Origin: Phreatobacter sp.
Lineage (GTDB): Bacteria > Pseudomonadota > Alphaproteobacteria > Rhizobiales > Phreatobacteraceae
Direction: 5' to 3'
NCBI RefSeq assembly: GCF_027532945.1
Contig: NZ_JAPZTZ010000019.1
Location: forward strand, 1-41,224
DNA: 41,224 nucleotides
Part shown: positions 1-41,224 of the stretch, in pieces
How positions within the stretch are numbered: the stretch's first letter is position 1
How the letters are laid out: each line of letters begins with the position of its first letter
Position numbers and translations under genes: made by a program
Notes under the pieces: model-generated
The model's input: the letters and a program-made list of their open reading frames with translations, nothing else
Databases searched by the model: none
What the model was told of the DNA's origin: nothing

Positions 1-154
1 TGGTGCGGGCGCGCTGGCGGATGGGATTTCCGCGGCCGGCGTGTCGGCGGCGCCCAACCCGCCGGTCAGGCCCGGCACATGGCCGGGCTTGACGGTATGG
101 GCTGCGAGCAAACCGGAACCGACGAGCGGCCGGTACAGTTCAAGCCCCAAGGAC

Positions 155-1771
155 TCAACCCAGCGTCGTCAGGTCCTGGAACCAGTGCTGAGCCTGGGTG
201 TAGCTCGACACTTTCGGGCTCGCGACATGCGGGTTGGTGTCATGCACCACCCAGACCAGCAGCGCGTCGTCGACCACCTTCTCATGGACCTTGGCCATCA
301 GCGCGTTCTGCTCGCTCTCGACCGTGGTCGCCAGCGCGTTGTCGATCAGCTTGTCCACCTCGGCGTTCTTGTAGTGGCCCCAGTTCACGCCGACCGGCGC
401 GACCTGGCCGGAGTGGAAGAAGCGGATGAAGGCGTAGAGCGGGTCCGAGGTGAGATAGGCCACGTTGTTGGCGGTGATACCGCGCAGCGACTCGTGCGCC
501 GCGCCCTGGCGCCAGGCCTGGTAGAGCGGCTCCAGCTCAACGACGCGGAAGTCGATCTCGATGAAGGCCTCCTTGAACATCTGCTGGCAGAGCTCGTTGA
601 TCGGCAGCGACAGCATCTGCCCCGAACCGGACGAGGCGATGATGAACTGCGTCTTCAGCGGATTCGAGCGCGAGTAGCCCGCTTCCGTCATCAGCTTTCG
701 GGCGCCGTCCACGTCATACTTGATCTCGAAGTTCGGCTTGCCGAACCACGGATTGGTGTGGTCCACCTGGCCATAGGCGGGCTTGGCGAGACCGCCCATC
801 AGCTCCACCACCGAGGCGCGGTCGATCGCGAGGTTTGCCGCGCGGCGGGTGCGGATGTCGGTCCAGGGCGAGCCCGGCAGGGTCGACAGGTGGTAGTTCC
901 AGACGTGCGGCGTGACGTTGTCGATGAGCCGGAAACCGGCCTGCTTCAGCCGCGGCATGACGTCGGGGGCCGGCGTCTCGATGAAGTCGACGGTGCCAGC
1001 CAGCATGGCATTGGTGCGGGTGATCGGCTCGGGCAGGCAGGACAGGATGATGCGGTCCGCCTTGGCGATGCGGTTCTTGTCCCAGTAGTCGGGATTGCGG
1101 ACCAGCTCGGCGAATTCGCGCGGCTGCAGCCGACCGAGGCGGAACGGGCCGGTGCCGGAGGGCTGCAGCGCGAACTTCTGCCAGTCGCGGCCGACCTTCT
1201 CGAACTGGGCGGGGCTGGAAATGAGGAACCAGAGCATCTGGTAGGGGAAGAAGGCGTCCACCGTCCTGGTGGTGACCTCGACGGTCATGGCGTCGACCTT
1301 GCGGTAGCTCGCGACCGAGGGCAGGCGGGCACGGACCTGCGAGGACTGGCGCTGGTCGAAATGCGGCGCCTGGTTGTTCAGGACCTTCTCGAAGTTCCAG
1401 ATCACCGCGTCGGCGTCGAAGGCCGCACCGTCGTGGAACTTGACGCCGTCGCGCAGCTTGAAGACCCACTTCTTCCTGTCAGCCGGGTCGGTCGCCCAGC
1501 TGGTGGCGAGGCCCGGGACGAGCTTGCCGGGGCGGTCGGCGACATTCATTTCCCAGGCGACCAGCGGGTCGTAGAGGGTGTGGCCGGTGAACTGGTAGCC
1601 GCCGGCGCCGCGGTCGGGCTGGCCGGTGGTCTGGGGAATGTCCGCCATGGAGATGCCGTAACGGATGACCTTCTCCTGGGCTTGCGCGGCGCCCGTCGGC
1701 AGCATGGCGAGACCCGAGGCGGCCGCGAGACCCTTCATCAGGTCGCGGCGGTCGATGCGATCGATCGTCAT
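155..1771 (-). CDS. Tat-exported ABC transporter substrate-binding protein, family 5 (peptide/nickel/opine type)
   Basis: The 538-residue product is a periplasmic solute-binding protein of the DppA/OppA/NikA family (SBP_bac_5), which delivers peptides or similar solutes to an ABC importer. The N-terminus has a twin-arginine signal (RRDLMK near residue 8, then an Ala/Leu-rich segment ending GAAQAQ near residue 32), so export by Tat is expected. Family features include the domain start around GLATSWA and the KWVFKLRDGVKFHDG segment near residues 100-115. The start at 1771 is supported by a GGAG eight bases upstream. No permease or ATPase gene is in the window; partners could lie to the left, downstream of this gene. 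The ligand cannot be read from the sequence. Confidence 0.9.
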   Translation of the reverse strand: MTIDRIDRRDLMKGLAAASGLAMLPTGAAQAQEKVIRYGISMADIPQTTGQPDRGAGGYQFTGHTLYDPLVAWEMNVADRPGKLVPGLATSWATDPADRKKWVFKLRDGVKFHDGAAFDADAVIWNFEKVLNNQAPHFDQRQSSQVRARLPSVASYRKVDAMTVEVTTRTVDAFFPYQMLWFLISSPAQFEKVGRDWQKFALQPSGTGPFRLGRLQPREFAELVRNPDYWDKNRIAKADRIILSCLPEPITRTNAMLAGTVDFIETPAPDVMPRLKQAGFRLIDNVTPHVWNYHLSTLPGSPWTDIRTRRAANLAIDRASVVELMGGLAKPAYGQVDHTNPWFGKPNFEIKYDVDGARKLMTEAGYSRSNPLKTQFIIASSGSGQMLSLPINELCQQMFKEAFIEIDFRVVELEPLYQAWRQGAAHESLRGITANNVAYLTSDPLYAFIRFFHSGQVAPVGVNWGHYKNAEVDKLIDNALATTVESEQNALMAKVHEKVVDDALLVWVVHDTNPHVASPKVSSYTQAQHWFQDLTTLG

Positions 1772-1963
1772 GGGAAAACTCCAAGTTCGAGGACCCGGAG
1801 AGGCTAGTTGCGGTGCAACATCTGTCGAGACGAAGATATGCGCTGCCTTTGATCAGGCTTTGGGCAGCGGGGTGGTATCACTGACCAGACAAATGTCAGC
1901 AATGCCGCTTGCCTGTGCATATGCGAACTTGTCGCAGGGGCTCCGGCGGGGCACGACTAGATC
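1772..1963. promoter_or_regulatory. Divergent intergenic region between the binding-protein gene and addB
   Basis: The 192 bases separate two divergently transcribed genes and must hold both promoters. A short inverted repeat, GTTGC-GGT-GCAAC, lies at 1807-1819, close to the binding-protein start. No convincing -35/-10 pair or named operator was recognised, and addB has no strong Shine-Dalgarno sequence before 1964. Confidence 0.35.
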
Positions 1964-4900
1964 ATGCCGATTCACCCGCGCGTCCTGACCATTCCAGCCT
2001 CCCGCCCGCATCTGAGGGTGCTGGCGGAGGCGATCCTCGCCGGCGAGGTCTTGCCCGGCTGGCCTGATCGCGCGGACCCGCTGTCGCTCGCCGTCGGCAC
2101 GATCCTGCTGCCCAACCGGCGCGCCTGCCGGGCCATGCGGGACATCTTCGCCGAGCTTGCCACAGACGGCGCCGTGCTGTTGCCGCGCATCGCCCCCATC
2201 GGCGATGTGGACGAGGAGGAATGGGCCTTTGCCGATCCCATGCCGCTGGACGCGCTGGGGCTCGACGCCATCGGCCCGGAAGTGCCCGGCCTCGACCGAC
2301 GGCTGACGCTGGCGATGCTGGTGCGGTTCTGGGCGGGAAGCGTCGACAAGGCGATCCTGCGCCTGCAGCCCGACGACCCGCTCATCGTCTCCACCGGCAC
2401 GGCCGACGCGCTGGCGCTCGCCGCCGACCTCATGCGGCTCATGGACCAGGTGGCGACCGAGCGCGTGCCGTGGGCGCAGCTCGATACCATCGTCGATTCA
2501 TCGCTCGATCCGTTCTGGCGGATGACGGCGGAGTTCCTGCGCATCGCCCGCGAGGCCTGGCCGGCCCATCTTGCCGAAAAAGGGCTGGAGGAACCGGCGA
2601 TCCGCCGCGACAGGATGATCGCCGCGGAGGCTCAGCGCCTTGCCGCCCTGCCCGGCCCGATCATCGCCGCCGGCTCCACCGGTTCGATCCTCGCCACCCG
2701 CGACCTCCTGAAGGTGGTGGCGCATCATCCGCGCGGCGCCCTGGTGCTGCCGGGTCTCGACATGGATCTCGACGCCGCCGGGTGGGAGGCGATCGACGCG
2801 GAGGGGGGCGCGGCCGCCCATGCCCATCCGCAATTCGGTCTGAAGCGGCTCATCACCCATGTCGGCATCGACCGTGAGTCGGTCGCGGTGCTGGCCGCGC
2901 CCGCGCCCCATGGCCGCGAGGCGCTGGTCTCGGAGGCGATGCGGCCAGCCGCGACCACCGACCGCTGGGCCATGGGCGGCCTCTCCATCCCTGACGCGGC
3001 GCTCGACGGCGTCACCGTCATCGAAGCGGCGAACGAGCGCGAGGAGGCCCTCGCCATCGCCATCGTCCTGCGCGAGGTGGCCGAAGACCCCACCCGCGAC
3101 GCAGCGCTCGTGACGCCCGACCGGGAGCTCGCCCGTCGCGTCATGGCTGAACTCGGCCGCTGGAACGTCCCGGTCGACGATTCGGGTGGCCGGCCGCTGA
3201 CCGGCACGGCGGGCGCCACGGTGGCGCGGCTCTCCGCGGCGCTGGCCCTGCAAGAGCCGGTGCCGGCCGACCTCCTTGCCCTTCTCGACCATCCCGCTAT
3301 CGGCCTCGAGAGGGTGGAGGGCGAGGCTGCGGCGCGCGATGCCGCTATCGCCGCCATCGAACTCAGGGCATTGCGTGGCCTTCGCCCACCCGGCGGCCTC
3401 GCCGGGTTCCTCGGCCTTCTCGACCAGGCCCTGCCGAGCGGCCGGCCGCGCCCCGAACGGCCGGCGAGCCGCGTCACAGGCGAGGCGCTGGCGGCAGGCC
3501 GGGCGCTTCTTGGGCAGACCATCGCCGCCCTCGCGCCGCTCGCCGTCTTTCAGGGCGAGGCGTCGCTCGCGACCCTCGCTGCCGCCCATCTCACCGTGCT
3601 GGAGGCCCTCGGCCTCGACGCCTCCGCCACCGGCGCCGAGGCCGTGGCGGACCTCCTGAAGCGGCTGGCCGGCTCGGCCGCAGCCAGCGCCTTCACGCTG
3701 CGGGCGGCCGACTATCCCGCCGCGCTCGACGCGCTGATGCAGACCGAGACGGTGCGCCTCCCCGGCAATCCCGGCGCCCGTATTCGCATCCTCGGCCTCG
3801 TCGAGGCGCGCCTTCTCGCCGTCGACTGCGTCGTCATGGCCGGGCTCGTGGAGGGCTCCTGGCCGGGCGAGGCGCGGCTCGACCCCTGGCTCAATCGCGC
3901 CATGCGCGCGAGCTTCGGCATCGATCCGCCGGAGCGGCGCGTCGGCCTTGCCGCCCACGACTTCTGCCAGCTCTTCGGCCAGCCGCAGGTGGTGCTGACC
4001 CGCGCCACCAAGGCGGGCGGCGTACCGACTGTCCCGTCGCGCTGGATGCAGCGCCTCGCCGCCGTGCTGGGACCCGAGCGGTGGCGGTCGCTGATCGCCC
4101 GCGGCCAGCGCATCGTCGATCTCGCGGGCCGCCTCGACGTGTCAGAGGAGCGGCCCCGGCCGGCGCTTCGTCCGAACCCGTCGCCGCCGCTGGCGCTGCG
4201 CCCGACCCGGTTGTCGGTCACCGAGATCGAGACGCTGCAGCGCGACCCCTATGCGATCTATGCCCGTCACGTGCTGAAACTCACGGCGCTGGAGGCGCTC
4301 GACCAGGTGCCCGGCGCCATCGAGCGCGGCATCGTCATTCACGGTGCGCTGGACGCCTTCACCAAGGAGGCCTCGCGCGGTCCCGTCGCCGATCCGGTCG
4401 GCCGGCTGGTCGAGCTCGGCCGGAAGGCTTTCGCGCCCTATTGGGACGATCCCTCCGTCCGCGCGGTCTGGTGGCCGCGCTACCTCAGGATTGCCGCCTG
4501 GTTTGCCGGGGCCGATGCCGACCGCCGCCGCCGTTTCGTCGCAACCCATGCCGAGCGCGAGGGGTTCCTCGAATTCCCGACGCCGGCGGGCCGGGTCTTC
4601 CGCCTCACCACCAAGGCCGACCGGATCGACGTCACCGAGACCGGGACGGCGGAGATCGTCGACTACAAGACCGGCTCGCCGCCAAGCGCGCCGCAGGTCA
4701 ATGTCGGCCTCGCGCCGCAGCTGGCGCTCGAGGGCGCGGTGCTGAAGGCCGGCGGCTTCGCCGAGATCCCGGCCGGCCTCACCGTCACAGGCCTCGTCTA
4801 TGCCAAGCTCGGTGGCCGCGACCCGGCCGGCGATTTCGCGACCGTGAAGCTCGACACCGATGCCGAGACGCTGATCGCCGAGACGCTCGACGGCCTGCGC

Positions 4901-5047
4901 GACCTGGTCGCGGCTTACGAGAACGAACGGCGCGGCTACCTGTCTTGGGCCATGCCGCAATATGTCGGCGGGCGCTCCGGCGACTATGCGCATCTCGCCC
5001 GGGTCAAGGAATGGTCGACCGGCGCCGCCGGGGGAGAGGACGCATGA
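1964..5047 (+). CDS. addB: Double-strand break repair protein AddB
   Basis: AddB is the second subunit of the AddAB helicase-nuclease, the alphaproteobacterial counterpart of RecBCD, which resects double-strand ends for RecA loading. The 1027-residue protein has a helicase-like N-terminal region (ILLPNRRACRAM near residue 50) that lacks a clear Walker A motif, as is usual for this family branch. The C-terminal RecB-type nuclease domain shows SVTEIETLQRDPYAIYARHVL near residue 750, the catalytic EIVDYKTG near residue 897, and the QLALEGAVL helix after it. I count only three cysteines, none in the nuclease domain, so the iron-sulphur staple of Bacillus AddB is absent. It overlaps addA by four bases (ATGA), so the two are translationally coupled. 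Confidence 0.93.
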   Translation: MPIHPRVLTIPASRPHLRVLAEAILAGEVLPGWPDRADPLSLAVGTILLPNRRACRAMRDIFAELATDGAVLLPRIAPIGDVDEEEWAFADPMPLDALGLDAIGPEVPGLDRRLTLAMLVRFWAGSVDKAILRLQPDDPLIVSTGTADALALAADLMRLMDQVATERVPWAQLDTIVDSSLDPFWRMTAEFLRIAREAWPAHLAEKGLEEPAIRRDRMIAAEAQRLAALPGPIIAAGSTGSILATRDLLKVVAHHPRGALVLPGLDMDLDAAGWEAIDAEGGAAAHAHPQFGLKRLITHVGIDRESVAVLAAPAPHGREALVSEAMRPAATTDRWAMGGLSIPDAALDGVTVIEAANEREEALAIAIVLREVAEDPTRDAALVTPDRELARRVMAELGRWNVPVDDSGGRPLTGTAGATVARLSAALALQEPVPADLLALLDHPAIGLERVEGEAAARDAAIAAIELRALRGLRPPGGLAGFLGLLDQALPSGRPRPERPASRVTGEALAAGRALLGQTIAALAPLAVFQGEASLATLAAAHLTVLEALGLDASATGAEAVADLLKRLAGSAAASAFTLRAADYPAALDALMQTETVRLPGNPGARIRILGLVEARLLAVDCVVMAGLVEGSWPGEARLDPWLNRAMRASFGIDPPERRVGLAAHDFCQLFGQPQVVLTRATKAGGVPTVPSRWMQRLAAVLGPERWRSLIARGQRIVDLAGRLDVSEERPRPALRPNPSPPLALRPTRLSVTEIETLQRDPYAIYARHVLKLTALEALDQVPGAIERGIVIHGALDAFTKEASRGPVADPVGRLVELGRKAFAPYWDDPSVRAVWWPRYLRIAAWFAGADADRRRRFVATHAEREGFLEFPTPAGRVFRLTTKADRIDVTETGTAEIVDYKTGSPPSAPQVNVGLAPQLALEGAVLKAGGFAEIPAGLTVTGLVYAKLGGRDPAGDFATVKLDTDAETLIAETLDGLRDLVAAYENERRGYLSWAMPQYVGGRSGDYAHLARVKEWSTGAAGGEDA

Positions 5048-8000
5048 GCCGGCCCCTCGTCGCCCCGCTCGAGGCGGTTATCGCCCAGCGCGCCGCCTCC
5101 GATCCTGCCCATTCCGCCTGGGTCTCGGCCAATGCCGGCTCGGGCAAGACCTTCGTCCTCGCCCGCCGCGTCGTGCGGCTGATGCTGGCCGGCACCAAGC
5201 CCGGCGCCATCCTCTGCCTCACCTTCACCAAGGCGGCGGCGGCGACCATGGCGAACCGCGTCTTCGAGCTGCTCGGGCGCTGGGCACTGATGGACGATGC
5301 GACGCTGCGCCAGACGCTGCACGAGCTCGACGGCGCGCATCATGGCGCGGCAGAGCTCGCACGCGCCCGCCGGCTCTTCGCCGAGGCGCTGGAGACGCCG
5401 GGCGGCCTGAAGGTCCAGACGATCCACGCCTTCTGCGAACGCGTGCTGCACCAGTTCCCCTTCGAGGCCAATGTCGCCTCGCAGTTCCAGGTCCTCGACG
5501 AGACGGCCCATGCCGATCTCGTGCAGCGAGCGAAGCTGGAGGTGCTTCTGGAGGCCGCCGCCGATCCCGACGGCGCCATGGGCCGGGCGCTCGCCTATCT
5601 CTCCACCATCGCCGCGGATCCGACCGTCGATTCGCTGCTCGGCGAGGCCCTGGCGGCGCGCGAGGCGATGGAGCGGGACGTTACCGCGCGCGGCGGGCTC
5701 GATGCGGCCATGGCCGGGCTCGGCGACATGCTGGGGGTCCTGCCGCACGAGACCGAGGCGGCGCTCACCGCCGCCATTGTCGATGAAGCCGATCCGCCGG
5801 TGAGCGAATGGCCGGCGGTGGCGGATGCGCTGGTTTCGGCCTCCAGCGCCGAGACCGAGGTGAAGCTCGCCACGAAGCTCCGCGACGCCGTCGCGCGCGC
5901 CGCAAACCGCGCCGAAATCTACGAGGGCATTTTCCTCACCGCCGACGGGGAACCGCGCAAGCGCCTCTATACCAAAGCCGTCCGCACCGCGGCGGCGGGC
6001 CTCGCCGATGCCCTGGACCGCGAGCAGGAGCGTGTCGTTGGCCTGCGCGCCCGGCGCAAGGCGGCCCGGCTGAAGGAGGGCACAGCGGCGCTCCTCACCC
6101 TTGCCCAGGCCATTTCGGCGCGGGTGGAGGCCGAGAAGGCGCGGCGGGGGGCGCTGGATTTCGCCGACCTCATCGCGCGCACGCGCGACCTTTTTGCGGG
6201 CGGCGCCGCCGGCTGGGTTCTCTACAAGCTCGACCAGGGCATCGACCATGTGCTCGTCGATGAGGCGCAGGACACCAGCCCCGACCAGTGGCAGATCGTC
6301 GAGGCGCTGATCGCCGAGTTCACCGCCGGCATCGGCGCGCGCGGCCAGAACCGCACGCTGTTCGTGGTCGGCGACGAGAAGCAGTCGATCTATTCGTTCC
6401 AGGGTGCCGAACCGCGCAAGTTCACCGAGTTGCGCGAGGCCTTCCGTCGCCGCTTCGAGGCCGCGAACCAGCCTTTCAATCCGCGGATCAGTCTCAATTT
6501 CTCCTTCCGCTCCACCTCGGCGGTGCTGGACGCCGTGGACACGCTGTTCCGCGACGGCGATGCCCGGCGAGGCCTGTCCTACGACGACAGCGCCGCCATC
6601 GTGCACGAAGCCGCCCGGCGCGAGGCGCCCGGCCTCGTCGAACTGTGGCCGGCCATCACGCCGGAGCCGCGCGAGGAGGCCTCGCCCTGGACCGCCCCGG
6701 TCGATGCCCCGGGCCTCGGCGATCCGGCGACACGCCTTGCCGCCCGCATCGCCCGCCATGTCCGCATCTGGACGCGCGACGGCCATCGCCTTCCCGACCG
6801 CGACCGGCCCATCCGCGCCGGCGACGTGCTGATTCTGGTGCGGCGTCGCGGACCGCTGTTCGAGAGCATCATCCGCGCGCTGAAGAACGAGGGCGTGCCG
6901 GTGGCCGGCGCCGACCGGCTCGTGCTGGGCGAGCATATCGCCGTCATGGACCTGCTGGCGCTGGGCGACTGCCTGCTCACCCCCGACGACGACCTGTCGC
7001 TCGCCGCCGTGCTGAAGAGCCCGCTCATCGGCCTGTCAGAGGACGATTTGCTCGAACTTGCCTCGGGACGCGAAGGCTCGCTCTGGGACGCGCTCATCGC
7101 CGACGAGCATCCCGCCATGGCGACGCTCGCGCGGTGGCGCGAGGAGGCGCGTACCCTCTCGCCGGCCGACTTCTACGGCCGCGTGCTTGGCCGCGACCGC
7201 AGGCGGGAAGCGATCCTCACCCGCCTTGGCTCGGAAGCGGCTGACGCGCTCGACGAGTTCATGGCCATGGCGCTGGCCTTCGAGGCATCCGACATCCCGA
7301 CCCTGCGCGGTTTCCTCGGCCGGATGCGGGCGAGCGAGCTCAACGTGAAGCGCGACCTCGAGCTTGGCCGCGACGAGGTGCGCGTGATGACCGTCCATGG
7401 CGCCAAGGGCCTGGAGGCGGACATCGTCATCCTCGCCGATACGACGGGCAAGCCGGGCACCAGCCACGAGCCGAAGATCTTCGAGATCCTGCCGCCGAAC
7501 AGCCCTGCGGGGACGCCGCCGCGCCTCGTCTGGTCGCCGGGATCGAAGGCCGACGTGCCGCTGGTCGAGACGGCAAGGCTCGCCCACCGGGCGGCGCAGG
7601 AGGAGGAGTACCGGCGGCTGCTCTATGTGGCGATGACCCGTGCTGCCGACCGGCTCATCATCTGCGGCGCCCGCTCGCGGAAGACGGAAACCGGCGTCTG
7701 GTACGACATGATCGACGCGGCGCTGGGCTCCCATTGCGTCGAGGAAGAGGCCGATGACGGCGAGGGCCCGGTGAAGCGCTGGCGGCGCGGCAGCCCTGTG
7801 CCGGCGACGCTCCGCGCGGCGCCCACCGATATGCAGGCCCCGCGCGCGGCCCTGCCGGCGATCCTTACGCGGGATGCGCCACCCGTGGCCCTGCCCCCTC
7901 GCACGATCACCCCCTCGGGTGTCGGCAAGGAGCTCGCCGTGCGGCGGATGACGCCGGAGGCGGCGGCGAACCGCGAGGCCGCCATCCGCCGTGGCACGCT

Positions 8001-8484
8001 GATCCACCGGCTGCTGCAATCGCTGCCCGAGGTTCCCGCCGACAAACGGCCCGGCGCGGCGGCGCGGTTCCTCGCCGCCCAGACCGACCTGCCGGCGGAG
8101 CTGCAGGAGCGCTATGGGGCGGAAGCCCTGCGGTTGATGGACGATGTCCGCCTCGCGCCGCTTTTCGGGCCGGGCAGCCGGGCCGAGGTGCCGGTGGCGG
8201 GCCGCATGGGTGGCCGGCCGGTCTCCGGCCAGATCGACCGGCTGGTGGTGACGGGAGAGCGCGTCATCATCGCTGACTTCAAGACCAACGACCCGGCCCC
8301 ACGGGCGCCTGACCAGGTCCCGCCGGCCTATGTGGCGCAGCTGGCGCTCTACCGGGCGCTGCTGGCGCGCATCCACCCTGGCGTTCCGGTGGAGGCCTGG
8401 CTCATCTGGACGACGCTTCCCGACGTCATGGCGATCGCAACGGCGCAGCTGGACGTCGCATTCGCCGAACTCGGGCTCGGCTGA
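5044..8484 (+). CDS. addA: Double-strand break repair helicase-nuclease AddA
   Basis: AddA is the UvrD-like 3'-5' helicase and nuclease subunit of AddAB. The start was placed at the ATG overlapping the addB stop, giving 1146 residues; the open frame continues upstream but only as a shadow of addB. Motifs in order: Walker A NAGSGKT (residues 30-36), motif II VDEAQDTSPDQWQ, motif III VVGDEKQSIYSFQGA, motif V VMTVHGAKGLEADIV, motif VI EEYRRLLYVAMTRAADRL, and a RecB-family nuclease centre QIDRLVV...IIADFKTND near residue 1080 followed by QLALYRALL. It is complete and no catalytic residue is obviously missing. It converges on plsC with a hairpin between the two. Confidence 0.95.
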   Translation: MSRPLVAPLEAVIAQRAASDPAHSAWVSANAGSGKTFVLARRVVRLMLAGTKPGAILCLTFTKAAAATMANRVFELLGRWALMDDATLRQTLHELDGAHHGAAELARARRLFAEALETPGGLKVQTIHAFCERVLHQFPFEANVASQFQVLDETAHADLVQRAKLEVLLEAAADPDGAMGRALAYLSTIAADPTVDSLLGEALAAREAMERDVTARGGLDAAMAGLGDMLGVLPHETEAALTAAIVDEADPPVSEWPAVADALVSASSAETEVKLATKLRDAVARAANRAEIYEGIFLTADGEPRKRLYTKAVRTAAAGLADALDREQERVVGLRARRKAARLKEGTAALLTLAQAISARVEAEKARRGALDFADLIARTRDLFAGGAAGWVLYKLDQGIDHVLVDEAQDTSPDQWQIVEALIAEFTAGIGARGQNRTLFVVGDEKQSIYSFQGAEPRKFTELREAFRRRFEAANQPFNPRISLNFSFRSTSAVLDAVDTLFRDGDARRGLSYDDSAAIVHEAARREAPGLVELWPAITPEPREEASPWTAPVDAPGLGDPATRLAARIARHVRIWTRDGHRLPDRDRPIRAGDVLILVRRRGPLFESIIRALKNEGVPVAGADRLVLGEHIAVMDLLALGDCLLTPDDDLSLAAVLKSPLIGLSEDDLLELASGREGSLWDALIADEHPAMATLARWREEARTLSPADFYGRVLGRDRRREAILTRLGSEAADALDEFMAMALAFEASDIPTLRGFLGRMRASELNVKRDLELGRDEVRVMTVHGAKGLEADIVILADTTGKPGTSHEPKIFEILPPNSPAGTPPRLVWSPGSKADVPLVETARLAHRAAQEEEYRRLLYVAMTRAADRLIICGARSRKTETGVWYDMIDAALGSHCVEEEADDGEGPVKRWRRGSPVPATLRAAPTDMQAPRAALPAILTRDAPPVALPPRTITPSGVGKELAVRRMTPEAAANREAAIRRGTLIHRLLQSLPEVPADKRPGAAARFLAAQTDLPAELQERYGAEALRLMDDVRLAPLFGPGSRAEVPVAGRMGGRPVSGQIDRLVVTGERVIIADFKTNDPAPRAPDQVPPAYVAQLALYRALLARIHPGVPVEAWLIWTTLPDVMAIATAQLDVAFAELGLG

Positions 8485-8503
8485 TCGCCCGTCAGCGGGC
8501 GAT
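8484..8503. terminator. Convergent hairpin between addA and plsC
   Basis: ATCGCCCG (8484-8491) and CGGGCGAT (8496-8503) form a perfect 8-bp GC-rich stem with a four-base loop. The last base of the addA stop begins the left arm and the plsC stop codon overlaps the loop. There is no U-tract on either side, so an intrinsic terminator role is inferred from its place between convergent genes. Confidence 0.5.
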
Positions 8504-9355
8504 GGGCGGCAGGTCCTCGTCCTTGCCCGTCAGGGCGGCGGAATGCATCTGTCTGACACGATGCTCGAGGAACTGGGCGATGGCCTTGCGGTCCGTGGCG
8601 GGATCGAAGGGAATGGGGTTGCCGAAGATGAGATCGACGTCGACCGCGCCGTCCTTCAACAGGTCCCAGGCGTGGGGCACCATGTCGATATCGCCGACCC
8701 AGGCCATGCGCGGCCGGTGCTGGCGCCCCGAGGGCAGACCATTCAGCCGGCGATAGGCCAGTGCGATGGGCTGGATCCACACCGTTTCGCCGGTGGCGCG
8801 GGCAAGGCTCTCGGCGGCGCCGATCAGGGCGGGGCGAAAGCGGATGACGCGGTTGCCGTCCGAGGAGGTGCCCTCGGCGAAGAGCACGACAGGCTCGCCT
8901 TCACGCATCCGGGCGATCATCTCCTCGGCGGTCTGCGAGGTCGTCTGGCGGCGGTCGCGGTCAACGAAGATGGAGCGCTGCAGGCGGGCGAGATAGCCGA
9001 AGACCGGCCATGTCGCGATTTCGGACTTGGCGACGAAGGAGACCGGCGCGAAGGCGCCGAGCACCATGATGTCGAGCCAGGAGACGTGGTTGGGCACGAA
9101 GAGGGCAGGCCGGTGCGTCGTCGCCTCGCCGCGCACCGTGACGCGGGCGCCGACGGCGCGCAGGACGACACGGTGAAAGACCATCGGGATGATCCGCCGC
9201 GCGCCCAGGCCGAAACCGTGGGCGATCATCTGGGCGGGCAGGATGACGAGCGCGGCGAGGATGAGGATCGCCAGCCAGAACGAGGCCCGGATCGCGTCGA
9301 AGATGGTCGGCCCGCCGCGCCCGAACTCGGTGCCCGGCTTGTCAGGATTCGTCAT
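8492..9355 (-). CDS. plsC: 1-acyl-sn-glycerol-3-phosphate acyltransferase (PlsC-like)
   Basis: The 287-residue product is a membrane acyltransferase that makes phosphatidic acid from lysophosphatidic acid during phospholipid synthesis. The catalytic block NHVSWLD (NHx4D, residues 89-95) and the substrate block FAEGTSSDG (residues 159-167, a variant of the common FPEGTRS) are both present. A hydrophobic helix at about residues 26-46 should anchor it in the inner membrane. The start is the ATG at 9355, which overlaps the end of the fur-like gene by 14 bases. A longer reading frame continues upstream only as an out-of-frame copy of fur. The two genes probably share a transcript. Confidence 0.88.
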   Translation of the reverse strand: MTNPDKPGTEFGRGGPTIFDAIRASFWLAILILAALVILPAQMIAHGFGLGARRIIPMVFHRVVLRAVGARVTVRGEATTHRPALFVPNHVSWLDIMVLGAFAPVSFVAKSEIATWPVFGYLARLQRSIFVDRDRRQTTSQTAEEMIARMREGEPVVLFAEGTSSDGNRVIRFRPALIGAAESLARATGETVWIQPIALAYRRLNGLPSGRQHRPRMAWVGDIDMVPHAWDLLKDGAVDVDLIFGNPIPFDPATDRKAIAQFLEHRVRQMHSAALTGKDEDLPPIAR

Positions 9356-9785
9356 CGAGCGGCACGCAATAGAGTTCCAGGCGGTGGTCCACCAGCCGGT
9401 AGCCGAGCTTGCGGGCGATCTCGGCCTGAAGCCGCTCGATCTCCTCCGACTGGAATTCCACCACGCGGCCGGAGCGCAGATCGATGAGGTGGTCGTGATG
9501 CGATTCGGGGATCGTTTCGTAGCGGGCGCGGCCATCGCCGAAGGCGTGGCGCGTGATGATGCCGGAATCCTCGAAGAGCTTCACCGTCCGGTAGACCGTG
9601 GACAGCGAGATGTTGGGATCGATCGCGCTGGCGCGGCGATAGAGCTCCTCGACGTCAGGATGATCGTCGGCGGCCTCGATGGTGCGGGCGATGACGCGGC
9701 GCTGATCGGTCATCCGCATGCCCTTGGCGATGCAGGCTTCCTCGATCGTACTGGTCCGGGGTTCCATCCGGGGCGCGGCCACCAC
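9342..9785 (-). CDS. fur: Fur-family transcriptional regulator (Fur/Mur type)
   Basis: The 147-residue product is a metal-responsive DNA-binding repressor of the Fur superfamily. It has the winged helix (MTDQRRVIARTI, then SLSTVYRTVKLFEDSGII at about residues 61-77) and the metal-binding HHDHLIDL block at residues 96-103. It lacks the C-terminal CxxC zinc motifs and the haem-regulatory motif of Irr. The wording matches rhizobial Fur proteins that act as manganese-responsive Mur, so iron or manganese sensing is possible. The start is GTG at 9785 or GTG at 9782, both just behind a GGAGGAGG ribosome-binding site; an ATG at 9767 is too far from it. plsC follows with overlap. Confidence 0.88.
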   Translation of the reverse strand: MVAAPRMEPRTSTIEEACIAKGMRMTDQRRVIARTIEAADDHPDVEELYRRASAIDPNISLSTVYRTVKLFEDSGIITRHAFGDGRARYETIPESHHDHLIDLRSGRVVEFQSEEIERLQAEIARKLGYRLVDHRLELYCVPLDDES

Positions 9786-9836
9786 GGTCCTCCTCCAACG
9801 CTGCGGCCGAACCTATAGCCGCCGCGCGCGGGCGCG

Positions 9837-11210
9837 TCACCCCCGCGGGAAGCCGGCGCCCGCCGCCACGGCGACGGGCATGACCGGCGCGAGCGGCTCC
9901 GCGTCGGGCGTCTCGTCCTCGGCCATGGCGAGGGAGCGCCGGCGGTCGGCGATGGCGGCATTCAACCGGTCGAGCGCGAGGGTCAGCGTGGCGAACTGGG
10001 CCGAATCGAAGCCGGGTTGCTTGGAGGCCTCCACGGCCTCGACGAAAATGTCGTCGGCGCGCCCGGAAATGGCGTCCAGCACATCGTTGTCATCGGTGGC
10101 GCGCACGTCGCGCAGCAGCACCAGGACCTCGGGCAGGCGGCCAGGATCCTTCTCGCGCCTGCCGATGCCGAGATAGCCGGCTATGGCGGCCAGGGCAGAG
10201 CCGCCGAGCGAAAGTCCGAAGATCGTGAGGTAGAGGATATCGCTGTATTTCTCGATGAAGGTCTTCTGCTCGCCGGTGAGATAGGCGAGGGCGCCGGGAT
10301 GGACCTGCACCGACGAGCCCTTTTCGGTGTCCGGCACTTCCAGCCGATTGGCGATGGGGTGCTGGAGGGCCAGCGCCGGGCGCTGCGTGAACAACTGCTG
10401 TGTCAGCTCGGCGACCACGGAATCATCGAGACCACGGCGGGCGACGAGGTAGTGAACGACGCCAAGGGTTGGATAGGTGTCGGCCGGACGCGGGGGATTG
10501 GAGCCAAAGGAGCCGGCCACCACGTCGATGGCCTCAAGGAATGGCACGCGCTCGGCCATCGCCTCCGCCTCGCGCACCGGCACCAGCTTGACCGCGCCGT
10601 CAGGCGTCTCCCGGACGATGCCGGCGATGGCATCGGCGACCGGCCGCGACGTGGTCGGGCCGATGGTGACCATCGCCTCGATCAGCTTGTTGCGGATGGC
10701 GTCCCCGGCCTCCCATGGCGGGACCTCAATGATGCGAACGCTTGCCGGCTGCACGCCGTGTTCGCGCAGGATGGTCTGGATGAGCCGGTTGTTGAAGCCG
10801 ATGCCACGCCCCATCACGCCAATGGTGCGGTTGTTGAGGTCGGTCCAGCGCTGGATGCCGGAACTGATGGGGGCTGCGAGGATGACCGGGTTGCGCTGCC
10901 AGACTGCCACGGCCTGGGCCGAGGCGGGGAAGGAGATGTCGGTGCGGACGATGGCGAGATCGACATCCTCGCGCTCGATCTTGGTGGCGCTGTCGGAAGG
11001 CGTGTCGGAGGAGACGAGCCGCAGGCGGACGCTGGAGCGCTCCCGCTGCAGGCCAAGGCGGAAGCTGTCGACCAGTTTCGCGAACTCGGACCCGGCCGGG
11101 CCCACGGCGATGACCAGAGTCGTCGGCCGGTTGTACCAGAACGTGCCGAGGGCAAGGCAGCCGATCAGCGCGCAGACGACCGAGAAGATGGTGAGCCGGG
11201 TGCGGGACAT
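9837..11210 (-). CDS. TAXI-family TRAP solute-binding protein, membrane-anchored, with cytoplasmic tail
   Basis: The 457-residue protein resembles the TAXI group of TRAP-transporter binding proteins. The binding domain begins LVIAVGPAGSEFAKL near residue 32 and includes the DVDLAIVRTD and TIGVMGRGIGFNNRLI stretches. Unlike a soluble binding protein, it has an N-terminal membrane segment (about residues 7-26, no clear cleavage site) and a second membrane segment (about 327-350, YLTIFGLSLGGSALAAIAGY). After that comes a charged helical tail of roughly 105 residues predicted to be cytoplasmic. No TRAP permease gene adjoins it. It may be a sensor or scaffold rather than a transporter subunit; the ligand is unknown. 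Confidence 0.8.
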   Translation of the reverse strand: MSRTRLTIFSVVCALIGCLALGTFWYNRPTTLVIAVGPAGSEFAKLVDSFRLGLQRERSSVRLRLVSSDTPSDSATKIEREDVDLAIVRTDISFPASAQAVAVWQRNPVILAAPISSGIQRWTDLNNRTIGVMGRGIGFNNRLIQTILREHGVQPASVRIIEVPPWEAGDAIRNKLIEAMVTIGPTTSRPVADAIAGIVRETPDGAVKLVPVREAEAMAERVPFLEAIDVVAGSFGSNPPRPADTYPTLGVVHYLVARRGLDDSVVAELTQQLFTQRPALALQHPIANRLEVPDTEKGSSVQVHPGALAYLTGEQKTFIEKYSDILYLTIFGLSLGGSALAAIAGYLGIGRREKDPGRLPEVLVLLRDVRATDDNDVLDAISGRADDIFVEAVEASKQPGFDSAQFATLTLALDRLNAAIADRRRSLAMAEDETPDAEPLAPVMPVAVAAGAGFPRG

Positions 11211-11292
11211 CGAGGTTCAGGTTCCGCAGGGATCATGGCTCTTTTGCGGTGCAAATACCATCGCGCTGACGGGGATGTGACAAGGCTCCGCA

Positions 11293-11781
11293 TCAGCGGC
11301 GGCGTGGCCTGTCCTCGATCATGATGGAGGGCAGCCCAGTGGGCGGGAGACGGGTGGTGCGATCGATGCGGGCACGCTCCTCGTCGGTGAGAGGGCGACG
11401 CGGCCGGGCGCCCTGGACCTGACGGGCGGGGGAGGCGGCGCGCGCCTCCGCGTCGAACCGCTCGCGCCTCATTGTGTCGAGGTCGCGGCGTTGCTGAAGC
11501 TGCTGGCGGCGGATCGTGTCGAGGTTCTGCTGCTGGATGCGCTGCTGGCTGCGCTGGAAGGCGTCGAAGTCCCGCCGCTGCTGATCCTGCTGGCGCAGGA
11601 TCTCGAAATGCTGCTGCGTCGGATTGCCGAAGGAGGGCGGCGCCATGCCCGGCGCTGGCGGCGGAAAACCGGCCTGGGCCAGGGCCACATGAGGCGCGAG
11701 GGCAAGGCCGACCATCGCGACGATGGCAGGGATGAGACGGAGGCGGGCCGAGGCCGTGAGGGCGCCTTGGGTCATGGGCAT
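11293..11781 (-). CDS. Exported Gln/Arg-rich coiled-coil protein of unknown function
   Basis: The 162-residue product is not recognised as a named family. It has a signal peptide (hydrophobic [15 protein letters not shown], cleavage likely after HVALAQA). A Pro-rich segment follows, then about 70 residues dominated by Gln, Arg, Asp and Phe with heptad-like spacing ([37 protein letters not shown]). The C-terminus is basic and ends RPRRR. The start is ATG 11781 or ATG 11775; the longer frame up to 11892 runs into acuI and is rejected. It lies between acuI and the TAXI gene on the same strand. A periplasmic structural or adaptor role is only a guess. Confidence 0.6.
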
Positions 11782-11836
11782 GTTCCGTGTCGGACCGGGA
11801 ACGCGACCCTCGCGCTCCCCGTTCCGGCCCGGCAAC

Positions 11837-12823
11837 TCAATCGATCGTGACCACGACGCGGCCGCGGATGCGGCCCTCGAGGATGGCGGCACCGGCCTCG
11901 ATCACGCCTTCCAGCGGAATGGTCGAGGTGATGCGTGCCAGGGCCTCGCGGTCGAGTTCGGCGGCGAGGCGCGACCAGGCCTCGAGGCGCAGGGCCTTCG
12001 GCGCCATGACGGAATCGACGCCGAGCAGCGACACGCCGCGCAGGATGAAGGGCGCAACGGAGGCCGGCAGGTCCATGCCCTGGGCGAGGCCGCAGGCGGC
12101 GACCGCGCCGCCATAGCGGGTCATGGCGAGGACATTGGCGAGGGTGTGCGAGCCGACCGAATCGACACCGCCGGCCCAGCGCTCCTTGCCGAGCGGCCGA
12201 CCGGGAGCCGAGAGCTCGGCGCGGTCGATGATCTCGGCGGCGCCGAGCGACTTGAGATATTCGGCCTCCTGGGGCCGGCCGGTCGAGGCGATGACGTGAT
12301 AGCCGGCGCGGGCAAGAAGCGCGGTTGCGACCGAGCCGACACCGCCGGCCGCCCCCGTCACCACGATCGGACCACGGTCGGCGGTGATGCCGTGGCGCTG
12401 CAAGGCCATGACGCAGAGCATGGCGGTATAGCCGGCCGTGCCGATGGCCATGGCCTCGGCGGGCGAGAGGCCGGCGGGCAGCGGCACCAGCCAGTCGCCT
12501 TTGACCCGGGTTTTCTCGGCATAGGCACCCAGATGGGTCTCGCCAGTGCCCCAGCCGTTGAGGATGACAGCGTCGCCGGGCTTGAAGTCGGGATGGGTCG
12601 AGGTCTCGACCGTGCCGGCGCAATCGATGCCTGGGATCATGGGGAAGCGGCGGACCACCGGCGCCTTGCCGGTGAGGGCAAGGCCGTCCTTGTAGTTGAG
12701 GGTCGAGTGGGAGACGCGGACGGTGACGTCGCCTTCCATCAGGTCGGCCTCGTCGAAGCGGCCAAGGCTCGCCGTCGTGCCGTTGTCGCCCTTGGTGACC
12801 ACCACTGCCTTGAACGTCGCCAT
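11837..12823 (-). CDS. acuI: AcuI/YhdH-type MDR oxidoreductase (probable acryloyl-CoA reductase)
   Basis: The 328-residue zinc-free medium-chain dehydrogenase matches the YhdH/AcuI group, whose characterised members reduce the toxic intermediate acryloyl-CoA to propionyl-CoA with NADPH. Visible group features are [20 protein letters not shown] near residue 45, [24 protein letters not shown], the nucleotide-binding [13 protein letters not shown] loop and [20 protein letters not shown]. The start at 12823 is fixed by a GAGGAGAGAG ribosome-binding site. It is divergent from radC across a 168-base gap. No dimethylsulfoniopropionate genes lie nearby, so a general detoxification or propionate role is as likely. 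Confidence 0.85.
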
Positions 12824-12991
12824 GTCTCTCTCCTCGTCGGGCGGACAGTCTCCCGCGGCGGCCCGAAGGGCAAGCACGGGGCTCTCCGACGATCGGAGGA
12901 TGGCCGCTTGGCCCCGGCCATCCGGAAAGCTCCGAAGGGCTGTGCTCCTCCGGCTCGGCTACCCTCGCGTGTGGATGGGCGGAGCGGGCCG

Positions 12992-13717
12992 ATGGACGAG
13001 GACCCGAAGGTGGCGGAGGCGGAGCAGCGGGGATTTGCCGAGGTCCCGCACTTCCATGGCCACCGCGACCGCCTGCGCAGCCGCTTTCGCGAAGCCGGCG
13101 CTGAAGCCCTGGCGGACTACGAACTGCTGGAGCTCATCCTGTTTCGCGCCATTCCGCGCCGGGACGTAAAGCCGCTGGCCAAGGCGTTGCTGAAGCGCTT
13201 CGGCTCCTTCGCCGACGTGATGGCGGCGCCGGAGGCCCGGCTGGCGGAGGTCGATGGGGTGACCGCCGCCGTTGCGACCGAACTGAAGCTGGTCCAGGCG
13301 ACGGCGCTGCGCATCGGCCGGGCGGCCATCGCCGGGCGCCCGGTGCTGTCGAGCTGGACGGCACTCATCGATTATTGCCGCACCGCCATGGCCTTTTCCG
13401 AGCGCGAGCAGTTCCGGGTGCTCTATCTCGACCGCAAGAATGCGCTGATCGCCGACGAGGTGCAGGGCGAAGGCACGGTCGACCACACCCCGGTCTATCC
13501 CCGCGAAGTGGTCAAGCGGGCGCTGGAGCTGTCGGCAACCGCGGTGATCCTGGTCCACAACCACCCGTCGGGTGACCCGACGCCGTCGCGGCCCGACATC
13601 CTGATGACGCAGCAGATCATCGATATCGCCAAGCCGCTGGGCATCACAGTCCATGACCACATCATCGTCGGGCGGGCCGGTCATGCCAGCTTCCGCGCGC
13701 TGAAGCTCATCGCCTGA
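12992..13717 (+). CDS. radC: RadC-family JAB/MPN-domain protein
   Basis: The 241-residue protein is a complete RadC. It has an N-terminal helix-hairpin-helix-like region ([20 protein letters not shown], residues 71-90) and a C-terminal JAB1/MPN metalloprotease-like domain with the metal motif His189, His191 and Asp202 in [20 protein letters not shown]-repair role was once proposed for RadC, but the biochemical function remains unsettled. The ATG at 12992 follows a GGAG; an in-frame GTG at 12971 would add seven residues. The long frame reaching back to 11723 is antisense to acuI. Confidence 0.9.
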
Positions 13718-13755
13718 CATTGCAGGCCTCAACCGGCCGGCGTAAGGCGAGGGGC

Positions 13756-14085
13756 ATGACCGCCTCGTTCCGATGCCTTCTCGCCGCGCTGCTGCTGGCC
13801 CTGGCGGCCGCGAGCCCGGCTGTGGCGCAGGACCCCGCCGCCTTCGCGGCGGAGAAATGCTCCCGCTATCGGCAGGCGACGGCGGATGCTCTGCGACGCT
13901 GGGGCCGCGACGGCCTCAGTGCCGATTTCCTTGCCGCCCATGCCGCCTTCATCGAGGGCGGCTGCCAGGGGCCGCCCTCCATCTGTCCGCGGCCGGGCCG
14001 CGAGACCGATTTCGCCAATGCCATGACGGTCCGGGCCATGAATGCCGGCATGGCCAGCACCTTCCTGCCATGGGCCTGTCGCTAA
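13756..14085 (+). CDS. Small exported protein with four conserved-looking cysteines, unknown function
   Basis: The 109-residue product has a signal peptide (CLLAALLLALAAASPAVAQ, cleavage near residue 25). The mature part of about 84 residues contains four cysteines (KCSRY, GGCQGP, SICPRP, PWACR), which could form two disulphides in the periplasm. I do not recognise the family. The ATG at 13756 sits behind AAGGCGAGGGG. It follows radC by 38 bases on the same strand and may be co-transcribed; the next gene is convergent. Confidence 0.65.
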   Translation: MTASFRCLLAALLLALAAASPAVAQDPAAFAAEKCSRYRQATADALRRWGRDGLSADFLAAHAAFIEGGCQGPPSICPRPGRETDFANAMTVRAMNAGMASTFLPWACR

Positions 14086-14098
14086 CCGGCGCTTGCCG

Positions 14099-15312
14099 CT
14101 AGCGGATCAGGCGGACCGAGACCGAGCCTGACGTGGTCGGGTTCAGCGCGGTGTTGGTCGACAGGCGCCAGTTCAGATTGTTGAAGATGATGGTGTTGGT
14201 CACGATCTGCACCTTCGAGCCATTGATCGTGGAGGTGGAGTTCCACGTCACGTCGCGGCGCGGCAGGTAGATCAGGCCGGAAATCTCCTCGCTCACCGAC
14301 GAGTTGAACACGTACTGGACGGTGCTCGTGCTGGTGCTCGGCTCGAACATCAGGATGTTGGCATAGGTGCCGGAGGTCGGCGCCGTGAGCTTCGAGGTGA
14401 TGCCGCCATTGAAGCGGATCTCGGAGTTGGTATCCGGGAAATAGAAGGTGACGCCGGTCCCCTCGATGGTGGAATTGGCATTGATGATCATCCGGCCCTT
14501 GATGATGTGGAGGCCGGGCTGGAAGACGATGCGCGGCGAGCCGTTGAAGGTCAGGTCGCACCAGACCGAGCCGGCCGCCATCGTGTGCGAGCGGCCGCCA
14601 GCGGGCGGATCATAGACCTGCTTGGTGTTGGTGCAGGCGCCGACGGCCGGGGTCGGCAGCTTGCCGGCATGGGGATCGGCAGCGGCGGCGCAGCCGGTCT
14701 GGATCGGCAGCGGGCTTGACGTGTTCTTGATGATATTGGTGCCCTGGATGCAGAAGGTCTTGAGATTCAGCGTCGTCCCGGCGTTGAAGATCGCCGCGGG
14801 CGAGGCGGTCGAGCGCACATGAACCTCGCAATCCGGCGCATTGATCTTGGCGCCGGAATTGACCAGCAGGGCCTGCGAGGTGTTCGGCGCGAGGGCGAAG
14901 ATGCAGGGCAGCGAAGTTGCCGTGCCGGCGGTCTGGGTGCGCAGCGCCGTCGCGGTCGCGGTGATGTCGACGGACCGCGTGCCGACCACCGCCATGAAGG
15001 TGGTGGGGATGGTGGCGCTGGCGGTACCGGCGACCTGGCTGCCGTTGACGGTGAAGCTGGCGGTTGCGCCGCTCACGCCGGACTGGCTGCGGAAATGGCT
15101 GGCGGCGGTCGCGATCTCGGTGCCGGTGCTGCGGGCGCCGGCCAGCACCGCGGCATCGAGCTCGGCCTGGAGCTCGGTGCGCTGCTGGGAGACGCGGGAA
15201 TAGTCGACACCGGCGCCCACCGTGGCGAGCAGCGGCAGCGCGGCGATGCCGAAGGTGATGGCGATGTTGCCACCGTGGAGCGGCGGAACCTGTCGAGAAG
15301 CGGGCGGATCAT
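14099..15312 (-). pseudogene. TadG-like pilus assembly protein gene, broken by a one-base frameshift
   Basis: The 3' part (frame open from about 15270 down to 14099) encodes VGAGVDYSRVSQQRTELQ, the classic post-helix segment of TadE/TadG-like Flp pilus proteins. It is followed by a Thr/Ser/Asn-rich, probably beta-rich domain with several cysteines. The 5' part (ATG 15312, MIRPLLDRFRRSTV) is in a different frame. Adding one base at about 15269-15272 joins them as RRSTVGNIAITFGIAALPLL, exactly the basic-then-hydrophobic N-terminus expected of TadG. The repaired product would be about 404 residues. As written, the membrane helix is lost. This could be a real mutation or a sequencing error; no other tad genes are nearby. 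Confidence 0.75.
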
Positions 15313-15519
15313 GGTGGTGGTCCAGGCGGGTTTGATCGGATGCCCCGACATTTGCGGCTGACGGGAAAAGCGCGGGTTAACATCGCAGCGGTTGCAGTGA
15401 CTTGTATGGCAGTTTCATTTTGCAAGGTGAATCTGCGGATAACGGCCCTTAGGACCTGCCTTTTTGCTGTGCAGGGCTATACCCTTGCAACGGACAGGTT
15501 CTCCTTTAGTTCTGTGTCC
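15313..15519. promoter_or_regulatory. Divergent intergenic region between tadG-like gene and helicase
   Basis: These 207 bases are less GC-rich than their surroundings and separate divergent genes, so they should hold promoters both ways. A long-range inverted repeat, TTGCAAGG (15420-15427) and CCTTGCAA (15483-15490), is visible. No damage-response (LexA) box was identified with confidence. Confidence 0.3.
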
Positions 15520-18102
15520 ATGCCGTCGCCCCCACGCGCCGAGGCGCCCCCCTCGCCCCTGCCATCCCGCTTCCACGCCTGGTTCGCGGGACGGGGCTGG
15601 GAGCCGCGCGCCCATCAGCTGGATCTGCTGGCGCTGGCCCAGACGGGTCGATCCGCCCTGCTCGTCGCCCCGACCGGCGCCGGCAAGACGCTGGCGGGGT
15701 TCCTGCCGTCCCTGGTCGACCTCGCCGAACCGCGAGCTGCGCTGACGCGCAGCGCGCCCGTCGGCCGGACCCCACCGCCGCGCGAAAGGGGGCTTCACAC
15801 GCTCTATATTTCGCCGCTGAAGGCGCTCGCCGTCGATGTGGCCCGCAATCTCTACGCGCCGGTCGAGGAGATGGGCCTTCCGATCCGCATCGAGACGCGG
15901 ACCGGCGATACGCCGGCCTCGAAGCGCCAGCGGCAAAGATCCGATCCCCCGGAGATCCTGCTGACCACGCCGGAACAGCTTGCGCTGCTGCTCGCCAGCG
16001 CCGACGCGCCCTATCTCTTCGGCTCGCTGAAACGGGTCGTGCTGGACGAGCTCCACGCGCTCGTCACCTCCAAGCGCGGCGACTTGCTCTCCCTCGGCCT
16101 GGCGCGGCTGTTCACGCTGGCGCCCGGCCTCACCACGGTCGGACTGTCTGCGACGGTGAAGGATCCGGCTGATCTCGCCCGGTTCCTGACGCCTCAAGGC
16201 GGCGGCGCGCCTGCCGCGGCGGTCGTCATGGCAGCGGCGGGCGCCAAGCCCGACGTGTCGATCCTCGAGACGGCGGAACGGTTGCCCTGGGCCGGCCATT
16301 CCGCCCGCCACGCTGCCGGCGAACTCTACGAGGCCATCAAGCGCCACCGCACGACGCTGGTCTTCGTCAACACCCGAAGCCAGGCGGAGCTGCTCTTCCA
16401 GCTGCTCTGGACCATCAACGACGACGGCTTGCCCATCGCCCTCCATCATGGCTCGCTCGACGTCGCCCAGCGCCGACGGGTGGAGGACGCCATGGCGGCG
16501 GGCCAGCTGAAGGCGGTGGTCTGTACCTCCTCGCTCGATCTCGGCATCGACTGGGGCGACGTGGACCTCGTGCTCAATATCGGCGCGCCGAAGGGGTCGA
16601 GCCGGCTGATGCAGCGCATCGGACGGGCCAATCATCGGCCGGATGAACCATCGCGGGCGGTGCTGGTGCCCGCCAATCGGTTCGAGGTCATGGAGTGCCG
16701 GGCGGCGCTGGAGGCGATCGATGATGGCGCACAGGACACAGATCCCCTGCGGCGGGGCGCTCTCGACGTGCTCTGCCAGCATGTGCTCGGCATGGCCTGC
16801 GCCGGCCCCATCGGCGAGGAAGCCCTTCTCGGCGAGGTGCGCTCGGCCGCGCCCTACGCCGATCTCGACGCGGCGACGTTCCACGACGTCATCAATTTCG
16901 TCGCGACCGGCGGCTATGCGCTCAAGTCCTATGATCGCTTCGCCAAGATCCGTCAGGACAAGAAGGGACTATGGCGGGTGGCGCACCCCTCCATCGCCCA
17001 GCGCTACCGCATGAATGTCGGCACGATCGTGGAATCGCCGATGCTGCGGGTACGGCTGGTGCGGAGCCGACAAGGCACCACGGGCTATTCCGGTCCGATC
17101 GGGCGCGGCGGACGCGTCCTCGGCGAGATCGAGGAATATTTCGTCGAGGGCCTCGTGCCCGGCGACACCTTCGTCTTTTCCGGCGAGGTGCTGCGCTATG
17201 AGGCCCTGGTGGAGAACGAGGTCTATGTGTCGCGCGCCACCTCGCGCGAGCCGAAGGTGCCATCCTATGCCGGCGGCAAGTTCCCGCTCTCGACCTTCCT
17301 GGCCGAGGGTGTGCGGCGGATGCTCTCCGACCCGAAGGAATGGACGAAACTGCCGCCGCAGGTGGCCGAATGGCTGGAGCTGCAGCGCAAGGCCTCCATC
17401 ATCCCACGGCGCGACCAGCTCCTCGTCGAGACCTTCCCGCGCGGCGACCGGTTCCACCTCGTCGCTTATCCCTTCGAGGGGCGTCTTGCCCACCAGACGC
17501 TGGGCATGCTGCTGACCCGCCGGCTCGAGCGCTGGGGCCTTCGCCCGATGGGCTTCGTGGCCAATGACTATTCGATCTCGGTCTGGGGCCTGTCGGACCT
17601 GGGCGCGGCGGTCTTGCGCGGCGACCTATCCATGGACGCCCTTTTCGACGAGGACATGCTGGGCGACGATCTCGAGGCCTGGCTGGAGGAAAGCCCGCTG
17701 ATGAAGCGGACCTTCCGCACCTGCGCGGTCATTGCCGGACTGATCGAGCGACGGCACCCCGGCAAGGAGAAATCCGGCCGGCAGGTCACCGTATCGACCG
17801 ATCTCGTCTACGACGTCCTTCGCCGCCATGAGCCGAACCACCTGCTGCTGCGCGCGGCCCGGGCGGATGCGGCCACCGGCCTCCTCGACATCGCGAGGCT
17901 CGGGCAGATGCTGTCACGCATCCGCGGGCGAATCGTGCACATTGGCCTCAAGCGCATCTCGCCGCTGGCGGTGCCCGTCATGCTGGAGATCGGCCGCGAG
18001 CCGATCTATGGCGAGGCGGGCGAGGCCCTGCTGCAGGAGGCGGAGGCCGCCCTTCTCGCGGAAGCGGGGATCGAGGGGCCGGCCTCCGGCGAGGTGGGCT
18101 GA
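15520..18102 (+). CDS. Ligase-associated DNA damage response DEXH-box helicase (Lhr-like)
   Basis: The 860-residue protein is an Lhr-core-type superfamily 2 helicase of the ligase-associated group. In other bacteria this group is encoded with an ATP-dependent DNA ligase, an exonuclease and the PdeM phosphoesterase. Motifs include Walker A APTGAGKT (residues 50-57), motif II LDELHAL, motif III GLSATV, and motif VI QRIGRANHRPDEPSRA. Lhr-type winged-helix and C-terminal domains follow. The start was set at ATG 15520 because codons upstream look non-coding; the open frame extends to 15340. pdeM follows almost at once. The partner ligase and exonuclease are not in this window. Confidence 0.9.
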   Translation: MPSPPRAEAPPSPLPSRFHAWFAGRGWEPRAHQLDLLALAQTGRSALLVAPTGAGKTLAGFLPSLVDLAEPRAALTRSAPVGRTPPPRERGLHTLYISPLKALAVDVARNLYAPVEEMGLPIRIETRTGDTPASKRQRQRSDPPEILLTTPEQLALLLASADAPYLFGSLKRVVLDELHALVTSKRGDLLSLGLARLFTLAPGLTTVGLSATVKDPADLARFLTPQGGGAPAAAVVMAAAGAKPDVSILETAERLPWAGHSARHAAGELYEAIKRHRTTLVFVNTRSQAELLFQLLWTINDDGLPIALHHGSLDVAQRRRVEDAMAAGQLKAVVCTSSLDLGIDWGDVDLVLNIGAPKGSSRLMQRIGRANHRPDEPSRAVLVPANRFEVMECRAALEAIDDGAQDTDPLRRGALDVLCQHVLGMACAGPIGEEALLGEVRSAAPYADLDAATFHDVINFVATGGYALKSYDRFAKIRQDKKGLWRVAHPSIAQRYRMNVGTIVESPMLRVRLVRSRQGTTGYSGPIGRGGRVLGEIEEYFVEGLVPGDTFVFSGEVLRYEALVENEVYVSRATSREPKVPSYAGGKFPLSTFLAEGVRRMLSDPKEWTKLPPQVAEWLELQRKASIIPRRDQLLVETFPRGDRFHLVAYPFEGRLAHQTLGMLLTRRLERWGLRPMGFVANDYSISVWGLSDLGAAVLRGDLSMDALFDEDMLGDDLEAWLEESPLMKRTFRTCAVIAGLIERRHPGKEKSGRQVTVSTDLVYDVLRRHEPNHLLLRAARADAATGLLDIARLGQMLSRIRGRIVHIGLKRISPLAVPVMLEIGREPIYGEAGEALLQEAEAALLAEAGIEGPASGEVG

Positions 18103-18130
18103 CGTGCAGCGCTTTCGATTCGGATCCGTC

Positions 18131-18808
18131 ATGACGCCATCGCCTGTCCCCGAGACGGTCGTCACCATCGCCGGACGCAGCTTCGTCGCCGACGGGTCCG
18201 GCGTGCTGTGGTGCCCGGACAGCGGCCTGATGGTCGTGGCCGACCTCCACCTCGAAAAGGGCTCTTCCTTCGCGGCGCGGCGCATGATGCTGCCGCCCTA
18301 CGACACCCGGCAGACGCTGATGGCGCTTGCCCGCGTCGTGGCGCGGCTCAAGCCGCGGACCATCGTCTCGCTTGGCGACAGTTTCCACGACCGGTCGGGG
18401 CCGCTCCGCATGGCGGAGGCCGATCGCGACCATCTGAAGGCGCTGCAGGCCAATCGGACCTGGATCTGGGTCGCTGGCAATCACGATCCGGCACTGGATG
18501 GCGGTATGGCCGGCGAGTTCCTCGATTCTTTCGCCGATGGCGCCATTCGATTCGTCCACGAACCGACCGCCGGCCGGGTCACCGGCGAGATCGCCGGGCA
18601 CCTTCACCCCTGCGCGCGGATCACTGCGCGCGGCGGCAGCGTGCGGAGCAAGGTTTTCGTTTCATGTGAAACACGGCTGGTGATGCCGGCCTTTGGTGCA
18701 CTGACCGGCGGGCTCGACGTGACATCGCCGGCGATCCGGTCGCTGTTTCCGGGCCGGATGGCGATGATCGCTCTGGGGAGGCAGCGCGCCTACCGCGTCG
18801 CCGCCTGA
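18131..18808 (+). CDS. pdeM: Ligase-associated DNA damage response endonuclease PdeM
   Basis: The 225-residue protein is a calcineurin-like metallophosphoesterase of the PdeM group. The metal-binding blocks are all present and in order: VVADLHLEKG, SLGDSFHD, VAGNHDPA and AGHLHP. It begins 28 bases after the helicase stop, so the two form an operon. A GTG at 18104 in the same frame would add nine residues and start one base after the helicase stop; the ATG at 18131 has a GGAT seven bases upstream and is preferred. Codons for VFVSCET contain a parS-like palindrome. The gene converges on a methyltransferase four bases past its stop. Confidence 0.85.
   Translation: MTPSPVPETVVTIAGRSFVADGSGVLWCPDSGLMVVADLHLEKGSSFAARRMMLPPYDTRQTLMALARVVARLKPRTIVSLGDSFHDRSGPLRMAEADRDHLKALQANRTWIWVAGNHDPALDGGMAGEFLDSFADGAIRFVHEPTAGRVTGEIAGHLHPCARITARGGSVRSKVFVSCETRLVMPAFGALTGGLDVTSPAIRSLFPGRMAMIALGRQRAYRVAA
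18658..18673. promoter_or_regulatory. Degenerate parS-like site inside pdeM
   Basis: CGTTTCATGTGAAACA differs from the parS consensus TGTTTCACGTGAAACA at two of sixteen positions (first base and one central base). It lies about 4.7 kb to the left of the candidate origin, roughly mirroring the distance of the first perfect parS on the right. Whether ParB binds it is unknown. Confidence 0.4.
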
Positions 18809-18825
18809 CGTCTCAGCCGCGGCGA
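18798..18825. terminator. Convergent hairpin between pdeM and the methyltransferase gene
   Basis: TCGCCGC (18798-18804) pairs with GCGGCGA (18819-18825), and inside it CTGA (18805-18808) pairs with TCAG (18813-18816) around a CGTC loop, leaving a two-base bulge. The stop codons of both convergent genes lie in the inner stem. There is no U-tract; a two-way terminator or transcript-end stabiliser is inferred. Confidence 0.45.
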
Positions 18826-19427
18826 TAGACCCAGACGCGGGCGGGCGGGATGTTCCGCCAGATGCGCTCGGAGGGCACGGCGCTGAAATCGGCGCCCTTG
18901 GTCGGCACCGGCGAGGTCACCGAATAGGTGAACTGCACGAAGGGCGCGCCCGGCTTCATCAGCGCGAAGGCGTCGTTGACGAGCTTCATGCGGATCGGCT
19001 CGGGCCGGGTCATCAGCGGCAGGCCGGAGACGACAGCGTCGGCAGGCCCTGCGAGGCGCCCGGCGAGGGTCCGGCCAAGGGAATAGGCGTCGCCGTGCAC
19101 GATGGTCGCATAGGGGAAGCGGTCGTGCAGGAGCCGGCAGAAATCGACCGAGTATTCCACCAGCACCAGACGGCGCTGATCGATGCCATGGGCGACAAGG
19201 GCTGCGGTGATGGCGCCGGTGCCAGGGCCGAGCTCGACGACGGGACCGGTGCCGTGCGGATCGACATAGCTCGCCATGCGCTTGGCAAGCGCCGGGCTGG
19301 ACGGCGCGACTGCCCCCATCCGGAGCGGGTTCTTCAACCAACTCTTGAGGAAACGCGCGTCGTCGTCTTGGTGCTTGTCCGTACGGTGACGCAGGACCGA
19401 GCGACTCATGGGTGTGTGATCGACCAT
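18813..19427 (-). CDS. SAM-dependent methyltransferase, PmtA-like (phospholipid N-methyltransferase family)
   Basis: The 204-residue protein has a class I methyltransferase fold with the SAM loop VVELGPGTGAIT at about residues 63-74 and an acidic LVLVEYSVDFCRLL strand after it. The flanking text (FLKSWLKNPLRMGAVAPSS, IVHGDAYSLG, VVSGLPLM, FVQFTYSVTSP) resembles rhizobial PmtA, which methylates phosphatidylethanolamine toward phosphatidylcholine. The homology is clear for the group, but substrate is inferred. The start at 19427 is preferred over ATG 19409 because a CGGA precedes it. It lies 66 bases downstream of dnaQ on the same strand, where many alphaproteobacteria have secB instead. Confidence 0.75.
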   Translation of the reverse strand: MVDHTPMSRSVLRHRTDKHQDDDARFLKSWLKNPLRMGAVAPSSPALAKRMASYVDPHGTGPVVELGPGTGAITAALVAHGIDQRRLVLVEYSVDFCRLLHDRFPYATIVHGDAYSLGRTLAGRLAGPADAVVSGLPLMTRPEPIRMKLVNDAFALMKPGAPFVQFTYSVTSPVPTKGADFSAVPSERIWRNIPPARVWVYRRG

Positions 19428-19493
19428 TCAACGGTCCGATGGAACGGAGCTCCCCACGAGCCCTGTCACGCGGCCGTCATTCGTATCGGCATG

Positions 19494-20222
19494 TCACTGG
19501 GGGGTCAAGGCAACCGGGTCAAACTCCGGACGAGGTAGGTGGTCATACCAGATCGCCTTGTCGCCAAGTTCTCGGATGAAGGCGGCATGGGCCAGGATCT
19601 CCTCCTCGCTCAGGCGGGAGGGGAGCGGCACGGGACGCTGCGGGGTGGCGGCGCGACGGCCGCCGGCCCGGGGGCCGGCACGACCGGCCTCGGCGAGGCC
19701 GAAAGAGGCCTGCCGGCCGCCAATCAGCTCGATATAGACGTCCGCCAGCAGCTCGGCATCGAGAAGCGCGCCGTGCTTGGTGCGGCGGGAATTGTCGATC
19801 CCGAAGCGCGAGCAGAGCGCATCGAGGCTCACCGCAGCTCCGGGAAAGCGGCGACGCGCCATGCTGAGCGTGTCGGTGACCATGTCCATCGGAAAGAGGG
19901 AGCGCCCAGCCCGCTTCAGCTCCGCATTGATGAAGCCCATGTCGAAGGAGGCGTTATGGATGACGAGGCGCGCGCCCTCGACGAAGGCGGTGAAATCGTC
20001 GACCAGCTCGGCAAAGCGCGGCTTGTCGGAGAGGAATTCGGCGGAGAGGCCATGAACCCGGAAGGCCTCTTCCGGCATGTCGCGCTCCGGATTGATGTAG
20101 ACGTGATAGGTCCGGCCGGTCGGAAAGTGGTTCACCAACTCGATGCCGCCGATCTCGACGAGACGGTCGCCGCGGTTCGGATCGAGGCCGGTCGTTTCGG
20201 TGTCGAGGATGATCTCGCGCAT
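19494..20222 (-). CDS. dnaQ: DNA polymerase III epsilon subunit (proofreading exonuclease)
   Basis: The 242-residue DnaQ is the 3'-5' proofreading subunit of the replicative polymerase. The DEDDh exonuclease motifs are complete: [11 protein letters not shown] (Asp7, Glu9), [11 protein letters not shown], and [10 protein letters not shown]. The C-terminal part after about residue 180 is Pro/Arg/Gly-rich and is expected to link to the polymerase alpha subunit. The start is ATG 20222 with AGGAG six bases upstream; a GTG at 20225 shares a base with the coaE stop but sits too near the ribosome-binding site. It is the fifth gene of the ppsR-maf-aroE-coaE-dnaQ series. Confidence 0.95.
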
Positions 20223-20224
20223 CA

Positions 20225-20818
20225 CTAACTCCTGCGACTGCCTGACAGCGCCCGAATAAGGTCTGACACCTGGCGGCGGGCGGCGTCGAGGCCGAAACCC
20301 GATTCGATGACGAAATGAGCTCGGCGGCGCTTCTCGGCATCCGGCATCTGGCGGGCGAGAATGGCCTCGAGCTTGTCGGCGGTCATTCCGGGCCGGGCCA
20401 TGACGCGATCGCGCTGGATGCCGGGGGGCGCGGAGACGACGGCGACGGCATCGACGCGGCGCTCGCCGCCGGTCTCCAGCAGCAAGGGTATGTCCAGGAC
20501 GACCATGGTATGGCCGCGGGCGCGGGCAGCGTCACGAAAGGCCTTTTCGGCGCCGCCGACCAGCGGGTGGATGATCGCCTCGAGGCGCTTCAGCGCCTCG
20601 GCATCCTTCAGCACCACCGCGCCGAGCCGCGCGCGATCGACCCGGCCATCGACCGTCACGCCGGGAAAGGCGGCCTCGATCGGCGCGACGGCAGCGCCCG
20701 CGTAGAGCTTGTGGACCGCGGCATCGGCGTCATGGACGGGGATGCCCGCTGCGCGGAAGAAGGCCGAGGTGGTCGACTTCCCCATGCCGATGGAGCCGGT
20801 GAGGCCGAGGACGAACAT
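20225..20818 (-). CDS. coaE: Dephospho-CoA kinase
   Basis: CoaE phosphorylates dephospho-CoA in the last step of coenzyme A synthesis. The 197-residue product starts [15 protein letters not shown] with the P-loop at residues 8-15, followed by the [13 protein letters not shown] substrate segment, IHPLV, and [14 protein letters not shown]. The ATG at 20818 leaves one base after the aroE stop; the longer frame upstream is an aroE shadow. Length is typical. The gene sits in the tightly packed leftward operon beside the candidate origin. Confidence 0.95.
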
Positions 20819-20819
20819 G

Positions 20820-21650
20820 TCAGGTGCCCCGGATGTCAGCGGCGACATGTTCCCACAGGCCGCGCGTGACCTTGGGCGTGATGCCGAACCATTTCTCGAA
20901 GCCGGGCACGGCCTGGTGCAGCAGCATACCGAGGCCCTCGACGGTGCGGTGGCCGCGCGCTTCGGCGCGGGCAAGGAGATCCGTCACCAGGGGCACGTAG
21001 ACGATGTCGGAGACGATGGCCGTGGGCTTCAGCGTGTCGAGGGGGAGGTCGAGGGGCGGCTGGCCCTTCATGCCGAGCGAAGTCGTGTTCACCAGAAGGT
21101 CGGCATCGGCGAGCAGGGCGGGAACCGATGCCCAATCGGCGACGCGCAGGCTCGACGGATGGCTCGCGGCGATGGCTTCGGCCTTGGACAGCGATCGATT
21201 CGCCACCGTGATGGTCTCGACGCCGCGGCTCAGCAGGCCATGAACGATGCCGCGGGCGGCGCCACCGGCGCCCAGAACCACGGCATGGCGCACCTCGCGC
21301 TCCCAGTTCGGCACATGGTCGTCGAGGTTCTTGAGGAAGCCGATGACGTCGGAATTCATGCCGATCAGCCGGCCGCCATCGAGCCAGACCGTGTTGACGG
21401 CGCCGACAGCGACCGCGCCGGGATCCACCTCGTCCATGGCGGCGAAGGCGGCTTCCTTGTGGGGGATCGTCACATTGCAGCCGGCATAGCCGCGGTCGGC
21501 GAGGCTCCGCAGGAAAGCGTCGACCTGGCCGGGCTCCACCGCCTCAGGGCCATATTCGCCGCGGATGGCGTGCTCCTTCAGCCAGAAGCCATGGATGAGG
21601 GGCGAGCGGACGTGGGTGACGGGCCAGCCGATGCAGCAGGCGCGGATCAT
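20820..21650 (-). CDS. aroE: Shikimate dehydrogenase (NADP+)
   Basis: AroE reduces 3-dehydroshikimate to shikimate in chorismate and aromatic amino acid synthesis. The 276-residue protein shows the substrate-binding SPLIHGFW near residue 16 and [11 protein letters not shown] near residue 59 (catalytic Lys). It also has AVNTV, the NADP loop [11 protein letters not shown] near residue 124, the VANRS phosphate-binding strand and the C-terminal [18 protein letters not shown] helix. The gene overlaps maf by four bases (ATGA), so translation is likely coupled. Confidence 0.95.
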
Positions 21651-22243
21651 GAGGCGACGAGACCGTGGTGGCGGAGGGCGGAGAGGAGCGGCAGCAGGGG
21701 CATGCCGAGAATGGTGAAATAGTCGCCGTCGATCCGCTCGAACAGCTGGATGCCTTCGCTTTCGAGCTGGTAGCAGCCGACCGAGGAGAGCACGCGGTCG
21801 CCGAGACGGTCGAGATAGGCATCGAGGAAGGCGTCGGAGAAGGCGCGCATCGTCATGGCGGCGGACGAGACCGCAGCGAAGAGCGTCTCGCCATCGCGGA
21901 CCAGCGCAACCCCGGAATGGAGGTAGTGGGTCTGGCCACGCAGCGCGGCGAGATTGGCCCGGGCCTCGGCCCGGTCGGCTGGCTTGGAGAAGCGGCGGAC
22001 ACCCAGGGCCAGGGTCTGATCGGCGCCGATCACCACGGCGCCGGGGCGGGCGCGGCTCACGGCCCGCGCCTTTTCCTCCGCCAGCAGCCGGGCGACGACA
22101 TCGGGCCCGTGGCCCGCGCGGCTCCAGGCCTCGTCGAAGGCGCGCTCGTCGATATCAGCAGGGGCAAGGGCAACGGTGATGCCGGCAGCCTGCAGCATGG
22201 CGGCGCGGGCGGCGGATTTCGACGCGAGTACGAGGCCGGTCAC
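21647..22243 (-). CDS. maf: Maf-family nucleoside triphosphate pyrophosphatase
   Basis: Maf proteins hydrolyse non-canonical or modified nucleoside triphosphates and can slow cell division when overproduced. The 198-residue product has the N-terminal [18 protein letters not shown] motif, the [12 protein letters not shown] block with the catalytic Asp, [20 protein letters not shown], and the C-terminal [15 protein letters not shown]. It overlaps aroE at its end and ppsR at its start by four bases each. This ppsR-maf-aroE-coaE-dnaQ order is a hallmark of the alphaproteobacterial origin region. Confidence 0.93.
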
Positions 22244-23091
22244 GCCCGCGCCTCCTCGGCGATCTTGCGGCGATGATCCTTCAGCAGCGAGATGATGCCG
22301 GCCGCTGTCTCCTCAATGGAGCGGCGCGTCACGTCAATGATAGGCCAGTTGTTGCTGCCGAAAAGCCGGCGGGACTGGGCGATCTCCTCGGCCACGGCGG
22401 CGCGGTCGACATAGCTCGAGCGGTCCTCGGTGGCGTTCAGCGACAGGATGCGGTTCTCGCGGATCTGGACGATGCGTTCGGGGCTGGCATAGAGCCCGAC
22501 CACCAGCGGCTTCTTCAGGGCCCAGATCACGTCGGGCAGAGGAATGCCCGGGACCAGCGGAATGTTCGCCGCCTTGATGCCGCGATTGGCGAGATAGATG
22601 GATGTCGGCGTCTTGGAGGTGCGCGAGACACCGACGAGCAGCACATCGGCCTCTTCCCAGTTTTCGGGCAGCTGGCCGTCGTCATGCATCATCGTGTAGT
22701 TCAGCGCGTCGATGCGCTGGAAATATTCGGCATTGAGCACGTGCTGGGCGCCGACGCGCGGGGTTGAGGCCGCGCCGAGATAGTTCTGGAACAGAGCGAG
22801 GATCGGTTCCAGCACGGAGAGGCATGGGCAGCCGAGCTCCTTGCAGGTGTTTTTCAGCCGCTCGGTCAGGTCCTGGTCGACCAGCGTGTAGAGCACGATG
22901 CCCGGGCTGTTCTCGATCTCGGTGAGGACACGGTCGAGCTGCTTCTGGGAACGGACCAGCGGGTAGACATGCTCAATGGCCGAGACGGAGGAATACTGCA
23001 CCGCCGCGGCCCGGCCGACGGTCATCAGTGTCTCGCCGGTGGCGTCCGACACGAGATGAAGATGGAAGTAGCTCTCGCGACGATGCGGCAT
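22240..23091 (-). CDS. ppsR: Pyruvate, phosphate/water dikinase regulatory protein (DUF299)
   Basis: The 283-residue protein belongs to the bifunctional kinase/pyrophosphorylase family that switches phosphoenolpyruvate synthase or pyruvate phosphate dikinase off and on. Family features are [14 protein letters not shown] near residue 9 and the P-loop-like GVSRTSKT at residues 154-161. [12 protein letters not shown] and [19 protein letters not shown] complete the set. The start at ATG 23091 is where family similarity begins; the frame upstream is not conserved in character. This is the first gene leftward of the candidate origin, facing hemE. The same gene (RP001) faces hemE in Rickettsia and at Caulobacter Cori. 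Confidence 0.92.
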
Positions 23092-23475
23092 GGCGGTCGG
23101 GACATGGGCCTGGGACAGGCCGCGTCGAGCCTGTGGACGAACAGGGACAAGGACACGGAAGCGGGCGAGCCGCAAGAGGTCCATGCCCGCTGGCCTGAAT
23201 CTCATCCCCAGCCATGAAGCGGGGGACAGCCGGGAGGGCTCATCGGGGACAAGCGATGGAGGGGCGATGAGGGGCGCTGGGGCGGTGCCTGAATCCGGTC
23301 GGACTCGCAGAGGCTTGCAGCCGCCCGCCCCCTCCCCGAAGGGAAGCCTTGCCAGAGCCGGCGCGGCGTGGACAACTTGTGGAGAAGCTTGTGTTCACCT
23401 AATCCAGCTTCAAGGAATCAAAGAAGACTCTCTTTCATTCAAGATTGAAGGAGAGAGGGGGACGCGGGAGTCAAC
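23092..23475. other. Candidate chromosomal replication origin (oriC) between ppsR and hemE
   Basis: This is the longest gene-free gap in the window (384 bases) and lies at the divergence point between ppsR and hemE, the pair that flanks Cori in Caulobacter and is conserved in Rickettsia. It contains DnaA-box-like sequences (TGTGGAGAA at 23378-23386, CGTGGACAA at 23367-23375, TGTGGACGA at 23132-23140). Beside the first two is a stretch, 23401-23450, with 32 A/T of 50 bases, against roughly one third in the surroundings. Six GANTC (CcrM) sites occur at 23197, 23291, 23302, 23415, 23426 and 23468. No TTAA-N7-TTAA CtrA box was found. The gap must also carry the hemE and ppsR promoters, so origin function is inferred. 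Confidence 0.6.
23367..23386 (-). promoter_or_regulatory. Pair of DnaA-box-like sequences, 11 bp apart
   Basis: CGTGGACAA (23367) and TGTGGAGAA (23378) are read as the reverse complement of the relaxed DnaA box TTNTNCACA. The second fits that consensus fully and the first misses one base. Their starts are 11 bp apart, about one helical turn, and they sit directly next to the AT-rich stretch. Neither is the perfect TTATCCACA. Confidence 0.45.
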
Positions 23476-24507
23476 GTGCATAAACCTCTCCTCGACGTGC
23501 TCAAGGGCGGCAAGGCCGCCTCCCCGCCCATCTGGATGATGCGCCAGGCTGGGCGCTACCTTCCTGAATATCGCGCCACCCGTGAGCAGGCCGGTTCCTT
23601 CCTGAACCTCTGTTTCAATCCCGAGCTGGCAGCGGAGGTGACCCTCCAGCCGTTGCGGCGCTTCGGCTTTGACGGCGCGATCCTGTTTTCGGACATCCTC
23701 GTCCTCCCCCATGCACTGGGGCAGACCGTGGCTTTCGAGGCAGGCGAGGGCCCGCGGCTCGATCCGCTTGTCGATGCCTCCGGGCTGTCGCGCCTGGCAC
23801 ATGCCCTCGACGAGGCGATCGTTGGCAAGGTCTATGAGGCGGTTGCGCGCATCCATGAGCAGTTGCCAGCCGGCACGACCTTCATCGGCTTTTGCGGCGC
23901 GCCCTGGACGGTTGCGACCTACATGGTGGCGGGCAAGGGCGGCGACGATCAGGTGGCGGCCCGCCTCTTTGCCTACCGCGACCCCGAGGGTTTCTCGCGG
24001 CTCATCGACATCATCGTTGAAGCCTCGATCACCTATCTCCTCGGCCAGATCCGCGCAGGCGTCGATGCGGTGCAGATCTTCGACACCTGGGCCGGTGTTC
24101 TCCCGGCCGACGAGTTCCGCCGCTGGTGCGTCGAGCCTATCGGCCGGATCGTCGCCGGCGTGAAGGCAGCGGCCCCCGGCATTCCCGTCATCGTCTTTCC
24201 GAAGGGCGCCGGGCTGCGGCTCGAGGCCGTCGTGAACGGCACCGGCGCTGACGCCGTCGGCCTCGATTGGACGGCCGATGCCGGTTTTGTCGCCAGCGCG
24301 ATACAGCCCAAGGTCGCCGTTCAGGGCAATGTCGATCCGATCGCGCTGCTCGCCGGCGGAGAGGCCCTCGACAGGGCGGTCGATACGACGCTCGAAGCCT
24401 TCGGTCGCGGCCGGCTGATCTTCAACCTCGGACACGGCATCCTGCCGCCCACGCCCATCGCCCATGTGGAGCGAATGGTGGCGCGGGTGCGCAACTGGAA
24501 GGCATGA
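23476..24507 (+). CDS. hemE: Uroporphyrinogen decarboxylase
   Basis: HemE converts uroporphyrinogen III to coproporphyrinogen III in haem synthesis in the cytoplasm. The 343-residue protein has the invariant substrate-binding [14 protein letters not shown] (residues 20-33), [14 protein letters not shown] with its catalytic Asp, [13 protein letters not shown], and [10 protein letters not shown]. The C-terminal [12 protein letters not shown] closes the active site. The start is GTG 23476, preceded by GGGAG at a spacing of five to six bases. It overlaps hemJ by four bases, so the two haem genes are coupled. It marks the right edge of the candidate origin. Confidence 0.95.
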
Positions 24508-25040
24508 CCATGGCGACGGCATCCCCGAGCCCGCGTGAGCGGGCGATCCGCGCGGTCGTGGCGCTGGCTGTCACCGTTCTCGGCGTCGTCGGCCTTGGCC
24601 TCTTGGCGCCCGTGGCGGCGGCCGGCTGGATCAAGTCGCTGCACGTCGTCGCCATCATCTCGTGGATGGCGGCCATGCTCTACCTGCCGCGCCTGTTCAT
24701 CTACCACGTGGCCGCGACGCCGGGATCGGAGACCTCCGAGACGTTCAAGGTGATGGAGCGCCGGCTGCTCGAGTACATCATGAACCCGGCCATGATCGTG
24801 AGCTGGGTCGCGGGCCTGTGGCTCGCCTGGGTGAGCTTCGGCATGAAGGGTGGCTGGCTTCACGCCAAGCTCGCCTTCGTCATCGCCCTGTCGGGCGTGC
24901 ACGGCTATTTCGCCGGTGCCGTGCGGCGCTTTGCCGAGGACCGCAACACGAAATCGCAGGGCTTCTGGCGTGTCATGAACGAGGTGCCGACGGTCATCAT
25001 GATCGTCGTGGTGGTGCTGGTGATCGTGAAGCCTTTCTGA
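24504..25040 (+). CDS. hemJ: Protoporphyrinogen IX oxidase HemJ
   Basis: HemJ is the membrane protoporphyrinogen oxidase used by most alphaproteobacteria in place of HemY/HemG. The 178-residue protein has about four membrane helices. The second includes the conserved [21 protein letters not shown] with His47, and the next loop includes WLHAKLAFV with Lys122. The C-terminal helix ([15 protein letters not shown]) runs to the end. The ATG at 24504 overlaps the hemE stop (ATGA); ATG 24510 is an alternative two codons later. With hemE it forms a two-gene haem operon. Confidence 0.9.
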
Positions 25041-25284
25041 GGCCCGAGCCGCCGCCGGGAACCGCTGCCGCTCTTGCTTTTGCGGCGGCGAGAGCTTATT
25101 CGACAAATCCCTCCTTCCGCAGACAAGTCTCTCGCCGCGGCTCGCCCGATGATCCGCGCCCCCGGGACCAGGAGGCGGCTCCCCGCCGCATGATCTCCTC
25201 TGCGATCCGCCATCGTTCCCATCCGGGCCCGGCTCGCGTTCCTCGTTCCGTGCCTCCGGCCGTCTCCCTTTCCTCGTGGTTCCG
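25041..25284 (+). promoter_or_regulatory. rho leader with a large stem-loop and a C-rich tract
   Basis: This 244-base gap precedes rho. GCGGCGAGAG (25085-25094) and CTCTCGCCGC (25129-25138) form a perfect 10-bp stem, extended by three pairs past a one-base bulge. The last 80 bases or so (25201-25280) hold 35 C, 20 G, 22 T and only 3 A by my count, a C-rich, unstructured composition like a Rho utilisation site. Autogenous control of rho through its leader is known in other bacteria; here it is inferred. No Shine-Dalgarno is visible before the rho start. Confidence 0.4.
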
Positions 25285-26553
25285 ATGCAGCAGCAGATCA
25301 AGCTCCAGGACATCAAGGCCAAGTCGCCGACCGAGCTCCTCGCCTTCGCGGAGGAGCAGCAGGTCGAGAATGCCTCCACCCTGCGCAAGCAGGAGCTGAT
25401 GTTCGCCTGCCTCAAGCAGCTGGCGGCGCAGGAGATCGACATTATCGGCGAGGGCGTCGTCGAGGTGCTGCAGGACGGCTTCGGCTACCTGCGCTCGCCC
25501 GATGCCAATTATCTCGCGGGTCCCGACGACATTTATGTCTCGCCCTCGCAGATCCGCCGTTTCGGCCTCAGGACCGGTGATACGGTCGAGGGCCAGATCC
25601 GCTCCCCGAAGGAGGGCGAGCGCTATTTCGCCCTGGTGAAGGTGAACCGGATCAATTTCGAGGACCCAGAGAAGGCCCGCCACAAGGTCAATTTCGACAA
25701 TCTGACGCCGCTCTATCCGAACCAGCGGCTGAAGATGGAGGCGGAGGATCCGACCAAGAAGGATTTCTCAGCCCGCATCATGGACGTGGTCGTCCCGCTC
25801 GGCAAAGGCCAGCGCGCGCTCATCGTCGCGCCGCCGCGCACGGGTAAGACGGTCCTCCTGCAGAACATCGCCCAGTCCATCACCCGCAACCATCCTGAGT
25901 GCTACCTCATCGTTCTGCTCATCGACGAGCGTCCGGAAGAGGTCACCGACATGCAGCGCTCGGTGAATGGCGAGGTCATTTCCTCGACCTTCGACGAGCC
26001 GGCGACGCGTCACGTCCAGGTGGCCGAGATGGTCATCGAGAAGGCCAAGCGCCTTGTCGAACATGGCCGCGACGTGGTCATCCTGCTCGATTCGATCACC
26101 CGCCTCGGCCGGGCCTACAACACGGTGGTGCCGTCCTCGGGCAAGGTGCTGACCGGCGGTGTGGACGCCAATGCCCTGCAGCGGCCGAAGCGCTTCTTCG
26201 GTGCGGCGCGCAACATCGAGGAAGGCGGCTCGCTCACCATCATCGCGACGGCGCTGATCGATACCGGCAGCCGCATGGACGAGGTGATCTTCGAGGAGTT
26301 CAAGGGCACGGGTAACTCGGAAATCATCCTCGACCGCAAGGTCGCGGACAAGCGCACCTTCCCGGCCATCGACATCACCCGCTCCGGCACCCGCAAGGAA
26401 GAGCTGCTCGTGCCGCAGGACATCCTCAAGAAGATGTATGTGCTGCGCCGCATCCTCAATCCGATGGGCACGGTCGACGCCATCGAGTTCCTCCTCGACA
26501 AGCTGCGGCAGACCAAGCAGAACAGCGACTTCTTCGATTCCATGAACACCTGA
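25285..26553 (+). CDS. rho: Transcription termination factor Rho
   Basis: Rho is the hexameric RNA helicase that ends transcription of untranslated RNA. The 422-residue protein has the N-terminal RNA-binding domain ([19 protein letters not shown], then the cold-shock-like fold with [20 protein letters not shown]). The P-loop APPRTGKT is at residues 182-189. The Walker B region [15 protein letters not shown] and the secondary RNA-binding loop [11 protein letters not shown] follow. Length is normal, with no inserted domain. The ATG at 25285 is chosen; an in-frame GTG at 25276 would add three residues. Confidence 0.97.
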
Positions 26554-26576
26554 GGCGGATGGGCGTCCGGCCGCAT

Positions 26577-26619
26577 CCGATTCACCACCGGAACGAATCG
26601 GGCCCTCATCGTCCGATTC
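26577..26619. repeat. Three alternating CCGATTC/GAATCGG arms between rho and mnmE
   Basis: CCGATTC (26577-26583), GAATCGG (26595-26601) and CCGATTC (26613-26619) are each separated by 11 bases. The middle arm can pair with either outer arm, so two mutually exclusive hairpins are possible. There is no U-tract after either. The first could end rho transcription; a switching role is speculative. Confidence 0.45.
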
Positions 26620-26662
26620 GGAGCCGTAATGGCGAGAGCTCCACGGTCAACGGAGCTTGCCC

Positions 26663-27970
26663 ATGATGGCGCGCACCATTGTCGCCGTTGCGACCCCGCC
26701 GGGTGTCTCCGGCGTCGCGGTCATTCGGATCTCCGGCCCCGATGCCGCCGAGGTCTTCAGGCGCCTGGCAGGCAAGGTGCCACGGCCGCGCGCCGCAACA
26801 CTCGTCACGATCATCGATCCCTTGGACGGCACGCCCCTCGATCAGGGGCTGGCGCTCTGGTTCCCGGCCCCTGCGAGCTTCACCGGCGAGGACTGTGCCG
26901 AACTCCAGGTCCATGGCGGACGTGCTGTGGTCGCCGCCGTGCTGGCAGCGATTCTCACCGTGGACGGCCTCAGGCCGGCCGAACCTGGTGAGTTCACGCG
27001 GCGGGCCTTCGAGAGCGGCAAGCTCGATCTTGCGGCCATCGAGGGGTTGGGGGATCTCCTCCATGCCGAGACCGAAGCCCAGCGCCGCCAGGCCTTTGCG
27101 CTCTATCAGGGGCGGCTGACCGACGAGACCGATCGCCTGGCGCAGCAGCTCCTGCCCGTCCTGGCCCTGGTCGAGGCGACGATCGATTTTCCTGACGAAG
27201 GCGATGTCACCGACGCGGCCCTGGCAGAGGCCCGCGGGCAGGCCCTTACAGTGCGCGATCGCATCACCGGCCTGCTCGCGGATGCCGGCCGGGCCGAGCG
27301 GGTGCGCGACGGCGTCGTGGTTGCGATCGCCGGCCTGCCCAATGCCGGCAAGTCCACCCTCCTCAACGCCATCGCCCGCCGGGACGTTGCCATCGTCTCC
27401 CCTGTCGCCGGCACGACCCGTGATGCGCTGGAGGTGCAGCTCGACCTCGGGGGGCTCCCGGTGGTCCTCGTCGATACGGCCGGCATTCGAGAGACGATGG
27501 ACCCCGTGGAGGCCGAGGGGGTCAGGCGTGCACGCCGGCGCGTCAGCGAGGCTGACCTCGTCCTCTGGCTGGCTCCGACGATCGAGTCGGTGACGGAACG
27601 ACCTGAAGGCGCCTGGGTGATCCAGTCGCAAGCCGACAGGGGCGCGACGCCAATGGAGGAGGCGCGGCATCGGATCTCCGCATCGACGGGTCTGGGGCTT
27701 TCAGCCTTGCTGGAGGATGTGCGGGCTTTCGCATCGACCATGCTGGGTGGAGAGCCGGCCGTGGTCGTCCATGAGCGCCATCGGCTGATTATGATTGCTG
27801 CGAAGGTCGCGTTGGACGCTGCCTTGAGGCATCCGGATTGGCCCGCTGCCGCGGAGCTGGTGGCGGAGGATCTCAGGGCCGCGCTGGCGGCGCTCGGTCG
27901 GAGCCGCGGTCGGGTCGGGACCGAGGCCATGCTGGACCAGCTCTTTTCCGCCTTCTGCATCGGCAAGTAG
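26663..27970 (+). CDS. mnmE: tRNA uridine-5-carboxymethylaminomethyl(34) synthesis GTPase MnmE
   Basis: MnmE works with MnmG to modify the wobble uridine of certain tRNAs. The 435-residue protein has the N-terminal folate-binding domain (TIVAVATPPGVSGVAVIRISG, FTGEDCAELQVHGG, PGEFTRRAFESGKLDL) and a helical domain. The inserted G domain shows P-loop GLPNAGKST and switch VAGTTRD, with VDTAGIRET after it. The essential C-terminal FCIGK carries the catalytic Cys. The start ATG 26663 has GGAG at a spacing of seven bases; ATG 26666 is equivalent, and TTG 26657 is rejected as too close. mnmG follows 114 bases later after a parS site. Confidence 0.95.
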   Translation: MMARTIVAVATPPGVSGVAVIRISGPDAAEVFRRLAGKVPRPRAATLVTIIDPLDGTPLDQGLALWFPAPASFTGEDCAELQVHGGRAVVAAVLAAILTVDGLRPAEPGEFTRRAFESGKLDLAAIEGLGDLLHAETEAQRRQAFALYQGRLTDETDRLAQQLLPVLALVEATIDFPDEGDVTDAALAEARGQALTVRDRITGLLADAGRAERVRDGVVVAIAGLPNAGKSTLLNAIARRDVAIVSPVAGTTRDALEVQLDLGGLPVVLVDTAGIRETMDPVEAEGVRRARRRVSEADLVLWLAPTIESVTERPEGAWVIQSQADRGATPMEEARHRISASTGLGLSALLEDVRAFASTMLGGEPAVVVHERHRLIMIAAKVALDAALRHPDWPAAAELVAEDLRAALAALGRSRGRVGTEAMLDQLFSAFCIGK

Positions 27971-27999
27971 GGCCAGTCAGCCCGTGGGCCCTCCCGGGG

Positions 28000-28015
28000 T
28001 GTTTCACGTGAAACA
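28000..28015. promoter_or_regulatory. parS: parS site 1 (perfect palindrome)
   Basis: TGTTTCACGTGAAACA matches the bacterial parS consensus at all sixteen positions. It lies in the mnmE-mnmG gap, about 4.6 kb from the candidate origin and 3.5 kb before parB. Chromosomal ParB, with its CTP-dependent clamp, loads at such sites. Confidence 0.93.
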
Positions 28016-28084
28016 GTTGATTCGGACTCGTAACGCTTCACGGCTCCGATTGTCGCGGAGGCGCCGACACGCTATGAGCGCGCC

Positions 28085-29944
28085 ATGACCACTTATGATG
28101 TCATCGTGATCGGCGGCGGCCATGCGGGCTGCGAAGCGGCGGCAGCCGCGGCGCGGCTTGGCGCCCGTACCGCCCTGGTCACGCACCGCTTTGAGACGAT
28201 CGGCGCCATGTCGTGCAATCCCGCCATCGGTGGGCTGGGCAAGGGCCACCTCGTCCGCGAGGTCGATGCGCTGGACGGGCTCATGGGGCGGGTGGCCGAT
28301 GCGGCGGGGATTCAGTTCCGCCTCCTCAACCGCCGCAAGGGGCCGGCCGTCCGTGGCCCGCGCACCCAGGCGGACCGCAAGCTCTATGCCGCGGCCATGC
28401 AGCAGGCGCTGCGGGCCCAGGCAGGCCTCGATATTGTCATCGGCGAGGCGGCATCGCTGGGCATTCAAGATGGCCGCCTCACCTCGGTCACGCTGGCCGA
28501 TGGGCGGGTGTTGACGACGGGAGCAGCGGTGCTGACGACGGGCACGTTCCTTCGCGGAGTCATTCACCTTGGCGAGAGGCAATGGTCGGCGGGGCGGATT
28601 GATGATCCCGCCAGCGTCAGCCTGTCGGAAAGCCTGCTGTCCCATGGCTTTGCGCTCGGCCGCTTGAAGACCGGAACGCCGGCGAGGCTCGATGGCTCGA
28701 CGATCGACTGGGCTTCGATCGAGCGGCAAGAAGCCGATTCGGATCCGGAACCGTTTTCCACGATGACCAAGCGGATCACCAATCCGCAGATCACCTGCGG
28801 CATCACCCGGACCACCGAGAAGACCCACGCCATCGTGCGGGACAATCTCGCCCGCTCGGCCATGTATGGCGGGCGGATCGAGGGGGTCGGGCCACGCTAC
28901 TGCCCGTCGATCGAGGACAAGATTGTCCGTTTCGGTGATCGCGACGGCCACCAGATCTTCCTGGAGCCGGAGGGGCTGGACGATGACACGATCTATCCGA
29001 ATGGCCTTTCCACTTCGCTGCCCGAGGATGTTCAGGAGGCCTTCCTGCGGTCGATCCCCGGTCTCGAGCGGGTGGCGATCCGTCGGCATGGCTATGCCAT
29101 TGACTATGACCATGTCGATCCGCGCGAGCTGTTGCCGAGCCTCGAGACGCGGCGCGTCCAGGGCTTGTTCCTCGCCGGCCAGATCAACGGCACGACGGGT
29201 TATGAAGAGGCGGCGGGGCAGGGGCTTCTCGCCGGCCTCAATGCGGCGTGCCGTGCAGGTGGGGGCGAGGCCGTCACGATCGGTCGGCACGAAGGCTATA
29301 TCGGCGTCATGGTCGATGACCTCACGACGCGCGGTGTCACCGAGCCCTATCGGATGTTCACGTCCCGCGCCGAGTTCCGTCTCACGCTCCGGGCCGACAA
29401 TGCCGACCAGCGGTTGACGCCCCTGGGGCTCGAAATCGGCTGCATCGGCACCGAGAGGTCGATTCGCTTCCGTGACAAGCAGCAGGCTCTGGCGGGGCTT
29501 CGCGAGAGGCTGGAGGCGCTGACCCTCACGCCCAATGCGGCCAAGGCCCATGGAATTGCCTTGAACCAGGACGGGATCCGACGGTCGGCCTTCACGCTCC
29601 TGTCGCGACCAGACGTGGCCTGGGCCGATCTCTGCCGCGCCTGGCCCGAGCTGGGATCGGTGCCCGCGACGGTCGCCGAGCAGGTGATGATCGACGCGCA
29701 TTACGCGGTCTATCTCGACCGGCAGGCGGCGGAGATTGAAAGCCATCGCCGCGACGAGGATCTGGCCATCCCGGCTGATCTGGAATTCGATTCGGTTCCG
29801 GGACTATCGAACGAGATCCGGGCCAAGCTGGAGCGGCAGCGGCCCGTGACGCTGGGCCAGGCGTCTCGGATGGATGGGATGACGCCGGCGGCGCTCACGC
29901 TTATCGCGGTCTGGGCCCGTCGCGCCGGGCGGCCAGCGGCATGA
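28085..29944 (+). CDS. mnmG: tRNA uridine-5-carboxymethylaminomethyl(34) synthesis enzyme MnmG
   Basis: MnmG (GidA) is the FAD-dependent partner of MnmE in wobble-uridine modification. The 619-residue protein begins [16 protein letters not shown], the FAD-binding dinucleotide fold at about residues 4-19. It continues with [45 protein letters not shown] and [20 protein letters not shown]. Length and motifs are normal. The ATG at 28085 is used. It overlaps rsmG by four bases, and the run mnmE-mnmG-rsmG-parA-parB is in one direction. Confidence 0.96.
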
Positions 29945-30588
29945 CCGCGCCCACCAATGCCGATGAGGCGGCGGCCCTGGCGGGCCTGCCTGTTTCACGT
30001 GAAACAGCCGAGCGCCTGACGCTCTATGTCGATCTCCTGCGCCGCTGGAACCCGTCCAAAAACCTCGTGGCGGCCTCCACCCTCGACGCAGTCTGGGGCC
30101 GGCACATTGCCGACAGCCTGCAGATTGTTCGCTGCGCGCCGGACGCCGCCGTCTGGGTCGACCTCGGTTCGGGTGGCGGTCTTCCGGCCCTGGTGGTCGC
30201 GGCCGTGCTGGCCGACCGACCGGGAGCCTTGGTCCATTGCGTCGAGAGCAAGCTCGGCAAGGCCGCCTTCCTGCAGGAGGCGGCGCGCCAGATGCGGGTG
30301 CCGGTGAAGGTCTGGCCGAAGCGGATCGAGGATGTGGTGGGGCGTGAGGTCGCCTCGGCCGATGTCGTCAGCGCCCGCGCGCTTGCGCCACTGGCCGACC
30401 TCCTGTCGCTGGCCAATCCTCTGTTGAAAACTGGCGCTGTCGGGGTCTTTCCCAAGGGCCAAGATGTAGGGGTCGAATTGACCCAGGCCGCTAAATATTG
30501 GAGATTCACTCATCGCTCGGTGCCGAGCGTAACCGACCCACGAGGCACGATCCTTGTGGTCCGGGACGTGGAGACGGCACCGGCCTGA
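29941..30588 (+). CDS. rsmG: 16S rRNA (guanine-527-N7)-methyltransferase RsmG
   Basis: RsmG (GidB) methylates N7 of G527 in 16S rRNA; its loss gives low-level streptomycin resistance in several bacteria. The 215-residue protein has the SAM motif [15 protein letters not shown] near residue 73. [16 protein letters not shown] precedes it and HIADSLQ is typical of the family. The ATG overlaps the mnmG stop (ATGA). A perfect parS site is embedded in codons 17-22 (VSRET region), so the DNA sequence there is doubly constrained. parA starts 10 bases after its stop. Confidence 0.95.
29991..30006. promoter_or_regulatory. parS: parS site 2 (perfect palindrome, inside rsmG)
   Basis: TGTTTCACGTGAAACA again matches parS at every position. 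It is inside the rsmG coding sequence, where it encodes Val-Ser-Arg-Glu-Thr, 1,991 bases from site 1. Two perfect 16-mers this close together, next to parAB, cannot be chance. Confidence 0.93.
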
Positions 30589-30598
30589 CCCTTTTCCG

Positions 30599-31423
30599 AT
30601 GGATGTGGCCATGTCGCTCCTGCCTCCGAAAGCATCGATGACAGGACCCCGCGTCCTCGCGCTCGCGAACCAGAAGGGTGGCGTCGGCAAGACCACCACG
30701 GCGATCAATCTGGGAACCGCCCTCGCCGCGATCGGCGAGCGCGTGCTCATCCTCGACCTTGACCCGCAGGGCAATGCCTCGACGGGCCTGGGCATCGACC
30801 GCCGCTCCCGTCAGAAGTCCACCTACGGCGTGCTGGTCGGTGATTATTCCCTTTCCGAAACGATCCAGGAGACGGCGGTGCCGCGCCTGTGCATCGCGCC
30901 TTCGACCATGGATCTGTCCGGCGTCGAGCTGGAGATCGCTGGCGAGCGGGATCGCGCCCATCGCCTCCGCCGTGCCGTCCAGAGCCTCGGCTCCGATTTC
31001 AGCTATGTGCTGATCGATTGCCCGCCATCGCTCAACCTGCTGACGATCAACGCCATGTCGGCGGCGGATGCCATTCTGGTGCCGCTTCAGTGCGAGTTCT
31101 TCGCGCTTGAAGGCCTGTCTCAGCTCATCAAGACGGTCGAGCAGGTCAAGGCGACGCTGAACCCCACCCTGACGATCCACGGCATCGTGCTCACCATGTA
31201 TGATGCACGTAACAATCTTTCGGCCCAGGTCGTGGACGACGTGCGCCAGTTCATGGGCGACAAGGTCTATCAGACCATCATCCCGCGGAACGTGCGGGTG
31301 TCGGAAGCGCCGGGCTACGGCAAGCCCGTGCTGCTCTACGACCTCAAATGCGTCGGCAGCCAGGCCTATCTGCGCCTGGCATCCGAGATCATCCAGCGCG
31401 AGCGCGTGCTGCGGGCGGCCTGA
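30599..31423 (+). CDS. parA: Chromosome partitioning ATPase ParA
   Basis: ParA is the Walker-type ATPase that moves ParB-parS complexes and so segregates the origin. The 274-residue protein has the deviant Walker A KGGVGKTTT (residues 26-34), LDLDPQGNASTGLG, Walker B YVLIDCPPSLNLLTINA, and IPRNVRVSEAPGYGKPVLLYD. The start is uncertain: ATG 30599, ATG 30611 and ATG 30638 are in frame and none has a strong ribosome-binding site. ATG 30599 is chosen because other alphaproteobacterial ParA proteins have a comparable N-terminal extension. parB follows. Confidence 0.94.
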   Translation: MDVAMSLLPPKASMTGPRVLALANQKGGVGKTTTAINLGTALAAIGERVLILDLDPQGNASTGLGIDRRSRQKSTYGVLVGDYSLSETIQETAVPRLCIAPSTMDLSGVELEIAGERDRAHRLRRAVQSLGSDFSYVLIDCPPSLNLLTINAMSAADAILVPLQCEFFALEGLSQLIKTVEQVKATLNPTLTIHGIVLTMYDARNNLSAQVVDDVRQFMGDKVYQTIIPRNVRVSEAPGYGKPVLLYDLKCVGSQAYLRLASEIIQRERVLRAA

Positions 31424-31497
31424 CCATGGATTCGATTCGCCCGCGTTCTGATTTGCCTGCCGACGTTGTCACGCTGGCGTCCCGAAGGAGACAAGAT

Positions 31498-32373
31498 ATG
31501 GTGGAGGATGCGAACCGGTCGCGGCTGGGCCGCGGGCTCGCGGCGCTGATCGGCGATGTCGGCGAGGAGACCGCCGCCGTCGATCGTGTGCGCACGACGC
31601 GCAAGGTTCCCATTGCCTTCATCCGGGCCAATCCCCGCAACCCGCGCCGTGTCTTCCGGGACGAGGACCTGCAGGAGCTGGCGGATTCGATCCGCGAGCG
31701 CGGCATCATCCAGCCGATCGTGGTGCGGGCCGTGGCCGGCGCTGTTGACGCCTATGAGATTGTCGCCGGCGAGCGGCGCTGGCGCGCGGCGCAGCGGGCC
31801 GAGCTGCACGAGGTGCCGATCCATCTGGTCGAGGTCGGTGACCGCGAGGCTCTCGAGCTCGCCGTCATAGAGAATGTCCAGCGCGCCGACCTCAACCCGC
31901 TGGAAGAGGCGATGGGCTATAACGAGCTCATCGAGCAGTTCGGCTACAGCCAAACCGACCTCGCGAAGATCATCGGCAAGAGCCGCAGCCATGTGGCCAA
32001 TACGCTGCGTCTGATGAAGCTGCCCGACAATGTCCAGGGCATGCTGCGCGACGGCAAGCTCACGGCGGGCCATGCGCGCGCGCTCCTCTCGGTCGAGGAT
32101 CCCGCGAAGCTCGCCTCGCAGATCGTCGACGAAGGCCTCAACGTTCGCCAGGTCGAGGCGCTGACCCAGGAGCAGTCCGAGCGCGCCGGCAAGCCGGTCA
32201 AGCAGCGCGAGCGTCTGGAGAAGGATGCCGATACGCGGGCGCTGGAGAAGACCCTGTCCGATGCGCTCGGCATGACCGTGACGATCGATCACCGAGGGGC
32301 TGGCGGCGAGTTGCGCATCCGCTATCGCTCGCTGGAGCAGCTCGAGGACGTCTGTCGTCGCCTGCAGGGTTGA
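31498..32373 (+). CDS. parB: Chromosome partitioning protein ParB (parS-binding CTPase)
   Basis: ParB binds parS, hydrolyses CTP and spreads as a sliding clamp for chromosome segregation. The 291-residue protein starts MVEDANRSRLGRGLAALIG, the typical ParA-stimulating N-terminus. It has the CTP-binding GERRWRA (residues 91-97) and ENVQR motif (125-129), then the DNA-binding helix-turn-helix GYSQTDLAKIIGKSRSHV (149-166). The C-terminal dimerisation segment ends LEDVCRRLQG. The start at 31498 is chosen because AAGGAG lies seven bases before it; ATG 31426 would add 24 residues with no ribosome-binding site. It converges on holA with a six-base gap. Confidence 0.94.
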   Translation: MVEDANRSRLGRGLAALIGDVGEETAAVDRVRTTRKVPIAFIRANPRNPRRVFRDEDLQELADSIRERGIIQPIVVRAVAGAVDAYEIVAGERRWRAAQRAELHEVPIHLVEVGDREALELAVIENVQRADLNPLEEAMGYNELIEQFGYSQTDLAKIIGKSRSHVANTLRLMKLPDNVQGMLRDGKLTAGHARALLSVEDPAKLASQIVDEGLNVRQVEALTQEQSERAGKPVKQRERLEKDADTRALEKTLSDALGMTVTIDHRGAGGELRIRYRSLEQLEDVCRRLQG

Positions 32374-32379
32374 CGAGGC

Positions 32380-33414
32380 TCAGCCGCGGGCGCCCTGGCG
32401 GGCGTTCGAGGCGATGCTGATCAGCAGTCGGCCGACCAGGGTTGGGGCGATTGCCGCCTTGGCGCGCGTCTCGTAGCCGGCTTCTGCGAGCCGCTGGATG
32501 ATGCGGGAGAGCTTTCCGCTCGTCCATAGCCCGAGCTGGCGTTCCACGGCGGGCTTGCGACGGAAGAAGAGGGGCGGCTCGAAGCGTTCCACGGCGGTGC
32601 GGATCGGCGTTCCGCTCTCGACGATCAGCCGCACCTTGTGCATCGCTAACGCATGGCGGCTCGCGGCCGCAACGATTTGCGGAATGGCGATTCCGGCGGC
32701 CTCGGCGCGCAGCAACAGCCTGTCCACCTCGTCGGGCGCGCCGCCAAAGGCTGCGTCGATGATCTCGTCCACGCCCATGGCCAGACTTTCCCCGGCCACG
32801 GCGATGATATCGGCGGCCCGGATCGTGCCGGTACCGTGGGCATAGAGGCAGATTTTGCGGATTTCGGCGCGCGAGGCGGCGCGATCGCCGCCAAGATACT
32901 GGACCAGAAGAGCGAGAGCCTGCGGCTCGATCTGCAGCCCGGCCAGTTTTGCCTCGTCCACGGCGAGACGCTTGAGATCCGCCTCGCCGTCGGCATAGCA
33001 GGCAATGACGGCTGCGTTGCCGGACCGCTCGGCCTCGGACCTCAAGGCGACGCTCTTCTTGAGATCGCCGGCCTCGATCAGGATGGTCGCGCCCTCCGGT
33101 GGGTTCGCCAGCAGGGGGGTGACGGCCGCCGCGATCGGTTTTTCGCCCGCTTTCACCCAGATGAGGCGGCGACCACCGAACATCGGCATGGTGCCGGCCT
33201 CATCGGCGAGCCTCGCCGGGTCGGAAGCGAGCACGTCGCCATCGATGCGGGTGACGGAAAAGGGATCGTCGAGGTCCGGGGCGATGCGGGTGGCAATCGC
33301 GCGGGCGCGCTCGGATACCAGGCCCATATCCGGGCCATAGACGAGGATGACCGGCCGGCGCGGGTCCGGCTCGGCGACGAAACGCTCGATTTCCGCGCCC
33401 TTGAGGACGGTCAC
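32380..33414 (-). CDS. holA: DNA polymerase III delta subunit
   Basis: HolA (delta) opens the sliding clamp as part of the clamp loader. The 344-residue protein shows ILVYGPDMGLVSERARAIA near residue 25, VTRIDGDVL, FGGRRLIWVKAG, YLGGDRAASRAEIRKICLYA near residue 190, and the C-terminal RRKPAVERQLGLWTSGKLSRI region. The start is GTG 33414, four bases after the lptE stop and behind AGGTGAG. The longer frame upstream is a shadow of lptE. leuS-lptE-holA forms a leftward operon, the usual arrangement in this group. Confidence 0.93.
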   Translation of the reverse strand: MTVLKGAEIERFVAEPDPRRPVILVYGPDMGLVSERARAIATRIAPDLDDPFSVTRIDGDVLASDPARLADEAGTMPMFGGRRLIWVKAGEKPIAAAVTPLLANPPEGATILIEAGDLKKSVALRSEAERSGNAAVIACYADGEADLKRLAVDEAKLAGLQIEPQALALLVQYLGGDRAASRAEIRKICLYAHGTGTIRAADIIAVAGESLAMGVDEIIDAAFGGAPDEVDRLLLRAEAAGIAIPQIVAAASRHALAMHKVRLIVESGTPIRTAVERFEPPLFFRRKPAVERQLGLWTSGKLSRIIQRLAEAGYETRAKAAIAPTLVGRLLISIASNARQGARG

Positions 33415-33418
33415 AGGC

Positions 33419-33961
33419 TCACCTCGGGCGGGTGGCGTACCAGCCGGCAACCTGGGTGACGATGTTCTCGGCGAGGGCCTTGGTGGCCCGCTCCTGCGCC
33501 TCGATAACGGCGCGGTCGGAGGCGAGGCGCTGCGCCGTGCGGTCGAAGGAGGCACTGGCGAAGGCGGATCCGCGGTGGATCGGCTGGGGATTGCCGATGG
33601 GCGTGATCGTGTAGTCGCCGACAATGGTGACCGACTGGGCTGAGGGGCGGCCCGCCGCGGTGTTGAGCACGATCGGTACGGTGTCGATACGCATGGTGAC
33701 GCGCAGGACGTGGGTCGGATTGGCAGCGCGACCGCCGCCGCCCTGGGTCAGATAGATGAGCTCATTGCGCAGGACCACCCCGTTGCGGCCAGGAATCTCG
33801 GGGATGTCGAGGTCGCGCAGGCCCGCCTGGGCATTGCGCCCGCCTGACACGACGGTCGGATCGCCATAGAGCGGGGTCAGGCAGCCGGCGAGGCCTGCCG
33901 CGGCGGCGCAGAGCGTCGCGACGCGGAGGAGGCGCAGCAGGGAGGTCTCAGCCCACGACAT
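33419..33961 (-). CDS. lptE: LPS-assembly lipoprotein LptE
   Basis: LptE is the outer-membrane lipoprotein that plugs the LptD channel for lipopolysaccharide export. The 180-residue product has a lipoprotein signal with lipobox LAGC (Cys27). CLTPLYGD follows, typical of the alphaproteobacterial family, then a single small domain with [11 protein letters not shown] and the C-terminal [17 protein letters not shown]. It overlaps the leuS end by 14 bases and is four bases from holA, so all three are likely co-transcribed. Confidence 0.88.
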
Positions 33962-36569
33962 TCACGATCCTCTGCGGAACCACGATGATCTTCTTCACGG
34001 GCCGGCCTTCGAGAGCCTTCTGGACGGCGTCGAGGGCGAGGGCAGCGGTCTCAATATCCTTTTGGGCCGCCTCACGCGGGATCGTCAAGTCCGCCCGCTT
34101 CTTGCCGTTCACCTGCACGGGGAGGGTGATCGTGTCCTCCACCAGGATGGCGGTGTCCACGGTCGGCCAGGCCTCTTCGGCGGCGAGACCGGAATGGCCA
34201 AGGGCCGCCCAGCATTCCTCGGCGAGATGCGGCATCATCGGCGCGACGACGCGCACCAGGATGCTGCCTGCCTCGGCCAGCGCCGAGGCCATGTCCGCTG
34301 CAGCCGTCTGGCCGCGCAGCCCGTCCAGGGCCCGAGCTAGGGCATTGGCGAGCGTGTAGATATGCGCGACGCAGCGGTTGAAGGCGAGGCGCTCGACATC
34401 CGCCTCGATCGCCGCGAGGGCCTGGTGGGCGGCCCGGCGGATGGCGGTCGCCTCCTCGCCGAAGGCCGCCGGCGTGGCCACAGAGGCCTTGTGGGAGGCG
34501 ATGTCGCCGACGATGCGCCAGAGGCGCTGAACGAAGCGGCTAGCGCCCTCGACGCCGGCCTCGGTCCAGATCACGTCGCGCTCGGGCGGCGAGTCGGAGA
34601 GCATGAACCAGCGGGCGGTGTCGGCGCCGTAGGTGTCGATGATGTCGTCGGGGTCGACGACGTTCTTCTTCGACTTCGACATCTTCTCGATGGAGCCGAT
34701 CTCGACGGGCTGGTTCGAGCCAGTGAGCACGGCGCGACGCTGGTCGCCCTCGCCTGAAATCGTCACCTCGGCCGGCGTGACATAGGTGCCGTCCGGGCCG
34801 CGATAGGTCTCGTGGACCACCATGCCCTGGGTGAACAGGCCACGGAACGGCTCGTCGAGGCCGGCATGGCCGGTGGCCTTCATGGCGCGGGTGAAGAAGC
34901 GCGAATAGAGCAGGTGCAGGATCGCGTGCTCGATACCGCCGATATATTGGTCCACCGGCAGCCAGGCATTGACCACGGCCGGATCGGTGGGGGTGTCGGT
35001 GCGCCAGGGATCGGTGAAGCGGGCGAAGTACCAGGACGAATCGACGAAGGTGTCCATCGTGTCCGTCTCGCGCCGGGCCGGCTTGCCGCAGGACGGGCAG
35101 GCGACGTGCTTCCAGGTCGGATGCCGGTCCAGCGGATTGCCGGGCTTGGAGAAGTCGGCATCATCCGGCAGGCGCACGGGGAGCTGCGAATCCGGCACCG
35201 GCACGGCACCGCAATCATCGCAATGGATGACGGGGATCGGGCAGCCCCAGTAGCGCTGGCGGGAGATGAGCCAGTCGCGCAGGCGGAAATTGACCTTCCG
35301 GGTGGCGACGGCGGTATTGCCGAGCGTCGTCTTTTCCAGGCGCGAGGCGACTTCCGCGAAAGCCGCGTCGGTGGTCAGGCCATCGAGGAAGCGCGAATTG
35401 ATCATCATGCCATCGCCGTCATAGGCGGTGTCGGTGACAGCGAAATCATCGCCCGCATCGGCCGGTTTCACCACGGTCTGGAAAGTCAGGCCATATTTGT
35501 TGGCGAATTCGATGTCGCGCTGGTCGCCCGAGGGGCAGCCGAAGATGGCGCCGGTGCCGTAATCCATCAGGATGAAGTTGGCGACATAGACCGGCACCTC
35601 CCACGACGGGTCGAAGGGGTGGATCGCCTTGATGCCGGTGTCGAAGCCGAGCTTTTCCGCCGTCTCCAGCGTTGCGACCGAGGTGCCCATGCGGCGGCAT
35701 TCCTCGGAGAAGGCGGCAAGCTCCGGATTGGTCTCGGCCGCGGCTCGGGCCAGCGGATGGTCGGGGGCGATGGCCATGAAGGCGGCGCCGAACAGGGTGT
35801 CGGGGCGCGTCGTGTAGATCTCGAGCTCGGAATGGCCGGCCGGCGCGGTGCCGGACTTGAGCGCCCAGCGGACCATCAGGCCCTCGGAGCGGCCGATCCA
35901 GTTCTTCTGCATCAGCCGGACCTTGTCCGGCCAGCGGTCGAGGCCGTCGAGGGCGGTCAGCAGCTCGTCGGAGAAGTTGGTGATCTTCAGGAACCACTGG
36001 GTGAGATCGCGCTGCTCGACGAGCGCGCCCGAGCGCCAGCCGCGGCCGTCGATCACCTGCTCATTGGCGAGTACGGTCTGGTCGACCGGATCCCAGTTCA
36101 CCTTGGCCGAGCGTCGCTCGACCAGGCCCGCCCGCATGAAATCGGTGAAGAGCTTCTGCTGGTGGGCATAGTAGGAGGGGTCGCAGGTGGCGAGCTCGCG
36201 CGACCAGTCGAGCGACAGGCCCATGCTCTTCAGCTGCGCCTTCATGGTGGCGATATTGGCGTAGGTCCATTCCTTCGGGTGGACCTTGGAGGCCATGGCG
36301 GCGTTCTCGGCCGGCAGGCCGAAGGCGTCCCAGCCCATGGGGTGGAGCACGTTGAAGCCGCGGGCGCGCTTGTAGCGGGCCACCACATCGCCCATCGTGT
36401 AGTTGCGCACGTGGCCCATATGGATGCGCCCCGACGGATAGGGGAACATCTCCAGGACGTAGTATTTCGGCCGCGGATCGTCGTTCCTCGTCTCGAAGAT
36501 CTTCGTCTCGTCCCAGACCGCGCGCCACTTGGGCTCGGCGGTGCGCGGGTTGTAGCGTTCGGTCGACAT
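33948..36569 (-). CDS. leuS: Leucyl-tRNA synthetase
   Basis: LeuS charges tRNA-Leu. The 873-residue class I synthetase has the HIGH-type motif HMGH (residues 50-53) in [17 protein letters not shown] and the editing domain with [20 protein letters not shown] cysteine-rich zinc-knuckle-like insert follows (HCDDCGAVP, then [20 protein letters not shown]). KMSKSKKN is at residues 629-636, and the anticodon and C-terminal domains come after. ATG 36569 is preferred; a GTG at 36581 would add four residues. It is divergent from the YggS gene. Confidence 0.97.
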
Positions 36570-36719
36570 GATGGGCGGCACGTCCGGAAATCAGGGCAAA
36601 AGCGAGCGCGGACAACACACGAAAGGGGTCGGCGGGTCAAGGATTGGGCTGCGGTGCTGGCTCGCGGCTGGTAGCCGTGCTAGCGGGAGCCGCCGTTGAG
36701 CCTGCCCGTGAGAGATGCC

Positions 36720-37397
36720 ATGTCCGACGCCGTCAGCCGCCTCGCCGAGGTCCGCGCCGCCATCGCCGCCGCGACGGCGGAGGCGAAACGCCCGGCCGGT
36801 GCGGTGACGCTGGTCGCGGTGTCGAAGACCTTCCCCATCGAGGCGATCGAGCCGGTGCTCGCCGCCGGACAGCGCGTCTTCGGCGAGAACTACGTGCAGG
36901 ACGCCAAGGGCAAGTGGCCTGAGCTGCGGCAGCGCTATCCGGACGCGCAGGTCCACATGATCGGGCCGCTTCAGTCCAACAAGGCGAAGGAGGCCGTCGC
37001 CCTCTTCGATGTGATCGAGACGCTCGACCGTCCGTCGCTGGCAAAGGAACTCGCCAAGGAGGTCGCCAAGGCGAAAGCCGCCGGTGCACGGGTGCCGCGC
37101 TTCCTTGTCCAGGTGAATACCGGCGCCGAGCCGCAGAAGGGTGGCGTGCTCCCCGAGGAGGCCGATGCCTTCATCCGCTCCTGCCGCGAGGAGCATGGCC
37201 TCGCCGTCGAGGGTCTCATGTGCATCCCGCCCGCCGACGAGCCGCCGGCGCCGCATTTCGCCCTGCTGACGACGATGGCGCGCCGCAACGGCCTTGCCAT
37301 CGTCTCCATGGGCATGAGCGCCGACTATCCCGTCGCGATCGCCATGGGCGCGACCCATGTGCGGGTCGGCAGCGCCATCTTCGGCGCGCGCGGCTGA
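36720..37397 (+). CDS. YggS-family pyridoxal phosphate-binding protein
   Basis: The 225-residue protein is a single-domain alanine-racemase-like PLP carrier of the YggS/PLPBP family, involved in vitamin B6 homeostasis. The PLP lysine is Lys36 in LVAVSKTFP. FGENYVQDAKGKW, HMIGPLQSNKAKEAV, LVQVNTGAEPQKGGV, SMGMSADYPVAIAMGATHVRVG and the terminal GSAIFGAR complete the family pattern. The ATG at 36720 is used; an in-frame TTG at 36696 would add eight residues. No operon partner is evident. Confidence 0.93.
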   Translation: MSDAVSRLAEVRAAIAAATAEAKRPAGAVTLVAVSKTFPIEAIEPVLAAGQRVFGENYVQDAKGKWPELRQRYPDAQVHMIGPLQSNKAKEAVALFDVIETLDRPSLAKELAKEVAKAKAAGARVPRFLVQVNTGAEPQKGGVLPEEADAFIRSCREEHGLAVEGLMCIPPADEPPAPHFALLTTMARRNGLAIVSMGMSADYPVAIAMGATHVRVGSAIFGARG

Positions 37398-37470
37398 CGT
37401 CCCACCTCGACTGAGAAGTCCTGCCGGCGCATGGCGGGGTCCCGCGGCGATGGCTGGCTCTCGGCGCGTA

Positions 37471-37500
37471 TTGAGGAACAATACAGGCGTTCCGAAAATT
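37471..37500 (+). promoter_or_regulatory. Possible promoter and operator of the IclR-family gene
   Basis: TTGAGG (37471) and AAAATT (37495), 18 bases apart, could be -35 and -10 elements in a locally AT-rich stretch. An inverted repeat, GGAAC-N9-GTTCC (37475-37493), overlaps them and could be an autoregulatory operator. This composition argues against the coding frame starting upstream. All roles are inferred. Confidence 0.3.
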
Positions 37501-37503
37501 GCA

Positions 37504-38334
37504 GTGAGCCTTCCCGTGACCCTCCAGCAGCCGGCCTTCGAGCGGCGTTACCAGGCCCCAGAGCGTGAGCCCATCATCGAGGTCGACGAGCGGCTTTTCC
37601 TGAAATCGGCAGCGCGGTCCTTCTATGTGCTGGAGGCCTTTGCCCGCAGTCCGCGCCCGCTCTCCCTCGCGGAAGTGGCGAAATCCGCGAAGATCTCGAA
37701 GAGCGCGGCGCAGCGCGTCGTCCAGACCCTGCTGGTGCTCGGCTATCTCGAACGGTCGGCGACAGGCACCGGCGTCGTGCCGGGCCGGCGCATCCTCGAC
37801 CGCTCCTTCGACTATCTGAGGTCCAATCCGCTCATCGAGCGGGCCTCGCCCATCGTTACCGAGCTGCGCAAGATCACCGGTGAGCGCGTCGACTTCAGCC
37901 TCTTCGATGACGTGACGATCCTTTATGCCCTGCGGCTCCAGAGCAAGCGCGAGACCTTCTACGCGACCCTTGCCGGGCGGCGCATGCCGACCTTCGCCAC
38001 GGCGGGTGGACGGGCCATGCTGGCCTGCCTCGATGAGCGTCATGCCGACGAGATCCTGCGACGCTCGCGCCTCGTGCCGCTGACGCCCCGCACCCTGGTC
38101 GATCCCGAGCAGATCCGCGCCCGCGTCGCCGAGGCGCGGCGCGATGGTTATGCCTGCGTCCAGGAGGAGAGCCTCATGGGCGAGATCGTCGTGGCGGCCG
38201 CGGTGGTGAAGGAGCGCTCCATGCCGGTCGGCGCCATCCATGTCGCCGGCTCCCTTGCCGACTGGTCGCCGGACGACTTCCGCAAGCGCTTCGCCCCGCT
38301 CGCCATCGAAGCGGCACGGGCGCTGTCGGGCTGA
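37504..38334 (+). CDS. IclR-family transcriptional regulator
   Basis: The 276-residue protein has the IclR N-terminal winged helix (ARSFYVLEAFARSPRPLSLA, AEVAKSAKISKSAAQRVV, LGYLERS). The C-terminal effector-binding domain follows (ATAGGRAMLACLDE, RRDGYACVQEESLMGEIVVAA, GAIHVAGSLADWS). Regulators of this family often control aromatic-acid or glyoxylate catabolism; PobR of Acinetobacter, the pobA activator, is one. The start is uncertain: GTG 37504 is used because codons before it look like promoter DNA, while ATG 37450 is an alternative. Its target may be the reductase just downstream or pobA 1.5 kb away. Confidence 0.82.
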   Translation: MSLPVTLQQPAFERRYQAPEREPIIEVDERLFLKSAARSFYVLEAFARSPRPLSLAEVAKSAKISKSAAQRVVQTLLVLGYLERSATGTGVVPGRRILDRSFDYLRSNPLIERASPIVTELRKITGERVDFSLFDDVTILYALRLQSKRETFYATLAGRRMPTFATAGGRAMLACLDERHADEILRRSRLVPLTPRTLVDPEQIRARVAEARRDGYACVQEESLMGEIVVAAAVVKERSMPVGAIHVAGSLADWSPDDFRKRFAPLAIEAARALSG

Positions 38335-38370
38335 TGCTCGCGGCATCGTGATACCCGGGCCCTGCACCCC

Positions 38371-38393
38371 GCCTTGCTGCACTGCAGCAGGGC
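38371..38393. promoter_or_regulatory. Inverted repeat between the IclR gene and the alkene reductase
   Basis: GCCTTGCTGCA (38371-38381) and TGCAGCAGGGC (38383-38393) are 11-base arms around one base, with a single mismatch that is a G-U pair in RNA. It could be an operator for the upstream regulator or a hairpin ending its transcript. There is no U-tract. Confidence 0.4.
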
Positions 38394-38457
38394 GCCCACG
38401 TGAGGTGCCTTCCTTTCGCGGCGACATGCCGCTTTGCCGATGACCTTGGAGTTTCCG

Positions 38458-39549
38458 ATGAGCCAGGACGCGAGCCCGCTCTTTCAACCCTTCACCCTGG
38501 GCGACCTCGTCCTGCCCAACCGCATCGTCATGGCGCCGTTGACGCGTAACCGCGCCACCCCGGGCACGATCTCCGCCAATGCGCTGACCGCTGCCTATTA
38601 CAAGCAGCGCGCGAGCGCCGGCCTCATCATTTCCGAGGGCACGCAGGTCTCGCCGCAGGGCCAGGGCTATCTCAACACGCCCGGCCTCTACAGCCCCGAG
38701 CAGATTGCCGGCTGGAAGACCGTCACCGACACGCTGCACGCCGCCGGCGGGCGCATCTTCGCCCAGATCTGGCATGTCGGCCGCGTCTCGCATGCCTCGC
38801 TGCTGAATGGCGGCGTGCCGGTCGCCCCCTCCGCCATTCCCGCCAAGACCAAGACCTATGTCGCGGAGGGCTTTGCCGATGTGACGGCGCCGCGCGCACT
38901 GGAGGCCGCCGAGATCCCCGGCGTCGTCGCCGAATATGCCCAGGCCGCCGCGAACGCCTTGAAGGCGGGCTTCGACGGTGTCGAGATCCATGGCGCCAAC
39001 GGCTATCTGATCGACCAGTTCCTGAAGGACGGCGCCAACCAGCGCACCGATGGCTATGGCGGCTCGCCGGAGAACCGCGTGCGCTTCGGCCTCGAAGTGG
39101 TCGATGCCATCCTCAAGGTCTTCCCAAAGACCCGTCTCGGCATCCGCCTGTCGCCGGTGAGCCCGGCCAACGACACCGTGACCTCGGATCCGGCGCAGGT
39201 CTTCGGCCTGTTCGTGTCAGAGCTGTCGAAGCGCGGCCTCGCCTTCATCCACGTGATCGAGGGTGCGACCGGTGGGCCGCGCGACAATGTCGCCTTCGGC
39301 TGGGCGGCACTGCGCAAGGCCTTCTCCGGCGCCTATATCGCCAATAACGGCTACACCCGCGGGCTCGCCATCGACGCGGTCTCGGCCGGCCGGGCCGACC
39401 TCATCGCCTTTGGCCGCCCGTTCATCGCCAATCCGGACCTGGTCGAGCGCCTGCGCACCGGCGCGCCGCTGAACGAACTCGACCGCGCCACGCTCTATGG
39501 CGGCGGCGAGAAGGGCTACACCGACTATCCGACCCTCGACGCGGCCTGA
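38458..39549 (+). CDS. Old-yellow-enzyme alkene reductase (NemA/XenB type)
   Basis: The 363-residue flavoenzyme reduces activated C=C bonds, such as N-ethylmaleimide and unsaturated carbonyls, using FMN and NAD(P)H. It shows LVLPNRIVMAPLTRNRA near residue 25, ISEGTQVSPQGQGYLNTPG and the IWHVGRVSH segment. The substrate-binding EIHGANGYLIDQFL (His and Asn pair) and the FMN-phosphate region DLIAFGRPFIANPDL follow. The start at 38458 has GGAG six bases upstream. It follows the IclR gene by 123 bases and ends in a clear terminator. Confidence 0.92.
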   Translation: MSQDASPLFQPFTLGDLVLPNRIVMAPLTRNRATPGTISANALTAAYYKQRASAGLIISEGTQVSPQGQGYLNTPGLYSPEQIAGWKTVTDTLHAAGGRIFAQIWHVGRVSHASLLNGGVPVAPSAIPAKTKTYVAEGFADVTAPRALEAAEIPGVVAEYAQAAANALKAGFDGVEIHGANGYLIDQFLKDGANQRTDGYGGSPENRVRFGLEVVDAILKVFPKTRLGIRLSPVSPANDTVTSDPAQVFGLFVSELSKRGLAFIHVIEGATGGPRDNVAFGWAALRKAFSGAYIANNGYTRGLAIDAVSAGRADLIAFGRPFIANPDLVERLRTGAPLNELDRATLYGGGEKGYTDYPTLDAA

Positions 39550-39569
39550 TCCGGCCCGCCGACGAACAG

Positions 39570-39603
39570 AAAGGCCCCGCCAGCGCGCGGGGCCTTTCGT
39601 GTT
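39570..39603 (+). terminator. Rho-independent terminator after the alkene reductase
   Basis: AAAGGCCCCGC (39570-39580) and GCGGGGCCTTT (39587-39597) are perfect 11-base arms with a six-base loop, followed by CGTGTTT. This is the clearest intrinsic terminator in the window. Confidence 0.85.
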
Positions 39604-39633
39604 TAGGAGCCTCGCGCGCCGTGTCGGCGGCAA

Positions 39634-39786
39634 ATCGGGGCCGGTCGCCTGATGCGGCTGCTCGGTCAATACAGGACCCGGGAACTGAGCCTCTCCGCGG
39701 TCTATGCCCCGGCGGCTCGGCCTCAGGCGAAGATCCTGACCTTCATCGATTTCCTCGTCGATCGATGTGACGGCGAGAGCTTCTGA
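39634..39786 (+). pseudogene. Remnant of a LysR-family regulator (C-terminal end only)
   Basis: The frame reads IGAGRLMRLLGQYRTRELSL, then SAVYAPAARPQAKILTFIDF and LVDRCDGESF before a TGA. The pattern GRL...L, a L-A-V-Y-like strand and AK-I-FIDFLV closely matches the last 50 residues of LysR-type effector domains. A TAG at 39604 closes the frame upstream, and the rest of a roughly 300-residue regulator, including the DNA-binding domain, is missing. ATG 39652 could start a 44-residue peptide, but this looks like a deletion relic between the terminator and pobA. The former regulator may have controlled a neighbouring gene. Confidence 0.65.
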
Positions 39787-39820
39787 GGCGGGCACGCCAT
39801 CGGGGGCCCATTGCCGCGCC

Positions 39821-41224
<1,404 letters not shown>

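Follow-up and report, generated by a model that had tools for sequence, protein, structure and literature searches.

A very probable chromosomal replication origin between ppsR and hemE in Phreatobacter, and a GANTC-bearing A/T-rich block recurring across the Hyphomicrobiales

Introduction

Where does chromosome replication start in Phreatobacter, a genus of the order Hyphomicrobiales? The question is raised by an intergenic gap of 384 bp (23092-23475) between ppsR (start at 23091, minus strand) and hemE (GTG start at 23476). The gap lies in a stretch of 41,224 nucleotides, hereafter the window, which is contig 18 of a source assembly of 35 contigs and 4.13 Mb. The Caulobacter origin, Cori, is described as the gap between hemE and COG1806 (PMC1914354), and the original prediction, made from the sequence of the window, had placed oriC at the corresponding position. 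We analysed this gap in the window, in twelve genomes of the genus and across families of the order.

Results

Gene order, box-like elements and the A/T-rich block

The gap was predicted to lie where leftward and rightward gene blocks diverge, and gene order and Pfam matches bear this out. Transcription runs leftward through ppsR, maf, aroE, coaE and a dnaQ-like exonuclease gene, and rightward through hemE, UPF0093 (which we take to be hemJ), rho, mnmE, mnmG, rsmG, parA and parB. The head-to-head arrangement of ppsR and hemE is found in all twelve genus genomes, with gap lengths of 368-390 bp. The features of the locus are given in Table 1.

Table 1. Coordinates of features at the ppsR-hemE locus of Phreatobacter (window positions)
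Feature	Coordinates	Strand	Remarks
ppsR (RP001/COG1806/DUF299; kinase-pyrophosphorylase)	22240..23091	-	Left origin flank; Pfam PF03618 Kinase-PPPase, E 4.3e-91
oriC (very probable), intergenic, chromosome replication	23092..23475		Anatomy, footprint, parS, polarity, family-level conservation
DnaA-box-like TCGTCCACA	23132..23140	-	2 mismatches; core CTGTGGA invariant in 12/12
DnaA-box-like TCATCCCCA	23202..23210	+	Its TCCCCA equals the Caulobacter W-box consensus; invariant in 12/12
DnaA-box-like TTGTCCACG	23367..23375	-	2 mismatches; first of two tandem boxes at 11-bp spacing; conservation loose
DnaA-box-like TTCTCCACA	23378..23386	-	1 mismatch; adjoins the A/T-rich block; only TTGTG invariant
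A/T-rich block, probable DNA unwinding element	23400..23449		Holds invariant TAATCC and CAAGGAATC
GANTC (GAATC), probable CcrM methylation target	23415..23419		12/12 genus genomes
GANTC (GACTC in 9 genomes including this one, GATTC in 3)	23426..23430		Motif kept in 12/12
hemE	23476..24507	+	Right origin flank; Pfam PF01208 URO-D, E 5.6e-114
parS TGTTTCACGTGAAACA, perfect	28000..28015		One of the assembly's two sites (at most 1 mismatch)
parS TGTTTCACGTGAAACA, perfect	29991..30006		Other of the assembly's two sites (at most 1 mismatch)
parA	30554..31423	+	AAA_31, E 1.9e-60; ORF bounds, start codon unrefined
parB	31348..32373	+	HTH_ParB, E 8e-36; ParB_N, E 1.2e-33; ORF bounds, start codon unrefined

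DnaA-box-like elements were defined as 9-mers with at most two mismatches to TTATCCACA. The gap contains four of them, where the rate of the window as a whole would give 0.34, and they form the window's densest cluster: no 384-bp stretch away from it has more than two. Over the whole window, the 37 such 9-mers are not a significant excess over the shuffle mean of 28.7 (9 of 100 shuffles reach 37). The three 9-mers of the original prediction, at 23132, 23367 and 23378, are all present, with two, two and one mismatches, respectively; the prediction had overlooked a fourth, a plus-strand 9-mer at 23202. A 9-mer scan of the 384 bp gap found no perfect DnaA box, as had been claimed. The 50-base stretch of 64% A/T reported beside the boxes was also recovered: the 50-mer at 23400-23449 has 66% A/T, the highest among the 41,175 50-mers of the window, of which four reach 64%. 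This block is probably the DNA unwinding element, where the strands would open.

Together, the twelve genus gaps contain seven DnaA boxes with at most one mismatch (0.3 expected), and no such box was found in five of them (L004-L008, that of genome G008 among them). Within 400 kb of G008, the count of 9-mers with at most two mismatches does not make the gap stand out, and 575 of 399,951 50-mers are equally A/T-rich.

Alignment of the twelve genomes revealed 75 invariant columns out of 400, clustered in six runs of at least five: CTGTGGA (23131-23137), GCAAG (23172-23176), TCCCCA (23205-23210), TTGTG (23377-23381), TAATCC (23400-23405) and CAAGGAATC (23411-23419). Six runs were not reached in any of 5000 shuffles of the columns. 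The sequence TCCCCA, reported as the W-box consensus of Caulobacter Cori (PMC4285127), occurs 16 times in the genus gaps against 4.3 expected. Conservation in relatives had been proposed as a check on the box-like sequences; across the twelve genomes such elements are conserved, those at 23367 and 23378 only loosely.

parS sites and chromosome polarity

With at most one mismatch, parS occurs at two places per genome in 11 of the 12 genus genomes, and neither place is more than 6.6 kb from the hemE gap. Genome G001 (480 contigs) has one parS, on a contig other than that of hemE. In G003 (contig C51) and G009 (contig C1), the two parS-like sites, with one mismatch each, flank the hemE gap; elsewhere they form a one-sided pair.

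In the complete relatives G007, G008 and G009, 0.72-0.78 Mb separate dnaA from hemE, enough to distinguish the two candidate origins. We compared them by the strand bias of GGGNAGGG, leaving the terminus free (220 motifs in G008, 80 in G007 and 48 in G009). This single motif, the KOPS of E. coli, was adopted after skew analyses had given no clear switch. Its polarity favoured an origin at hemE over one at dnaA by 10.2 (G008), 3.1 (G007) and 8.9 (G009) log-likelihood units. In the same order, the replichore fractions are 0.47, 0.47 and 0.51 for an origin at hemE, and 0.64, 0.32 and 0.40 for an origin at dnaA. The resolution of the test is tens of kb at best, because all origins from -689 to +791 kb in G007 fall within 2 units of the grid optimum, and because the G008 optimum is displaced by 29 kb from hemE, which scores 2.0 log-likelihood units less (within a contiguous 400 kb, the optimum is at +41 kb, with hemE about 1.5-1.9 units lower).

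Cumulative GC skew, calculated from twenty 20-kb samples per genome of the complete relatives, was too noisy to be useful, and its minima, at +733 (G008), +550 (G007) and +335 kb (G009) from hemE, coincided neither with this gene nor with dnaA. A gene-strand-corrected skew at fourfold sites gave no clear switch. As a side observation, the DnaA AAA+ family matched contig C1 of G045 weakly at six places, all with an identical score (E 1.9e-6); these are perhaps copies of a repeated transposon-borne IstB-like ATPase.

The hemE-ppsR gap across the order

The analysis was extended to one genome per family, with 47 of 49 representatives used (G013 has no HemE match and G020 has it at a contig start). 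ppsR lies head-to-head with hemE in 39 of the 47, with a gap of 372-589 bp (median 448) between first matched residues; the other eight have no adjacent ppsR, in one case (L239) because the contig ends. In the 39 family gaps, DnaA boxes with at most one mismatch number 61 (4.1 expected) and copies of TCCCCA 33 (13.1 expected).

None of the twelve genus gaps, the window's included, contains TTAA-N7-TTAA, as the original prediction had stated for the window. This CtrA-type site is found in 14 of the 39 other family gaps against 0.8 expected (L014, L017, L019, L020, L022, L026, L225, L227, L229, L231, L234, L237, L241 and L243), and in 9 of 56 named gaps. Among the other TTAA-Nx-TTAA spacings from 1 to 15, none occurs in more than 4 of the 39 families. 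Since the site is present in L014, the nearest other family in HemE comparison, its absence from the genus may be a loss.

GANTC sites in the A/T-rich block

Two sites of the sequence GANTC, which the cell-cycle methylase CcrM recognizes, were overlooked in the original prediction; they lie 11 bp apart inside the A/T-rich block in all twelve genus genomes. Counts were made in a zone 30-130 bp before hemE, measured from the first matched residue. In the genus, 25 sites fall in this zone against 7.4 expected, and 14 in the rest of the gap against 12.9. In 66 other gaps, the zone holds 136 against 39.3 expected; outside it the number is also raised (135 against 99.3; 0 of 500 shuffles). With one genome from each of the 39 families, 52 sites lie in the zone against 18.9 expected, none of 1000 shuffles exceeding 34, and the 67 outside it are within 1.6 sd of the 55.7 expected. 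When 16 palindromic 5-mers were compared, GANTC ranked first for enrichment in the family set (z 7.7) and second in the genus set (6.2 against 6.3 for CGNCG). In 28 of 43 named loci (15-21 kb each), ties included, the densest 100-bp GANTC window falls in the gap; in 19 the gap alone holds it. The near-duplicates L090, L092, L096, L100 and L107 were excluded from the 66-gap counts and included in the 43-locus and 56-gap counts.

The flanks of the motif are also biased. Of the 147 zone GANTC sites in the 66 gaps, 57 have the form AGANTCT; shuffling this DNA leads one to expect 3.9, and a share of 0.08 instead of the observed 0.39. One of the two sites of the window is AGACTCT. Usage of the central base roughly follows base composition (A 44, T 41, C 33, G 29).

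A CcrM-like methyltransferase is encoded in the genome, with a RAMA domain in a 410-aa open frame and DPPY and FGSGTTG motifs recognized by eye. It is likely that this enzyme methylates the GANTC pair, which would then be hemimethylated after each initiation. Neither gcrA nor its neighbourhood was found in the source assembly (G000); GcrA is present in 11 of the 12 genus genomes. The 4-kb gcrA neighbourhood of the near relative G006 gave four short matches in G000, none longer than 124 bases and each on a separate contig, and from this scatter an assembly gap is likelier than a loss of gcrA.

Genomes in which hemE lies apart from ppsR

Bradyrhizobium and its kin (hemE loci among L033-L055, ppsR loci L211-L221) do not have hemE beside ppsR. 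In all, 24 named hemE loci have no ppsR match in the examined flank, and 16 of these were scored: none has a DnaA box with at most one mismatch in the 450 bp before hemE. The ppsR loci of 11 such genomes are candidate origins. One of the 11 has a DnaA box with at most one mismatch, and all 11 have at least two GANTC sites where A/T content peaks, some 300-360 bp upstream of ppsR. ppsR faces UPF0093 in both loci checked. Because at least two GANTC sites are kept at 11/11 ppsR loci, and two are found in the zone before hemE at 1/16 hemE loci, the GANTC/A/T block goes with ppsR and not with hemE, which suggests that it is part of the origin locus and not an element of hemE. In the Bradyrhizobium-type loci, the block could act as a promoter for the operon, whose first gene there is UPF0093.

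Discussion

Our analyses make it very probable that the ppsR-hemE gap is the chromosomal oriC of Phreatobacter. Because of its boxes, A/T-rich block, conserved islands, nearby parS sites and polarity, we consider it an ordinary member of the alphaproteobacterial hemE-ppsR class of origins, here without CtrA sites. The case is made by the anatomy of the gap, its conservation footprint, the proximity of parS, replichore polarity and the same arrangement across families; from these we infer DnaA binding, melting, initiation and a single origin. The original identification as oriC is upheld by parS, by polarity in all three complete relatives and by box conservation; the noisy minimum of the sampled GC skew lies away from the gap and from dnaA alike.

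In the mechanism that we propose, DnaA would bind on the left side of the gap, at the box-like elements and TCCCCA, and the tandem boxes at 23367-23386 would load DnaA beside the A/T-rich block. The block (23390-23450) would then melt and let the replicative helicase enter, and ParB, bound to the two parS sites 4.5-6.5 kb away, would separate the new origins.

Could the gap be no more than a promoter region shared by ppsR and hemE, with the origin elsewhere? The A/T-rich/GANTC block would then be a promoter element, possibly under CcrM/GcrA control. It does lie directly upstream of the hemE operon, and GANTC in promoters is a described CcrM/GcrA signal (PMC3973325). Where hemE lies apart from ppsR, the block is still found upstream of a gene, UPF0093, in the two loci checked, and boxes do not mark these ppsR loci as origins, since 10 of the 11 have no DnaA box with at most one mismatch. 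Against this reading, two GANTC sites in the -130 to -30 zone are found in only 1 of the 16 hemE loci without a ppsR match in the flank, whereas all 11 ppsR loci of such genomes have at least two at the A/T maximum; parS and polarity also point to the gap. Scans of 23000-23500 detected no terminator and no sigma-70-like promoter, the latter scan expecting almost none in such DNA. We therefore judge a promoter-only role very unlikely.

An origin at dnaA, as in many bacteria, is harder still to credit. The gene is a single unbroken match in all four genus genomes searched, the GC skew from 20-kb samples is compatible with this location, and in G007 polarity separates hemE from dnaA by its smallest value, 3.1 units only. 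Nevertheless, polarity prefers hemE in 3/3 complete relatives, and the same four genomes have no parS near dnaA. Nor do they have a DnaA box with at most one mismatch in the 3.5 kb around dnaA, although the G008 hemE gap likewise has none.

The Phreatobacter gap, which we thus take as oriC, shares with Caulobacter crescentus Cori its hemE-COG1806 (ppsR) placement (PMC1914354), an A/T-rich block, weak DnaA sites including a TCCCCA W-box (PMC4285127) and GANTC sites (PMC3973325). It differs in that TTAA-N7-TTAA is missing from all twelve genus gaps and that the boxes of the window gap include no TGATCCACA G-box. The expectation that its architecture would depart from Cori holds for the CtrA sites, and does not hold for the W-box match and the GANTC sites, which are common to both. 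The experimental parallel is Hyphomonas neptunium, where the marker-frequency maximum is reported near hemE and parAB, with two parS sites, at a distance of about 7 kb (PMC6650430); CtrA is reported to bind beside that origin (PMC7200025), whereas the Phreatobacter gaps have no full CtrA site.

Rhizobial hemE-ppsR gaps have the same flanking genes, a similar size and GANTC in the zone before hemE: 3-5 sites in Mesorhizobium (L078, L087) and Ochrobactrum (L083, L099), two in Rhizobium L106 and one in L111. Unlike in Phreatobacter, their DnaA boxes often match better and their A/T-rich block is richer in A/T. The oriC of Sinorhizobium meliloti reportedly lies beside hemE, as does ori1 of A. tumefaciens. 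The Bradyrhizobium-type gap between ppsR and UPF0093 resembles that of Phreatobacter in having the GANTC/A/T-rich block beside ppsR (11/11), and differs in that hemE is not at the locus and a DnaA box with at most one mismatch is found in only 1/11.

What keeps GANTC in this block? Its conservation may be due to methylation, or to another property, such as a role of AGANTCT as a single-strand DnaA-binding or melting repeat. We give the latter somewhat less than an even chance. The flanks are constrained as well as the core, AGANTCT being found 57 times against 3.9 expected. Initiation is reported to be normal in Caulobacter without CcrM (PMC3973325), and CcrM depletion in A. tumefaciens to have no significant effect on ori1 number (PMC11514494). 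A methylase target is in turn indicated by a central base that follows composition, by the rank of GANTC among the 16 palindromic 5-mers (first in the family set, second in the genus set) and by the extra chromosomes stated to arise in Caulobacter overproducing CcrM (PMC3973325).

The two properties may be combined. AGATCT is described as a single-strand DnaA site in the E. coli unwinding element (PMC4285127), and AGANTCT resembles it with one base inserted, as if a Dam-type GATC were replaced by a CcrM-type GANTC. It is conceivable, if rather doubtful, that the unwinding element of Hyphomicrobiales is built of AGANTCT-like CcrM-target units, with melting or re-initiation dependent on methylation; this would be a parallel, arrived at independently, to the arrangement in E. 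coli, and CtrA sites would be a patchy second layer, found in some families and absent here. The presence of GANTC in the origins of Caulobacter and its close relatives has already been noted (PMC3973325), and GANTC, oriC, an A/T-rich region and a DnaA box appear together in work on repABC replicons (PMC6090056). As far as we found, the unreported part is therefore the order-wide concentration of AGANTCT in the A/T-rich block.

CtrA sites at origins appear more widespread in our family set than in a 2015 review, which states that they were not seen beyond Caulobacter species, and possibly Rickettsia prowazekii (PMC4468827). They had been predicted in Wolbachia in 2007 (PMC1914354), CtrA binding adjoins the origin in Hyphomonas (PMC7200025), and in Brucella abortus CtrA is reported not to bind the origin (PMC2877005).

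These results locate the very probable origin of a genus for which a literature search with the genus name found no paper on replication origins, as a compact and conserved gap without CtrA sites. Two testable patterns extend across the order: the concentration of GANTC, as AGANTCT, in the A/T-rich block, and the spacing-exact TTAA-N7-TTAA in 14 of 39 families, which contrasts with the 2015 review (PMC4468827).
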